A stretch of 64,000 nucleotides of DNA, taken from positions 1,550,001 to 1,614,000 of the forward strand of contig NZ_CP046444.1 in NCBI RefSeq assembly GCF_014083945.1, written 5' to 3'. The first letter of the stretch is position 1. Every line of letters begins with the position of its first letter. A model generated the notes under the pieces. That model did not search any database. It saw only the letters and a program-made list of their open reading frames with translations, and had not been told where the DNA came from. This stretch comes from Granulicella sp. 5B5 (GTDB taxonomy: Bacteria > Acidobacteriota > Terriglobia > Terriglobales > Acidobacteriaceae). Below are positions 1 through 64,000 of the stretch, in pieces. A program made the position numbers and the translations under genes.

Positions 1-1
1 G

Positions 2-1753
2 ACTCCTGAGGCTGTCGTCAAACAAGCTTATGACCGCATAGAAACAGAAGGACTGCATCCGGTGTGGATCAGTGTTGTACCGCGTGAGACGGCGCTGGCT
101 CGTGCGCGTGAGCTGGCGACAAAGCCGCTGGCCGAGCTGCCACTGTATGGCATTCCATTTGCAGTGAAGGACAACATCGATGTTGCAGGACTGCCGACGA
201 CGGCGGCATGTCCGGCATATGCGTACACCCCGGAGCAGAGTGCGACGGTGGTGGAACGGCTGGAGGCTGCGGGAGCAATCCTGATTGGCAAGACGAACAT
301 GGACCAGTTCGCGACGGGGCTGGTGGGTACGCGAACGCCTTATGGTGCATGCTCAAGCGTCTTTGACAAGCGGTATATCTCGGGTGGGTCGAGCGCGGGT
401 TCGGCTGTGGCAGTGGCGGCGGGGCTGGTGAGTTTTTCGCTGGGGACCGATACGGCCGGATCAGGGCGCGTACCTGCGATGTTCAACAACCTGATTGGGC
501 TGAAGCCGACACGTGGTGTGTTGAGTGCGCATGGCGTGGTGCCCGCGTGCCGTTCGTTGGACTGCGTGTCAGTATTTGCGGAGACGGCTGAGGATGCGGC
601 GACGGTACTGCGTGCGGCGCGTGGCTATGACGAGCGGGATGACTACTCGCGGGTTGCGCCGATTGGTGGTGGGGCGTCGCCGTGGGCTTCCTCCGCTGGC
701 TTTCGATTTGGGGTGCCGAAGGCCGATGCACTGGAGTGGTTCGGCGATAACGAAAACCCTGCGCTATATCAGGCGGCTGTTGCCAAGCTGACTGAGCTGG
801 GTGGCGTGGCGGTTGAGATCGACATTACGGCGTTTCTGGAGACAGCGCAGCTGCTGTACAAGGGACCTTGGGTGGCGGAGCGGTATGCCGCGATCAAGAC
901 GTTCTTTGAGGCGCATAGCGGAGACATGGACAAGACCGTTGCGCAGATTATTCAGAGCGCCACGAAGTACTCCGCTGCGGACACATTCAGCGCGATGTAT
1001 CGGCTGGAAGAGCTGCGGCGCAGGACGCAGGCGGTGTGGCAGACGATGGATGTGATGCTGCTGCCGACAGCGCCGCGCACGTATACGCATGAGGAGATTG
1101 CGGCTGCGCCGATTGAACGCAACAGCCACCTGGGTCAGTACACAAACTTTGTGAACCTGCTGGACCTTTCCGCGGTAGCTGTGCCTGCAGGCTTTCGGCC
1201 GGATGGCTTGCCGTTTGGTGTGAGTGTGATCGGCAAGGCGTTCGCCGACGAGGCACTGCTATTGCTGGCGGACCGGTTGCAGCGTGGTTTGGTGACAACG
1301 CTGGGTGGCTCGCAACGAAAGCTGGCGGAGACGCCTGTGGTGCCTGCGATGACTCCGCCGCCGGGTTGCCTGCTGGTGGCTGTGGTGGGAGCCCACTTGA
1401 GTGGTCAGCCGCTGAACTGGCAACTGACGCAGCGCAAGGGACGGTTGTTCCGTACCTGCCGCACGCATCCTGACTATAAGTTCTATGCGCTGAAAGATAC
1501 TGTGCCGCCAAAGCCGGGGCTGGTGCATATTCCGGGATTCGAGGGACCGGGTATCGAGGTAGAGATATGGGCGCTGCCGGAGGAGACAGTCGGCAGCTTT
1601 GTGGATGGTGTGCCGCCGCCGTTGACGATCGGGTCGTTGCGGCTGGAGGATGGCTCGCTGGTGAAGGGCTTTCTCGCGGAGCCCGTGGCGATTGAGGGGT
1701 CGCGTGAGATCACGCAGTTCGGTGGCTGGCGTAGATATCTGAGCAGCCTGTAG
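2..1753 (+). CDS. atzF: Allophanate hydrolase, 5' end outside window
   Basis: Hydrolyses allophanate to ammonia and CO2, the second step of the urea carboxylase or cyanurate route, in the cytoplasm. The frame is open from base 2, so the start lies upstream; about 583 residues are visible against roughly 600 for the family. The N-terminal two thirds is an amidase-signature domain with the Ser-cisSer-Lys triad: Lys in AVKDNID (visible residue 56), Ser in GGSSAGS (131) and nucleophile Ser in TAGSGR (154). The last ~130 residues (from LLVAVVGAHLSG) match the small C-terminal domain typical of AtzF, which separates it from GatA-type amidases. The stop lies 6 bp from the convergent end of the next gene. 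A urea carboxylase gene would be expected upstream but cannot be seen. Confidence 0.93.
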   Translation, partial: TPEAVVKQAYDRIETEGLHPVWISVVPRETALARARELATKPLAELPLYGIPFAVKDNIDVAGLPTTAACPAYAYTPEQSATVVERLEAAGAILIGKTNMDQFATGLVGTRTPYGACSSVFDKRYISGGSSAGSAVAVAAGLVSFSLGTDTAGSGRVPAMFNNLIGLKPTRGVLSAHGVVPACRSLDCVSVFAETAEDAATVLRAARGYDERDDYSRVAPIGGGASPWASSAGFRFGVPKADALEWFGDNENPALYQAAVAKLTELGGVAVEIDITAFLETAQLLYKGPWVAERYAAIKTFFEAHSGDMDKTVAQIIQSATKYSAADTFSAMYRLEELRRRTQAVWQTMDVMLLPTAPRTYTHEEIAAAPIERNSHLGQYTNFVNLLDLSAVAVPAGFRPDGLPFGVSVIGKAFADEALLLLADRLQRGLVTTLGGSQRKLAETPVVPAMTPPPGCLLVAVVGAHLSGQPLNWQLTQRKGRLFRTCRTHPDYKFYALKDTVPPKPGLVHIPGFEGPGIEVEIWALPEETVGSFVDGVPPPLTIGSLRLEDGSLVKGFLAEPVAIEGSREITQFGGWRRYLSSL

Positions 1754-1759
1754 CGGGCA

Positions 1760-3226
1760 TCAAGGATAGAAGCGCGTGGCGATGATCTGAGAACCGGGAT
1801 TGGTGGCGCCGATGCTGCTGGTCCGGATAAGCAGCTCGAAGGGGCGCAGAGAGCCGTTGGGGCGCGTGGCCTGCTTGAGCACGAACTGCATCGCACTGGA
1901 GTTAAAGAGGGTGTCGGCTGCTGCCTGCGTGGCGGCCATATTCAAGCCTTGAATGATGAGGACGTGACCGGTGCCTTCGAGGTTCGGGAGATAGTCGACG
2001 ACACCATAGGTTTGATTTTTAGTTCGCCCTATGCCGTTGAAGTATTGCCGCTGCTCCGCGCCTTGCGGGTGTTTGTTGAGCACATAGGAATGGTCGACTT
2101 GTGGGGTGTACTGCGGAGGGAAGTTGAGCTTGTCCTCAAAGAGGGAGACCCATGGATTGGTGTGACTGGAGCCAAGCAGAATGACGTTGGCGGTTTTCAG
2201 ATCCTCCGTGGTGATGCTGCGCGCGAACCTGATCTCGGTGTGGCCTGGAGACACCTCAGGCAGTTGCATGAGCCGGGTAGCGATGTTGAGACTGACGACG
2301 CTGGTGTAGCGCTGCTCACGAAGGTCGGTGAGACTTGCTGCGTCGACGCCCGGGACCTGACGATTGTCAGAGAAGTATGAACCATCGGTGTACTCCTCAA
2401 GCGGCACCAGATGTCCGGTGAGGTTCTGCACAATGCCGAGTCCGCTGTCCGCTGGAACAATGATGGCGTTGCGGTTTTGCTGGAAGAGCTCCGCCCAAAC
2501 GGGATGAGCCGCAGACTGTGTTCGCTTTTCATGCGTGAGGCCGAGCGTAAACCATAGTGCGGAAACAATGATGATGCCCATGACAAAGCCAGACAGTACC
2601 CCGCGCCATGGGAAAGTCGATGCGGTGTGGTCCATCTGCCTTGGGGACGGCGTCTGACGCGGTTCCGATGCGATTACCGGGGTAGTGATTGGATTTGGGG
2701 GAGGAGGGATAGGCCGATCGGCTTCGTGCTGAATTGCGTGAGGCGCCGGAAGATTCGCTGGCAGTTGCTCGAAGACTGGAATGTAGCCGCCGCGAGGGAC
2801 CACGATACGCATGGTTTCAGCCTGCCCATCGGATTCGAAGTACTCGTCCAGCCGCCGCCGCAAGGTGCGCGCGTAGCTACGGACGATGTTGTCCTCACCG
2901 GGGTTGTAGTCCGGCGGCCGATTGAAGATGGCTGTGCCGATGCGCTGCTCTGTAAGCAGGCGAGCATTGCCCGTGAGGCTCTGTTCGCAGATATATAGAA
3001 GAAACTTTGGCAACAGCGCGGATTTGGATAGGCCTTTGCTGGCGGCGACGCGACACGCCAGATTCCACTCTTCGCTGAGATGGAGGTCTTGAGCCAGATT
3101 CATGTCCAGCGCCATCGGCGACTCGGTGGAGTCGTGTTCGGCCATCTTTGCGATCGTGCGTATGCCCGGCACCGAGTGGAGCCGGTCTGAATCCTTAGGA
3201 CGCGGCTGTTGCTCAAGCTTCGGCAT
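1760..3226 (-). CDS. Membrane-anchored wHTH-like regulator, ToxR-type topology
   Basis: About 488 residues. Residues ~45-155 resemble the winged-helix-like N-terminal domain frequent in Acidobacteria (FLLYICEQSLTGN, then NIVRSYARTLRRRLDEYF and VPRGGYIPVF). A proline-rich linker (155-200) leads to one membrane segment at ~208-230 (GVLSGFVMGIIIVSALWF) and a ~250-residue C-terminal part predicted to be periplasmic. I infer a one-component regulator: cytoplasmic DNA-binding part, single transmembrane helix, external sensor. The C-terminal half is not a domain I can name. It is divergent from the TonB receptor at 3456, so it probably controls the phosphoesterase/PLC operon. ATG 3226 has no clear ribosome site; Met28 or Met38 could be the true start. 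Confidence 0.7.
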   Translation of the reverse strand: MPKLEQQPRPKDSDRLHSVPGIRTIAKMAEHDSTESPMALDMNLAQDLHLSEEWNLACRVAASKGLSKSALLPKFLLYICEQSLTGNARLLTEQRIGTAIFNRPPDYNPGEDNIVRSYARTLRRRLDEYFESDGQAETMRIVVPRGGYIPVFEQLPANLPAPHAIQHEADRPIPPPPNPITTPVIASEPRQTPSPRQMDHTASTFPWRGVLSGFVMGIIIVSALWFTLGLTHEKRTQSAAHPVWAELFQQNRNAIIVPADSGLGIVQNLTGHLVPLEEYTDGSYFSDNRQVPGVDAASLTDLREQRYTSVVSLNIATRLMQLPEVSPGHTEIRFARSITTEDLKTANVILLGSSHTNPWVSLFEDKLNFPPQYTPQVDHSYVLNKHPQGAEQRQYFNGIGRTKNQTYGVVDYLPNLEGTGHVLIIQGLNMAATQAAADTLFNSSAMQFVLKQATRPNGSLRPFELLIRTSSIGATNPGSQIIATRFYP

Positions 3227-3455
3227 GGTTTTAGCTTAGCTGCCGCATATGAAACTTCAATGAATAGGATAGGGCATCGAGTCCTCATCTCTATGATTTG
3301 TAGAGGGGTAGAGAGGGGTGATATTACGGTGTGCGGGAAGAATCCACACAAAATCCCCCTTTTGAAACGTATCGAGACGGGCGCATGATTGCCCCAGGCC
3401 AAGAGTGGAAGCAAGAAAGCCGCAGTCAACATTGCGTCGAGCTCCACGTGTACCT

Positions 3456-6400
3456 ATGGCAAGCCCAACCCATCTGGAGCGATCCTTGAAACGCATTTCC
3501 GTATTGATAACGATCTTGTTCGTGCTGACCTTAACGGCTGCCACGATGTTCGCGCAGTTTGAGACTGCATCAGTGCTCGGCTACATCCGAGACGGCTCGG
3601 GGGCTGCGATTCCCGGCGCGAACGTCTCGCTGATCAACGAAGAGACTAAATCGCAGGTGACGGTCCACTCGAACGCGCAAGGCGCCTATGAGTTTACCGA
3701 TGTGAAGCTCGGCCGCTACCATGTGACCGCCCAAGCCAATGGCTTCGACATCAGCAGCACCGAGACGTTCGGAGTGCAGGTGAACGCACATCAGCGTGTG
3801 GATGTAGCATTGAAGATCGGTTCGGCCGCGGAAACGGTGAACGTGACCGGTGCGGCTGCCTTGCTGGAGACGGACTCCAGCGAACGTGGGCAGGTGATCG
3901 GGACGCGCGAGGTTGAAAACCTCCCGCTCAATGGCCGTGCTTATGCCGATCTCGCCGCACTGGTTCCGGGCGTGCGCCGCAACATTCTGGAAAACTCGAC
4001 CGACTCGAGCCGCGATGCGAGCTTCAACGTAAACGGACAGCGCAGCGAGTTCAACAACTTCCTGCTGGACGGTTTGGACAATAACGCTTACGGTACTTCC
4101 AACCAGGGCTTCTCGAATGAGGCGATTCCTCCTTCGCCTGACGCGATCAACGAGTTCAAGGTCCAGACTGACAACTACTCAGCCGAGTACGGTCGCTCGG
4201 CCGGCGCTGTGATCAACGTGAGCATTCGCAGCGGCACCAACCAGTTCCACGGCAGAGCGTATGACTACATCCGCAATACGGCGCTCAATGCAATCGGGCC
4301 CTTTACGCCGCCAACCAACCCTCTGACCGGCGCTCCGCAAAAGCCGATCCTCATCCGCAACCAGTTTGGCGCAACCTTCGGTGGCCCGATCCGCAAGGAC
4401 CACACGTTCTTCTTCGCCGATTACGAAGGCACGCGGCAGATCGTCCACGCCGTGATGCAGGCCACAGTACCAACCTCAAACCAGAACGGTACCAGTGCGC
4501 TCGCGATCGCGAATGGCGGGTACACATTCCTCGCGGGCAAGACTACGGAGAACGGGGGAAGTGCGATCCCTATCCGCAATCCGCTCACAGGACAGATTTA
4601 CGCGAACGGTGTCATCCCGTTTAGCGATCCGACTGTGTCTCCCTTTGCCAAGGGCATTCTTGCTGCGCTGCCACAGCCGAACGTTCCTAACGATCCGTTC
4701 AGCAACAACTATGCCTCGTTGCCATCCGACACCATTCATGACGACAAGGGCGATATCCGCGTAGACGAGACCTTCAACGAGCGCACCAACGCGTTTGTGC
4801 GCTATAGCGAACACCAAGGGAAGATCTTCTCGCCGGGCAACATTCAGGGGCCCGCAGGCGGCAATGCCAACGGCATGGTCAACATCTTCAACCAGCAGAT
4901 CGCCGGTGGCGTGACGCACGTATTCACGCAGAACTCCATCCTCGATGCGCGCTTTGCATTTACACGTACAGATGGTGGCAAGTTCCCTTACGGCCAGTCG
5001 CTACCCAGCCTGATGACCGGCATCCCCGGGCTGCCTACCGATCCACAGGTGGCGCGCAGCCTGAACGTGCAGAGCGTTGGGAACTACTCGCAGTTCGGCA
5101 ATCAAGGCAGCAACCCGCAGTATCAGGATCCTTATATCTTCAACCCAAAGGTGAACTACACGCTGGTGCGTGGCCGGCAGACGCTGAAGATGGGCTACGA
5201 GTACCAGTCCATCTTCACGACCATCGACGACTTCAATCCCGTCGACGGGCAGGACACCTACAGCGGCAACTTCAGTTATGGAGGTGCGAACGCCTCGACA
5301 TTGAGCGCGGCCGACACTGGCACCAAGGAAGCGGCGGACCTTGCTGACTTTATCTTCGGCGCACCCAACAGCTACCAGCTCAACAACTTTGTGAATGTTC
5401 ACCTGAACCAGCGGATGCATTACCTGTATCTGCAGGACGACATCCGCCTGAACTCGAAGCTAACGATCAACGCGGGGCTGCGGTATGAGCTGGTGACGCC
5501 GCAGTGGGAGTCCAGCAACAAGCTCGCCAACTTTGACCCGACCACCGGCTCGCTCATCACTGCGACAAACGGGTCCATTTACAACCGTGCGCTGGTGAAC
5601 ATGCCTAAGCTGGACTTTGCTCCACGGCTTGGACTCGCCTACTCGCTGACCCCGAAGACCGTTGTTCGTGCCGGTTACGGTCTTAGCTACGCGCAGTTCA
5701 ATCGTGAAGGCGGTGAAAACCTTCTCGTCTATAACCTGCCGAACATCGTGAACACGAACGTCAACCAGGCGCCAGTGAATGGCAACCCCGGCATCCTGGG
5801 AACGGGCACCTCGCTGCAGACTTGCACCACGGCGCAGGCCCAAGCGATGTATAACCCCGCCAACCCATCACCTTGCTTCCGCACATCCGATCAGGGCTTT
5901 CCTACTGGCTTCACGAGCCCGGCGAACGTGACGGCGGCAAGCAACTTCAACACGCAGGCACGCTACATTCCGAAGAACCTGCCTACTGGTTATGTCCAGG
6001 CGTGGCACCTAACGGTGCAGCGGCAGCTCTCGCCTTCTACATCCCTGGAAGTTGCTTATGTGGGTGAGCATGGCGTGAAGCTGCAGGTGCTAGCAGACTA
6101 CAACCAGGCAACCGCGAACCCAGTAACCGCCACCTGCAATGCCACTGTAACGAGCGGTTGCGTCAATCTTCTTCTCAACAACCAGGGCCGCCCATTACAG
6201 ACATTTCCGACGATCGAAGAGACGTTGCCGGCGGGTTTCCTTTCCTACAACGGTTTGCAGACCAAACTCGAGCACCACGTCGCGCACGGCCTGTATCTAT
6301 TGAACTCCTTCACATGGTCGCGTGCGATCGATAACGCTGGTGGTCACCTCGACTCAAACGATGGGGACAACTCGCGTATCAACCTCGCCAATCCTTTAGG

Positions 6401-7037
6401 TGAGCGTGGACCGTCGGGCTACAACCAGCCGATCAACGAAACGCTTTCCGTGGTGTACGACCTGCCCTACGGCAAGGGTCGTATGTTCGGCAGCGATGCC
6501 CCCTTCGCTATGCAGGAACTGCTCGGCGGCTGGCAGATCACGGCCATCAATGATGCAAACAGCGGCCTGCCGGTCAACATCACCTACTCGCCTAACTCTT
6601 TCCAATCGGTCAGCACGATTCTCAATCAGCGTCCTAACCAGACACCTGGGATTCCTGCGGTTCTACCGAAGTCACAGCGTGTGAAGTTCAATGGCAACCA
6701 GGACATTGAAGTCCTTGCTGGTTCGGCCTTCACACCGAACACCCCAAACCCATTCAGCCTGCCTACCAACAATCAGCCCTACGGCAATGCAGGTCGCAAC
6801 TCCGTTCGCTTCGACCCGTACTACAACCTGGACCTCGGTCTGCATAAGGCGTTCGAGCTGTATCCTGCAGGAACGACGTTCGACTTCCGCGTGGAAGCGT
6901 TCAATATTCTCAACCAAACCAACTACGCCTTCCCTTCCAGCAACTACTCGCCTAACTCCTCGAGCTTTGGCGCAGTAGCCGCAGCCAGCACCTTCCCGGC
7001 GCGTGTGCTTCAGTTTGCCGGCAAGATCATCTTCTAA
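3456..7037 (+). CDS. TonB-dependent receptor with carboxypeptidase-regulatory-like domain
   Basis: Large outer-membrane receptor, ~1193 residues, of the Acidobacteria OAR-like type. In order: signal peptide ending at TMFAQ, a carboxypeptidase-regulatory-like beta-sandwich (SVLGYIRDGSGAAIPGANV to ~residue 120), a plug with VENLPLNGRAY, FLLDGLDNNAYG and AEYGRSAGAVINV, then a long barrel ending in an aromatic C-terminus (GKIIF). The substrate cannot be read from sequence. It heads an operon with a metallophosphatase and a PI-PLC, which suggests import of a product released from phosphorylated compounds. The start is uncertain: ATG 3456 is used here, GTG 3405 is possible, and TTG 3486 has the best ribosome site (GGAG six bases upstream) and still keeps a full signal peptide. 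Confidence 0.9.
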   Translation: MASPTHLERSLKRISVLITILFVLTLTAATMFAQFETASVLGYIRDGSGAAIPGANVSLINEETKSQVTVHSNAQGAYEFTDVKLGRYHVTAQANGFDISSTETFGVQVNAHQRVDVALKIGSAAETVNVTGAAALLETDSSERGQVIGTREVENLPLNGRAYADLAALVPGVRRNILENSTDSSRDASFNVNGQRSEFNNFLLDGLDNNAYGTSNQGFSNEAIPPSPDAINEFKVQTDNYSAEYGRSAGAVINVSIRSGTNQFHGRAYDYIRNTALNAIGPFTPPTNPLTGAPQKPILIRNQFGATFGGPIRKDHTFFFADYEGTRQIVHAVMQATVPTSNQNGTSALAIANGGYTFLAGKTTENGGSAIPIRNPLTGQIYANGVIPFSDPTVSPFAKGILAALPQPNVPNDPFSNNYASLPSDTIHDDKGDIRVDETFNERTNAFVRYSEHQGKIFSPGNIQGPAGGNANGMVNIFNQQIAGGVTHVFTQNSILDARFAFTRTDGGKFPYGQSLPSLMTGIPGLPTDPQVARSLNVQSVGNYSQFGNQGSNPQYQDPYIFNPKVNYTLVRGRQTLKMGYEYQSIFTTIDDFNPVDGQDTYSGNFSYGGANASTLSAADTGTKEAADLADFIFGAPNSYQLNNFVNVHLNQRMHYLYLQDDIRLNSKLTINAGLRYELVTPQWESSNKLANFDPTTGSLITATNGSIYNRALVNMPKLDFAPRLGLAYSLTPKTVVRAGYGLSYAQFNREGGENLLVYNLPNIVNTNVNQAPVNGNPGILGTGTSLQTCTTAQAQAMYNPANPSPCFRTSDQGFPTGFTSPANVTAASNFNTQARYIPKNLPTGYVQAWHLTVQRQLSPSTSLEVAYVGEHGVKLQVLADYNQATANPVTATCNATVTSGCVNLLLNNQGRPLQTFPTIEETLPAGFLSYNGLQTKLEHHVAHGLYLLNSFTWSRAIDNAGGHLDSNDGDNSRINLANPLGERGPSGYNQPINETLSVVYDLPYGKGRMFGSDAPFAMQELLGGWQITAINDANSGLPVNITYSPNSFQSVSTILNQRPNQTPGIPAVLPKSQRVKFNGNQDIEVLAGSAFTPNTPNPFSLPTNNQPYGNAGRNSVRFDPYYNLDLGLHKAFELYPAGTTFDFRVEAFNILNQTNYAFPSSNYSPNSSSFGAVAAASTFPARVLQFAGKIIF

Positions 7038-7065
7038 CTGAAACCTCAACCAAGGAGTTATCGCC

Positions 7066-8034
7066 ATGAAGCTTGACCGTCGTCAGTTCGCTAACCTCGG
7101 AGCCGCGTCGGTTGCGGGTCTGCTCTCCCAGAAACTCTGGGCAGAGCAGACCCGCGTGGCGGCTTCTGCCGAGAACTTTTACTTCGCGATGATCGCGGAC
7201 ACGCACATCATCGACACCTTTTACGTCAAAGGCAGTGAGAACGGCGTGGAAGACAACACGACGATCCTGCAAACCACCGACCACCTGACCTTCACGCGTT
7301 CCGTGATCAATGCGATCAAGCTGCCAAATGGACAGACGGTCGAGCGCACGTTTCTCGTCGGCGATGTGTTTCACAACTATCCTTCGCCTGACTATGACTT
7401 CTACTTCAAGAACCGCACGCGGCTGGACAATGCAGCGGATCTGCTTGCAGGCTTCAACATGCCTGTCCATGCGGGCTGGGGCAATCACGACTACGAAGGC
7501 AACCCCACTAGAGGGATTACACGCGAGTTCTCGCACCGGCTGTTTGAGGCCAAGTTCAAGGCGAAGCCCTATTATGCGATCGACTACAAGGGCTTCCGCT
7601 TTCTGCATCTGAACAACTTCCTTGGCAGCACCTGGGACGAAAAGGGCGACCCGCGTGCACGCCAGTATGGGTCGCTGGGTGAAGAGCAGCTGAACTGGGC
7701 CGAGGCGCAACTGCATGACCGGAAGCCGACCCTGGTGTTTGTCCATTACCCGCTGTGGGTTGTGCGTCCGACCGAGGTGCAGGATTATGGGCTGCATCCG
7801 CTGCTGCGCAAGTATCAGGACAATATTCAGATCATCATCTCCGGCCACTGGCACAAGTGGATCGACTTCGCGCACACCTACGGCGCGCAGCATACGGTGA
7901 TGGGCTCGACACGATATGACCAGAACTCGTTCATGCTGATGCAGGCCGACCCCCGCAAAGGGACTGTCCGCTGGGTGGACTCTACACGACCGTTGTGGTC
8001 TACGCACTACGCAACGCCTTACAAGCAGAGCTAA
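7066..8034 (+). CDS. Tat-exported calcineurin-like metallophosphoesterase
   Basis: A 322-residue phosphoesterase with the complete calcineurin motif set: D-x-H at residues 45-47 (IADTHII), GD at 99-100 (LVGDVFHN), GNHD at 139-142, and GHWH at 260-263. These ligate the two-metal centre. The N-terminus carries a twin-arginine signal (DRRQFANLG followed by a hydrophobic stretch), so the enzyme is folded before export. AAGGAG lies just upstream of the ATG, 28 bp after the TonB receptor stop, so the genes are probably co-transcribed. The family covers phosphomonoesterases and diesterases; the specific substrate is unknown. With the PI-PLC gene downstream it may act on phosphate esters outside the inner membrane. 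Confidence 0.88.
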   Translation: MKLDRRQFANLGAASVAGLLSQKLWAEQTRVAASAENFYFAMIADTHIIDTFYVKGSENGVEDNTTILQTTDHLTFTRSVINAIKLPNGQTVERTFLVGDVFHNYPSPDYDFYFKNRTRLDNAADLLAGFNMPVHAGWGNHDYEGNPTRGITREFSHRLFEAKFKAKPYYAIDYKGFRFLHLNNFLGSTWDEKGDPRARQYGSLGEEQLNWAEAQLHDRKPTLVFVHYPLWVVRPTEVQDYGLHPLLRKYQDNIQIIISGHWHKWIDFAHTYGAQHTVMGSTRYDQNSFMLMQADPRKGTVRWVDSTRPLWSTHYATPYKQS

Positions 8035-8062
8035 GGCTCTTTCAACGACGAAGGAAAATCAG

Positions 8063-9178
8063 ATGAAGATGCTTCCCCTTTTTCTATGCGCCGGAATGGC
8101 GTATGTGCCGGTGTTCGCGCAGACGCCGGATGCCCCACTAAAACTTAACCAGATCCAGGTGATTGGAACACACAACAGCTATCATGCCGGCATCGCGCCG
8201 AGTGAGGCGAAGCTGTGGCAGACACAGCCGCAGTATGCCGAGGCGTATAAAGGACTCGACTACCAGCACAAGCCGCTGCCCGAGCAGTTCGATAGCGGAG
8301 TACGTCAGATCGAACTCGACATCTACGCTGACAGCAAGGGTGGACGCTACGCTGACCCTGCCGGCCCGAAGCGCGTGGCTGCCGCCGGACTACCTGCCGA
8401 TCCGCCGTTCGATCCCGATGGGCTGATGAAGAAGCCGGGCTTCAAGGTGATGCATGTGCAGGATGTCGACTATCGCAGCACGTGCCAGCCCTTTACCGGG
8501 TGCCTGAAGCAGATTCGCACATGGTCGCACGCACACCCTGAGCATATGCCAATCTTCATTCTGGTTGAGACCAAGCAGGGCTCAAGCGGCAAGCTGAAGC
8601 TCACAGAGCCGGAGCCGTTTACGACCGCGACCTTTGACGCCCTGGATGCCGAGATACGCTCGGTCTTCCCTGCCGATGAAATGGTTACACCTGATGATGT
8701 GCGGGGCCACTATGCAACGCTGAATGAAGCGGTGCTGGCTGGCAACTGGCCGACGCTGGCAAGCGCGCGCGGCAAGGTTGTCTTCCTGCTCGATCAGCGA
8801 AACGTAACGCAGGTTTATCTGGAGGGGCATCCCTCGTTGCGCGGCCGTGTGCTCTTTACAAACTCTGTCCCAGGTGAAGCGGATGCCGCGTTCACTGAGC
8901 GCAACGATGGACCGGCGGACGAGATTACTGCGCTGGTAAAACAGGGCTATCTTGTGCGGGCTCGGACCGACTCCGACACGAAAGAGGCGCGCGTTGACGA
9001 TACGGCCCATCGCGATGCCATGATGGCAAGCGGAGCGCAATTGTTGAGCACCGATTATCCCGCGAGTGAGCCTGCACGGTGGGCGGGCCATTACGAGGTG
9101 GCTCTGCCGGGCAGTGTGGTTGCCCGCTGCGACCCCGCGAATACGCCCGCTGGCTGCACAATCGACAACGCGAAGTAA
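8063..9178 (+). CDS. Ca2+-dependent PI-PLC-like phosphodiesterase, secreted
   Basis: 371 residues with a cleavable signal peptide (to VFAQ, ~residue 20). The mature N-terminus has the PLC-type catalytic motif IGTHNSYH with His37, then the acidic segment RQIELDIYAD and a second-histidine segment VMHVQDVD. This matches the Ca2+-dependent phosphoinositide phospholipase C family common in Acidobacteria. The family cleaves phosphodiester bonds of glycerophospho-inositides or related esters; the real substrate here is inferred. It follows the metallophosphatase by 28 bp (GAAGGAAAATC ribosome site) and ends at a strong hairpin, so it is the last gene of the receptor-phosphatase-PLC operon. Confidence 0.85.
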   Translation: MKMLPLFLCAGMAYVPVFAQTPDAPLKLNQIQVIGTHNSYHAGIAPSEAKLWQTQPQYAEAYKGLDYQHKPLPEQFDSGVRQIELDIYADSKGGRYADPAGPKRVAAAGLPADPPFDPDGLMKKPGFKVMHVQDVDYRSTCQPFTGCLKQIRTWSHAHPEHMPIFILVETKQGSSGKLKLTEPEPFTTATFDALDAEIRSVFPADEMVTPDDVRGHYATLNEAVLAGNWPTLASARGKVVFLLDQRNVTQVYLEGHPSLRGRVLFTNSVPGEADAAFTERNDGPADEITALVKQGYLVRARTDSDTKEARVDDTAHRDAMMASGAQLLSTDYPASEPARWAGHYEVALPGSVVARCDPANTPAGCTIDNAK

Positions 9179-9180
9179 GA

Positions 9181-9224
9181 TACACCCATCGCGCGAGCCG
9201 TTTAGGTCTCGCGCGATGGGTGTA
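9181..9224 (+). terminator. Hairpin closing the TonB/phosphatase/PLC operon
   Basis: Perfect 17-bp inverted repeat, tacacccatcgcgcgag paired with ctcgcgcgatgggtgta, with a 10-base loop, starting 2 bp after the PLC stop. There is no T-run afterwards, so it may protect the mRNA 3' end rather than terminate alone. Confidence 0.7.
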
Positions 9225-9236
9225 TGAAATTGCGGG

Positions 9237-9610
9237 TTATCCCATGAACCAGAGAAGAGGGCTGCTGCCGAAGTTACCCGGATTGGGCAGCGCTGAAGCC
9301 AGCCGGTTTTGACTCAACCCCATCCATTGCCGAAAGTGCCCGCGCATTGCTCCACAAAAATCTCCGGCAGAAGACGGCCGGAGCCGACATCGTTTGCTGC
9401 TCGGACCCGATAATGGGTGATTGCTCGTAGATGTCACCACCTTTGACTGCCCCGCACATGACAATGTGATGGTTGCCACAGCTTTGGTCGGTGCCCTCGT
9501 TGTTGGAGCTGAGAGTGCGGCCGAAGTCGGAGGCGGTGAAGGTAGTTACATCGTTCTCCAGTCCCATTCAGGTGCGTACTTGATCGAAGTAGGTTAAGAA
9601 GCGTGCCCGA
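9237..9610 (-). pseudogene. Decayed 3' remnant of a DUF1501 secreted protein gene
   Basis: Reading minus-strand frames in turn gives pieces of the DUF1501 C-terminus in the right order: ARFLTYFDQVRT, an in-frame TGA at 9568-9570, then MGLENDVTTFTASDFGRTL and GNHHIVMCGAVKGGDIY in the same frame; next DVGSGRLLPEIFVEQCAGTF in a second frame; finally RQWMGLSQNRLASALPNPGNF in a third. So there is one nonsense mutation and at least two frameshifts. The remnant begins exactly where the hexosaminidase gene stops, so the 5' two thirds of the original gene is missing. Intact family members are Tat-exported proteins of unknown role. Confidence 0.8.
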
Positions 9611-11677
9611 TTATTTTGAGCCTGTGGTTTGAGGTTGGCCGACGCCTGAGGCTGCCTGTATTAATTCGTTCATCCCATCCAATATCGTGAAGCGAATGAG
9701 TGCGCTGGGTTTCTTGATTTCGTCCAGCTTGTTCGTTTGCTCTGTTGTCCAATCGGCTGGAGCCTTTTCGCCTTTGGCGAGATAGGCGAGTGCCTGTTGG
9801 CCCATGGCGGTGAGTTCGGTGAGTTGAGCGGCGCGGGTGGAGACTACAGCGAGGCGTGGCGACAACGGGAACTGCTGCTGCACCTGGGGGACAACGTTAG
9901 CAAGCTGCTTGAACCAGGCGTCGAGTGCAACTCGGTCCGCAGTATCTTCTTTCGGATTTGCGAGGAGGCGCGTGACGGCGAGTTCGAAGTTGTGGCGTGA
10001 GGGCGGGTCGGGACGCACGGCGTCCACGAAGCCGTCGAGAGGGGTGAGTTGGTCGGTGTGTTGCCCCTGGTAGCGATCATGGAACGGAACCGGCTCGAAG
10101 ACAGAAGCGAAGGTGCGGAGCACGTCGATGTTTTCCGTGCCGGCGAGATTGCGCAGGGCTGCGTCCTCATAACTGATGTGCGTGAGGCCGAGACCTTCTA
10201 GCTCGATGGAGACCGGAATGAGGCGACGATACATATCGTTCACATCGCGCACATTCGCGGGTGACCAGAAGCGCTCGGCGATGGCCGCGGTGCGCGGCCA
10301 GATGCGGGAGTCGATGGTGCGTGCGTCGAGCTGCTCGCCCCACATGCAGACCTCTCCGCCGAGGATGAGCTTCTGCTCGGCAGGTGTGAGGTCTGAGCCG
10401 GATGGGATGGGATCGGCGAGGTAGTGAACGCCGGCAGGCTTCATGCCGTCGAGATAGTACGGCGCGGAGAGGATGCCTGCATAGCCTTCCTTTGCGCCCT
10501 TGGAGAGCGAGGCTTCGCCGCGCCATGATTGCACGACGATGTCCTTGGGCAGCGTGGGGGTGAGGATCTCGTCCCAGCCCATCATGTGCTTGTGCAGGCG
10601 AGTGAGGATCTTGAGCACGCGGGAGTTGAAGTAGGCCTGCAGCGCCTCGTTGTCCTTGAGGTGGTGCGCCTTCATGAAGGCGAGGATGCGCGGGTTGGTC
10701 TTCCAGTCGGGCGCGGGGGTTTCGTCGCCGCCGATGTGGACGTAGGCATCGGGGAAGATGGTCGACATCTCGGTGAGGAAGCGGTCGATGAAGACGTAGG
10801 TGGCATCGCGCGTGGGGTCGATGGCGGTGTTGCTGACGCCGAACTCGCGGCGGATCTCTGTAGGCGTGGTGCCGCTGGCGAGCTCAGGATAGGCGACGAG
10901 CCATGCGGTGCTGTGGCCGGGCATCTCGAACTCCGGCACGACTCGGATGCCGCGGGCGCGGGCGTAGGCGACGATCTCCTTTGCCTGCTCCTGCGTGTAG
11001 AAGAGGCCGTCGAAGCCGAGCTCAGTGAGTTTTGGATAGACATGGCTCTGCATGCGGAAGCCCTGGTCTTCCGTAAGGTGCCAGTGGAAGACGTTGAGCT
11101 TGACCGCGGCCATGCCGTCGAGCGTGCGCTTGATGACCGAGACAGGCTCGAAGTGACGGCCGCAGTCGATCATGAGGCCGCGCCAGCGAAAGCGGGGGGT
11201 GTCATGAATCGTGACTGCGGGGATGACGTAGCCACTGCCGTCTGGCTGCACGAGTTGCACGAACGTTTCGAGGCCGTGCATCGCGCCGAGATCGTTGGGC
11301 GCATCGATCTCGGCGCCGGTGGATGTGACGTGGAGCGAGTAGCTCTCGTCCTCGTCGATGGATTGAACGGGCGCTGAGAGGTGGTCAACCTTGACGATGA
11401 GCGGAGTTGTGCCCGCGACGCCTCGACCGGCGTGGCGCAGAGCGGCGGCGAACTCAATGCGGCGGACGGCGCGGTCGATGGCGCCGGTGAGGCGAGCGTC
11501 AGAGACGCCGGGAAGCTGGACAGCGAAGGTGGAGTGGAGCGCGAGGCCGCCGGAGCCGACGGTCATCTCTGCGGGCTGTGGCATGAGGTTGTTGTGAAAC
11601 TGCACTTGAGCACTCGCGGGGATACTGCAGATGGCGCAGGCCAAGGCGGCGGCTGCGCCACGTTTCAACACTGTCAA
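9611..11677 (-). CDS. Beta-N-acetylhexosaminidase, GH20, secreted
   Basis: 688 residues. A signal peptide (to ASAQ, ~residue 24) is followed by a GH20 N-terminal alpha/beta domain (~30-160) and the catalytic barrel. Key motifs: RWRGLMIDCGRHF, FHWHLTEDQGF (197-207), PEFEMPGHS (248-256) and the catalytic HIGGDE with Asp318-Glu319, which polarise the substrate acetamido group and act as acid. It removes terminal GlcNAc or GalNAc from chitooligosaccharides or glycans in the periplasm or outside. The C-terminal ~200 residues resemble the helical extension of long GH20 enzymes. It lies 183 bp downstream of the FG-GAP gene on the same strand; co-transcription is possible but not shown. Confidence 0.93.
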   Translation of the reverse strand: MTVLKRGAAAALACAICSIPASAQVQFHNNLMPQPAEMTVGSGGLALHSTFAVQLPGVSDARLTGAIDRAVRRIEFAAALRHAGRGVAGTTPLIVKVDHLSAPVQSIDEDESYSLHVTSTGAEIDAPNDLGAMHGLETFVQLVQPDGSGYVIPAVTIHDTPRFRWRGLMIDCGRHFEPVSVIKRTLDGMAAVKLNVFHWHLTEDQGFRMQSHVYPKLTELGFDGLFYTQEQAKEIVAYARARGIRVVPEFEMPGHSTAWLVAYPELASGTTPTEIRREFGVSNTAIDPTRDATYVFIDRFLTEMSTIFPDAYVHIGGDETPAPDWKTNPRILAFMKAHHLKDNEALQAYFNSRVLKILTRLHKHMMGWDEILTPTLPKDIVVQSWRGEASLSKGAKEGYAGILSAPYYLDGMKPAGVHYLADPIPSGSDLTPAEQKLILGGEVCMWGEQLDARTIDSRIWPRTAAIAERFWSPANVRDVNDMYRRLIPVSIELEGLGLTHISYEDAALRNLAGTENIDVLRTFASVFEPVPFHDRYQGQHTDQLTPLDGFVDAVRPDPPSRHNFELAVTRLLANPKEDTADRVALDAWFKQLANVVPQVQQQFPLSPRLAVVSTRAAQLTELTAMGQQALAYLAKGEKAPADWTTEQTNKLDEIKKPSALIRFTILDGMNELIQAASGVGQPQTTGSK

Positions 11678-11860
11678 AACGAATCACCTCATCGACGATA
11701 TCGCCGCGCGGAGTGCTGCCTGTCCTGCGAATTGTTCCCAGGATATCGTTCCCAACACAGCGTGGTCACGATAAGGGTATCGCAAGCGAAGAAGGTGGCG
11801 CGAAGCGATGTGGAACCTCGCACGCACCTGTAAGACACAATGCCGATGGCTGATGCACGA

Positions 11861-13273
<1,413 letters not shown>

Positions 13274-13285
13274 GGGGTTGAACAG

Positions 13286-14626
13286 CTAGACCAGCTTCAT
13301 CGTTTCGGGGTTCCAGTGGACGACGCTGTCGCGTTCGACGCAGAGATTGCAGAGCAGGGCCGCACCGGCGGCGCGGAAGCCGAAGGTCGGGTCTTCAACA
13401 ACAGGCTTGCGGCTGCGCACGGAGTTGAAGAAGTTGTGGAAGTGGTCGTAGCTGTCGAGATACCCGTCAGGGACGACGAAGGTTTCGACGTCGCGCGGCG
13501 GCGGACCGGCGGGATGCTCGATGGGGTACTTCTTGCGGTACTCCTCGACGTACTGCTTCTGCATGGCGTCGGCGAAGGTGGAGACGGTGTAACCGGGCTC
13601 TTTGGACATGGGGCTACGCACGACGCTGACGGACTTCGGCGTAATCTCCATGGTGCCTTCGGAGCCGGTGAAGAGGAAGCCTTCGCTCTCGGCACCGCCA
13701 TCGACGAAGTTGACGCGGAGGCTGAGGTTGAAGCCTTCGGGGTAGTCGAGCAGGCCGAGGAGAACATCGTCGGCGTCGCGGCCGTCCTTCCAGTAGCGGA
13801 TGCCGCCCATCGCCACAGCGCGCGTGGGGCCGTGCGAGCCGGTGATGAAGTGCGTGCCGCTGAAGAGATGCACGAAGAGATCGCCGGCAACGCCGGAGCC
13901 GTAGTCCTTCCACTTGCGCCACTGGAAGAAGTGCTCGGCGTTCCAGGGGATTTTGGGCGCGGTGCCGAGGAAGCGCGGCCAGTCGCAGGTTTCGGTGGAG
14001 GCGTCGAGCGGGATGGAGTAGTTCCAGGCTCCGATGGAGGAGTTGCGGTCCCAGTGGGCGCTGACCATGTTGAGCTTGCCGATGGCACCGGCGGCGAGAA
14101 GCTCCTTGGCCTTGGCATAGAGGATGTTGCTGACGCGCTGGCTGCCGACCTGCAGGATGCGGTTGGTGGAGCGCGCGGCCTCGATGATCTCGGGGCCATC
14201 AGAGTAGAGGTGGATCATCGGCTTTTCGAGGTAGACGTCCTTGCCTGCGTGCATGGCGTCGACGGCGGCCTGTTTGTGCCAGTGGTCGGGTGTGGCGATG
14301 AGAACGGCGTCGACATCCTTGCGGCTGAGGATCTCGCGGTAGTCGCGGGTGGTGAAGATGTCGGCGCCCCAGAGTTCTTTGGCGTGGGTGAGGCGGCCGT
14401 CGTAGCAATCGGCCACGGCGACGAGCTTGACGCCGGGAACCTGGATGGCTGTTTTGGTGTCTCCCTGACCCTGGATGCCGGCGCCGATGAGGGCGAGTTG
14501 AATGTTGTCGTTAGGTGAACGATTGACCGCCTGGGCGAGGAGAGGGTGCAGTTGAGAGACGGTTCCGGCGGCTGCGGCTGTTTTTACAGCCGACTGAAGA
14601 AATGTCCTGCGATCGAAGGTGCGCAT
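13286..14626 (-). CDS. Tat-exported Gfo/Idh/MocA family oxidoreductase
   Basis: 446 residues from ATG 14626, chosen because it opens directly on a twin-arginine signal (FDRRTFLQSAV, then an Ala-rich hydrophobic stretch); an open frame continues further upstream but lacks family character. A Rossmann glycine motif (ALIGAGIQGQGD) and the EKPM motif of the family mark NAD(P) binding and the catalytic lysine region. The C-terminal part is the usual alpha/beta substrate domain. Exported members act on sugars or cyclitols with tightly bound cofactor; the substrate cannot be named. It is first gene of a unit with the FG-GAP protein, and an IclR-like regulator lies just upstream. Confidence 0.88.
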   Translation of the reverse strand: MRTFDRRTFLQSAVKTAAAAGTVSQLHPLLAQAVNRSPNDNIQLALIGAGIQGQGDTKTAIQVPGVKLVAVADCYDGRLTHAKELWGADIFTTRDYREILSRKDVDAVLIATPDHWHKQAAVDAMHAGKDVYLEKPMIHLYSDGPEIIEAARSTNRILQVGSQRVSNILYAKAKELLAAGAIGKLNMVSAHWDRNSSIGAWNYSIPLDASTETCDWPRFLGTAPKIPWNAEHFFQWRKWKDYGSGVAGDLFVHLFSGTHFITGSHGPTRAVAMGGIRYWKDGRDADDVLLGLLDYPEGFNLSLRVNFVDGGAESEGFLFTGSEGTMEITPKSVSVVRSPMSKEPGYTVSTFADAMQKQYVEEYRKKYPIEHPAGPPPRDVETFVVPDGYLDSYDHFHNFFNSVRSRKPVVEDPTFGFRAAGAALLCNLCVERDSVVHWNPETMKLV

Positions 14627-14819
14627 TGTTTGGCTCTCGAAGTGTGGGGTGCGTTTCGGCTGCATAGCACTATAGAGGAGCAAACGAGTGGTTGGGAAAT
14701 GAATTGTCGCGGAGCGATAATTTCCTGGGATTGCGAGTAACATTCGCAGCTGATTGGAGTTAGGGCGTAGTCCGACGACGCGGGGGCGCGTTATCGCTAA
14801 GGTCCAGAAGAAAACGGCT

Positions 14820-15137
14820 TCAGTTCGTGGCCCCGCCGACGATGGCCCTGGGATCGTCGCTGTCATACAGAGAAAGAAGTCTTCCGTCCATGCACGTTTG
14901 TATTACGTCGCCATTGAGGCGATAGATGCCCCGGGCTCCTGTAGCGACCCAGTTGCAGCAAACCAGGGTACGGATGACCCGGTAGATCGTACTTGCCGGG
15001 TACAGCGTCATCTGTTGCAGCTCACAAACGCGGAGGCCTCCAGGATGCTTCCCCAATATCTCCACAATCGAAACGGCTCTATGAACAACAGGCACCCAGT
15101 ATGTTCGATCCGGTTGTGTGTGATTTTGGGCTGGCAT
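14820..15137 (-). CDS. IclR-like winged-helix protein lacking the effector domain
   Basis: 105 residues from ATG 15137, which has a GGAGG ribosome site four bases upstream. Residues ~15-75 read as an IclR-type wHTH: VPVVHRAVSIVEILGKHPGG, then ELQQMTLYPASTIYRVIRTL and a short wing ending IYRLNGD. Full IclR regulators have ~250 residues with a C-terminal ligand domain; none follows here, and the stop is genuine in this frame. Short wHTH-only relatives exist in Acidobacteria, so this may be a complete small regulator rather than a fragment. It lies 193 bp upstream of the Gfo/Idh operon on the same strand and may regulate it. Confidence 0.65.
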   Translation of the reverse strand: MPAQNHTQPDRTYWVPVVHRAVSIVEILGKHPGGLRVCELQQMTLYPASTIYRVIRTLVCCNWVATGARGIYRLNGDVIQTCMDGRLLSLYDSDDPRAIVGGATN

Positions 15138-15467
15138 TGCACCTCCGAGAAAACGACATTTCAATGCAGCGAATCAGCGCGAAACGGGCAACCATGAGCA
15201 GTTGAAGACGACGCTGAACGCTGCCATGTTCTCATGGCGAATCCTAAGGAAGAGATACTGATCAAGTCCAGATTTTTGGGGCGGATCGTTCAAGCAGAGG
15301 GACAGGTCGTAGCCGCGACAGCAAGAGGCGAGAACGCCGGAGGCGTTGATGAATCCAGATGTCAGTGGTGTGGCGACTCAGCTAAACTGGCACACAATCG
15401 AGTGAGCTACGCGAGGTCGCAATCGTACGACACAGATGCCGCGCTTGCTCGATATGGTGCCGACACG
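15138..15467. other. Region between IclR-like gene and sensor kinase
   Basis: About 330 bp holding the divergent promoter zone. An open frame joins the kinase from ATG 15234, adding 78 residues of no recognisable character; I consider this upstream sequence rather than protein, but cannot exclude it. No hairpin or RNA gene was seen. Confidence 0.4.
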
Positions 15468-16616
15468 ATGACTCGCAGCGATTTTGAAGACCATGAGGTG
15501 TCTCCAGCCTTCAATCACTGGGTCCTCTTCTGGATTTGCTATGCAGCGCTCTGGACACTCGCAGCCGCGTTGCTGGCGAGCCAATCGTATCTCGGTCACT
15601 GGATCAACCCGTCGCAAAGGCCTTCAGGGCCGTACTTCCTTATAGAACTTGAGGTCTGGTATACGCGCGCCGCGTTTTCATCCGTGGCAGTGTGGCTGGC
15701 GCTGCGCTACCGCTTTAGAACAACGACGTGGCTGCGTATTCTGCTGCTTCACCTATCGGTGAGCCTTCTGCTGGACGCACTCGCCCTGTTGGTGATGGCA
15801 ACGTTTCGCCACTGGTCAGAACCAGGCAGACCGACTTTTACGACAGCGCTCAGGCAAACCGTCTCGATGCACATAGCCTTCAACCTGCTGGTGTACTGGG
15901 TGCTGGTTGGATTGGTGCACATCTGGCACTACTACAACGATGCGCGCAAAGAAGAGGTGCGGAGCGCACGCCTGCGCGGTGAACTGGCGAACGCTCGGCT
16001 GACTGTACTGAAGGCCCAGCTGCATCCTCATTTTCTGTTCAACGCACTCCATTCCGTGGCGACGCTGTTGCACGAAGATGTTCATGCGGCTGAGGACCTG
16101 CTGTTGCGATTAAGCAGCCTGCTAAGAGTTGTCCTGGACGATACCCATTATCAGGAGATCAGCCTGCGCAAGGAGATCACAATCCTGGAGTGGCACCTGG
16201 GAATTGAACGCATCCGCTATGGTGACCGCCTCACCACGAAGACAGGAATCGAGGACGAGCTTCTGGACTGCGCGGTCCCACACCTGATTCTGCAGACACT
16301 TGTGGAGAATGCCATTCGGCATGGAATCGGCAAGCATCCAGGCAACGACGTAGTTGGGGTATATGCGAGGCGGGCCGGGGAGTCGCTTGAGATCGAAGTC
16401 ACCAACTCCAACAGCGTTCTGACGACGTCGCAGCAGGAGGCGCTGCGGGAAGGGATCGGACTCTCTAATATGAAGTCCCGGCTGCACGAACTGTATAACG
16501 GCCGGTCTTCCCTTCGGCTTACAAACATGAAACCCCGAGGAGTGTCAGCGGTTGTATCCATTCCCTATCGCCGGATGGAGAAGGAACCATCAGCGGCGCC
16601 AGAGTTTTTCCAATGA
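15468..16616 (+). CDS. LytS-type sensor histidine kinase
   Basis: 382 residues from ATG 15468. About four hydrophobic membrane segments occupy residues ~18-150 (for example VLFWICYAALWTLAAALL and MHIAFNLLVYWVLVGLV). The kinase core is of the LytS/YehU class (His_kinase): LHPHFLFNALHSV at 185-197 with the phosphorylated His in HPHF, LVENAIRHGIG as N-box, and EGIGLSNMKSRL as G-box. No separate PAS or GAF sensor is present, so the membrane part probably senses. Its stop overlaps the ATG of the LytTR regulator (ATGA at 16613), so the pair is translationally coupled. The start could be as early as 15234. Confidence 0.85.
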   Translation: MTRSDFEDHEVSPAFNHWVLFWICYAALWTLAAALLASQSYLGHWINPSQRPSGPYFLIELEVWYTRAAFSSVAVWLALRYRFRTTTWLRILLLHLSVSLLLDALALLVMATFRHWSEPGRPTFTTALRQTVSMHIAFNLLVYWVLVGLVHIWHYYNDARKEEVRSARLRGELANARLTVLKAQLHPHFLFNALHSVATLLHEDVHAAEDLLLRLSSLLRVVLDDTHYQEISLRKEITILEWHLGIERIRYGDRLTTKTGIEDELLDCAVPHLILQTLVENAIRHGIGKHPGNDVVGVYARRAGESLEIEVTNSNSVLTTSQQEALREGIGLSNMKSRLHELYNGRSSLRLTNMKPRGVSAVVSIPYRRMEKEPSAAPEFFQ

Positions 16617-17392
16617 CGATCAAAGCCATCATCGCGGACGATGAGCCGCTGACACGTCGAAGCATCCTGCGGATGCTTCGATCTCATCCGGAGTTTCTGG
16701 TGCAGGCTGAGTGCAACGATGGGCTTTCAGCGGCAAAGGCCATCACGCGTCTGGCTCCGGATGTGGTCTTTCTCGATGTGCAGATGCCCGGATTTGACGG
16801 CCTTCAGGTGATCGCCGAGATAGGCCTTGAGAGGATGCCGCTGACAGTGTTTGTTACGGCGCATGCGCAGTATGCGGTGCAGGCATTTGAAGGCAGGGCC
16901 GTCGATTATCTGCTGAAGCCGTTTGGCCAGGTGCGATTCGATGAGACGATTCGACGGATTGAAGACCGCCTGACGACCGCACTGCTTACTTCGGCTTCGC
17001 TAAAGGCAGCACCGGGAACAAGCGTTGCGCAGACCAGATACATGGAATGGATCCCGGTGAACCACAAGGGCCGCATCTCTCCGCTGAAGGTTGGGGATGT
17101 GGATTGGATCCAGGCGGAGAAGAACAATGTGCTGATCCATGTGGGCGACAGAGTTGAAGTGATCCGAAGGACACTCCACTCGCTGGCGAAGGAGCTGGAC
17201 CCACGAAAGTTTCTGCGAATCCATCGTTCGACCATCGTCAACGTGGAGAAGATAGCCGAAGTTCAAACCTGGCAGAACGGCTATCACAGGGTCAGACTGC
17301 AGTCCGGCGAGTTGCTGCGCATGAGCCGCTACCAGCTTGAAAGCGCCCGCCTGCTGACTGGGCGCGGCGGACAAAACAAGCCTGACTGCTGA
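16613..17392 (+). CDS. LytTR-family response regulator
   Basis: 259 residues. The receiver domain (1-~120) has the acidic pair Asp9-Asp10, phospho-acceptor Asp55 (VVFLDVQMPG), Thr in FVTAHA and Lys in YLLKPF, so it should be phosphorylated normally. The C-terminal ~100 residues form a LytTR DNA-binding domain (VDWIQAEKNNVLIH, LDPRKFLRIHRSTIVN, SRYQL). It is the partner of the overlapping kinase. The TonB receptor and metallo-beta-lactamase-fold gene directly downstream on the same strand are likely targets or co-transcribed cargo; LytTR proteins bind pairs of ~9-bp repeats, which I did not find with confidence. Confidence 0.93.
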   Translation: MTIKAIIADDEPLTRRSILRMLRSHPEFLVQAECNDGLSAAKAITRLAPDVVFLDVQMPGFDGLQVIAEIGLERMPLTVFVTAHAQYAVQAFEGRAVDYLLKPFGQVRFDETIRRIEDRLTTALLTSASLKAAPGTSVAQTRYMEWIPVNHKGRISPLKVGDVDWIQAEKNNVLIHVGDRVEVIRRTLHSLAKELDPRKFLRIHRSTIVNVEKIAEVQTWQNGYHRVRLQSGELLRMSRYQLESARLLTGRGGQNKPDC

Positions 17393-17578
17393 TGCTCACA
17401 TGTGCAGCGGCCGACGCGATAGATGTCCAAGCGACGGTGCGAATGGCCTCGACAGGCCCTCCCTTCTACGACTCGTCACACGCTCAAGACGAGTCGTCCC
17501 ATGGTTCTAGACAGCAATTTCCTTGCGCTCCTACTATTCTCCTGCATTTCAATTGGCACTTTATATCAAGGGGGAAAC

Positions 17579-20500
17579 ATGGAGCAGGATGTCATAGTCA
17601 AATGGGCCCAGACACTATACGGGGCCTGCGGACAATCCGCAGCAGCTGCAGGTAAAAGCGGAGACGTCTCTGCTTCAGGGGATCGCAAGCACAGCAAGAT
17701 GGCCTTCGCAGTACGTTTTGGCTTGATGGCGATCGCCGCTATCGTTCTCTTCGCGTTCGCAACAAGGCAGAGCCATGCGCAGGACGTGGGCACGATTCTG
17801 GGTACAGTCCAGGACTCGTCGCATGCTGTCGTTCCAGGGACGACCGTTCTGGTGAAGAACAGTCAGACGGGGTATACGCGCATGGTGACGGCGGATACAG
17901 CAGGAGCCTACACAGTTTCGCAGTTGCCGATCGGCAACTACACCATCACCGCGTCGGAGAGCGGCTTTGCAACGACGGTGCTATCGAACCTGGCGTTATC
18001 GCTGGACCAATACCTGCGCGTCGATATCACGCTGTCAGTAGGCGCGGTGCAGAACACAGTGGATGTCAGTTCCGATACGGTGTCACTGGTGGATACGCAC
18101 ACTTCAGCCATCAGCGCGCAGATTGAGCAGAAGCGCATCGAGGATCTGCCCGTCAACGGAAGAAATCCGAACTCGCTGCTGGTCCTTGTGCCGGGTGTGA
18201 GCACGGTGAGCGTGCCGACGATTCCTGGCATTCTCGGAGATACGGCCACGATCAACGGCACGACTGCATCGATGGATGAATACCTGATCGATGGCGTTCC
18301 GTTCAATGCCGTGCAGCGGAGCGACAGCAACCCGCTGCCGCCTCCTGATCTTTTTCAAGAGTTCCGCATCCTGACGACTGGCTACTCGGCCGAGTACGGC
18401 AGAGATGGTGGAGCTGTAATTGTGGGCGCCACCAAGTCGGGAACGAATGAGTTCCATGGCACGCTCTGGGAGTTCCTTCGCAACAACGACCTTAACGCCA
18501 AAAATTACTTCGCCGCCTCGGTGCCCACGCTTAAGCAAAACCAGTTTGGAGGAGCCGTGGGCGGGCCGGTGGTTCTGCCCGGTTATAACGGACACAACAA
18601 GACATTCTTCTATACAGGCTACCAAGGAACGCGGGTTAGGCAGAGCGCGATCGTATCCACGGCGATCCCGGTAACCGCCGCGGAGTTGAATGGGAACTTT
18701 GGTACAGCACAGGTCAACCCCGCCAGCTTCGATCCGTCCGCTCTCGCGATCCTGAAGCAGCTGCCCTCTGCGAATACTCCGAATGGGTTTTACGATGGGC
18801 AGGCATCGCAACCGACGAATGGCGATCAATTTCTGGCGCGCGTGGACCAGGTTGTGACGAAGAACAACACAGTCGATGCACGCATCTGGCGCGACCATAC
18901 GACGGTCACCAACCCGTTTGCCAGCGGCAGCACGAGCAACCTCCCATGGACGCCGTCACTGTTCGATGCCCTCATCTACTCGGGCGTCATCAATGACACC
19001 CACATCTTTACACCGAACCTGGTGAACCGGATGAGCAGCGGCTTTCTGCGACGCGACGAGAACCGCACGAACTCCGTTAAAGAGAACGCGACTGCGTTTG
19101 GAATTCAGATTGCGCCCTCGACGACACCGTTTCTCCCAAACGTCAGCGTGAATGGACGCATGAGCCTGCAGGCCGACATTGGCGGACTGCCGACAAAACT
19201 GGACAACGTTTTCAGCTTCTTCGACACGGTGACGTATGACCGCGGGCCGCATGAGATGTCTTATGGCATGACGCTGGAGATGGCGAACTTCAAAGGCGTC
19301 CCCGCGTTCGACAATGGCACGTTTGCCTTCGACGGAAGCCGCACCGGCAATCCGATGGAAGACTTCCTTCTCGGGCTTCCTCATACTTTCTCGCAGGGAT
19401 CGCTGCGGGTCGACAATGATGTTACAGAGAACTTCGGCTTTTTTGCCCAGGATAACTATAAGGTGACCAAGCGATTGACTCTGAACCTGGGCCTTCGCTA
19501 TCAGTACGAGAACCCCATGTACAACCGGCTCGGTTATCACGCGACGTTCGAGCCAGGAATCCAATCGTCACGGTATCCGAATGCTCCACTAGGTCTTCTC
19601 TTCATCGGGGACCAGGGCCTGCCTAAGTCCATCTACAACCCCGATAAGAACAACTTCGCACCGCGTATCGGCTTCGCGTATGACCTGACCGGTGACGGCA
19701 AGACGAGCCTGCGTGGCGCTTATGGTGTCTTTATTCAGTTGATGGATGCGCAGTACAGCGTGTACCTGAATGTGAATGAACCTTTCGTCGCCAACTTTAC
19801 ACTCACCAATCCACAAAGCCTTTCAAAACCATGGGGGAGTGCTTATCAGGGTGGCGTGAATGACCCTCTGACCATCTTTCGCGAGAACGTCGGCAAAGGA
19901 GACTTTATTGCACCTACAACGGCCTACGCCGCGGACGCGAATTTGCGCAATGGATATGTTGAGCAAACGAGTCTCTCGCTGCAACGCCAATTGCCCTGGC
20001 AGACGATGGTGCAGATAGGCTATGTGGGCACCTTTGGCCGCAAGCTGCCCCTGGACTATGAACAGAACCCAGGGATCTACAATCCAGCCAATCCAACAGC
20101 GTCGCTCGACAGCACTCGCCGCTACGACCCGGGCGTGCTTCAATCCATCAACCACTTCAGCAGCGCCAACAACCGCAACTACAACTCACTGCAGTTGAGC
20201 GCGAACCGGCGGTACGCCAAGGGTCTCGTGATCTCCGCGGCGTATACCTACTCACGTTCGATCGATCTGTTCTCGAATCCAGCGCTGTCGGAGACGTCGA
20301 ACCCTTTCAATCTCAGCTTCGATCGCGGCCCGGCAGACTTCGATAAGACACAGGTCTTCTCGGGGTCTGTGGTGTATGAACTGCCATTCTTTGCGCACTC
20401 CCCCCATGCGCTCCTCCGCAATGTTGTTGGTGGCTGGGAGGCGTCTGGCGTAGTGCAGCTTACGAGCGGTCTTCCGATCAACGTTTTAGACGGCCAGGAC

Positions 20501-20881
20501 ATATCGCACACAGGCATCGGACTTGATCGACCGAATACCGTTGGCGATCCGCACCTTTCCATGAGCCGCTCACATGCGCAGAAGGTGCGGGAGTACTTCA
20601 ACACCTCCTCCTTTCAATATGCGACCGTGGGCACGTTTGGAAATACGACACGAAACTCGCTGCGTGGGCCTGGCTATGAAGACGTCGATGGTGATCTTAT
20701 GAAGAATTTCGACGTGGCTAACAAGCTTCACTTTCAGTTCCGCGCCGAGGTGTTCAATCTATTCAACAGGGTGAATTTCAATAACCCCGACTCCACTGTA
20801 GCGGATGGTGTGAACTTTGGGCAGATCAGAACGGCACTGGACCCGCGCGTTGCACAACTCGCACTCAAGATGACGTTTTAA
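17579..20881 (+). CDS. TonB-dependent receptor with carboxypeptidase-regulatory-like domain
   Basis: 1100 residues from ATG 17579, chosen for the GGGGG ribosome site five bases upstream; the frame is open further upstream. A cytoplasmic-looking ~40-residue lead precedes the signal segment (FGLMAIAAIVLFAFATRQ, cut near SHAQ). Then the regulatory-like domain (TILGTVQDSSHAVVPGTTV), plug motifs RIEDLPVNGRNP, MDEYLIDGVPF and AEYGRDGGAVIV, and a barrel ending VAQLALKMTF. Probable outer-membrane importer of unknown substrate. It follows the LytS/LytTR pair and is followed after 10 bp by a metallo-beta-lactamase-fold gene, so the latter two are one unit. Confidence 0.9.
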   Translation: MEQDVIVKWAQTLYGACGQSAAAAGKSGDVSASGDRKHSKMAFAVRFGLMAIAAIVLFAFATRQSHAQDVGTILGTVQDSSHAVVPGTTVLVKNSQTGYTRMVTADTAGAYTVSQLPIGNYTITASESGFATTVLSNLALSLDQYLRVDITLSVGAVQNTVDVSSDTVSLVDTHTSAISAQIEQKRIEDLPVNGRNPNSLLVLVPGVSTVSVPTIPGILGDTATINGTTASMDEYLIDGVPFNAVQRSDSNPLPPPDLFQEFRILTTGYSAEYGRDGGAVIVGATKSGTNEFHGTLWEFLRNNDLNAKNYFAASVPTLKQNQFGGAVGGPVVLPGYNGHNKTFFYTGYQGTRVRQSAIVSTAIPVTAAELNGNFGTAQVNPASFDPSALAILKQLPSANTPNGFYDGQASQPTNGDQFLARVDQVVTKNNTVDARIWRDHTTVTNPFASGSTSNLPWTPSLFDALIYSGVINDTHIFTPNLVNRMSSGFLRRDENRTNSVKENATAFGIQIAPSTTPFLPNVSVNGRMSLQADIGGLPTKLDNVFSFFDTVTYDRGPHEMSYGMTLEMANFKGVPAFDNGTFAFDGSRTGNPMEDFLLGLPHTFSQGSLRVDNDVTENFGFFAQDNYKVTKRLTLNLGLRYQYENPMYNRLGYHATFEPGIQSSRYPNAPLGLLFIGDQGLPKSIYNPDKNNFAPRIGFAYDLTGDGKTSLRGAYGVFIQLMDAQYSVYLNVNEPFVANFTLTNPQSLSKPWGSAYQGGVNDPLTIFRENVGKGDFIAPTTAYAADANLRNGYVEQTSLSLQRQLPWQTMVQIGYVGTFGRKLPLDYEQNPGIYNPANPTASLDSTRRYDPGVLQSINHFSSANNRNYNSLQLSANRRYAKGLVISAAYTYSRSIDLFSNPALSETSNPFNLSFDRGPADFDKTQVFSGSVVYELPFFAHSPHALLRNVVGGWEASGVVQLTSGLPINVLDGQDISHTGIGLDRPNTVGDPHLSMSRSHAQKVREYFNTSSFQYATVGTFGNTTRNSLRGPGYEDVDGDLMKNFDVANKLHFQFRAEVFNLFNRVNFNNPDSTVADGVNFGQIRTALDPRVAQLALKMTF

Positions 20882-20891
20882 TGGAGAAGCA

Positions 20892-21875
20892 ATGAAGAAG
20901 CACTTAACTGCCGTACTCGGGATGGCGATGCTCACAGGCATGACGACGTATCATCGCCGTGCGCTCGTCATCCCACTCTTCGGTGCGCAGGCTGTTACGG
21001 AGACAACATCGCAGCCGCAACAGATTGCCAAGGGCGTTTGGTTCTTTGTGGGAGACAAGAGCAAGGGATACAGCAACACCACGGTGATTGAGATGGAAGA
21101 CTATTTGATCGTGGTGGACGCCAACTATCCCGGCCGCGCAAAGGAACTGGTGCAGATCGTCAAGGGTCTGTCGCCAAAACCGGTGCGCTATGTCTTCGAT
21201 ACTCATGCGCATGGGGACCACTCGTATGGCAATGCTGTGTGGACGGCGTCGGGCGCGACGACCCTGGCGTTTCAGGGCGTCGCGCTCGATATGGACAAAT
21301 GGGAGCCCACTCGCTGGCGGCAGGCCATGCCCAAGCGGGCCGATCTGCGCGAGACAGGACAGAACGATGTGCAACGTCCGCAGAAATTGATCTACGGCCA
21401 TAAACTCGTTCTGAAAGACAAGATGCGCGACGTAGAGTTTTTGGCTTTCGGGTGGGGACACACCGAAGGTGACGGTTATGTGTGGCTGCCCAGGGAGCGA
21501 ATTCTTTGCACGGGCGATGGTGCAGTGAATGGTCCGTACAACAAGGTGATTGATGCAAACCTTACGAACTGGCCGAAGGCCCTGGACCGCGTTGCTCATC
21601 TTAGACCGCTGCATGTGTTGCCAGGGCATGGGAAGGCAGGCGATGCGGAGATCCTCACCGGACAGGCGCAGTTTTTTCGCGATCTTCGGCGGGCCGTCGC
21701 CGACGACATTGCCAAGGGGCAGAAACCGCCAGCCATGACAGTAGAACTGCCAGCCGCTGACCGGAACTGGGTTCCGATCAGCAGACCCGATCTATGGCAG
21801 CAAGACATCGCGACGATGTATCTCGAGCTGGTCTCACATAAGCCGGCCGGCTCGCTGCCGCATGAGTGGAAGTAG
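20892..21875 (+). CDS. MBL-fold metallohydrolase, exported
   Basis: 327 residues with a hydrophobic N-terminus consistent with export. Zinc-binding motif THAHGDH (His105, His107, Asp109, His110), then GWGHTEGD, CTGDGAV and a late histidine in HVLPGHGKAGD: the normal MBL ligand set, of the SoxH-like/quinoprotein-relay-like branch. It could be a beta-lactamase-like, sulfatase-related or lactonase activity; the sequence does not decide. GGAGA lies before the ATG, 10 bp after the TonB receptor stop, so it is the second gene of that unit and may process what the receptor brings in. Confidence 0.88.
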   Translation: MKKHLTAVLGMAMLTGMTTYHRRALVIPLFGAQAVTETTSQPQQIAKGVWFFVGDKSKGYSNTTVIEMEDYLIVVDANYPGRAKELVQIVKGLSPKPVRYVFDTHAHGDHSYGNAVWTASGATTLAFQGVALDMDKWEPTRWRQAMPKRADLRETGQNDVQRPQKLIYGHKLVLKDKMRDVEFLAFGWGHTEGDGYVWLPRERILCTGDGAVNGPYNKVIDANLTNWPKALDRVAHLRPLHVLPGHGKAGDAEILTGQAQFFRDLRRAVADDIAKGQKPPAMTVELPAADRNWVPISRPDLWQQDIATMYLELVSHKPAGSLPHEWK

Positions 21876-21937
21876 ATGCTGTGCCCGATAGATCGTTGAG
21901 ACTTCCCTGCCCGATAGCGCATGCATGCAACGTCACC

Positions 21938-24328
21938 TCACTTCGCACACGATGCGCAGGCATCCTGAATCTGTAGAAGCTCGGGCATGGCTTCCGTCTC
22001 TGAATCCACAACCGCGCGAACCAGGCCTTCGGAGTTTTTCGACTTGACTCTTTGGGTGATCTGCAACTCAAACGACAGATCCGTCTTGCCGTTGGGTTCG
22101 ACGGAGAACTCGAGATCTGGTGTCGCAGTCATGGAGCCTTTGGGCGGCGTAATGAGCAGATGGCCCTTCACCTGGTGAGCAGTACGATTCCGCACTACTA
22201 CTTGGATTTGCCTGCTGAAGGGCAGAGTGCTTTCGGAGGTAATCGGAGGTATCGTATCCATCTCTATGGGTGAGAACATCACTCGCCATCCCAGCTTGGG
22301 CTGACGGAAGTAGGTGAGCAGCCCCTTGGTGTGGAAGGGCGAAGCCGGATATGGATTCCCTCCATCCCACTTCGGACTGACGACAAGCTCGGTCGAGGTC
22401 CAGTACATTTTGCCGATGAAATGCGGCCTGTTCAGGAGAAGGTGGTTGTATTCATCGACGGTGAGGGCTTGAAAATACTCGCTGCCCTTGCCTGTTCCCT
22501 GCCGGCCAAGGACTGCACCTGCACCATACTCCGTGATGACCATTGGCTTGTTGCCAGCATAGGTTGCGAGCGCATCCAGCTCCGGGACGAGATCCGTCAG
22601 CTTATCGGTGTACCAGCCTGCGTAGATATTCACGGCCAGAAAGTCCATCTCGCCATAACAGATATCGTGGCGCAGCTGGGCCGAGACTTCGGTGAAGGGC
22701 CTGGTTGGATCGAGAGTCTTGCCGTACTGGATCGTGTCGTGCACGTACACTTCCGATCCAGATTGGTCGGTCCTATTTTCATTTCCGACGGACCACGCGA
22801 AGATGCTGGGGTGACTTCGATCCCGTACGATCATTCTGCGAAGCTGATCGCGGGCGAAGCTCATGGTCGCGGGGCTCGCCAGCTGCTCGCCAGACAGTCC
22901 TGTGACGTTGATCTCTTCAAGGACGAGCAAGCCATACTTGTCGGCGGCATCCAGTTCGGCCTTTGTGGTTGGATAGTGGGCCGGTCGGAAGATGCGGAAG
23001 CCCTTGTCATGAAACATCTTGATCTCGCGATCCGCGAGGCCATCCGGTTGCGAACGTCCAAGGCCTGGATAGTCGCCATGGCGATCAAAGCCCTGCAGAC
23101 CAAGCACGGGATGACCGTTCAGAAGAAGATCGCCGTCACGAATGGAAATATCGCGGAAGCCAGTCTTCTCGGACACCTTCATTTCGCCGGTCGAGGGGTG
23201 CGTGGTGATTGTAACCGTGTAGAGGTTTGGATGTTCGAGGTCCCATAGCATTACATTCTTCAGTTGAAGCTTGATGGGTTGAGCCACGCCGTCCGAAGCA
23301 GGGATGTGAATTGGTTCGGACCTGGACAGGACCGTGTGACCGTCGGGACCCTGAACGCGAATGTTCGCCATCAGGTCTTCAGGGTGACCGCTGGAGTTGA
23401 CGACAGATGGATAGATCGCGAGTGTGCCATCGGCGCTGCCCTGCGCGCGGAACTCGGTGATACCAACAGATGGCAACTGTTCGAGAGAGATGTTCTGAAG
23501 AAGGCCCGTATAGTTCCAGTAGTAATAGCGCAGCTTTTGGAAGACGCCCATTGCGGAAGGACGTGAGTCCACAATCACCGCGAGCGTGTTCACTCCCTGA
23601 TGGACATTGGGCGTAACGCGGAAGCTTCGTGGCAGATATCCACCGGCGGATGCTCCGACCTCAACTCCGTTGACGAAGTATCGACAAGACCAGAAGCACG
23701 ACTCGGACTTGATGTAGAGTTCACCTTCGCCTTTATGGGGAAGCGTGAATTCTCTGCGATAGGTTCCGAGAAGCCCGTTGGGGTGCATCCAGCGGTGGTC
23801 TACCGTGTCGATCGAGTTAGGGACCTCGACGTCACTCCAATGCGCATCGTTGTAGCCTGGTCCGATGACCTGGGGCGAGGCACCGTCCATGGAGCCCCGC
23901 GGGAGCTCTTCTGCTGCGGAAAAGTGCCAGCTTCCATCGAGATTGATGGAGTGCGGCGTGGCGCTTCCCAGCAGGTTCACGTGCATCATGGTGCGGATGG
24001 TGCCATCGGTCGTTGTGGCCACTGCGCTGAGTTCATGTGGGCCGGGAGAGAAATATTCCGTTCCCATGACCGTATGCCATATGGGCTTCGCCTTCGTGGC
24101 GATTGCATATTCATCGGTCAGCTCAGAAAGCTGCGTGTTGTCCAGATAGAAACGAACATTGGTGGTATCGGCAGGCGCCACGACTTCGAGGTCGACTGTG
24201 CCTTGTAGTTCCGGCTTCTCCGGGCGCACAAAGTGCAGATCGTTTGCCGACTGACCACGCAGTGGCACTTTGTAGAAACCCACTGCAAGGACCAACGTCA
24301 GGTACTTAAAAAAACGGACGGGGCGCAT
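21938..24328 (-). CDS. GH2 family beta-glycosidase, secreted
   Basis: 796 residues with a short signal peptide (FFKYLTLVLAVGF). Domain order is that of GH2: a jelly-roll sugar-binding domain (~125-285; GLLGTYRREFTLP), an Ig-like domain (~290-390) and a TIM barrel starting at TGFRDISIRDG. General acid/base is Glu517 in SVGNEN and nucleophile Glu600 in VITEYGA. GH2 covers beta-galactosidase, beta-glucuronidase and beta-mannosidase; an exact specificity cannot be read. It lies 41 bp downstream of the beta-helix gene and with it and the TonB receptor forms a glycan-degradation unit. Confidence 0.9.
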   Translation of the reverse strand: MRPVRFFKYLTLVLAVGFYKVPLRGQSANDLHFVRPEKPELQGTVDLEVVAPADTTNVRFYLDNTQLSELTDEYAIATKAKPIWHTVMGTEYFSPGPHELSAVATTTDGTIRTMMHVNLLGSATPHSINLDGSWHFSAAEELPRGSMDGASPQVIGPGYNDAHWSDVEVPNSIDTVDHRWMHPNGLLGTYRREFTLPHKGEGELYIKSESCFWSCRYFVNGVEVGASAGGYLPRSFRVTPNVHQGVNTLAVIVDSRPSAMGVFQKLRYYYWNYTGLLQNISLEQLPSVGITEFRAQGSADGTLAIYPSVVNSSGHPEDLMANIRVQGPDGHTVLSRSEPIHIPASDGVAQPIKLQLKNVMLWDLEHPNLYTVTITTHPSTGEMKVSEKTGFRDISIRDGDLLLNGHPVLGLQGFDRHGDYPGLGRSQPDGLADREIKMFHDKGFRIFRPAHYPTTKAELDAADKYGLLVLEEINVTGLSGEQLASPATMSFARDQLRRMIVRDRSHPSIFAWSVGNENRTDQSGSEVYVHDTIQYGKTLDPTRPFTEVSAQLRHDICYGEMDFLAVNIYAGWYTDKLTDLVPELDALATYAGNKPMVITEYGAGAVLGRQGTGKGSEYFQALTVDEYNHLLLNRPHFIGKMYWTSTELVVSPKWDGGNPYPASPFHTKGLLTYFRQPKLGWRVMFSPIEMDTIPPITSESTLPFSRQIQVVVRNRTAHQVKGHLLITPPKGSMTATPDLEFSVEPNGKTDLSFELQITQRVKSKNSEGLVRAVVDSETEAMPELLQIQDACASCAK

Positions 24329-24369
24329 CTATGCTCCTCTATGTTTCGATCATCTATCCTGGACAGCCA

Positions 24370-26250
24370 TCAGCGAGTGCAGCCGGTCTTCGGCTCCTCT
24401 CTTCCATTTACACCGGAAGCGGCAATAATCGCCTTTGCTTCAGGCGGCAGCTCCTTCAAAACCAGATGGTTGTCCTTGAATGTTTTTGTAGGGCCTGGGT
24501 TGTGAAGAGCGGTGTGAGAATCATCGGACCAATTGTCGTGGATGTTGAGGTCTCCACTCCAGGACGACCACGCGGACACCCATTGACCTTCCCGCATCTT
24601 CGGAGCGAGGTTCCAGACTACGTTGCCGCACACGTCGTACTTTCGGCTGCGTTCATCGAGGTAGATGCCGTTTCCGTTGTCGTGCCCCTGGTAATCGATG
24701 TAGTTCTCAGTGACCGATGAGCCCGGTGACTGCGCCTGGGTATAGATGGCCCCGCCATCGTGCAGGACGGTCATGAAATCCGAGATGTTATTTCTGCGAA
24801 CTCGTACGTCTCGCTGGACATCGCCCTCGCCTTCATAGTTCCATCCCCAACCAACGGAGATTCCGGTGTAGGGGACGTGCGAGATGGAGTTGCTTTCGAT
24901 AAGGAGGCCGTTGTTGAAACCGCCCATGATCGCCACGTTATCCCGGTAATCGATCGCGATGGAAGAGATCGTATTTCGAATCACTTTATTTCCGCTGGCT
25001 CGATCCGCAGGATTTGCGGGAGCAGCGACGGTGTCGCCCACAAAGATTGCGCCGCCCGCAAGATCGTGGAAGGCGGAGTGAGCGATGGTTGAGTTATGCG
25101 TGCCGCGGTCGAAGGCAATCGCCGCTGCTCCAAGGTCTTCGAACCTGTCTGATACAAACGACAAATTGCGGCTTTCGAAGGTCTCGACGGCTGCGGGGAT
25201 CCGCACCATGCCTTCTCCGTTGTCCGGCAAGGTCTGGCGGTCGCCTGTAACCAGATAGCCTGCCTGCAATGGAACGTAGCCTTCAGTATCGCTATAGGAC
25301 CAGGCGGAGTGAGCGAAGGTCAGGTTCTCGAACTGGATGTCATGAACGGGCGAGCCGGGCGTGCCGTGGAGCGTTAGAAGGTGCTCCGTTATCGGCAATT
25401 CAACGTCTGCCTGATTCAGGTTCTCAGCGGGCCGCGGCACGTAGTAAAGCATGTTTGCCTGGCGGTCGAGATAAAACTGGCCGGGCTTGCCTAGAAACTC
25501 ATATGCGTTTTCGAACCACTCAACTCCTTTGAAGGGTTTGCCCTTTGGACTTGCATTGGACCAACCTTCCTTCACGGAGTCGGCAACCGTGTTGTGCCAG
25601 CAGGGCTCAGTCATTACGATGTTCTCGCCACGGATGGCTTGAACACGACAACGAAAATCGCGCCAGCGCACGCCGAAAGCGGCGACCACCTGTTCGGGAT
25701 GGGCGAGTTGTCTAAGCAGGAGGCCGCCCCCTGTAAGGCCGTTCTCGTTGTATCGACATTGGCCTGGGCTGATGCATCCCGAATGCCGGGCAGGTATGGC
25801 GCGAACTCCATTCACATAAATCTGCAGTGCCGTGCTGTCCTTCGGGACTGGCGCGCGCCATATATTCTTCTTCGCGTCAGTAAGTGTCCACCCGTGGATG
25901 GGGATCGCGCCGTCGAGGATGGAAGTGCCATCGGGAGAGCCCTCCCATAGAACGACATGGCCGTTGCTGCCTGAATCCGCGGACCCCAGTGCCAAGGGAT
26001 GGCTCAATCGGTAGCGGCCTGGAGCGAGCCTGATGATGAGGTCTTGGGTGAGGCTTTGCTTGATGCTGCGTACTTTGTCGCGCGCGTCCTCTATTGAACA
26101 CGGGTGCTTTCGATCACACCGCTTCCCCGCCCCGTTCGGGCTGACGAAGAGTTGACCCAGCGCTGTTCTCGCATGAGCTTGCGCGGCAAGCGTCAGGGTT
26201 GCCACCAGAACCCACGCCAGCTGCTTAGTTCCCCGTATGAAGATGCGCAT
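24370..26250 (-). CDS. Secreted right-handed beta-helix protein, probable glycan-active enzyme
   Basis: 626 residues from ATG 26250, preferred because it starts on the signal peptide (MRIFIRGTKQLAWVLVATL). The earlier in-frame ATG 26289 lies inside a terminator stem. Mature residues begin QLFVSPNGAGKRCDRKHPC, the entry strand seen in pectate-lyase-like parallel beta-helix proteins, followed by many short coils with Asn/Gly turns (IRNTISSIAIDYRDN, IESNSISHVPYTGISVGWG). The architecture resembles GH141-type fucosidase/xylanase or polysaccharide lyase relatives; which one is unknown. It sits between the TonB receptor and the GH2 gene. Confidence 0.8.
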   Translation of the reverse strand: MRIFIRGTKQLAWVLVATLTLAAQAHARTALGQLFVSPNGAGKRCDRKHPCSIEDARDKVRSIKQSLTQDLIIRLAPGRYRLSHPLALGSADSGSNGHVVLWEGSPDGTSILDGAIPIHGWTLTDAKKNIWRAPVPKDSTALQIYVNGVRAIPARHSGCISPGQCRYNENGLTGGGLLLRQLAHPEQVVAAFGVRWRDFRCRVQAIRGENIVMTEPCWHNTVADSVKEGWSNASPKGKPFKGVEWFENAYEFLGKPGQFYLDRQANMLYYVPRPAENLNQADVELPITEHLLTLHGTPGSPVHDIQFENLTFAHSAWSYSDTEGYVPLQAGYLVTGDRQTLPDNGEGMVRIPAAVETFESRNLSFVSDRFEDLGAAAIAFDRGTHNSTIAHSAFHDLAGGAIFVGDTVAAPANPADRASGNKVIRNTISSIAIDYRDNVAIMGGFNNGLLIESNSISHVPYTGISVGWGWNYEGEGDVQRDVRVRRNNISDFMTVLHDGGAIYTQAQSPGSSVTENYIDYQGHDNGNGIYLDERSRKYDVCGNVVWNLAPKMREGQWVSAWSSWSGDLNIHDNWSDDSHTALHNPGPTKTFKDNHLVLKELPPEAKAIIAASGVNGREEPKTGCTR

Positions 26251-26285
26251 GAATGGCCCCCGCTTTGAAAGCTGCTTCCAGGTAA

Positions 26286-26320
26286 GCACGAAGGGAGGCC
26301 GTTTGGCCTCCCTTCATGCT
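26286..26320 (-). terminator. Hairpin after the TonB receptor gene
   Basis: Perfect 11-bp stem gaagggaggcc / ggcctcccttc with a four-base loop, extended by agca/tgct after one mismatch. It lies directly downstream of the receptor stop on the minus strand and would attenuate transcription into the two enzyme genes. Confidence 0.8.
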
Positions 26321-26325
26321 GCGTG

Positions 26326-29300
26326 CTACCAGATGATTCTTCCAGTCAACTGAAACTGGCGCGGCGTGTTATAGGACGTTCTAAGGCTGATGAGACCCGT
26401 CGATGAACTTGGGTTTGTCAAGCCTTGTTCATTAAGGACGTTGAAGAAGTCAGCGTTGAACCGCAGAACGACTCCGCGTTTGAGGGCGAGCTCCTTGAAG
26501 GCCGACGCATCCATTGTCCAGTTGAAGGGGCCCTGGATGCTCAATTTCTGGGTCGGGCTGTAGCCGGGTGAGTAGGTTGTACGAACCGAAGTTCCGTTAC
26601 TGAGAGGAACAACGATGCTGTTGGTGTCGTAGTAAGCGTAGTTCGGATCGGCCTTCGAGCCGCCATCTGCCGGAGTTCTGATCAGAGGACCGTTGTAGGC
26701 GCTATAGGTGCCGGGGACATTGGTATAGCCGTTCGCGACGTTGATCTTGTTCGCGTCAAGATACCCATTGAACCAGAGATAGTCATTGAAGCAGGTGCCA
26801 GAGGTGCAATCCTGCACCTTCCGCTTCTTGTAAAGGTTCAACGTAGTTGGCTGGTAGTAGCTGGTGCTTGGCTGGAAGCGCTGACTGAGGACATGGCCTG
26901 TGCTGCCCAACTTCCAACCACCGACCAACGCGTTGACGAGGCCGTGCGCCCCGCCCAGGTAGTGCTTTCCACTACCGAAGGGCAGATCGACAAGCCAGTT
27001 CCAACGAATCTCATGCTGCGGAATGGTGAGATCGCGCATGTAGTTCACATAGCGGTTCTGTGCGTCCAGATCGGTCGGCACAGTTCCCTTAAGGAAGTAG
27101 CTGGTTGGCTCAACGAAGGAATCTCGCCACCCGTTCCCGCCGTTTCTGAAGTCGTTCGAGAGCGTGTAGAAGATCTGATATCCATATCCGTTTTTGTGCA
27201 GACGCTGATACTGAAGCTGGAATGATTCGTTGTTTGAATATCCCGTCTTACGCTGGTTCTCGATATATCCGTAAGGGAGCGTAGAGAATGGGCGGGTAAG
27301 TACGCCGGCATTTGGACCTGTTGGAAGAGGCAGGCCGGTGTTCGCATACCACGTATAGCTGGAGGGCGCGTCGTTGTACTCCCAGTACTGCTCGAGGTTC
27401 TGACCATGCGTGCCGAGATACGTAGCCCGCACCACCGAGTTCAACGGCAGGCTGTGTTCGATTGTGACGTTCCACTGATGGACAAAAGTGTCAGGGTAGT
27501 TCTTGTCGAGCCCCGAGACACCAAATGATCCGGCGGTGACGCTGTTCGGCGAGTTCAAATTGATGACATTGGAGCTGTTCTGGCCTGCAATCACCGTTTG
27601 AGCCGAGCGCAGCATGTAGTTGGGGTTCCCATCAGGAGCCTGTGCTGCAGCCGTATAGCTCTGCTGGAACGTTGCCTGGTATGGAGGATTCAGTCGCGTC
27701 TCTGCATAAAAGTTACGTGTGGGCGGCCCGTACGAGTAGATGCCGTATCCTCCACGCACAACCGTCTCCTGCTTGCCGGAGAAAAGTTGATAGGCGAAGC
27801 CGACACGCGGGTCGAAGTCGTGGAAGTTGCCGTTCACCATGCTCGGGGGCAGTCCAGCGTCAGAGGAGGATTCGAATTTGGCGCCAAGTCCTGTGTAATT
27901 TGCGATGATGGCCGGTGAGGTCCTGCCCTGCGCGTAGAGAGTGGAGAGTGAAGGACCGGTGATGATCGCATTGTTCGTGAAGTCGTAGCCTCCGAAGAGG
28001 TTTTGAGCTTCGTGCAGGGAAGGATGCATCTCCAGACGAAGACCGAGATTCAAGGTCAATTTCGGCGTCGCCTTCCAATCGTCCTGGAAGTAGAAGGCCA
28101 CCTCCTGCTGACGGAAGTGATACCACGAGGGAAGGTCCGTTACCTGGTAGTACTGCGCATCACCGAGGAAGAAAGAGGGGTTCGCATAGCCTGTGTTGCC
28201 AACCGCGGTGTAACCGCCAGTAGAGATGGTCGTGGGATCAAGCAGCCCCGTACCGAGAGAGCTGAAGTTGACCTGCGAAGGAGTGGGGTTCCGGTCCGGC
28301 AGAATCCAAACACGCTCGTGACGGTAGCGGCCGCCAAACTGGAAGATGTGATTGCCCTTGACGAAGGTAAGGTTTTCATCGAGCACCGCAGTGTTCTGCG
28401 AGTTCTCGCGAGAGTTGTCATTGCGGCCAAGGCCGTAAGGCATGAAGCCGATGCCGTAGATGTTTGGAAAGCCGAGCGCACCGGTTGTGGGAAGGCCAAA
28501 CTTGGTGGAATAATCAACATTCGGGTTGGGGCCGGTAGAGATGACGTCGCTCTCGTAGGCATCCGACAGCAACGTCTCCATAAAGAAGCGCTGCGAAAAG
28601 ATGTGATTCCAGGAGATCGACCCGGTTTCGGTCTTGATCTTGGTAAAGGTCACGTTGGCTGACAGGTCCGTTGCGGGCGGCCCATAGTTGCTGGAGCCCA
28701 ACGCATCGGTTGTGCCGCGTCCGTGGGTATAACGGAAGAAGGCATTGTCCTGCGCGCTGAAGCGTTGATCCACGCGCGCCGTGAGTGAGCGCTCGCTATC
28801 GTTGTTCGGGGTGCCCGCAACCCAGTTGGAGGCCACGAGAGGATTGACGTTGGGAAGCGTCGCGTGCGGCAGGATCTGGTAGACAGACTGGGCGAGCGGT
28901 GAGATCCGGCTCATCGGAATGGTGTTATTGGCAAAGGGCGTGCGGCAGGCTGGGCTGGCCATGTTGTTGGCCGTGCCGGCGCAGCTGGCGGACGCAACCG
29001 TCGTGTCAGGGTCATAGATCGTATAGAGTTGACCGTTCGCGGTCGTAAGGCCACTGAAGTCGCCACCGCGTTCCGCGTCTGTTGGCACGTTGGAGAGGAA
29101 ACTCTTCTGCTGGCGAAGCTCGACCCCGGCAAAGGCCACGAAGAAGAACGACTTGTCCACACCGTTATAAAGCCTTGGGATGCGGATCGGGCCGCCCAGA
29201 GAGGCGCCGAACTCATTGCGGATTAACTCCGGAGCCTTCACGAAGGTATCCTGCCGCGCTTTGGCAATTCCGAAGGAGTTATTCCGTGCAGTCTCATACA

Positions 29301-30033
29301 GCGAGCCGTGGAAGTGGTTCGTGCCCGCCTTCGTGGTGATGATGCCGGTTGCAGGCCGATTGAACTTGGCGGATGAGTTACCGGACTCAACCTTGATCTC
29401 GCCGATGGAGTCTGGATCAGGCAGCTTGTCGGCGCTTCCGCCGTAGTCCTCGTTTGCGAGTACCGCACCATCCTGCACGAACTCGAAGGCGCTTACGGCG
29501 GCTCCGTTGGCACTGATGCCGGTGCTGGCAGAGACGAGGCCTGGCGTAGTCAGAATCGCCAGGTTCGAGATGGAACGTCCGTTTTCCGGCAATTCTTCGA
29601 TACGGGTCTTGTCGAGGGTACTGCCCACGGTCTGGTTTTCGGTGTTGACCAGCGGCGTTACGTCCCCGCCCACGGTGATCTGTTGCGTGTCAGAGCCGAG
29701 AGCCAGCCTGGGATCAACCTCTGCGGTCTGGTTCACCCGGAGTGTCATATGTCCCTGCCACTTTGCAAAACCGGGAGCGTCCACTTCGATGACATACTCC
29801 CCGATTGGTAGCGACGGCACGACAAACAGGCCATGCATGTCCGTGCTAACGATGCTGTTCGTGCCTCGTTCAACACTGCGGATATCGACCGGCGCATGCT
29901 GCACAACAGCGCCGGAGGGGTCACGCACGATGCCCTGAACACGTCCGTCACCAGACTGCGCGTACAGGGGAGAAAACGCAGAGGCAGCCAAACAAAAGAA
30001 AATGCTGCGCAGGAAACGACTAGAAGTGAACAT
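26326..30033 (-). CDS. TonB-dependent receptor with carboxypeptidase-regulatory-like domain
   Basis: 1235 residues. Signal peptide (SIFFCLAASAFSPLYAQ), regulatory-like domain (RVQGIVRDPSGAVVQHAPV), plug with RIEELPENGRSI, FEFVQDGAVLANEDYG and AKFNRPATGIITTKAGTNHF, then a barrel ending FQLTGRIIW. An outer-membrane receptor; no SusD partner is nearby. The two enzyme genes downstream and the clan GH-D-like hydrolase divergent at 30300 make an oligosaccharide the most likely ligand, by inference. The plug has EFVQDGA in place of the LLDGLDNN type seen in the receptor at 3456, so the two are different subtypes. Confidence 0.9.
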   Translation of the reverse strand: MFTSSRFLRSIFFCLAASAFSPLYAQSGDGRVQGIVRDPSGAVVQHAPVDIRSVERGTNSIVSTDMHGLFVVPSLPIGEYVIEVDAPGFAKWQGHMTLRVNQTAEVDPRLALGSDTQQITVGGDVTPLVNTENQTVGSTLDKTRIEELPENGRSISNLAILTTPGLVSASTGISANGAAVSAFEFVQDGAVLANEDYGGSADKLPDPDSIGEIKVESGNSSAKFNRPATGIITTKAGTNHFHGSLYETARNNSFGIAKARQDTFVKAPELIRNEFGASLGGPIRIPRLYNGVDKSFFFVAFAGVELRQQKSFLSNVPTDAERGGDFSGLTTANGQLYTIYDPDTTVASASCAGTANNMASPACRTPFANNTIPMSRISPLAQSVYQILPHATLPNVNPLVASNWVAGTPNNDSERSLTARVDQRFSAQDNAFFRYTHGRGTTDALGSSNYGPPATDLSANVTFTKIKTETGSISWNHIFSQRFFMETLLSDAYESDVISTGPNPNVDYSTKFGLPTTGALGFPNIYGIGFMPYGLGRNDNSRENSQNTAVLDENLTFVKGNHIFQFGGRYRHERVWILPDRNPTPSQVNFSSLGTGLLDPTTISTGGYTAVGNTGYANPSFFLGDAQYYQVTDLPSWYHFRQQEVAFYFQDDWKATPKLTLNLGLRLEMHPSLHEAQNLFGGYDFTNNAIITGPSLSTLYAQGRTSPAIIANYTGLGAKFESSSDAGLPPSMVNGNFHDFDPRVGFAYQLFSGKQETVVRGGYGIYSYGPPTRNFYAETRLNPPYQATFQQSYTAAAQAPDGNPNYMLRSAQTVIAGQNSSNVINLNSPNSVTAGSFGVSGLDKNYPDTFVHQWNVTIEHSLPLNSVVRATYLGTHGQNLEQYWEYNDAPSSYTWYANTGLPLPTGPNAGVLTRPFSTLPYGYIENQRKTGYSNNESFQLQYQRLHKNGYGYQIFYTLSNDFRNGGNGWRDSFVEPTSYFLKGTVPTDLDAQNRYVNYMRDLTIPQHEIRWNWLVDLPFGSGKHYLGGAHGLVNALVGGWKLGSTGHVLSQRFQPSTSYYQPTTLNLYKKRKVQDCTSGTCFNDYLWFNGYLDANKINVANGYTNVPGTYSAYNGPLIRTPADGGSKADPNYAYYDTNSIVVPLSNGTSVRTTYSPGYSPTQKLSIQGPFNWTMDASAFKELALKRGVVLRFNADFFNVLNEQGLTNPSSSTGLISLRTSYNTPRQFQLTGRIIW

Positions 30034-30141
30034 CCGCGACCTACTTTCCTAAAAGGGTGTGGCAACACAGAACAAAGCAAACTACGGTGAAGACTGAATG
30101 TGTTACAAAAGCATAACAAACGAAATAAAAGTGTCAAGTTT

Positions 30142-30157
30142 AATCTTCGAGACGATT
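30142..30157. promoter_or_regulatory. Candidate operator in divergent glycan-locus promoter region
   Basis: Imperfect palindrome aatcttcgagacgatt inside the AT-rich 266-bp region between the TonB receptor start (30033, minus) and the GH-D-like hydrolase (30300, plus). Position and symmetry suit a LacI-type site, but no regulator gene is adjacent. Confidence 0.25.
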
Positions 30158-30299
30158 CAAAACGAAGTATCGTGTCCTTAGCTGCTGAGCGCTATCGAGT
30201 AGCGGTTTTGCCTGAAAAAGTGCCGCTCCCTATTACCTGAGCGACGCTCAACGGCTAGCCTACTTACCATCGCTGTCACCTCTTGAAAGGTTCAATAGG

Positions 30300-32309
30300 A
30301 TGAAAGATCGAAAGAATAGCAAAGCAAACTTGTTTGGCATCATGCTGATCGGGTCGCTGATCAGCGTTGCAACCGCAGGGGCGCAGGATGCAGGGCGGGC
30401 GATCGCCGTGGCGGGCGGCGATCATTACAGCGTGAGCAATCATGCGATCTCTGCGGGCTGGGATGTCAGAGACGGGCACGTTACGGGCTTAACTGTGAGC
30501 GACAGGCTGCACACCCAGACCCTGCACACTGCACAGCCGTTCTCTCTGCTGCTGAAGAATGGCCAGATCTACGCGATGAATGATCTTCGTGTAGAGGGCA
30601 GGCCGGAACGCACAGAGCTAAGCGTGAACGCGACTGCTTCGCGCGCGGCAGAGCATGTTCCAGGCGTCGAGTTCACAACGCATTTGGTCAGCGCCGACAA
30701 CGTCGTCAACGGCACCTGGTCCGTAATTCTTCTGGATGGCTCGCGATACGTGCGTCAGGTTGTGACTTTGACTGCCAATGCGGAAGACGTCTCGATCCGT
30801 CGCGTGCAGCTGATCGATGCGGACCTGCCGGGCTCCCGCGTAGTGGGCACCGTCATGGGATCGCCGCTGGTGTGGAACAACTTCTTCCTCGGCTTTGAAG
30901 ACCCTCTCTCACAGAGCGAGGTTACCGGCGCACATGCAGTAGCCTATCTTGATCGTAAGCTCCCGTTGAAGGCTGGACAGGCTGTTACGTATTCGTCGGT
31001 GATCGGTATCGCCAGGGCAGGCCAAATGCGCCGCGACTTTCTTGCATACATTGAGCGTGAGCGTGCGCACCCTTATCGAACATTCCTGCACTACAACTCC
31101 TGGTACGACCTTGGACGCTTCAATCCCTACAACGAAGCTGGCGCTGAAGACCGCATCAATGCTTTCGGGCGTGAGCTGCACCAGAAGCGTGGCGTTGTTC
31201 TCGACTCCTTCCTCTTCGATGACGGGTGGGACGATCACAAGACACTCTGGGGATTCAACTCGGGGTTTCCGCAAGGATTCTCCAACGTTCGCAAGGACGC
31301 GGAGAAGTACGGGACCGAACCAGGTGTCTGGATGTCACCCTGGGGCGGATATGCCGGGCCCAAGAAGGAGCGCATCGCCTTCGGGCAGCAGCAGGGATAT
31401 GAGATTGCGTCGGGAGGCTTTGCGCTATCCGGCTCTAAGTACTACGACCGCTTTCGAGAGGTCTGCCTTGAGATGATCCGCAAGTATGGGGTCAATCAGT
31501 TCAAGTTCGATGGAACCGGAAATGCCGATACCGTGGTCAAGGGAAGCGCATTCGACAGCGATTTTTCGGCAGCGATCCACCTGATCAGGGAGCTGCGCCA
31601 GGAGAAGCCGGACATTTACATCAACCTGACGACTGGCACGTATCCCTCTCCGTTCTGGCTGCGCTATGCGGACTCCATATGGCGTGGCGGCGAGGATGAT
31701 GACGTTGCGGGCGTAGGCCCTTACCGGGAGCGCTGGATCACTTACCGCGATGCTGACACCTATCAACATGTGGTGAAGGCCGGTCCACTTTATCCGCTGA
31801 ACTCGCTGATGCTGCACGGCATCATCTTTGCGGAGCGCCATAAACAGCTCAAGGAAGATCCTTCCCATGACTTCCGCAACGAGGTACGTTCATACTTCGG
31901 CACGGGCACGCAGCTGCAGGAGATGTACATCACGCCTTCCCTGTTGAGCCAGGAGAACTGGGACGATCTGGCTGAAGCTGCCAAGTGGTCGAGAGCCAAC
32001 GCGAGCGTGCTGGTGGATACGCATTGGGTTGGCGGCGATCCGGCATGGGAAGAGGTCTATGGCTGGGCATCGTGGTCGCCGAAGAAGGCGATCCTGGTAT
32101 TGCGCAATCCCAGCGACAAGCCACAGAGCATTCGCCTGGATCCAAAGTCTGTTTTCGAGCTGCCGAACGGAGCGGCTAAGATGTTTTCGGCAAAGAGCCC
32201 ATGGAAGGAGGATATGTCACAGCGTCCTATTTCGTTGCAGGCTGGGGTGATACATACCTTTCAACTGGCTCCCTTTCAGGTACTCACTCTCGAGCTGACA
32301 CCGCGTTAG
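30300..32309 (+). CDS. Secreted clan GH-D-like (GH36-type) glycoside hydrolase
   Basis: 669 residues with a signal peptide (LFGIMLIGSLISVATAGAQ). An N-terminal beta-sandwich (~45-240) precedes a TIM barrel. FLHYNSWYDLGRFN (262-275) and FLFDDGWDDH (304-313) resemble the strand motifs of alpha-galactosidases, and FKFDGTGNAD (401-410) holds the K-x-D signature whose Asp404 would be the nucleophile. The acid/base is probably an Asp/Glu in IWRGGEDDD. Close relatives are often annotated alpha-galactosidase or only enterotoxin; related GH101-like activity is an alternative. Divergent from the TonB receptor gene, it probably belongs to the same glycan locus. Confidence 0.75.
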   Translation: MKDRKNSKANLFGIMLIGSLISVATAGAQDAGRAIAVAGGDHYSVSNHAISAGWDVRDGHVTGLTVSDRLHTQTLHTAQPFSLLLKNGQIYAMNDLRVEGRPERTELSVNATASRAAEHVPGVEFTTHLVSADNVVNGTWSVILLDGSRYVRQVVTLTANAEDVSIRRVQLIDADLPGSRVVGTVMGSPLVWNNFFLGFEDPLSQSEVTGAHAVAYLDRKLPLKAGQAVTYSSVIGIARAGQMRRDFLAYIERERAHPYRTFLHYNSWYDLGRFNPYNEAGAEDRINAFGRELHQKRGVVLDSFLFDDGWDDHKTLWGFNSGFPQGFSNVRKDAEKYGTEPGVWMSPWGGYAGPKKERIAFGQQQGYEIASGGFALSGSKYYDRFREVCLEMIRKYGVNQFKFDGTGNADTVVKGSAFDSDFSAAIHLIRELRQEKPDIYINLTTGTYPSPFWLRYADSIWRGGEDDDVAGVGPYRERWITYRDADTYQHVVKAGPLYPLNSLMLHGIIFAERHKQLKEDPSHDFRNEVRSYFGTGTQLQEMYITPSLLSQENWDDLAEAAKWSRANASVLVDTHWVGGDPAWEEVYGWASWSPKKAILVLRNPSDKPQSIRLDPKSVFELPNGAAKMFSAKSPWKEDMSQRPISLQAGVIHTFQLAPFQVLTLELTPR

Positions 32310-32320
32310 GTGTGGGCAAA

Positions 32321-32355
32321 GCATAAGGGCCGAGCGAGGTGCTCGGCCCTTATGC
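32321..32355. terminator. Bidirectional hairpin between hydrolase and nrdJ
   Basis: Perfect 15-bp stem gcataagggccgagc / gctcggcccttatgc with a 5-base loop, 12 bp after the hydrolase stop and between convergent genes. No T-run on either side. Confidence 0.7.
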
Positions 32356-32432
32356 CGGAGGGGGCTAGGTGAATTGGGGTCAGCAGCGAAACACGTCTCA
32401 GCACATCATCTGAGTGAGTGTTCCAAGGAGGA

Positions 32433-35765
<3,333 letters not shown>

Positions 35766-36179
35766 GGGCGAAAACCTCTCGAAGAAATTCTTGGGGCACC
35801 GGAGCGAGTGGGCGCTGGGGAGCTTGTTACTGATGGCCTGATCGTGAAAACCCTGCGGGCCGTTGCCAGCAGCTCCCTGGTACGTGGATCGTGTTGGACG
35901 AACAACCAAGACGATGACGCAGTAACCAAACAACGGGGCCCGACAAAAAACTGCTAACCCAGCCGGGGTCGTCTCCGGAGGGGGTGATTGCTGCCCGGTA
36001 CGTGCGGACTGAGACGGCAGATGAGGGCTTGCTAACGACCCGACGAGGACGGTCAAACTAGACTGCGATCGAACGTTCCGGGCCGGTTCGGGTTCCTTGT
36101 CGAGGTGTGAGCCATAAGTTCAGGCGCTTCACCGGAGCAGCGGTGAAGTTGAAAGTACCGCCACCAGTGGTACGAGTCA
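35766..36179 (-). other. Long leader of nrdJ
   Basis: If transcription starts after the -10 at 36180-36185, the nrdJ mRNA has a leader of about 400 bases. The leader frame is open but shows no protein character. I looked for a cobalamin riboswitch (B12 box) on the minus strand and saw none. Confidence 0.4.
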
Positions 36180-36224
36180 AGTATAAAGCAACTAGATATT
36201 GTGGTGCACAAGTAGATACTCCCC
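36180..36224 (-). promoter_or_regulatory. Candidate nrdJ promoter with two NrdR-like boxes
   Basis: Read on the minus strand: box ggggAGTATCTACTTG at 36224-36209, box CCACAATATCTAGTTG at 36204-36189, then -10 TATACT at 36185-36180. The second box resembles the NrdR consensus (CACAATATATAGTGT type) and the two share an rTATCTAsTTG core. Box centres are 20 bp apart, about two helical turns; three turns are more usual. No good -35 is visible, as expected for a site covered by a repressor. Confidence 0.5.
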
Positions 36225-36500
36225 AGATGCGGCGATTCGCATCGCGAACTTCGGTTTTTCTGGGGTTTTTGTGTGGAAACTTCGGGGAACCCGCGTGAAT
36301 TGCGGGCTTCAGTACTGTGAAAGCCCGATGAAGAAAGGGTACGGCGCGCAAGTCGCGGACGCAAGGTGCAGGAACGGTGCAAACGAGCGATTTCCGGGGT
36401 GGAAATGTGGAGAAAAGGGACGCTCCTACAGCCTGACCCAACGTGCCCCATCCCGGGACAGGCAGAGCCAGGAAAATGAGCCCGCTCGGGACATGAGCAG
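36225..36500. other. Intergenic, nothing assigned
   Basis: 276 bp between the nrdJ promoter region and the S53 peptidase terminator. Open frames exist on both strands but none has a start with a ribosome site or recognisable protein character. Confidence 0.4.
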
Positions 36501-36534
36501 CGGAAAGGGCATGGCCGAAGCCATGCCCTTTCCG
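36501..36534 (-). terminator. Hairpin after the S53 peptidase gene
   Basis: Perfect 15-bp stem cggaaagggcatggc / gccatgccctttccg. Read on the minus strand the loop is TTCG closed by a C-G pair, a very stable UUCG tetraloop. It starts 20 bp after the peptidase stop. Confidence 0.8.
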
Positions 36535-36554
36535 TTGCGTGCTGCGAGGTGGTT

Positions 36555-39500
36555 CTACTGGACCGTAACAGTGAAAGCCGCGCCGTTTCCGTTGTTGATG
36601 TTGTGGTAGATGCTGTCCGAAGCGTAGACGATGAAGTTGTACGTTCCGGGGGAGGCGTTTGTAGTAGTGGTAGTTGTTCCCCCAGCGTTCCCACTCGCGC
36701 CCTGCGCCCCGTTGGAGCAGCCGGAGAGTGCCAAGCCGGAGAAACCCATGGTCAGCACCAGGACCAGGATGAGTCCTGCACGGTTGAGGCGCAGGCGGCG
36801 GCGGAAGCTGCCAACCAGTGTAAGACCCGCCAACGCTGCCAGCGACGTTGTGCGCCACGGGGCCTTCGACGGAGCGGGGCCAGGCTTGCCGGGCAGAGCG
36901 TTCAGCGCGATGTGCCGGGCTGCGGGAGTGGCACGGAAGGTGCCGATACCAGCCGCGCTGCAGGCAGAGCTGCTGGTATCGAAGGTGTAGGTTGTCTGCT
37001 GCGGCGAAGTGGAGCCGGACGGAATGGTGACAACGCCAGAGCCGGAGACGCACGTGTTTTCGATGCTGACGCCAGCAGACGTTTCACCCGTGCCGCCGAG
37101 TTGGAGATAGACCGTTCCGCTATAACCGTTCGTCGGCGTGACGGTGACCGTGACCGTACCGGATGAGCCCGCGGTGACGGTGGGGGACGAGGCGGTTACC
37201 GTAAAGCTGCTGGGGCCGACGTTGATGATCTGGGTGTTGGCAGAGGACGCATACGTTACATCACCGGAATAGGTGAAGATCAGCCGGTGTAGCCCGGTCG
37301 TGGAGGACTGGTAGGAATACAAGTAGGTTCCGCCTGAGAGGGTGAACGGCGAACCCGAAACGGCCGTTCCGTTGTCGGTGACTGCGACGGTGCCGGTAGG
37401 AGTCGCACCCGAGTCGGCTTTGGAAGACACATTGATTGTGATGTTATCGGCCGTGTTGGTAGACGGCGTGAGAGTGTTGGCTGTAACCGCCGTGATGGAT
37501 GCAGCCAGAGACGACGATCCAGTTGCCGTTGGCCATGCCTGAATCAGGTTCGCCAGATCGACGGAGCCTAGACCGGTGGCCTCGTCATAGCCGGTTGCGG
37601 TGGCGTAGCTGGAGGTCTGCGCGCCTGAGCCGCAGTAGGTTGCCCCCGCGACGCAGGCGTTGCTATTTGCATTGCCTGTGATGGGTACGATGTCGTGGAA
37701 TGCGGACGCGTAGGTCGTCGTATTCGCGGCCAGCAAGTAGAGCGTGGGGTTGATGAGACCCTGGCCTGCGGTGTAGCCCTTGGCCTGGTTGATGATGGCG
37801 ACCATGCCCGCGAAGATGGGTGCAGCGAAGCTGGTGCCGCCTGCAACGGTAAGCGACGAGCCGTCGGAACCGCGGAAGCCGGTGGAGCAGCTACCTGTGA
37901 CGCCTGTGCCGTCCGAGCCGTCATCGCTGGAGCAGTAGAGATAACCCGCATTATTGGGCGACGAGTCGAGAGAGACATCCGGCACAAGGCGGTTGGAGCC
38001 GGCGGGGAGTGCCGCGCCGCCGATGGTGCCGCTCTGCCAGCCGGGACGCGGTTCGTAGATACTGACACCGCCGCCACCGGACGAGATGGGGATGGTGCCT
38101 GATGAGGCCTGTCCTGAGTTGATCAGGGCGAGTATCGCCGCGTCATCGTTCCAGACCACCTCGGGGATGTAGGACTTCGCTGAGCTAATGGTGTCTGTGG
38201 TGGTAGCGGCTGTGAAGTAGGTATTGGTGAGATCGGCCGTGGGAAACTCCGTGCCGCCGAGGCCTGTGACGTAGGCGCTCGAAGCCGGATAGCTGACGGC
38301 AAGCTGCTCCTGATTGCTGGTCGAGCTGCCGTCTCCGTAACAGCCGGAGGAACCGCTGTCGCCGGCAGAGTTGATGACGGTCTGCCCTTGCGCGGCGGCC
38401 TGCTGCAGGTAGGACTCGAAGGAGTTGAAGGCTGCCTGGCCGAGATCGGGCTCGCACTCACCGTAGCTCAACGTGATGATGTTGCCGAGATCGGTGTCGA
38501 TGGCGTACTGGACCGCGTCAAAGACGGCATAGAAGGGGCTGTTGCCCGTGTAGAGGAAGTCTACGGTCGCCTTGGTCGCGATGGAGCTGGAATACTCGAG
38601 GTCCAGGTCCGACTCGGCTTCATCGCCGGTGAACGTTTCGGAGGAACCGGTGTTGGGCATGAGCGTAAGGACAGGGATGTTGCTGGCAACGCCCGCGGCC
38701 GTCTGGAAGTTCGTGATGTCCGTGGGTGATACGGCGGACTCGCCGGCGACGGTGATCGTCTGGCCGGAGCCGTAGTAGCCGAGGTTGTAAGCCGCGTTGA
38801 TGTCGTAGATGGTCGCGACGTCCTTGGGCGTGAGGAAGAAGTTGCCGGTCTGCGAAGAGGTGAAGTTAGCAGCGGGGCGCTTGATGGTGTGCGACTGCGG
38901 ACGATAGTCCGAGAGGTTGCGGACGGCAAGCACCATGCCGCTGAGCGAAGCAGGCAGCGTGAGATCGTGCGCGGGGGCGATGTGGGTGCGCGTGTCGGTC
39001 GTGGCGGTCATACCGCCGGAGGTGGCACGGAAGTAGTGCAGCGGTGCACCAAAGGCCGCTTCGACCGCGGACTCCGGCCCGGAGAAGGTGATGCGGTTGC
39101 GGCTGGGCGAGACGTTGACGACGCTGAAACCCTGTGCCTGCAGCCAGCTTTCGACGGTGGCCAGGTCGTTGTCGGAGATGCCGAAGCGGGCGCCGAACTG
39201 CGCGGGCGTGAGCCACTGGTGGTACTGCGCCGAGGCCGGGTTCTGCTGGTCGGCGAGGAGCTGGGTGAGGTCAGCCTGCTGCGCGGCGGTGCGGCTGAAG
39301 ATCAGGCTGATGCCCTCCAACGGCATGTCCGGCGAGACGTTGCCCAGGTCGGTCGAGTGCATGGCGCGCGGCGGTGCGGAGCCAGTCAACTGCGCGCGGG
39401 CGCCGTTGTCGATGGGCCCGGAGAGGCGGTCGGGCAGCGCCTTCTGCGTCGTTTTGGCGAACGCGGTGGAGCTAGCTCCGGCAAGGGTCGCAAAGACGGC

Positions 39501-39590
39501 AAACGCCGCCACAAAGCGGGCGGCGCGCAAGCAGGAGGAGATCGTCGTCAAGGGCGCGTTTCTCTGGGAAATGCGATGGAGGTTTGTCAT
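36555..39590 (-). CDS. S53 family serine-carboxyl peptidase (pro-kumamolisin) with Ig-like tail
   Basis: 1011 residues from ATG 39590, which opens on a signal peptide (FVAAFAVFATLAGASSTAFA). Then a pro-kumamolisin activation domain (PLEGISLIFSRT, QYHQWLTPAQFGARFG, residues ~75-220) and the sedolisin catalytic domain: Glu/Asp pair in GDEAESDLDLEY and nucleophile Ser in GGTSFAAPIFAG; the calcium site region is TGYDEATGLGSVD. An Ig-like domain follows (TAVTANTLTPSTNTADN on), and the C-terminus has a hydrophobic helix after RTTSLAALAGLTL and another with LVLVLTMGFSG, suggesting surface anchoring. An acid-active extracellular endopeptidase, usual in acidic-soil Acidobacteria. Confidence 0.92.
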   Translation of the reverse strand: MTNLHRISQRNAPLTTISSCLRAARFVAAFAVFATLAGASSTAFAKTTQKALPDRLSGPIDNGARAQLTGSAPPRAMHSTDLGNVSPDMPLEGISLIFSRTAAQQADLTQLLADQQNPASAQYHQWLTPAQFGARFGISDNDLATVESWLQAQGFSVVNVSPSRNRITFSGPESAVEAAFGAPLHYFRATSGGMTATTDTRTHIAPAHDLTLPASLSGMVLAVRNLSDYRPQSHTIKRPAANFTSSQTGNFFLTPKDVATIYDINAAYNLGYYGSGQTITVAGESAVSPTDITNFQTAAGVASNIPVLTLMPNTGSSETFTGDEAESDLDLEYSSSIATKATVDFLYTGNSPFYAVFDAVQYAIDTDLGNIITLSYGECEPDLGQAAFNSFESYLQQAAAQGQTVINSAGDSGSSGCYGDGSSTSNQEQLAVSYPASSAYVTGLGGTEFPTADLTNTYFTAATTTDTISSAKSYIPEVVWNDDAAILALINSGQASSGTIPISSGGGGVSIYEPRPGWQSGTIGGAALPAGSNRLVPDVSLDSSPNNAGYLYCSSDDGSDGTGVTGSCSTGFRGSDGSSLTVAGGTSFAAPIFAGMVAIINQAKGYTAGQGLINPTLYLLAANTTTYASAFHDIVPITGNANSNACVAGATYCGSGAQTSSYATATGYDEATGLGSVDLANLIQAWPTATGSSSLAASITAVTANTLTPSTNTADNITINVSSKADSGATPTGTVAVTDNGTAVSGSPFTLSGGTYLYSYQSSTTGLHRLIFTYSGDVTYASSANTQIINVGPSSFTVTASSPTVTAGSSGTVTVTVTPTNGYSGTVYLQLGGTGETSAGVSIENTCVSGSGVVTIPSGSTSPQQTTYTFDTSSSACSAAGIGTFRATPAARHIALNALPGKPGPAPSKAPWRTTSLAALAGLTLVGSFRRRLRLNRAGLILVLVLTMGFSGLALSGCSNGAQGASGNAGGTTTTTTNASPGTYNFIVYASDSIYHNINNGNGAAFTVTVQ

Positions 39591-39999
39591 AGGGGGTTCG
39601 GGTTGGAACTTGGTCCTGAATGCAGTTCGGCGCAGGCACAAACGGCCTGCGGCGAGGTTAGTGGAGCCCGGAACGACAGAGACCGCATGAAACGGCGCAA
39701 CCGTGGTAACCGCACACGCATCTCTGGACAACTAAGTACCTACTTCAGACGTGGCTTACAACGCCTGAGTTTACAGCGCAATTGCTGGACGAGCCAGACA
39801 CGACTGCGCCTTCCGAAGATCTGTGGGAGGATAAACACGGAAGATGTCCCAGAGTTGCGCGGCTGACTGCTCATGAGCCCAATTCGGGAGGGCGGGGAGT
39901 TGCATGGGGTGACAGGGATTTTATGGAACCGATGCCAGGTGGCCCCGTCCAAAGGAGTATCGTACCCAAAGCCAATCGGCTTGAGCAGTCCAGGAGAGA
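39591..39999. other. Divergent promoter region, S53 peptidase / yceI-like
   Basis: 409 bp without a supported gene. It holds a short dyad aagtacctactt at about 39733-39744 (arms aagta/tactt) in the likely promoter zone of the peptidase. Nothing else is assigned. Confidence 0.4.
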
Positions 40000-40611
40000 G
40001 TGAAGAGAATGATTCGTATTCGTGTAGCAGGAGTGGCGGCGGCCGTGGTGCTGGCCCTTGGCGTGGCGGGAGCCAGGGCGCAGACGACGGACTGGAAGAT
40101 CGACAACACACACTCGGAGGCCGACTTCGCGATCCGGCACATGGCGATCAGTACGGTGCATGGCAGCTTTCGCGCGGTCTCCGGCGTGATCCGCTTTGAC
40201 GCGGCGGATGTGACGAAGTCCAGCATCAATGCGACGATCGACGTCGCCAGCGTGGATACCGGCGTGGCTGCGCGCGACACCCACCTGAAGAGCCCAGACT
40301 TCTTCGAGGTCGCCAAGTATCCGTCCATGACCTTCAAGAGCACCAACGTGGCAAAGGCTGAAGACGGCTATGCGGTGACTGGCAACCTGACCCTGCATGG
40401 CGTGACCAGGAGCGTCGTGCTGCAACTGGATGCTCCCGGCAAAGAGGAGACCGGCATGGACGGCAAGAGCCTGCATCGGGGTTTTACGGCCCATACCACG
40501 CTCAATCGCAAGGACTTCGGCTTGAACTGGAACGGCACCCTGAAGAGCGGCGATGCCGCCCTGGGCGATGAGGTGCGGATCGAGCTCGACATTGAAGCGG
40601 TGAAGATGTAG
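40000..40611 (+). CDS. YceI family periplasmic lipid-binding protein
   Basis: 203 residues. Signal peptide (IRVAGVAAAVVLALGVAGARA) and a YceI lipocalin-like barrel: WKIDNTHSEADFAIRHM, VHGSFRAVSGVIRFD, HLKSPDFFEVAKYPSMTF, GNLTLHGVTRSVVL and FGLNWN at the end. The family binds polyisoprenoids; no enzyme activity is known. The start is GTG 40000 with AGGAG just before it; ATG 40009 would also work. It stands alone, divergent from the peptidase. Confidence 0.92.
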   Translation: MKRMIRIRVAGVAAAVVLALGVAGARAQTTDWKIDNTHSEADFAIRHMAISTVHGSFRAVSGVIRFDAADVTKSSINATIDVASVDTGVAARDTHLKSPDFFEVAKYPSMTFKSTNVAKAEDGYAVTGNLTLHGVTRSVVLQLDAPGKEETGMDGKSLHRGFTAHTTLNRKDFGLNWNGTLKSGDAALGDEVRIELDIEAVKM

Positions 40612-40965
40612 GCCAGCAGGTAGGTTCGCGTCTTCAACCCGGAGTGCTGCCGCGCAGGCAGGTAGGATGCTCTCTCAGGGGCGTTCGCCCCCGGAAGAGG
40701 CCGGAGTCGAACGCTTGAGCAGTGCCGACACGCACACGCTTCATCGTACCTCTGAACCATGACCGTGGCCAGGCGCCGCTAGAGCTAGGCCTCCCCCCAG
40801 CAGCGGGGCAAACATCGCGATTCTCATGCGCTCTCCTGGCTGGGGTTGGGCCAGCAACCCCATTTATAATCGAACCAACACCGCCGCCTTACGCCGGACA
40901 GCCTGCGATGGTGTCATGCCGGGTACGGAGACCTCTCCGGCCCGATCTATTTTGCCTGGACAAGT
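40612..40965. other. Intergenic, nothing assigned
   Basis: 354 bp upstream of the UDP-sugar genes. It should contain their promoter, but no box is convincing, and no hairpin or small gene is supported. Confidence 0.4.
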
Positions 40966-42396
40966 ATGAGTCAACCAATTCGGATAGCCGTGGTGGGTTC
41001 GGGATACGTCGGCCTGGTGGCAGCCGTGTGCTTCGCCGAGATGGGTCACGATGTGATCTGCGTCGACAACGATGAGAGCAAGGTAGAGGCGCTACGCGGC
41101 GGCGATACCCTGATCCATGAACAGCATCTGCCTGAACTGCTGGACCGCTACCGCAACAACCGTGTGCAGATTACAACGGACCTTGCCGAGGCCACACGCA
41201 CCTGCCAGGTGATCTTCATCGCGGTCGGCACGCCGCAATCCGAGACCGGCGATGCCGATCTCTCGTACGTGGAGGCCGTCGCGAGTGAGATTGCACGCTC
41301 GATCAACGGCTACAAGGTGGTCGTGGAGAAGAGCACGGTGCCGGTGTACACCAACGAGTGGATTCGCCGTGTGATCGAGCGCAACGGCGTGCGCCGCGAG
41401 GACTTCGATGTCGTCTCCAACCCCGAGTTTCTGCGCGAGGGCACGGCGGTGGAAGACTTCCTGCACCCGGACCGGATTGTGATTGGCGCAGACAGCGACC
41501 GCGCAGCCGCGCTTTTGAGCGAGGTATATGCGCCGCTGACCAGCGGCAGCTACTATACGCACCCGAGTTGCGTTCCGGGTGACTGCTCGGACCACCATCC
41601 GCCGCCGGCGCTGATGACCTCGACCAAGAGCGCAGAGATTATCAAGCATGCGTCGAATGCCTTCCTGGCGCTGAAGATCAGCTTCATCAATGCGGTCTCC
41701 AACCTGTGCGAGGCGGCCGATGCCAACGTGGAGCAGGTCGCGCGGGGCATTGGGCTGGACTCGCGCATTGGGCCGAAGTTTCTGCGGCCGGGCATCGGCT
41801 ATGGCGGCTCGTGTTTTCCGAAGGATGTCGCGGCGTTCCGCTCGGTCGCCGAGCAGATGGGCGTGGACTTCAACCTGCTGAGCGAGGTCGAGAAGATCAA
41901 CGCAAACCAGAAGAAGCGCTTCCTAGCCAAAGTGCGCTCGGCGTTATGGACGCTGCGCGGCAAACGGCTTGCCGTGTTGGGACTTGCGTTCAAGGGAGAG
42001 ACGGACGACATCCGCGAGAGCCCGGCGGTTGACCTTGTGGAGATGCTGCTGGCCGAGGGCAGCATGGTAGTGGCCTACGATCCGGCGGCGATGAAGCGCG
42101 CTGCCACAGAGCTGCCTCCCAGCCCGCAGATGCGTTACGCCACCAGCGTTGAAGATGCAGCCCGAGACGCTGACGCGCTGCTGATCCTGACCGACTGGAC
42201 GGAGTTTGGTGAGCTGGACCTGCAGCGCCTGCACGATATGCTGCGCTATCCCATCGTGATCGACGGCCGCAATCTGTATGACCCGCAGACGATGCTGCAG
42301 CATGGCTTCACTTACCTCAGCATCGGCCGGCCCACCGCAACACCCTCGCGTGAGGCACGCAACCCGCTGCCGGAGAGCACGGCGGTGGGTGCATAA
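40966..42396 (+). CDS. ugd: UDP-glucose 6-dehydrogenase
   Basis: 476 residues. Oxidises UDP-glucose to UDP-glucuronate with two NAD+. Rossmann start IAVVGSGYVGLVAAVCFAEM, VGTPQSETGDADL, STVPV, SNPEFLREGTAVEDF, dimer helix STKSAEIIKHASNAFLA and catalytic Cys in GYGGSCFPKDV. The C-terminal UDP-binding domain has LGLAFKGETDDIRESPA. A short Cys/His/Pro-rich insertion (SCVPGDCSDHHPPP) precedes the dimer helix and is shared, as far as I recall, with a subgroup of bacterial Ugd. It is 3 bp upstream of the decarboxylase gene, so the two form an operon supplying UDP-GlcA and UDP-xylose-type sugars for cell-surface glycans. Confidence 0.95.
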   Translation: MSQPIRIAVVGSGYVGLVAAVCFAEMGHDVICVDNDESKVEALRGGDTLIHEQHLPELLDRYRNNRVQITTDLAEATRTCQVIFIAVGTPQSETGDADLSYVEAVASEIARSINGYKVVVEKSTVPVYTNEWIRRVIERNGVRREDFDVVSNPEFLREGTAVEDFLHPDRIVIGADSDRAAALLSEVYAPLTSGSYYTHPSCVPGDCSDHHPPPALMTSTKSAEIIKHASNAFLALKISFINAVSNLCEAADANVEQVARGIGLDSRIGPKFLRPGIGYGGSCFPKDVAAFRSVAEQMGVDFNLLSEVEKINANQKKRFLAKVRSALWTLRGKRLAVLGLAFKGETDDIRESPAVDLVEMLLAEGSMVVAYDPAAMKRAATELPPSPQMRYATSVEDAARDADALLILTDWTEFGELDLQRLHDMLRYPIVIDGRNLYDPQTMLQHGFTYLSIGRPTATPSREARNPLPESTAVGA

Positions 42397-42399
42397 ACT

Positions 42400-43356
42400 A
42401 TGGTTGATCCCCTGATTCTTGTTACGGGCGCAGCGGGCTTTCTCGGCTCTCATCTCTGCGACGCGCTGCTGGCCGAAGGCCACCATGTGCTGGGCGTAGA
42501 CAACCTCGCCACCGGCAGCCTGGCCAACCTCGCCCATCTGAAGAACGAGACGCGCTTCCGCTTCGAGCAGGTCGATATCTGCACGCCGTTCGACCTGGGC
42601 CGCGTCGCTTACATCTATAACTTCGCTTCGCCGGCCAGCCCGGTGGATTACATGCGGCTCGGGATCGAGACGTTGCGTGTGGGCTCGGCCGGCACGCTGA
42701 ACACGCTGGAACTCGCGAAGAAGTACAACGCGGGCTACCTGCACGCTTCCACGTCAGAGTGCTACGGCGACCCCGAGGTGCATCCGCAGGTGGAGAGCTA
42801 CTGGGGCAATGTAAATCCCATCGGGCCGCGCTCTGTCTATGACGAGGCGAAGCGCTTCTCCGAGGCCGCGGTCAGTGCCTACCATCGCTATCACGGCGTG
42901 AACACGCACCTGGTGCGCATCTTCAACACCTATGGCCCGCGCCTGCAGGCCAACGATGGCCGCGTGATCAGCAACCTGCTGATGCAGGCACTGCGTGGCG
43001 AGCCGATGACCATCTACGGCGATGGCTCGCAGACGCGCAGCTTCTGTTACTGCTCGGACCTGATCGCTGGCATCCTGTTGCTTGCGAAGTCGAACGAGCA
43101 CGAGCCTGTGAACATCGGCAACCCGACCGAGTGGACGATCCTGGAGTGCGCCCGCGAGATCCAGTCGCTGCTCGGCATCACGGCGGAGATCGTCTTCAAG
43201 CCGCTGCCGCAGGATGATCCCGCGCGAAGGCGGCCGGACATCACCCTCGCTCGCCAGTTGCTCGGCTGGGAACCAACGGTCTCCCTGCGCGAGGGGCTTG
43301 AGCTCTCGCTGGACTACTTCCGCACGTGTGTCGCGGCGGAGCAGTCGCACGCGTAA
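42400..43356 (+). CDS. UDP-glucuronate decarboxylase-like SDR (UDP-xylose synthase)
   Basis: 318 residues, extended SDR fold. NAD motif [17 protein letters not shown], catalytic Ser/Thr in [10 protein letters not shown], YxxxK in SVYDEAKRF, plus [10 protein letters not shown] and [13 protein letters not shown], which are typical of the UXS group that turns UDP-GlcA into UDP-xylose. It lies three bases after ugd, whose product would be its substrate. A UDP-GlcA epimerase or dTDP-glucose dehydratase is less likely, given the [11 protein letters not shown] segment. Confidence 0.9.
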
Positions 43357-43420
43357 CGCGGCACGCTAACGCCGAAGCGGCCCAACTGAACTTCATCGCC
43401 ATTGAACGTTGCTCCCTTCA

Positions 43421-43464
43421 GGGGGTGGACGAAAACCCTCCTGTTCACAGACGCAGGCGCTGCC
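43421..43464 (+). promoter_or_regulatory. Conserved upstream element, copy 1
   Basis: GGGTGGA, two variable bases, AAAACCC, then TCCTGTTCAC and, seven bases on, GGCGCTGCC. Nearly the same block occurs at 48951-48992 on the same strand. Here it ends 61 bp upstream of the receiver-protein ATG. GGGT/ACCC can form a small stem. It may be a promoter or regulator-binding site; I do not recognise it. Confidence 0.5.
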
Positions 43465-43525
43465 TAGAGTAAGGACAGCTACTGCCAGAAGCTGTGATTT
43501 GAAGACAGAGAGGTTGCTGAACTCC

Positions 43526-43897
43526 ATGGCTAACGTCCTGATTGTTGACGATGACAGTTTGGTCCGAGAGTCCCTCTCCGCGCTGCTCATCGAAAGCGGA
43601 TACCAAGTTCGATCGGTGGAGGAGGGCTTTTCAGCTCTTGCCGAAGCGCAGACGAATACGCCGGACGTCCTGCTCTCCGACCTGCGCATGCCTGGGATGT
43701 CCGGCGAGGAGCTGATTCGAGAGGTGCGGCATCGCTTCCCCACGGTCAAGGTGATCGCCATGAGCGGCTCCTATTCCGGGATTGAAGTACCAGTCGGTGT
43801 CGCAGCCCATTTCTTCTATGAAAAAGGCACGGACAGGCGCTCGCTCCTGCGCCTGCTGAAGACGTGCACCGAGCCCACGCCAACTCATCTGATGTAA
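43526..43897 (+). CDS. Stand-alone receiver-domain protein (CheY-like)
   Basis: 123 residues from ATG 43526; the open frame upstream contains the conserved element and is not protein-like. Complete receiver residues: Asp8-9-10 (LIVDDDSL), phospho-acceptor Asp52 (LLSDLRMPGMSGEE), Ser in IAMSGS and the Lys in FFYEKGTD. There is no output domain, so it either acts by binding a partner or is a phosphate sink. No kinase gene is adjacent. It faces the end of the GTPase/OmpA cassette and carries copy 1 of an upstream element that is repeated on the other side of that cassette. Confidence 0.85.
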   Translation: MANVLIVDDDSLVRESLSALLIESGYQVRSVEEGFSALAEAQTNTPDVLLSDLRMPGMSGEELIREVRHRFPTVKVIAMSGSYSGIEVPVGVAAHFFYEKGTDRRSLLRLLKTCTEPTPTHLM

Positions 43898-43900
43898 GCC

Positions 43901-44092
43901 ATGGATACGATGTCCAGCACCAAAACGGTTTGCGTGTGGAGACGATGCGCCCTCTGCCCTTCATCCATCCTGGTTCTCTGTCCGGAGTGCGGAAGAGGAA
44001 GCCCTCCGAATCCACAGATGCGAGGTTTATCGGAGCTGGAGCTGAAGGTATGGAGCACCGCACACAAGGCCAGCCAACAAGATGAAGGCTAA
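43901..44092 (+). CDS. Possible small Cys-rich protein
   Basis: A 63-residue frame starting 4 bp after the receiver stop. It has a Cys-rich segment (CALCPSSILVLCPECGRG) that could bind zinc, and a more polar C-terminus. No strong ribosome site is visible, and overlapping frames on the other strand are open too. The position immediately behind the receiver gene is the main reason for listing it. It may not be expressed. Confidence 0.25.
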   Translation: MDTMSSTKTVCVWRRCALCPSSILVLCPECGRGSPPNPQMRGLSELELKVWSTAHKASQQDEG

Positions 44093-44130
44093 TTGGAGCT
44101 GCGCGATACTGTTCTCTTATTGCAACTGAA

Positions 44131-45684
44131 TTACTGTTTGCCATCCAGAAGAACGTTGAAGGTAACTCTTCTGTCAAGATAGTCCTCGTATGCGTCGGCG
44201 CCAGGTCCATCCGGCGCTGCGTGACCAAGGCCCATGGCCGAAAAATACTTCGGATCGATACCGCGAGCACCCAGCAACGCAATCATGGTTTGCGCACGCT
44301 GCTGGCTGACTTCGGCATTTCGGCTTTCGGAACCGGTCCTGTCGGTATGCCCAACCACCTGTATCTGGATTTGCTTTCCCTGCGCGGTCGCATCAGCGAT
44401 CAGCGCACGCATCTGGTCGCCGATCGTATCCAGAACGGGAAGCTGCCCCATCGGGATGTCAGCAGCGTCTTCCTCAAAGTAGACGGCTTGCTTATGCAGC
44501 GATGCAGCTTCGTCCCGCAGCCGGCGCGCACCCGCGAACCGCGGATCGAGCGATAGGTACTGACCCCACTGCTCGTTCACCTTCGACGGTGAGAGGTGAT
44601 ACTTCGCCAGCAGAGAGTATGGATCAGCCGCCATGGGATCGCGCAGTCCGGCGAGGGAAAACGTTGACCAGCCACGATGCGCGTCGATCACAACGACGCC
44701 AGGCTCGGCCTTGAGGGCGCGAAGATAGTTGTGCCAACGGATGCCGGCGCACAGAGGGAAGAACGCAGCGACAAGCGCAGCAGTAAGGACAAGGCCCGCC
44801 GCGACCTTAGGCTTTGTATACGACGGGGCCGCGGCGCTGGCCGTTCCGAGGAGAAAGTCATCCAGCCGAGCATCAATGCCTGCGATTGGCCGCCCTGTGG
44901 CTTCGAACGACGCAAGCTGCGGGCGAAACGTCTCGTTGATCGCTTCAATCCGGTCGGAAAAAGCTGCCTCCAGTTGAGGCGGCAGCTGACCCCTTACAAC
45001 CAGTGCAAGAATCGCGAGCGGCCCGTGCAGGAGCCAGACCTTGAACTCCCCGATGTGCAGGACTTCGAGATCGTCCTGCTTGTTCGTCGTGAAGGAATCG
45101 CGAACGAAGTCCTGCAGAGCTGTGAGCATGCCGACGACGAGGCTTGGGTCGCCGAGAAGGTCCGGGTCTCTGCTGGATTCGGCGAGCAGGAGTCCTGTCT
45201 TTCGATGGATGAGGTAGACATGTTCGACGCGGTAGGTAAGGCTGCGCGCCAGAGCAATCTCTCCGAAGCTCTTGCCAGACCGCAGCGCTTCGATGCGCCA
45301 GCCCCAACGCTCGAGGGAGAATCCGTTGGCCAGAACGGAGTTCAGGGAGTCTAAGATTTGCTGCATCGAGTGAGCGACGGCTTTGCGCACCGCTTGTCCG
45401 ACGATGGGAAAGAGTGCGTTTGCCAGAAGCTGCGGGTCCCGCTCGACAGAGATACGCAGCGCCTCTTCAACCACCGGCTGCAATGTGGGTTGTAGCCGGC
45501 GGTCGGCCTGCACAGAAAGCGACAAGGCCTGCACGAAGATCTTGCTCGTCTCCTGAGATCGCAGGTTGGGATCGTCCAGCCTCCGGCGCAGCTCCTCCAG
45601 TTGGCGAAGCTGATCTCCGAGGAGAAGGTTCTGGAGTTCGACGAACTCGTTCTGAGATGACCGCTGCTCTTCAGGCTGAGTCAA
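44131..45684 (-). CDS. OmpA-C domain membrane protein of the small-GTPase cassette
   Basis: 517 residues. The N-terminal ~310 residues look cytoplasmic: a helical segment (LGDQLRQLEELRRRLDD) and an alpha/beta part including GEIALARSLTYRVEHVYLIHRKTGLLL and LGTASAAA. One membrane helix lies at ~315-335 (VAAGLVLTAALVAAFFPL). After it, ~385-510, is an OmpA-type peptidoglycan-binding domain (IQIQVVGHTDRTGSESRNAEVSQQRAQ region). The topology would link the cytoplasm to the cell wall. The start is TTG 45684 with AGGGG nearby, because a stop lies close upstream and no ATG is near. It is the last gene of the cassette, 30 bp after the coiled-coil gene. Confidence 0.8.
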   Translation of the reverse strand: MTQPEEQRSSQNEFVELQNLLLGDQLRQLEELRRRLDDPNLRSQETSKIFVQALSLSVQADRRLQPTLQPVVEEALRISVERDPQLLANALFPIVGQAVRKAVAHSMQQILDSLNSVLANGFSLERWGWRIEALRSGKSFGEIALARSLTYRVEHVYLIHRKTGLLLAESSRDPDLLGDPSLVVGMLTALQDFVRDSFTTNKQDDLEVLHIGEFKVWLLHGPLAILALVVRGQLPPQLEAAFSDRIEAINETFRPQLASFEATGRPIAGIDARLDDFLLGTASAAAPSYTKPKVAAGLVLTAALVAAFFPLCAGIRWHNYLRALKAEPGVVVIDAHRGWSTFSLAGLRDPMAADPYSLLAKYHLSPSKVNEQWGQYLSLDPRFAGARRLRDEAASLHKQAVYFEEDAADIPMGQLPVLDTIGDQMRALIADATAQGKQIQIQVVGHTDRTGSESRNAEVSQQRAQTMIALLGARGIDPKYFSAMGLGHAAPDGPGADAYEDYLDRRVTFNVLLDGKQ

Positions 45685-45714
45685 TTTGCCCCTTGCCGTT
45701 ATGGCACTCTTCCG

Positions 45715-46317
45715 TTACTCAGATTTGGAAGCTTCTTCATGGTCCAATTGTGACGCCATCTCGCGTAAAAGATCGGACATGAAAGCACGGTCCGTCTTTT
45801 GCGTGCGCAGCTCCGAGACCCGCATCTCCATCAAGGAGCGGAGACTGTCGTGGTGCTGGCTGATCTCATCGAGCAGCTTCCTCGACTCGGTCATCAACTC
45901 TTTCCGAAGCGCACTATCGCCATCTCTCGCGTTAGCGTCAATGTCGTTCAGGCGTTTGGAGAAGTTAGTGTGGCTCTCCTTCATGTCTCGTTCGAGATCG
46001 GTGAGCGAGGAGGTACGTTCTTCTCTTTCGCCCCTGAGGCGGGCTGCCAGGGCCTCGGACTCGCTCTTGAAGAAAGCCTCGATCGACTCGAAGCGCCGGC
46101 GCATAGTCTCTTTCAACTCGGCCGTCTCTCGATTCAGGTTCTCTTCGAGGCGCAGAAAACGCGTCTCGTAGTTCTTGATCTGCGATCCGAAGATGATGTC
46201 ACGAATTTTGTCGACACTCGCCGCCGCCTCAGGAGCATGCTCCTGAGAGGTGGCCGCATCGTGTTCGGCTGGAATGCTCTCCGTGCTGGTACTGAACTCC
46301 GACATAGTCCTGTCCAT
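45715..46317 (-). CDS. Coiled-coil protein of the small-GTPase cassette
   Basis: 200 residues, charged. After a disordered N-terminus of ~35 residues, the segment VDKIRDIIFGSQIKNYETRF leads into a nearly continuous coiled coil to ~residue 190 (heptads in LEENLNRETAELKETMRRRF, LTDLERDMKESHTNFSKRL). I recall similar proteins with an IRDxIFG-x-Q-x2-YExRF start beside GTPase/OmpA genes in cyanobacteria; that is memory, not a search. No enzyme motif. It probably bridges the GTPase module and the membrane OmpA-type protein. ATG 46305 is an alternative start. Confidence 0.75.
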   Translation of the reverse strand: MDRTMSEFSTSTESIPAEHDAATSQEHAPEAAASVDKIRDIIFGSQIKNYETRFLRLEENLNRETAELKETMRRRFESIEAFFKSESEALAARLRGEREERTSSLTDLERDMKESHTNFSKRLNDIDANARDGDSALRKELMTESRKLLDEISQHHDSLRSLMEMRVSELRTQKTDRAFMSDLLREMASQLDHEEASKSE

Positions 46318-46496
46318 TTCCGTTTCAACTCAAAGCTGCTTTATCAAAGTGTAGAAGACTTTGCCCCTCAGCCTCCAGCCGGTCCTGTCAAATTCACTGA
46401 TTTTAAGGCATATTTCCTATGATGCGCATAACCTTCGTCAAGACGGACCTACTCTCCATCGACCGCCGGGCCTATATTGGTATCTGAATAACTTGA

Positions 46497-47003
46497 CTAC
46501 ACCTTATGTTCTAACACCGAATCTTCAGTAAGTTTCGGCGGCGTCTCCGGCCGACCAAATGTAAAACGCCTCACGGCCTTCCAGAGTAGTGTCTTTTCGT
46601 GAATATAGGTCTGGTATGACTCCTGCTCTTTATATAGCTCCTCGTCAGGATGGATGAGTAACAATCGGCGCCCATTCATAGACAAGGCATAAGCAAGCAG
46701 ATGGACCTCTTTCCCGTAGATATTGTTCTGGGTCCAGAAGTCCGATTGGATGTGACTGTCCCTCACGGCTTGCTGCCAGAACTCATGGGCTTCTGGCAGG
46801 AACGATTCGAGAAACGGGAGCCGGGCCATTACAGACCGGCCAAGGCCCAGGTCTGCAAGACAATCGAACCAGGGGGGCGTCGCCTTCGCCAAAAACAGAT
46901 CTCCCTCTACTTCTTCCAGAAGGACATACTCGATCGAAGAGAGCATACGATCAAGTGCGTGAATCCCCTCCTCAGAGTCGAGCTCAGTGGCCTGCATTGC
47001 CAT
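46497..47003 (-). CDS. PAS-like small protein of the GTPase cassette
   Basis: About 168 residues from ATG 47003; TTG 47018 or ATG 46997 are alternatives. The reading frame overlaps the end of the GTPase gene, so translation is coupled. Hydrophobic/aromatic pattern IEYVLLEEVEGDLFLA, PPWFDCLADLG, FLPEAHEFW, SDFWTQNN, KEVHLLAYALSMNGRRLLLIH resembles the beta-strand order of a PAS fold as seen next to some bacterial kinases and cyclases, followed by a short helix (YQTYIHEKTLL). No cofactor residues can be assigned. It may be a sensory partner, GTPase regulator or effector. A ~180-bp gap separates it from the coiled-coil gene. Confidence 0.6.
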   Translation of the reverse strand: MAMQATELDSEEGIHALDRMLSSIEYVLLEEVEGDLFLAKATPPWFDCLADLGLGRSVMARLPFLESFLPEAHEFWQQAVRDSHIQSDFWTQNNIYGKEVHLLAYALSMNGRRLLLIHPDEELYKEQESYQTYIHEKTLLWKAVRRFTFGRPETPPKLTEDSVLEHKV

Positions 47004-47532
47004 CACCACTGGTTTCAATCATGCGTTGAGCGAGATCGAGAAACATCTTCTCAACACCCTGGCCCGTCTTGGCGCTGGTGATGCGAACGTCCCACCCTCG
47101 TTGAGTGAGCCGCTCGGTGATCTCCTCCATGCTCGGGCTCCACTCAGCCACCAGATCGGCTTTGTTCAGGGCAAAGATGAATGGCACGGGGCCTAGAATC
47201 TGGATGACCTTCTGCTGAAGTGCGATGGCCAGGTCCACAGTGTCGGGACGAGTGCCATCCGCGGCAAGCAGAAAGCCGGAGGCGCCAAGAATCTGAGAAG
47301 GCTTCAGAGTTTTCAGCGGAGACTCACCAGCCAGGTCCCATATCACGAGATTCACCTGGGAGCCACCGATAGAACACTGCTTCTTATCGATCTTGACTCC
47401 GACGGTTGTGTGATATTTTTCCGAAAAAATACTATCGACAAATTGTGACACTAAGCTTGTTTTACCTACGCTGAACTCACCGATCAGGCAGATCTTCTTC
47501 TGAACAACCATGGCTTTTGCGGGCGGTATCAC
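46984..47532 (-). CDS. Rab/Ras-like small GTPase
   Basis: 182 residues from GTG 47532, which has AAAGGA ten bases upstream; ATG 47511 lacks a ribosome site but also precedes the fold. All five G motifs are present: GEFSVGKT (18-25), switch-I Thr in HTTVG, WDLAGE (65-70), NKAD (123-126) and TSAK (152-155). The position equal to Ras Gln61 is Glu70. There is no C-terminal cysteine, so no lipid tail; membrane contact would come from partners. This is the eukaryote-like branch of prokaryotic Ras GTPases (Rup type) rather than MglA, by inference. First gene of a four-gene unit with PAS-like, coiled-coil and OmpA-C proteins. Confidence 0.9.
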   Translation of the reverse strand: MIPPAKAMVVQKKICLIGEFSVGKTSLVSQFVDSIFSEKYHTTVGVKIDKKQCSIGGSQVNLVIWDLAGESPLKTLKPSQILGASGFLLAADGTRPDTVDLAIALQQKVIQILGPVPFIFALNKADLVAEWSPSMEEITERLTQRGWDVRITSAKTGQGVEKMFLDLAQRMIETSGDGNAGH

Positions 47533-47644
47533 GAAGTACCGATCCTTTTCTCCCTCTTAAGTGAGGAGATCCTCATGCAAGTTACGTCGACATGTATTCT
47601 CACGGCGACTGAGAAGTTCGTAAATGAAAGTCTCCAGGAGGCGA

Positions 47645-47686
47645 AAGCTCTTCGACATATATTCCTATTCCGCTTTCGAAGAGCTT
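47645..47686 (-). promoter_or_regulatory. Inverted repeat in leader of the GTPase operon
   Basis: agctcttcga (47646-47655) and tcgaagagct (47676-47685) are perfect 10-bp complements separated by 20 bases. In the ~190-base leader RNA this would form a stem about 115 bases before the GTPase start. A smaller dyad gaggatctcctc follows nearer the start. Confidence 0.45.
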
Positions 47687-47711
47687 CTGCTAAAGCCATT
47701 TACATAAACAC

Positions 47712-47756
47712 TATACCGGTATATCGCAGTATATTATTGCAAGCTGGCAGAGACAA
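47712..47756 (-). promoter_or_regulatory. Promoter with palindromic operator for the GTPase cassette
   Basis: On the minus strand, TTGTCT (47756-47751), 17 bases, TATACT (47733-47728): a good sigma70-type promoter. The perfect 12-bp palindrome tataccggtata (47712-47723) falls at the expected transcription start, where a bound repressor would block initiation. Confidence 0.6.
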
Positions 47757-47845
47757 ATAGTAGCACCTTCACAATAAGCGATCACGCGAGTCCGCTCGGC
47801 TTGCCGCAGGCGGCGAGCGCCCTGAACCCGATGATGTGCAGATAA

Positions 47846-47879
47846 CCGATGTACTCAGAAAAGCTTCTGAGTACATCGG
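47846..47879. terminator. 15-bp perfect hairpin between LuxR gene and GTPase promoter
   Basis: ccgatgtactcagaa / ttctgagtacatcgg with loop aagc. It lies ~280 bp after the LuxR-type gene stop (minus strand) and ~90 bp upstream of the GTPase promoter. No T-run. It may end LuxR transcripts or bind a regulator; the rest of 47533-48159 holds no supported gene. Confidence 0.5.
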
Positions 47880-48159
47880 ACGCACAACCCCTCGTTCGCA
47901 TCGTCAGGGGTCGGCATTAACTCCGAGTTGAAGAACAGCTCGATCCTGCTTCAGCGAATACCACCTGGATCTTCAGATCCCTATTGCGATGTGCTCTCTG
48001 CTTTGAACGCACGGCGAATTGCTGCATGAAGTTTACATCGCCTCAAATCGAGTGGAAGGGGTGGTTTTACCCCACCCCCCGTCACATCCGCGAAGCGACA
48101 GGACGCTCACAACTCAGGGTTGTTGTGGCCTCGAAGAGTCGATGCGTTCAGGACCCAGC

Positions 48160-48828
48160 TTAGCGAGCACCCATGTTCTGCTGGTGTTTGAGCGCATATT
48201 GACGCGCCTCCGAACGATTGTTAGCACCGATCTTCGCGTAGAGCGTGCGAAGATGCCAGCGCACCGTTTCACGGCTGATAAACAACTCGTCGGCGATCGC
48301 CTGGTTCTTCTTGTCCATGCCGAGCAGGCGCAGAATTTCTTCTTCACGCTCTGTAAGTTTCTTGCGAGATATGCTCTGGTCCAGCATCCATTGGCGGGCC
48401 AGAGCCGCCAGAACGTTTCTGGGGTACCAGAGGTCTCCGCGTTGTATTGCAGTGATCACAGCGCGCAACTGCTGAGGCGGCGCATCGAGGGCGAGTACGC
48501 CGGAGCAGCCCGCAAGCAGCGCGACTCTGTAGACGTCGTTGTGAGAGCTGTTGCTCAGCGCAAGAACTTCTACCGTGGACAGGTACTCGACCGCAGGGAC
48601 CTGCTCCGATTCCAGTTGTTCGAGCGATTCAACGTCGACGATGAGTATCACTGAGCCCACCAGCTTGCAGAAGCGCACGGTTCGCCATGAATCCGGCTTC
48701 GACTCGAGGATGTGGCACTCAGGCAGTGATTGCGTGACAAACTCTCTCGATCTCCTCGTCAGTCCGGCTGCTACTAACGTGACATCTTCGGGCTGCTTAG
48801 AGAAATGAGGCGTCAGTGGGTGATCCAT
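48160..48828 (-). CDS. LuxR/NarL-type regulator with degenerate receiver
   Basis: 222 residues. The C-terminal ~65 form a LuxR-type HTH (LTEREEEILRLLGMDKKNQAIADELFISRETVRWHLRTLYAKIG). The N-terminal ~140 have the length and strand pattern of a receiver, but the first strand (VTLVAAGLTRR) lacks the acidic pair, and only Asp65 in LIVDVES remains near the phosphorylation site; the GDLWYP segment before the HTH is as in NarL family members. So it is probably phosphorylation-independent. It lies upstream, on the same strand, of the GTPase cassette and may regulate it, perhaps through the palindrome at 47712. Confidence 0.85.
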   Translation of the reverse strand: MDHPLTPHFSKQPEDVTLVAAGLTRRSREFVTQSLPECHILESKPDSWRTVRFCKLVGSVILIVDVESLEQLESEQVPAVEYLSTVEVLALSNSSHNDVYRVALLAGCSGVLALDAPPQQLRAVITAIQRGDLWYPRNVLAALARQWMLDQSISRKKLTEREEEILRLLGMDKKNQAIADELFISRETVRWHLRTLYAKIGANNRSEARQYALKHQQNMGAR

Positions 48829-48950
48829 AACTCAATACCATAACGATCTATCCCGCGGTTTACCAGTTGCCGCCTATGAGTCATGGATCTTCCATGCTAG
48901 CTCCTTAGCCGAACCTATGCAGACATCCCACCCGCTCTGTCATACGCAGA

Positions 48951-48992
48951 GTGGGTGGATAAAAACCCTCCTGTTCACGCCGCGGCGCTGCC
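48951..48992 (+). promoter_or_regulatory. Conserved upstream element, copy 2
   Basis: GGGTGGATAAAAACCCTCCT followed by GTTCAC and, five bases on, GGCGCTGCC. It matches copy 1 at 43421-43464 in order and spacing, with two substitutions in the first 26 bases. Surrounding sequence does not match, so the block itself is conserved. Confidence 0.5.
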
Positions 48993-49143
48993 ATTAACCT
49001 GTATTTGCAAGAACCGCTCTGAAGCAGAGTTATTCGGTGGTCCTTTCTATGTATGCCTGCTGCACGTCAGGGATTTCACGTGTCAGAAGCACTTTCCGAT
49101 TTCCGATTATGCCTATGGAGGATCCCTGTCTTCCACTTTAGGC
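48993..49143 (+). ncRNA. Possible short transcript between conserved element and terminator
   Basis: A stretch of ~150 bp bounded by element copy 2 and a strong terminator. Long frames here start inside the element and look random. The best small frame is ATG 49049 to TAG 49141 (30 residues, beginning MYACCTSGISR, GGTGG eight bases upstream). I cannot tell whether it is a small RNA, a small-peptide gene or neither. Confidence 0.3.
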
Positions 49144-49199
49144 CAAGCCGGTCTTCCGCTGGGGAACTGAGGCTCCAGCGGAAGACCGGCTTGTTTCTT
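49144..49199. terminator. Strong 19-bp-stem terminator
   Basis: caagccggtcttccgctgg / ccagcggaagaccggcttg, perfect, with a 12-base loop, followed by tttctt on the plus strand. There is no obvious gene just upstream on plus, which supports a short transcript there. 49200-49472 after it holds only unsupported frames and the tRNA promoter. Confidence 0.8.
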
Positions 49200-49472
49200 G
49201 CGTGCAGCCCCAGTTGGGATTGGTATTGGCGAAGATACCATTCGCGCAACTATCAAACGCGGCCACGGCGGTCTACAGAGCATACTTCTCCGAGTTCGAG
49301 ATCTATGCTTACGCCGACGCAATGCCTCCGACTTTGTCCTTCACCCGCTACACCATACAATGTTTATCAGGTTCGGTGAGCCGAGCGTGTCTGCGTTCGA
49401 CCTGATGCGGTTGCTGGCTACAGCGACATCCTGGTCATGCAACGGCTCATCCATCCGACGCCCGTCATTGCA

Positions 49473-49548
<76 letters not shown>

Positions 49549-49572
49549 GTTCCCTCTTCGCCCCTCCCACGT

Positions 49573-49621
49573 AAAGAGAAAAATCCCCGTCCTGCCGCTG
49601 TGCTGCAGCGACAAGACGGGG
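49573..49621 (-). terminator. Rho-independent terminator after TonB receptor
   Basis: On the minus strand a GC-rich stem (ccccgtc...gacgggg with inner cgctg/cagcg) is followed by attttt ctcttt. It lies 22 bp after the receptor stop. Confidence 0.8.
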
Positions 49622-49642
49622 TGTGGAGGATCGAGATTTGAA

Positions 49643-52465
49643 TCAGTGCGACTTCGGAGAGAACCCGAAGACCACCGACAGCATGATGCTGCGTGCTGGC
49701 AGAATGCTGACTGCATCCTGACCGTTGATCGGTGTCTGACCGTTGGTGTTGAACGGGTCGGTGTAAGTGATGCCATTCACCGCAACGTTTTCCGTTACAG
49801 GCTTTCCTGCCAGAGCCACGCTGGTGATGTTGCTGCTGTTGAAGAGGTTGTTGAAGCTCACCGCCAGTTTGGTGTTCGCATAGCGGCCTTCGCGGATGGT
49901 GTAGTTGATGTTCGCGTTGGTCAGCGTAAACGGGGCCACCGTGTACTGGTTGTGGTACTGGCCGTTGTCCTCATACTCCATACCGACGCGCTTGTTGAAG
50001 ATGCCGATGTCCCAGCTCTTGTGCTGGTAGGTCAGGCCCTCAGTTTCAATATCCGAAGGAGCCTGCGCTACATGCTGGCCCGACGGTGCGGTGAAGGTGT
50101 ACTGCGCTGTCGTTGAGGCGCAGCCCGCGGTGCCGGAGGTGCAACTCTGATTCAGAGTGCCCGAGTAGACGGCGTTGTCGTAGCTGCCGTTGAGGTAAAG
50201 GCTGAGGCCGGAGATGAGGTAGATGTTGCTCTCAGCCTCAAAGCCCGTGGTGTTGGTGCTCGGCGTAAGGAAGTAAACGGGTTCCCCTGTCGAGATGGGC
50301 GTAAACGAGGAGTACGTGTTGTCGAAGTGAATGCGGAAGACATCCGCATCGAATGTAACGCGCTTCAGCTTCACAACAGTTCCACCCTGGTAGGTAAGGT
50401 TCTTCTGCTGTTGTGGCAACGTCGCAACCGGAACACCATCGGTGCCCTGGTTGAAGTCGAACACCGCCGACGGCGGAACCACACTGCCGGTCGCGCCCTG
50501 AAAATATACCGACCAGTTGTTCTTGATGCGGTAGTTGACCGAGCCCGAAGGCAATGTGGCGAAGTAGCTGCCGCCATTCGTGATAAACGTGGATGGATTG
50601 CCGTTGAGAGGACCAATCTTGCCGCCGTTATCGGCGAACTGCTTCGTGCCAATGGTGTAGTACGCAAACTTGATGCCCGGCGTAACCGTGAACTTTGAAC
50701 CGAGGTGGAACTCATACTCAGCGAATGGCTGATAGGAGTCCGTTACATACGTCTCAGAGAAGTTCGGCAACGGCGAATCGACCCGGTTGTTCGTGGGGTC
50801 AGAGGGATACTGGCGGCGGTTTGTATTGGCCCACTCGTACCACATACCGGCCCGCAGGATGCCGTACTTGGAGACCTGCGAGAGCTGCGAGGTCTCGCCG
50901 TACTTGCGGTAGCTGTTGTACTTGTCCACCGCGCATGGATAGATGCCCACACTGATGCCCTGTACTGTGCTGACCGCGTCGACGTCGCATGGAGCGATCT
51001 TCAGCCCCATGTAGGTCTTGGAGCCGTTGATCGTGGTAGCGTCCGTGATGGTGGTCGCCTTCGCGTAGTACTCCGAATTGTCGTAGTTGTAGGTGTAGGG
51101 CTTGATGTCGAACGTGAAGCCTTTGCCCAAGTCGCTGTGGACCTGCACGTACTCGAAGTCCGTAGGCACGTGGTAGAAGTTGTACTGGTCGTCGAGGTAC
51201 AACAGCGGGTCAGAGTTATTGGTAAGCAGGAAGTTGATGCCCGCGCCCGTGTAAGGCAGCAGCACATTCGTTGCGCCCGATACCGTGGAAAGACAGCTAT
51301 AGCCAGCACCCACGCCGTACATCTGGCAGCGCGTGGCGTTGAAGTTCGGCGTGTTCGCGTCCAGCCAGATCACGCCAGAAAAACCGGTAAGCGTGGTGCT
51401 TGGGCTTAGCTGGTACTGCAGCTTGATCGCGCCGGCGTTCCGCGTCTGGTTGTTCAGGCTCTGGTAGCCGTGGCTCTGCAGGTGGTGCACGTCGATGCTC
51501 GTGTTGAACTTGCCGCCCGGGCCAAAAGCACCCGAGTCGTACTCAGCGTCATAGAGGTAGGTGTTGAACGACCCACCGGAGAAGGTTGCGCGCACGTTCT
51601 GCAGCGGCGAGAGCTCTTTGGAGAGCAGGTGGATGGAGCCGCCGAACGGCGTGGGCCCGATCGTCGAGGCCGTGCCGGGCGAGCGATCGAAGTCGATGCC
51701 GCCTAGGAACTGCGCCGGGAAGAACGCCCAGGAGTGGTGCGTCGGCGTGTTGGTGTCATAGAACGGGATGCCATCGAAGTCGATGTCGTAATCGCCATCC
51801 GGGAAGCCGCGGAAGTAGGTGCTCGACTGACCGAGGCCGACGCCGTTGCCGTTGGTGGTGAAGGTACCGGGAGCCATCTCCACGGCCTCACCGAAGTCAG
51901 CCACCGGCGACATGAAGTTCTTGATCATCGTCGAGGTGATCTCGGTGCGCGCCGAGGTCTCCGAGAGTAGCGCATCCATGGGGGCCAGCGCCGCCGCTAC
52001 CGAGTGCGTCTGATCCGCATCCACCGTAACGTCCGTCGTCGCGGCGCCGATAGGCAGCGTGAACGCTACCTGCGCACCGCTGTCGCTGACTCCCACGCCG
52101 TTCTTGATCACTGCGCTGAACCCTGGTGCCACCGCGACTATGGTGTACGCGCCCGGCGCGAGTCCGTTGATCACAAAGTGGCCTTCGGCATCAGTCGTCA
52201 CCGTCTTGCTGTGCCCGTTGGCATCGCGCACGGTCACGCTCGCCTTGGCGATCAATCCGCCCTTGGCGTCAGAGACGGTTCCCTGCAGCACGCCCGCGTT
52301 CTGCGCGCCGTGTGCATGGCCGATGCCTGCATGCGGCTGTGCGGCCGCCGGAGCCGCATGCATCAACGTGGTGGAGAGCAGGAACAAACTTGCGCCCGCA
52401 ACGGTAAGCAGCTTTTGCAGCGCTGTCCGGGGATTTGGCTGGCCGCCTTCACTTCGAATCATCAT
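49643..52465 (-). CDS. TonB-dependent receptor, siderophore-receptor-like subtype
   Basis: 940 residues from ATG 52465 (AAGGAA about eight bases upstream). A signal peptide (LLTVAGASLFLLSTTLMHA, cut near AAAQ) and a His/Ala-rich stretch precede the carboxypeptidase-regulatory-like domain (GVLQGTVSDAKGGLIAKASV). The plug (SARTEITSTMIKNFMSPVADFGEAV, STYFRGFPDGDYDIDFDGIPF, GGSIHLLSKE) is closer to ferric-siderophore or small-molecule receptors than to the three ~1100-1235-residue receptors earlier in the window. The barrel ends SIMLSVVFGFSPKSH. No iron box was identified upstream. It is a single gene with its own terminator. Confidence 0.9.
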   Translation of the reverse strand: MMIRSEGGQPNPRTALQKLLTVAGASLFLLSTTLMHAAPAAAQPHAGIGHAHGAQNAGVLQGTVSDAKGGLIAKASVTVRDANGHSKTVTTDAEGHFVINGLAPGAYTIVAVAPGFSAVIKNGVGVSDSGAQVAFTLPIGAATTDVTVDADQTHSVAAALAPMDALLSETSARTEITSTMIKNFMSPVADFGEAVEMAPGTFTTNGNGVGLGQSSTYFRGFPDGDYDIDFDGIPFYDTNTPTHHSWAFFPAQFLGGIDFDRSPGTASTIGPTPFGGSIHLLSKELSPLQNVRATFSGGSFNTYLYDAEYDSGAFGPGGKFNTSIDVHHLQSHGYQSLNNQTRNAGAIKLQYQLSPSTTLTGFSGVIWLDANTPNFNATRCQMYGVGAGYSCLSTVSGATNVLLPYTGAGINFLLTNNSDPLLYLDDQYNFYHVPTDFEYVQVHSDLGKGFTFDIKPYTYNYDNSEYYAKATTITDATTINGSKTYMGLKIAPCDVDAVSTVQGISVGIYPCAVDKYNSYRKYGETSQLSQVSKYGILRAGMWYEWANTNRRQYPSDPTNNRVDSPLPNFSETYVTDSYQPFAEYEFHLGSKFTVTPGIKFAYYTIGTKQFADNGGKIGPLNGNPSTFITNGGSYFATLPSGSVNYRIKNNWSVYFQGATGSVVPPSAVFDFNQGTDGVPVATLPQQQKNLTYQGGTVVKLKRVTFDADVFRIHFDNTYSSFTPISTGEPVYFLTPSTNTTGFEAESNIYLISGLSLYLNGSYDNAVYSGTLNQSCTSGTAGCASTTAQYTFTAPSGQHVAQAPSDIETEGLTYQHKSWDIGIFNKRVGMEYEDNGQYHNQYTVAPFTLTNANINYTIREGRYANTKLAVSFNNLFNSSNITSVALAGKPVTENVAVNGITYTDPFNTNGQTPINGQDAVSILPARSIMLSVVFGFSPKSH

Positions 52466-53067
52466 TTCGACATTCCTTTTCTGTTGACCCCTCTTAGGGG
52501 TTCCTTGTGCTTGCGTTTTCAGTTGCCTGTATGCAGAGTGGAGCTTCACGGACTGCCCTCTTCAGGGCGCAGTACTGGCATGGCACCTTGAGACCTTTCT
52601 TCGATGGACCCCAATCAGGCGGCCCATCGGATCTCGTCGTGCTCACTTTCGGCTCAGCAGATACACCGGTGCCTATTACTTTGTCAGGCAGGTTCGCAGG
52701 CTCCGTGAGAGCGCGGTGAAATTTGGATGAGAGGAGTGTGAACGGCTCTAGTTGCTGTGAATCCCTTACGGTTTTCTGATACGAAGATGACAGACCGGTC
52801 AGTTTGTAACGAACTGTTCACAGTCGAGGCCCGGTCAGCCAACTTAAATAGCAAATGGCCGGCACCAGGATGGGTCAGTTCGGCAAGCCCGCAGACAGGC
52901 CATCATGCTGTCAAGTCCAATTTGCCCAAAGAAAGCTTCAACTTACACAAAATAAACAACTAAACGAGCCGAAGAAAGTGAATGATTCCTTGCGCCGCTC
53001 GCTATACTGGAAATAGGGGAACTTCCACCGGGTTAAGGCAAACGTATCTCACGCCGTTCGGCGCATC
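52466..53067. other. Upstream region of TonB receptor, nothing assigned
   Basis: About 600 bp holding the receptor promoter. A short inverted pair (acccctcttaggggt) near 52489 lies about 25 bases upstream of the receptor start and could be a leader hairpin. No gene is supported. Confidence 0.4.
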
Positions 53068-53177
53068 CCCTTTGCTTCCAATATCATGCGCACAACCAAA
53101 ATAGAATCAGCCACTTACGCCGGGGATCACCCGGTAAGTGGCTGATTCTGCTGGATACCTCTGCTACATAGGGAGGG
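53068..53177. repeat. Dispersed hairpin repeat, copy 1
   Basis: About 110 bp, clearly homologous to 57988-58099 in the same orientation (tttgcttccaatatcatgcg ... ctgctacatagggaggg). The core is a stem gaatcagccacttac / gtaagtggctgattc. The sequence aatcagCcac...gtgGctgatt changes to T and A at both arms in copy 2, preserving pairing. It lies just after the stop of the minus-strand gene at 53191. Confidence 0.8.
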
Positions 53178-53190
53178 AGTGGCCCTGCCG

Positions 53191-53730
53191 CTAGCTGCCC
53201 GGATTGTACTTGTACTGCAGCTCGTGGATCGCTGGCCAGGTCATAGTCTTGTCCTTGCGGTTGACGTACATGAAGACCGGGTGGTCCCCGTTGATTCGTA
53301 CCGCTACGATCACTCCGCTACCGAACATGCCGCTGCCGTCCGTGCGCGAGATGTCCACGTGGTGCCAGGTAATCGGCGCATTGACCGGGCTATGGGTCGT
53401 CCAGTCCTCGGTAAACCGCTGCAGTGGATAGTCCATGTAGCGCTGCGGATGCTGCTGCCAGTCGGGGTCGGCGTTGTAGATGCCGTAGGCCTTGGCATAG
53501 TCCTTGGCCTGCAACGCATTGAAGAACTCATCCACACGATGCTCATACCCAAGGTTGGAGAACAACCACCCATGACCGGCGATATAGCCAGCCAGCGTTA
53601 GAACCACGAGGAGGAAGATGGTGGAAGCGGCGACGATGAGAATGTTGCGGTTGCGGTTATCGCGGCGCGGATCGTAGGCAGGAGCATTCAGCAGGGTCAC
53701 AGCGGTGAGTTCCTCTCTTTCCACTATCAT
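53191..53730 (-). CDS. Conserved membrane-anchored protein of unknown function
   Basis: 179 residues from ATG 53730. A short cytoplasmic N-terminus (EREELTAVTLLNAPAYDPRRD) is followed by one membrane helix at ~30-52 (ILIVAASTIFLLVVLTLAGYIAG) and a ~125-residue outer part with many aromatics (RVDEFFNALQAKDYAKAYGIY, WQQHPQRYMDYPLQRFTEDW). The tail pattern, a helix then a curved sheet ending VRINGDHPVFMYVNRKDKTMTW, could be NTF2/cystatin-like. I do not recognise the family. It lies just upstream of the hairpin repeat and next to yraN on the same strand. Confidence 0.65.
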   Translation of the reverse strand: MIVEREELTAVTLLNAPAYDPRRDNRNRNILIVAASTIFLLVVLTLAGYIAGHGWLFSNLGYEHRVDEFFNALQAKDYAKAYGIYNADPDWQQHPQRYMDYPLQRFTEDWTTHSPVNAPITWHHVDISRTDGSGMFGSGVIVAVRINGDHPVFMYVNRKDKTMTWPAIHELQYKYNPGS

Positions 53731-53769
53731 AGACACCGCGAAGGGCAGATTTGGCTGCTCATAACACTT

Positions 53770-56018
<2,249 letters not shown>

Positions 56019-56047
56019 CTGGTTGTACTCTGTCTGCAGGGCCCACT

Positions 56048-56707
56048 ATGACGATGCAGTATGACTACCACTCAGGACGACGCAGTTCGGGGACGCTGTT
56101 CAGCGTAATCGTGTCGCTGGCGCTTGGCGCTACGCTGCTGGGAGTGTTTGTGCACCGTGCACGGGTTGGGCTTGCGGGCAAGCTGGCGTCGTACATCACG
56201 GGCGAGCCGATGAATGTGATCTCGGACCGCGCGGTGGTGGACCGGGTGCAGCGGCTGAACCGGCTGGAGACGGCTGTTTATACGCTCGATACGGTCGTCG
56301 AGAGTGACGAGTCGAGCCCCGTGCTGCCAGATGCGCTGGCGGGCGACCACCTGTTGATGATCGTCCAAGGGCAGACGATTGCGGGCATCGACATGAGCCA
56401 GTTGAAGCCGGAGAACGTCGTGATCACGGAGCATGGCGGCGAACGCGACATCAAGATCACGCTGCCGCCATCGCAGGTGTTTCTCACCACGATCGACAAC
56501 GGTCATTCGCGGGTCTATACGCGCGAGACCGGGCTGTTTGTGAAAGCCGACCCAAACCTTGAGACGCAGACCCGCGTGAAGGCCCAGGGCCAGTTGCAGC
56601 AGGCAGCGTTGAGCGACGGCATTCTCGATGTCGCGACCAAGAATGCGCGGACGACAATTGCTGCCATGTTGCAGGGACTTGGCTTCGCGCACGTCGAGGT
56701 CCAGTGA
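56048..56707 (+). CDS. DUF4230 family membrane protein
   Basis: 219 residues. A membrane helix near the N-terminus (TLFSVIVSLALGATLLGVFV, ~16-36) is followed by a DUF4230 domain: VVDRVQRLNRLETAVYTLDTVVES, LLMIVQGQTIAGIDMSQL, KITLPPSQVFLTTIDN, RVYTRETGLF. The function is unknown; the outer part is all beta/alpha. It follows pyrG closely and may share its promoter. Confidence 0.88.
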   Translation: MTMQYDYHSGRRSSGTLFSVIVSLALGATLLGVFVHRARVGLAGKLASYITGEPMNVISDRAVVDRVQRLNRLETAVYTLDTVVESDESSPVLPDALAGDHLLMIVQGQTIAGIDMSQLKPENVVITEHGGERDIKITLPPSQVFLTTIDNGHSRVYTRETGLFVKADPNLETQTRVKAQGQLQQAALSDGILDVATKNARTTIAAMLQGLGFAHVEVQ

Positions 56708-56783
56708 AGAAAGTACGAATCCGCAACATTTCAGCCTCCGGCTGTCACCCAGCGCACAGAAATCCTCATCGAATAGAGTGCGC

Positions 56784-57968
56784 ATGACGATCGCTACCGC
56801 ACCCACCTCCACCGGAGAACCCGCCGCCGTTCTGCAACCCGCGCCGTTTGTGCGGAAGCCGGCGCTGCCTGCACTGACAGGCCTGCGCACACTGCTCGCA
56901 CTGACGATCCTGTTGTTCCACTTCACACCGAGCGGGCTGCAGTGGGGGCCGTTCTCGCTGTATCCGATCGTGGACATCGGGTATGTGTTCGTCAGCTTCT
57001 TCTTCCTGATCTCCGGGTTCATTCTGTCGTACAACTATGCGGACCGACCGGGCGGCGTGAATGTGGCGGACTTCTGGGTAGCGAGGCTGAGCCGCCTTTA
57101 TCCGGTGTACCTGCTCACCATGCTGATCTCGATCCCGATGTTGGTGGTGGAGTGGCATGCGCGGTCGCATACGGAGTTCTGGATGGGCGCGATTGCCACG
57201 CCCCTCCTCATACAGGGGTTCTTCCCTCACCTGGCGACGTTCTGGAACACGGTGAGCTGGACGCTCAGTTGCGAGATTGCGCTGTACCTTATGTTCCCTT
57301 ATCTGCTGCGGTTGAAGTGGCCGAAGAACTCATGGAAGCTGCTGGCGTTGGTGATCGGGTTCTGGGCAGTCGGACTCATCCCGCATACGATCTATGTGTT
57401 CACCAATCCGGACCATCTGCCCGGGCCGGCGGACCGCTACAGCGGCGGGTTCTGGATCGACTTCCTGAAGTACACCCCGCTGCCGTATCTGTGTACGTTC
57501 CTTGCCGGGCTGACTCTAGGCCGACTGCATGAGGCGGCGAAGCTGTCGGCACGGTCGCGGATGATTGTTGGAGTCGCGGGCTTTGCAGCAGTGTGGTTTA
57601 CGGCGTATCACCTGACCGACCGGCTGCCGTACATCATGATCCATGGCGGCCTGTTGACGCCGCTGTTTGCGGCGGTGATCCTCGGGCTTTCCGGGCCGAG
57701 TCCGCTGGCGAGCGTGTTCTCCATCCGTCCGTTGGTGACGATCGGGGCTTCAACCTACTGCCTGTACCTGCTGCACTTCAACGTCTTCATCCTGCTGCAC
57801 CTGCATCACGTTCCAGAGAAGCTGCATGTGGCGCGCTTCGATCCGTGGATCAGCTACGTGTTTGTGGTACTGCTGGCGCTGGCAGTGCGGAAGTGGGTGG
57901 AGCATCCGTGCCAGATCGCCATCGGCAACTGGTGGAAGCGCCGGCGTGCGGCACAGGCTGGGCGATAA
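56784..57968 (+). CDS. Acyltransferase 3 family membrane protein
   Basis: 394 residues from ATG 56784; the frame upstream is open but overlaps the previous gene. About ten hydrophobic segments begin after LPALTGLRTLLALTILLFHF, which carries the family-typical Arg/His at the first helix (GLRTLLAL...LFHF). Later segments include FFLISGFILSYNY and ASTYCLYLLHFNVFILLH. The family O-acylates polysaccharides, peptidoglycan or lipids in the inner membrane. No cognate glycan locus is adjacent, though a UDP-sugar operon lies ~14 kb away. Confidence 0.9.
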   Translation: MTIATAPTSTGEPAAVLQPAPFVRKPALPALTGLRTLLALTILLFHFTPSGLQWGPFSLYPIVDIGYVFVSFFFLISGFILSYNYADRPGGVNVADFWVARLSRLYPVYLLTMLISIPMLVVEWHARSHTEFWMGAIATPLLIQGFFPHLATFWNTVSWTLSCEIALYLMFPYLLRLKWPKNSWKLLALVIGFWAVGLIPHTIYVFTNPDHLPGPADRYSGGFWIDFLKYTPLPYLCTFLAGLTLGRLHEAAKLSARSRMIVGVAGFAAVWFTAYHLTDRLPYIMIHGGLLTPLFAAVILGLSGPSPLASVFSIRPLVTIGASTYCLYLLHFNVFILLHLHHVPEKLHVARFDPWISYVFVVLLALAVRKWVEHPCQIAIGNWWKRRRAAQAGR

Positions 57969-57987
57969 AATCGGCGCAGGCTTATAA

Positions 57988-58099
57988 CCCTTTACCCTGC
58001 AATATCATACGCGCAACCGCAATAGAATCAGTCACCTAACCCCGGGATCACCCCGTAAGTGACTGATTCCGCTAGATACCTCTGCTACATAGGGAGGGG
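57988..58099. repeat. Dispersed hairpin repeat, copy 2
   Basis: Copy of 53068-53177 (aatatcatacgcgcaaccg ... ctctgctacatagggaggg). The stem aatcagtcacctaac / gtaagtgactgatt has one mismatch. It lies between the acyltransferase and pyrH stops; as in copy 1, it follows the 3' end of a minus-strand gene. Confidence 0.8.
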
Positions 58100-58133
58100 G
58101 GAGGGTATCCCCGCCAGTACACATAAGCGACGC

Positions 58134-58838
58134 TCAGGCGGTGACGAGGGAGCCTAGTTTTTCGCCCTGGATGACCCTGAGGATGTTGCCGCGCTCGCGC
58201 ATGGAGAAGACGACCATGGGCAGGTTGTTGTCCTTGCAGAGCGACACGGCAGAGATGTCCATGACCTTGAGGCCGAGTTGGATCATCTGCATATAGGTGA
58301 TCTCTTCGAACTTGACGGCGGTGGGGTCCTTCTTGGGGTCGGCCGAGTAGATGCCGTCGACCGAGGTGGCTTTGAGGAGAGCGTCGGCGTTGATCTCCAT
58401 GGCGCGGAGGGCGGCGGCGGTGTCGGTGGAGAAGTAGGGGTTGCCGGTGCCGGCGGCGAAGATGACGATGCGGCCTTTTTCGAGATGGCGGACGGCGCGG
58501 CGGCGGATGTAGGGCTCGGCCACCTGGTGCATGGCGATGGCGGACATGACGCGGCAGAAGTGGCCAGTCTTTTCGATGGCGTCCTGCAGGGCGATGGCAT
58601 TGATGACCGTGGAGAGCATGCCCATGTGGTCGGCGGCGACGCGGTCCATGTGGATGGCCTGCTCGGCTACGCCGCGGAAGAAGTTGCCGCCGCCGACGAC
58701 GATGGCGACCTGACAGCCAGAGGAAGCGACATCGGCGATCTCCTGAGCGACTGCGTTGATGAAGACGGCATCGACACCGAAGCCACGGCCGGCGGCCAGG
58801 GCTTCACCGGAGATCTTGAGAAGAACGCGCTTGTACAT
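58134..58838 (-). CDS. pyrH: UMP kinase
   Basis: 234 residues, the usual size. It phosphorylates UMP to UDP. The amino-acid-kinase fold is clear: [60 protein letters not shown] and [15 protein letters not shown]. The GTG/ATG start is at 58838. It is monocistronic here; in many bacteria it is next to tsf and frr, which are absent. CTP synthase, acting later in the same pathway, lies within 5 kb on the other strand. Confidence 0.97.
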
Positions 58839-59107
58839 ATCCTTGTTGAGTTTACTAGGAGATGCAGGGGTTAGGGGTTAGGGAATCGGGAATAGGAGAG
58901 TGGTTCGTTCTTTTGATGCGATGTATTACGGGTTCCAGGCAGCCCGTTCTCGCGCGTTGCGCGATACCCCACCCTTTCCGATGAGGCCGGAAAGGATGGG
59001 CCACCCGTCAGAGGGAGCAAGGAACTTTTGGGCGAGGGTGGGCGTAGGATATTTGGCGATGGGCGTGTTTTGATACGCCGACTTCGCCGCGAGAGGATGC
59101 AACGACG
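58839..59107. other. Divergent promoter region pyrH / AIM24 gene
   Basis: 269 bp. It contains an imperfect hairpin around 58963-59003 (ccacccttTCCG ... CGGAaaggatggg) and a short run of three ttagggg-type units at 58867. No gene is supported. Confidence 0.4.
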
Positions 59108-59875
59108 ATGCAATCGAGAATTGTTGGAAGCACGATGCCTGTGCTGGAGCTGCTGCTGGAGCCGGGTGAGAGTGTGATCTCCGAGGCCGGCGAGCTGAGC
59201 TGGATGGGGCAGACGATCGCCATGACGACGCATACGCAGATGGCGGGCGGTGGTGGGTTCTTTGGCGCGATCAAGCGCGTGGCCGGTGGCGGCACGCTGT
59301 TTATGACCGAGTACACGGCGCAAGGGTATCCGGGCGAGGTGGCGTTTGCGGCGAAGATTCCGGGGCACGTTGTGCCGCTGGAGATCGGGCCGGGACACGA
59401 GATCATGATCCATCGGCATGGGTTCCTGTGCGCGACCCCGCAAATCCAGCTAGGTGTGGGCTTTCAGCAGTCGCTGGGTGCGGGCATCTTTGGCGGCGAT
59501 GGGTTTCTGCTGCAGAAGGTGAGCGGCGTGGGCACGGCCTGGCTGGAGCTGGGCGGCGAAGTGGTCGTCCGCGACCTGCAGCCGGGCGAGACGCTGCGAG
59601 TGCATCCGGGGCATGTGGGCGCGTTCCAGAGCTGCGTGAGCTTCCAGATCACGCGGATACAGGGCATTCGCAATATGTTCTTCGGCGGCGATGGGATCTT
59701 TCTGGCTGCACTGACCGGGCCGGGACGCGTATGGCTGCAGACGCTGCCGCTGTCGAACCTCGCTCATGCGTTGGAGCCGTACCTGCCGCAGAACCGCGGC
59801 GAGGGTGTGCGCAATGTGGGAACCGCCGCAGTGCTGGGCGGGATTGTGGGCAGCATGTTCGACAACAACCGATAA
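59108..59875 (+). CDS. AIM24 family (TIGR00266-type) protein
   Basis: 255 residues. Tandem beta-barrel pattern of the AIM24/TIGR00266 family: VLELLLEPGESVISEAGELSW, GGGGFFGAIKRVAGGGTLF, PGHVVPLEI, GAGIFGGDGFLLQKVSGVGTAWLE, then a repeat with LQPGETLRVHPGHVGAF and FFGGDGIFLAALTGPGRVWLQTL. Function is not known in bacteria. The gene is 142 bp upstream of the DUF4870 gene on the same strand. Confidence 0.92.
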   Translation: MQSRIVGSTMPVLELLLEPGESVISEAGELSWMGQTIAMTTHTQMAGGGGFFGAIKRVAGGGTLFMTEYTAQGYPGEVAFAAKIPGHVVPLEIGPGHEIMIHRHGFLCATPQIQLGVGFQQSLGAGIFGGDGFLLQKVSGVGTAWLELGGEVVVRDLQPGETLRVHPGHVGAFQSCVSFQITRIQGIRNMFFGGDGIFLAALTGPGRVWLQTLPLSNLAHALEPYLPQNRGEGVRNVGTAAVLGGIVGSMFDNNR

Positions 59876-60017
59876 AAGCGAAGCGTCGACAGACGACGCT
59901 ATAGGCGGCTCCGTTGACTGCGAGATATTTGCGCGGCAACGGAGCTTTGCTGTGGTACAACGATTGCGAGTCGCGGCGGCAGCGTAACGACTGCGCGACC
60001 TGATAAGGAGTTGTGCC

Positions 60018-60434
60018 ATGAGCGATGAGATGGGAAGCGTCCCACCCGAGGCGCAGCAGCAGGGCTACCAGCAGGTTCCACCACCGCCGCAGTATATTCC
60101 GCCGGCACAGGCAAGTGGGTTGAGCGATACCGCCGCAGGGGCGCTCGCGTACATCACGATCATTCCGGCGATCCTCTTTCTGCTGATCGATCCTTACAAG
60201 GACAAGCCGTTTGTGAAGTTCCATTCGATCCAGTGCCTGGGTCTTGCGATCTGCGGGTTCTGCCTGGGCGTGATTGCCGTGATCCCGATTCTGGGCTGGA
60301 TCATCTACATCGTCGGGATGCTGACGATGCTGGTGGTGTGGATCATCTGCATTCTGAAGGCGTCGCAGGGGGGAGCGTTCAAGCTGCCGGTGATTGGGAA
60401 GTTTGCCTCGGAGCAGTCAGGGTACGCGGCGTAG
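60018..60434 (+). CDS. DUF4870 (Tic20-like) membrane protein
   Basis: 138 residues with AAGGAG before ATG 60018. A Gln/Pro-rich N-terminus (~30 residues) is followed by LSDTAAGALAYITIIPAILFLLI, a conserved polar segment DPYKDKPFVKFHSIQ and two more membrane segments (LGLAICGFCLGVIAVIPI, GWIIYIVGMLTMLVVWIIC). The family is small Tic20-like membrane proteins of unknown role. A decayed paralogue follows at 60550. Confidence 0.9.
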   Translation: MSDEMGSVPPEAQQQGYQQVPPPPQYIPPAQASGLSDTAAGALAYITIIPAILFLLIDPYKDKPFVKFHSIQCLGLAICGFCLGVIAVIPILGWIIYIVGMLTMLVVWIICILKASQGGAFKLPVIGKFASEQSGYAA

Positions 60435-60549
60435 GCAGACGGCTTCTCTCACAGCTGGCCGCTCACGGCGGGCGTGATACAAGAAGAGTTGAGCCACAGG
60501 GGCGCGGCTGGGATTGCGCTGTTCGTGGATGGCTCTGTGAGCGGCCCCA

Positions 60550-60892
60550 TTGAGAGATACAGCACCACGAAGTACCCACTGGCGCACCCATGTTGCGGGA
60601 GCGGTGGCTTATCTGACAGTGATTCCTGCGCTGGTGTTGCTGGGCGTAACGCCGTACCGGCGCAATCCGTTTGTGCGCTTCCATGCGATGCAGTGCGTGG
60701 TGTTGACGGCGCTGGCGATCGCGGGGCGGGTGATGCTGCACTACTCGCACTTTAAGCCGATGCTGGTGGGTGGGCTTTATTTATACGATGGGGATGATGT
60801 CAGTGTGGGCGCTAGCGCTGGTGATGGCAGCGCAGGGGACGACGCTGTGGATTCCGGTGGTGAGCCACGTTGCGCAGAGTCTGGCGGAGTGA
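60550..60892 (+). pseudogene. Frameshifted paralogue of the DUF4870 protein
   Basis: One frame encodes HVAGAVAYLTVIPALVLLGV, then TPYRRNPFVRFHAMQCVVL, which parallels the intact neighbour. Near 60769-60775 homology jumps to another frame giving GFIYTMGMMSVWALALVMAA and ending SHVAQSLAE at a TGA (60890-60892), the expected C-terminus. So a single frameshift separates two halves of one protein. The N-terminus also lacks a convincing start. A sequencing error in the run ggtgggtggg is possible. Confidence 0.7.
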
Positions 60893-61006
60893 TACGCGAG
60901 CGCGCCTGACGCAAAGTGGGACAACATGCAAATGTTTTTTATCGGGATGAACGGCGGCAACGGGATGGCGTTGCGCCGAAGAGTGTGTCCACGTAGACTC
61001 GCTGGC

Positions 61007-61930
61007 ATGAATCGAGTTTTGTTGTCGGGTGTGGCATGTGTGGCGGTGGCCTTGTCGAGTGTGGCCGGGATAGGTGGCACACGCGCGGAGGCGCAGGACT
61101 GGGCAAGGACAGCCTTGGATAAAAGCCCCAGGCATAGCGAGTATGTGACGATCCAAGAGGCGAGCGGACGGAAGCTGCAGGCGTTCGTGGTGTATCCGGA
61201 GGTAAAGGACAAGGCGCCGGTGATCGTTCTGATCCACGAGATCTTTGGCGAGAGCGACTGGTTCAAGGAGATGGCCGATGAACTGGCTGGCGCAGGCTAC
61301 ATCGTTGTCGCGCCGGACCTGCTGAGCGGCTGGGGGCCGAACGCAGTTGCCGCCAAGCCAATGGCGGGCATGGGCGGCGATGACCACATGCACAGGGCAC
61401 CGGGTGCTCCGGGAGCGGCGTACGAGGCGGCGATGCCGGGAGGGACTTCGGCGTTTCCGGACCAAAGTGCGGTGGTCCACGCGGTGACTTCCCTGCCCGA
61501 CAGCGAGATAATGGGCGACCTGGATGCCGCGGCGGACTATGGCAAGAAGCTGCCTTCGGCGAATGGGAGGCTGTTTATCGCAGGCTTCTGCTGGGGCGGT
61601 GGAAAGAGCTTTCTGTATGCCACGCACCGCAAAGACCTGAGCGCTGCGTTTGTGTTCTACGGGACGCCGCCACCAGTGGATGCGATGAAGAACATCACAG
61701 CGCCCGTGTATGGGTTTTATGCAGGCAACGACGCGCGGATCTCGACAACCGTGCCGCAGACCGAGACGGACATGAAGGCCGCAGGCAAGACGTATGAGCC
61801 GGTGATCTATGACGGTGCGGGGCATGGGTTTATGCGTGCGGGCGAGGCTCCAGATGCGAGCGCGGCTAACCTGGCGGCGAGACGCGAGGCATTTCAAAGG
61901 CTGGTGAAGCTGCTGGGTGGCGTGCGGTAA
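61007..61930 (+). CDS. Dienelactone hydrolase family protein, exported
   Basis: 307 residues from ATG 61007, which starts on a signal peptide (VLLSGVACVAVALSSVAGI, cut near RAEA). Alpha/beta hydrolase with the dienelactone hydrolase triad: Cys195 in GFCWGGG, Asp242 in GNDARI, His273 in GAGHGF; IHEIFGESDW and VAPDLLSGWG are typical. A ~35-residue Met/Gly/Ala-rich insertion (KPMAGMGGDDHMHRAPG region) is present. The substrate is unknown; many secreted members act on other esters. Single gene with a terminator. Confidence 0.92.
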   Translation: MNRVLLSGVACVAVALSSVAGIGGTRAEAQDWARTALDKSPRHSEYVTIQEASGRKLQAFVVYPEVKDKAPVIVLIHEIFGESDWFKEMADELAGAGYIVVAPDLLSGWGPNAVAAKPMAGMGGDDHMHRAPGAPGAAYEAAMPGGTSAFPDQSAVVHAVTSLPDSEIMGDLDAAADYGKKLPSANGRLFIAGFCWGGGKSFLYATHRKDLSAAFVFYGTPPPVDAMKNITAPVYGFYAGNDARISTTVPQTETDMKAAGKTYEPVIYDGAGHGFMRAGEAPDASAANLAARREAFQRLVKLLGGVR

Positions 61931-61966
61931 GGGCAGAGTGTAAACGCCAAAATGTAGAGCATAGAG

Positions 61967-62005
61967 AAGTCCGCCGAAGCCTGGGGCTTCGGCGGACTTG
62001 TTTTG
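61967..62005. terminator. Bidirectional rho-independent terminator
   Basis: Perfect 15-bp stem aagtccgccgaagcc / ggcttcggcggactt with a 3-base loop, followed by gttttgt on plus; it separates the convergent hydrolase and histidine kinase genes. Confidence 0.88.
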
Positions 62006-62015
62006 TAAGGGGTGG

Positions 62016-63119
62016 TCAGTTGGTTGCGGGAGTGAAGGCGCGGGGCCACCACAAGATGAAGGTGGTGCCTTCCGGGCCGGTAGAGGCGACGCGGATGTCT
62101 CCGCCGTGGCGAGCGAGGATGTGGCGGGTGGCCCAAAGGCCGAGGCCGTTTCCCTGCTCGCCTTTGCTGGTGACGCCGAAGGTGAAGAGGCGGGTGAGGA
62201 CTTCAGGGGGGATGCCCTGGCCCTCGTCGCAGACTTGAATTTCGACACCAGCGGGCGTGCCGGTGAAGGTGACGCGGATGGCGGCGTGTGGTTTTGCTAT
62301 GGCTTCGCAGGCGTTGCGGATGAGGTTGAGCAGGACCTGACGGGGTTCGCCAGGTAGCGCCTGCACCGCGGTGTCGCCGGTGGCGACGAGTTCGAGATGT
62401 ATGTCCTGGCGCTGCAGCAGGGTCAGCAGGAGAGCCCGGACGCTCTCGGCCGCGGCGAAGAGGTCAACGAGTTCGGGGTCCTTGCCCTGGCGGAAGAAAT
62501 CGAGCGTGGAGCGGGAGATGGTGAGGATGCGTGTGGCTTCTTCGGCAGCTGTGGCGGCCCAGCCGGCAACATCCGAAGTGACATTGTGAGAGGTTTCGAT
62601 GAGGAAGAGCAGATTCTGAATGGCCTCGAGCGGATTGGCGATCTCATGCGCGACGAGGGTGGACATGCGGCTCCACTCTTCGAGCTTCTGAGCGGCCATG
62701 AGGCTTTCGCGCATCTGGCGCTGCTCCTGCTCGGTCGTGGTGAGGCGCTGGGCGTAATCGTTAATGCGGTCGCCCATGAGACGGACACGGCCGATGAGCG
62801 CAAGCGCTATCCACGCGGAGAGGACTGCAGTAAGGATGTTGGCGGTCGCGTCGATCCAGAAGAAGGGTAGCCAGGTGGTGACGACCTCCATGAAGTGCGT
62901 GGAACCACAAGCCACGATGAAGAGCGCAAAACCGACACCGAAGTAGGCCCAGTCGCGGGCGAGAGCCTGGCGCGTGCGGCGGACGAGAGAGAGAAGAGTG
63001 ATGCAAATGGAGAGATAGCTCAACGCCGTGATCGCGTTGGCGACCACCATGGTCCAGATAAGTTGGGGGTCTGCTCGCCAGCAGACGGCATGCGGCATGA
63101 GCGATATCGGCGACGACAT
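62016..63119 (-). CDS. Histidine kinase with ethylene-receptor-like membrane domain
   Basis: 367 residues. Three membrane helices (~22-45, ~58-80, ~88-110). The second holds FIVACGSTHF, which has Cys71 and His75 at the spacing of the copper-binding Cys65/His69 of plant ETR1; Tyr35 equals ETR1 Tyr32, but the Asp25 and Lys91 equivalents appear to be Asn28 and Asn94. A coiled linker then leads to the kinase: H-box VAHEIANPLEAIQ (His158), NLIRNACEAI, DEGQGIP and GNGLGLWATRHI. No receiver or regulator gene is adjacent. It may sense ethylene, copper or another small ligand. Confidence 0.88.
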   Translation of the reverse strand: MSSPISLMPHAVCWRADPQLIWTMVVANAITALSYLSICITLLSLVRRTRQALARDWAYFGVGFALFIVACGSTHFMEVVTTWLPFFWIDATANILTAVLSAWIALALIGRVRLMGDRINDYAQRLTTTEQEQRQMRESLMAAQKLEEWSRMSTLVAHEIANPLEAIQNLLFLIETSHNVTSDVAGWAATAAEEATRILTISRSTLDFFRQGKDPELVDLFAAAESVRALLLTLLQRQDIHLELVATGDTAVQALPGEPRQVLLNLIRNACEAIAKPHAAIRVTFTGTPAGVEIQVCDEGQGIPPEVLTRLFTFGVTSKGEQGNGLGLWATRHILARHGGDIRVASTGPEGTTFILWWPRAFTPATN

Positions 63120-63294
63120 CCGGGAGAAACCTCGGCAGGTTTGCGCTGCCAGCAGGAGCCCCTACGTGCGGACTCATGTATTGGATGAGCGGTTCGATGC
63201 GAGTTTAAATAAAAGCGTTGTCTAACAGGAAAAGGTATCACCGGTGACGCTGTGCCGAGTAGCTTTTGTTGAGCAAGTGCTGAAGAATGTTCCC

Positions 63295-64000
63295 ATGCAA
63301 CGGAGAGAGTTTTTGCGGATGGCGGGTCTAGCTGCAGCAGCGGCCAACGTGACACTAACGAGCTGGGCCAAAGAGCCGTATCCTCGGTTTCCGGACAGCG
63401 GCCCACATTGGAGGAGCACCTGGGATGCGGCACTGACGGTGCTGGCGGGGAATGTGAAGAAGGTGCCCAGGTACGACCGGCCCATGCTGATGGAAGGCGC
63501 GGTGTATCCGGGCGTGTGGATGGAGTGTGGGCCGCAGGAGGCATTGGTGTATGCGGGTCTGCGGAGGTTTGTGCCTCAGCATGAAGGCCAGTCGAGTCCG
63601 CTAGAGGTTGCGCGGGCAAATCACATGGCATTCTTTGCATTGCAGCGCGAGGACGGCCAGCTGCCGGCGAGCATCAAGGTGAGCGGCGAGGTGGGATATG
63701 GACAGATCCAGATGGTGGTGCCGATCGCGGCGACGGCTTGGGAGCTGGTGCAGCTGACACATGATGAAGAGCTGCTGACGACAGCGTACGAGGCCTGCGG
63801 GAAGTGGGATGCGTGGCTGCGGCGCTATCGGGACACGCGGAAGACAGGGTTGGTTGAGGGCTTTTGCACGTATGACACGGGGCATGACAACAGCCCACGG
63901 TGGAAGGGCATTCCGAACCGCTGTCCCGACGCGGACGCGAGGAAGTGTCCGCCGATTGTGACGATGCCGCGGCTGTGCCCGGACCTTTCCGCAACGGTGT
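63295..64000 (+). CDS. Tat-exported six-hairpin glycosidase (GH63/GH37-like), 3' end outside window
   Basis: 235 residues visible from ATG 63295, open to the window end. The start is a Tat signal (RREFLRMAGLAAAAA). Then DSGPHWRSTWDAALTVLAGN, PQEALVYAGLRRF and, typical of (alpha/alpha)6 trehalase/glucosidase-like enzymes, ATAWELVQLT and CTYDTGHDNSPRWKGI, where the Asp/Asn of the GxDNSPRW-type motif sits at the active site in GH63 relatives. A deglycosylating role is inferred; the catalytic residues further downstream cannot be seen. It is divergent from the histidine kinase with a ~175-bp gap. Confidence 0.8.
   Translation, partial: MQRREFLRMAGLAAAAANVTLTSWAKEPYPRFPDSGPHWRSTWDAALTVLAGNVKKVPRYDRPMLMEGAVYPGVWMECGPQEALVYAGLRRFVPQHEGQSSPLEVARANHMAFFALQREDGQLPASIKVSGEVGYGQIQMVVPIAATAWELVQLTHDEELLTTAYEACGKWDAWLRRYRDTRKTGLVEGFCTYDTGHDNSPRWKGIPNRCPDADARKCPPIVTMPRLCPDLSATV

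What the first reader, a model, noticed from the sequence alone, without database searches (positions are those of the whole stretch)
44131..47532. Four-gene Rab-like GTPase / PAS-like / coiled-coil / OmpA-C cassette
Sequence shows a complete eukaryote-like small GTPase (all G motifs, Glu at the Gln61 position, no lipid cysteine) whose gene overlaps a PAS-like gene and is followed on the same strand by a coiled-coil gene and a membrane protein with a cytoplasmic N-terminal half and a periplasmic OmpA-type peptidoglycan-binding domain. My inference: a switch that senses something in the cytoplasm and acts on, or anchors to, the cell wall, with the coiled coil as bridge. I recall a similar IRDxIFG coiled-coil plus OmpA pairing in cyanobacteria, so the cassette may be widespread but uncharacterised.
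Basis: partly seen in the sequence, partly recalled or inferred. Interest (0 to 1): 0.78.

Follow-up and report, generated by a model that had tools for sequence, protein, structure and literature searches.

The report
Wall-tethered Ras-like GTPase signalling cassette
A bacterial gene cassette pairs a eukaryote-like small GTPase with a protein that crosses the inner membrane toward the cell wall, and the inner half of that protein is predicted to have the fold of proteins that regulate such GTPases in animals and yeast, making it a candidate for the regulator this kind of cassette was lacking.

Summary
The four genes are real and form a conserved cassette, already in print as a prediction: the Group 1 Rup GTPase neighbourhood of Wuichet and Sogaard-Andersen (PMC4316618; abstract and passages seen). 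Of 95 relative loci, 88 have coiled coil-OmpA protein-GTPase in that order; 81 of 95 have an adjacent input-domain protein of 250 aa or more, with kinase, hybrid kinase, NtrC-type, GGDEF or cyclase outputs among those scanned.
What I add:
(1) The OmpA protein's cytoplasmic domain, left as "unknown function" there, is predicted to fold as roadblock/longin, the fold of MglB, Ragulator, TRAPP and Mon1-Ccz1. The host genome has no Pfam Robl_LC7 match.
(2) The "PAS-like" gene is the input domain of the output protein, with its output missing. In two draft genomes no such domain was found, while the other three genes show purifying selection.
(3) A LuxR-type gene at 48160-48828 travels with the cassette in this lineage.
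Proposed mechanism: a wall-tethered platform controls a Ras-like switch that gates an output. No complex was modelled and I saw no biochemistry.

The parts
46984..47532 (-). Rab/Ras-like small GTPase (Rup Group 1 type), 182 aa; Glu70 (47323-47325) at the Gln61 position; no C-terminal Cys
46497..47018 (-). P2-type PAS input domain alone, 173 aa (start TTG 47018 or ATG 47003); Gln136-Thr137 at the place of the conserved effector glutamine; no output domain
45715..46317 (-). long helical (coiled-coil type) protein, 200 aa, with N-terminal IRDIIFG motif (46186-46206)
44131..45684 (-). transmembrane OmpA-domain protein, 517 aa: helical N-terminus, predicted roadblock/longin domain, hydrophobic helix, OmpA-type domain
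44929..45267 (-). predicted roadblock/longin domain (residues 140-252) of the OmpA protein
44749..44808 (-). predicted transmembrane helix (about residues 293-312)
   Evidence: hydropathy only
44212..44478 (-). OmpA-type domain (residues 403-491)
48160..48828 (-). LuxR/GerE-type regulator, 222 aa, upstream of the GTPase; found with the cassette in this lineage; first half receiver-like by eye only, no Pfam match there

Best explanation
This is a variant of the Group 1 Rup signalling cassette. The OmpA protein is a wall-tethered transmembrane receptor: its periplasmic domain would hold peptidoglycan, and its cytoplasmic half carries a roadblock/longin domain that (as a dimer, or with the coiled-coil protein) binds the Ras-like GTPase and sets its nucleotide state. 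The GTPase in one state binds the PAS input domain of the output protein and switches the fused kinase, cyclase or regulator. In this genome the output domain is missing, leaving the PAS input domain as an adaptor, and the LuxR-type regulator encoded just upstream may have taken over the output. Computed here: gene content, conservation, predicted folds, output types, absence of the output domain, co-occurrence of the LuxR gene. Inferred: peptidoglycan binding, GTPase binding, GAP or GEF action, direction of signalling, the adaptor role, the LuxR link.
For: Cassette: 88 of 95 loci have CC-OmpA-GTPase in this order; L029 and L093 are the same sequence, so 94 are distinct. Outputs: of 42 P2 proteins scanned (of 80 P2 ORFs), 32 have HATPase_c, 15 a receiver, 2 a sigma54 domain and 1 GGDEF; of 18 T1 proteins scanned (of 57 T1-only ORFs, of which 20 exceed 150 aa), 11 have a class III cyclase domain and 3 HATPase_c. 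Fold: AlphaFold2 of residues 1-285 (pLDDT 85.7, 66 sequences) gives alpha-beta-beta-alpha-beta-beta-beta-alpha at 140-252; the 50 PDB matches printed (of 1089 at E up to 10; 14 at E up to 0.001) all carry titles of entries that hold roadblock or longin-type proteins, by my reading and recall, among them TRAPP, Ragulator, Mon1-Ccz1-Ypt7 and MglB (best E 1.3e-4). A profile comparison with 12 MglB-like proteins is weak (E 0.0074) but in the right register, above 60 of 60 column shuffles (score 22.2, best shuffle 19.3) and above the reversed profile (18.3). Among 15 secondary-structure elements b1 (0.91) and a2 (0.82) are the most conserved. No Robl_LC7 match in the host genome; no MglB-like ORF at E up to 0.01 in the 95 neighbourhoods. 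Core without output: G401 and G498 have CC-OmpA-GTPase and no P2 match at E up to 0.1, with NG86 dN/dS between them of about 0.09 (GTPase), 0.07 (CC) and 0.18 (OmpA protein). LuxR: a match at 1e-40 or better in 2 of 250 family genomes, the two with the permuted cassette.
Against: No sequence-level match of the domain to Robl_LC7 in any of 66 members at E up to 0.02 and a low hhalign probability (5.2%), so the assignment rests on a predicted fold. No complex was modelled. In PMC4316618, 0 Rup members were coupled to an MglB homologue. In this genome the output is missing and the effector glutamine has moved by one residue, so the unit could be decaying. Only 1 of 12 genomes of the genus and 7 of 250 of the family match the OmpA-protein profile, so it is dispensable there. 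The dS values exceed 1, G401 and G498 are drafts (210 and 130 contigs; G498 93% complete), and that the output was absent already in their common ancestor is assumed.
Confidence: 0.6

Rival explanations
1. GAP in the output protein: as speculated in PMC4316618, a glutamine in the input domain of the output protein completes the active site in trans, and the roadblock/longin domain is only a scaffold or anchor.
For: Gln is nearly absent from G3: Glu in 85 of 93 readable GTPases, Gln in 1. The T1 domain has two adjacent glutamines in 60 of 60, and P2 has Gln at the second position in 76 of 79.
Against: In the window, L018 and L033 the second position is Thr, Met or Leu, with Gln one residue earlier; G401 and G498 keep the GTPase under purifying selection with no P2 match (T1 was not searched genome-wide there).
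Confidence: 0.35
2. Decaying remnant: the cassette in this genome is a patchily kept or laterally acquired unit that has lost its output and is on the way out.
For: Patchy presence (1 of 12 in the genus), missing output domain and no other P2 match in the genome, faster change of the PAS protein (46% identity to L018 against 61-70% for the other three); G408 has a split OmpA gene and no GTPase match.
Against: All four frames are open and the GTPase motifs intact; stand-alone P2 proteins of 191 aa occur in L023 and L025, and 37 of 52 cyanobacterial loci have a stand-alone T1 protein; the LuxR protein is 67% identical to that of L018.
Confidence: 0.25
3. Structural or polarity module: GTPase, roadblock platform and coiled coil position envelope machinery, as MglA and MglB do for motility, and signalling proteins are optional clients.
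For: The three-gene core persists without a detected output gene; no signalling homology was found for the coiled coil.
Against: 88 of 95 loci have an adjacent input-domain protein and 81 of 95 one of 250 aa or more, with signalling domains in most of those scanned.
Confidence: 0.2

Closest known systems
Group 1 Rup GTPase neighbourhood (Wuichet and Sogaard-Andersen 2014, PMC4316618)
   Same: Same four kinds of gene: Rup GTPase without G3 Gln, coiled coil, unknown domain-TM-OmpA protein, and a protein with the conserved input domain
   Different: In the window the output domain is missing, the gene order is GTPase-PAS-CC-OmpA, the effector Gln is shifted by one, and a LuxR-type gene is added; the paper left the OmpA protein's domain as unknown and does not use the word longin in its main text
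Actinobacterial conservon (CvnA-D)
   Same: GTPase encoded with a roadblock protein and a kinase
   Different: The conservon GTPase is MglA Group 2 and CvnB is a separate MglB homologue; here the predicted roadblock/longin domain is part of a membrane protein with an OmpA domain, and the G3 Asp is kept
MglA/MglB
   Same: Roadblock-fold partner beside a Ras-like GTPase
   Different: Sequence similarity to MglB-like proteins is barely detectable; MglB lacks a membrane and OmpA part (recall)
Eukaryotic Ragulator, TRAPP and Mon1-Ccz1
   Same: Roadblock/longin platforms for small GTPases at a membrane; among the best fold matches
   Different: Not transmembrane or wall-bound (recall); no sequence relationship shown

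Membership tests
Rup Group 1 system | Rup rather than MglA GTPase: G3 Asp kept, G motifs Ras-like | tested here: met
   WDLAGE; Asp in 93 of 93 readable sequences, the window included; the distinction is from PMC4316618
Rup Group 1 system | no Gln in G3 | tested here: met
   Glu70; Glu in 85 of 93 readable
Rup Group 1 system | neighbouring cytoplasmic coiled-coil gene | tested here: met
   coil itself judged by periodicity only
Rup Group 1 system | neighbouring conserved domain-TM-OmpA protein | tested here: met
Rup Group 1 system | fourth gene is a signal transduction output module | tested here: not met
   173 aa, input domain only; no other P2 match in G000. So it is filed as a variant, not as a full member
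Rup Group 1 system | invariant Gln in the N-terminal region of the fourth protein | tested here: inconclusive
   Thr at the conserved position, Gln one residue before; the paper's logo was not seen, so that it is the same Gln is inferred
Rup Group 1 system | branches with Group 1 in a tree of small GTPases | not tested
   no tree built
Roadblock/longin superfamily (OmpA protein residues 140-252) | alpha-beta-beta-alpha-beta-beta-beta-alpha fold | tested here: met
   predicted model and Foldseek
Roadblock/longin superfamily (OmpA protein residues 140-252) | match to Pfam Robl_LC7 | tested here: not met
   0 of 66 members at E up to 0.02 (full list of 13 families); at E up to 10 printed 25 of 66 families, none of them Robl_LC7. 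So kinship by descent is not shown, only a like fold
Roadblock/longin superfamily (OmpA protein residues 140-252) | dimer that binds a small GTPase | not testable with these tools
   no complex prediction available
Conservon | separate MglB-type roadblock gene and MglA Group 2 GTPase | tested here: not met
   no Robl_LC7 match in G000; no MglB-like ORF in the 95 neighbourhoods; G3 Asp kept

The most novel reading that the evidence does not exclude
Many bacteria have a transmembrane, peptidoglycan-facing roadblock/longin receptor that directly sets the nucleotide state of a Rab-like GTPase. It would be a wall-sensing counterpart of Ragulator or TRAPP built into one protein, reading envelope state into interchangeable kinase, cyclase and transcription outputs through PAS input domains that carry a conserved glutamine pair.
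Probability: 0.45. Interest if true: 0.86.

Novelty: new variant of a known kind. Interest (0 to 1): 0.62.

Why it matters
In the paper that named the family no Rup GTPase had been characterised and the GAP of Group 1 was called unknown. A concrete candidate regulator with domain boundaries turns that into a bench test: does residues 120-262 of the OmpA protein bind and regulate the GTPase? It would link the cell wall to a Ras-type switch. It also bears on where roadblock/longin platforms and their GTPases first met, since that paper reports Group 1 Rup proteins as very similar to Rab/Ran/Ras/Rho. The genomes without a detected output gene and the glutamine shift make the earlier trans-Gln proposal directly testable.

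Tried and rejected
Stand-alone sensor reading of the PAS-like gene: rejected as the general case, since 73 of 95 loci have the domain in a protein of 250 aa or more. Defence system: the only PADLOC matches are the OmpA region to ZorB (5.7e-7, 1e-4), which I take as generic. GGDEF remnant after the PAS gene: tblastn of the L018 output against the window gave nothing credible (best E 0.21, at 58.3-58.4 kb). Sequence-level proof of roadblock kinship: Pfam none, PDB sequence profile only one match at E 0.22 to a phage tail protein, hhalign weak. An empty site in the genus: the two genes at 40966-43356 have 79-83% relatives in three same-genus genomes, but no other window protein matched there at 1e-20, so no empty site could be defined. 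dN/dS of the window against L018: dS could not be computed, saturated. Wider phyla through the genome search: not possible; named loci were used. Promoter-like sites 2 against 1.8 expected, terminator-like 6 against 3.4 (sd 2.0): not informative. The P2-T1 kinship had no shuffle control. An earlier count said that the effector Gln is kept in the window; this was wrong and is corrected.
Full report
What is there. The GTPase is Ras/Rab-like (Pfam Ras 1.5e-26, best PDB match Rab21). The second gene encodes a predicted PAS fold (AlphaFold2 pLDDT 87.3; PAS and LOV structures lead the PDB matches) although no Pfam model matches it. The third is a long helix with IRDIIFG near its start. The fourth has a helical N-terminus, a globular cytoplasmic domain, one hydrophobic stretch and an OmpA-type domain.

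Is it a unit? In a draw of 297 genomes of the phylum, 16 carry the coiled-coil gene, the own genome included. In the 15 relatives the OmpA gene is with it every time and the GTPase in 14 of 15. Over all 95 loci, 88 show CC-OmpA-GTPase in that order. The other seven are one permuted (L018), one without a GTPase match (L021), two with CC and OmpA only (L078, L103) and three without a CC match (L043, L053, L071); L053, L071 and L078 lie near contig ends. Loci were chosen by CC or OmpA, so only the GTPase and the effector genes are an unbiased part of this count. L029 and L093 are the same sequence, so 94 are distinct.

It is already in print. Wuichet and Sogaard-Andersen (PMC4316618; abstract and passages seen, not the whole text, figures or supplement) describe Group 1 Rup GTPases beside a coiled coil, a domain of unknown function often followed by a membrane helix and OmpA domain, and an output protein whose N-terminal region has an invariant glutamine, and compare the system with the conservon. 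They state that no Rup member had been characterised. In seven searches I saw no later paper on a Group 1 Rup system, from listings only and often partial ones: 5 of 5 listed; 15 of 20; 15 of 8,985, uninformative; 5 of 5; 20 of 29; 15 of 17, the most direct; 10 of 19. Subscription journals are mostly not held.

The PAS gene and the output. In relatives the same input domain (here called P2) heads long signalling proteins: 73 of 95 loci have it in a protein of 250 aa or more. Of 42 P2 proteins scanned out of 80 ORFs, 32 have a kinase ATPase domain, 18 HisKA, 15 a receiver, 6 Hpt, 2 a sigma54 domain, 1 GGDEF and 1 SpoIIE. A second input domain (T1), about 130 residues, stands alone in 37 of 52 cyanobacterial loci or is fused: of 18 longer T1 proteins scanned, 11 have a class III cyclase domain and 3 a kinase ATPase domain. 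P2 and T1 are probably related (hhalign 67.5%, E 5e-5, no shuffle control). T1 has two adjacent glutamines in 60 of 60; P2 has the second in 76 of 79 with letters, and the three exceptions (the window, L018, L033) have the first instead. So at least one glutamine of the pair is present in all 139 aligned domains.

The window variant. The P2 protein here is 173 aa with no output domain, and no second P2 match exists in the genome at E up to 0.1. L018, from another genus of the family, has the same permuted order but keeps a GGDEF domain. In G401 and G498 the core three genes are adjacent with no P2 match in the draft genome, and between these two genomes the core shows NG86 dN/dS of about 0.07 (CC), 0.18 (OmpA protein) and 0.09 (GTPase); dS is above 1, so these are rough. 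G408 has CC, a split OmpA gene and no GTPase match. The core can therefore outlive its output, and it can also be lost. The profile of the OmpA protein matches 1 of 12 genomes of the genus and 7 of 250 of the family.

A fifth gene. The LuxR-type gene at 48160-48828 is 67% identical to the gene upstream of the GTPase in L018. Among 250 family genomes a match at 1e-40 or better exists in exactly those two. In 12 other genomes of the genus the matches are 23-42% identical, mostly over part of the protein. By eye its first half looks receiver-like, but Pfam matches only the DNA-binding part.

The domain of unknown function. AlphaFold2 of residues 1-285 from 66 sequences (pLDDT 85.7) gives helix-strand-strand-helix-strand-strand-strand-helix at 140-252. 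Foldseek reports 1089 PDB matches at E up to 10, 14 at E up to 0.001, and prints 50. By their titles all 50 come from entries that hold roadblock or longin-type proteins: TRAPP, Ragulator, Mon1-Ccz1 with Ypt7, MglB, a Thorarchaeota roadblock, Ego3, clathrin and COPI adaptors, and axonemal complexes; that the matched adaptor and axonemal chains are of this fold is from recall. Best E is 1.3e-4; target-normalised TM is 0.44-0.66 for most and 0.18-0.28 for the long or odd chains. Sequence methods alone do not see it. A profile comparison with 12 MglB-like proteins of the class gives E 0.0074 and probability 5.2%, in the right register, above all 60 column shuffles, above the reversed profile and above six other pairings (E 0.06-0.55). 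The most conserved elements are b1 and a2, then the helix before b1; a2 is the face that contacts GTPases in MglB and longin complexes (recall). The own genome has no Robl_LC7 match; 9 of 61 genomes of the class draw have one. The 95 neighbourhoods hold no MglB-like ORF.

Mechanism. I propose that the periplasmic domain holds the wall, the roadblock/longin domain receives the GTPase and sets its nucleotide state, and the loaded GTPase engages the PAS input domain, whose glutamine pair may take part in hydrolysis. The coiled coil shares a short N-terminal motif with the OmpA protein (hhalign E 0.0022, probability 13%, above 60 of 60 shuffles and above five other segments), so both may dock on the same partner. 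In this genome the LuxR protein is the likeliest remaining output. Fold, gene content and conservation are computed; binding, catalysis and signal direction are inferred.

Verdict. A known kind of system for which I saw no experimental work, in a new variant, with a new and testable assignment for its unknown domain. After checking, confidence in the best explanation was lowered from 0.62 to 0.60, because the effector-less genomes are drafts and T1 was not searched in them.

Noticed in passing
window 47846-47879 and 47645-47686: Two perfect inverted repeats (15-nt arms 4 apart; 11-nt arms 20 apart) in the gap between the LuxR-type gene and the GTPase; a different inverted repeat lies in the same gap of L018. 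Could be operator sites.
   Followed up: partly
window 45616-45636 and 46186-46206: Coiled coil and OmpA protein share a short N-terminal motif, roughly [IVL]Rx[IL][IL][FL]G.
   Followed up: partly
window 44131-45684: The OmpA proteins of the window, L018 and L019 (517-529 aa) are shorter than the other 13 in the alignment (558-628 aa), mostly in the periplasmic part.
   Followed up: no
L029 11483-12615 and L093: Two Rup GTPase genes in tandem in one cassette (same sequence in both loci).
   Followed up: no
L055 10142-15719: Desulfobacterales cassette with two T1 and two P2 proteins in a row.
   Followed up: no
L032 11005-13856: By eye a hybrid-kinase gene and an NtrC-type gene directly after the GTPase, without a recognised input domain.
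   Followed up: no
window 43409-43897: Stand-alone response regulator receiver (Pfam 6.5e-21) converging on the cassette from the other strand; link to it unknown.
   Followed up: no
window 40966-43356: Two genes, by eye UDP-sugar enzymes, with 79-83% identical relatives side by side in three same-genus genomes, in which no other window protein matched nearby.
   Followed up: partly
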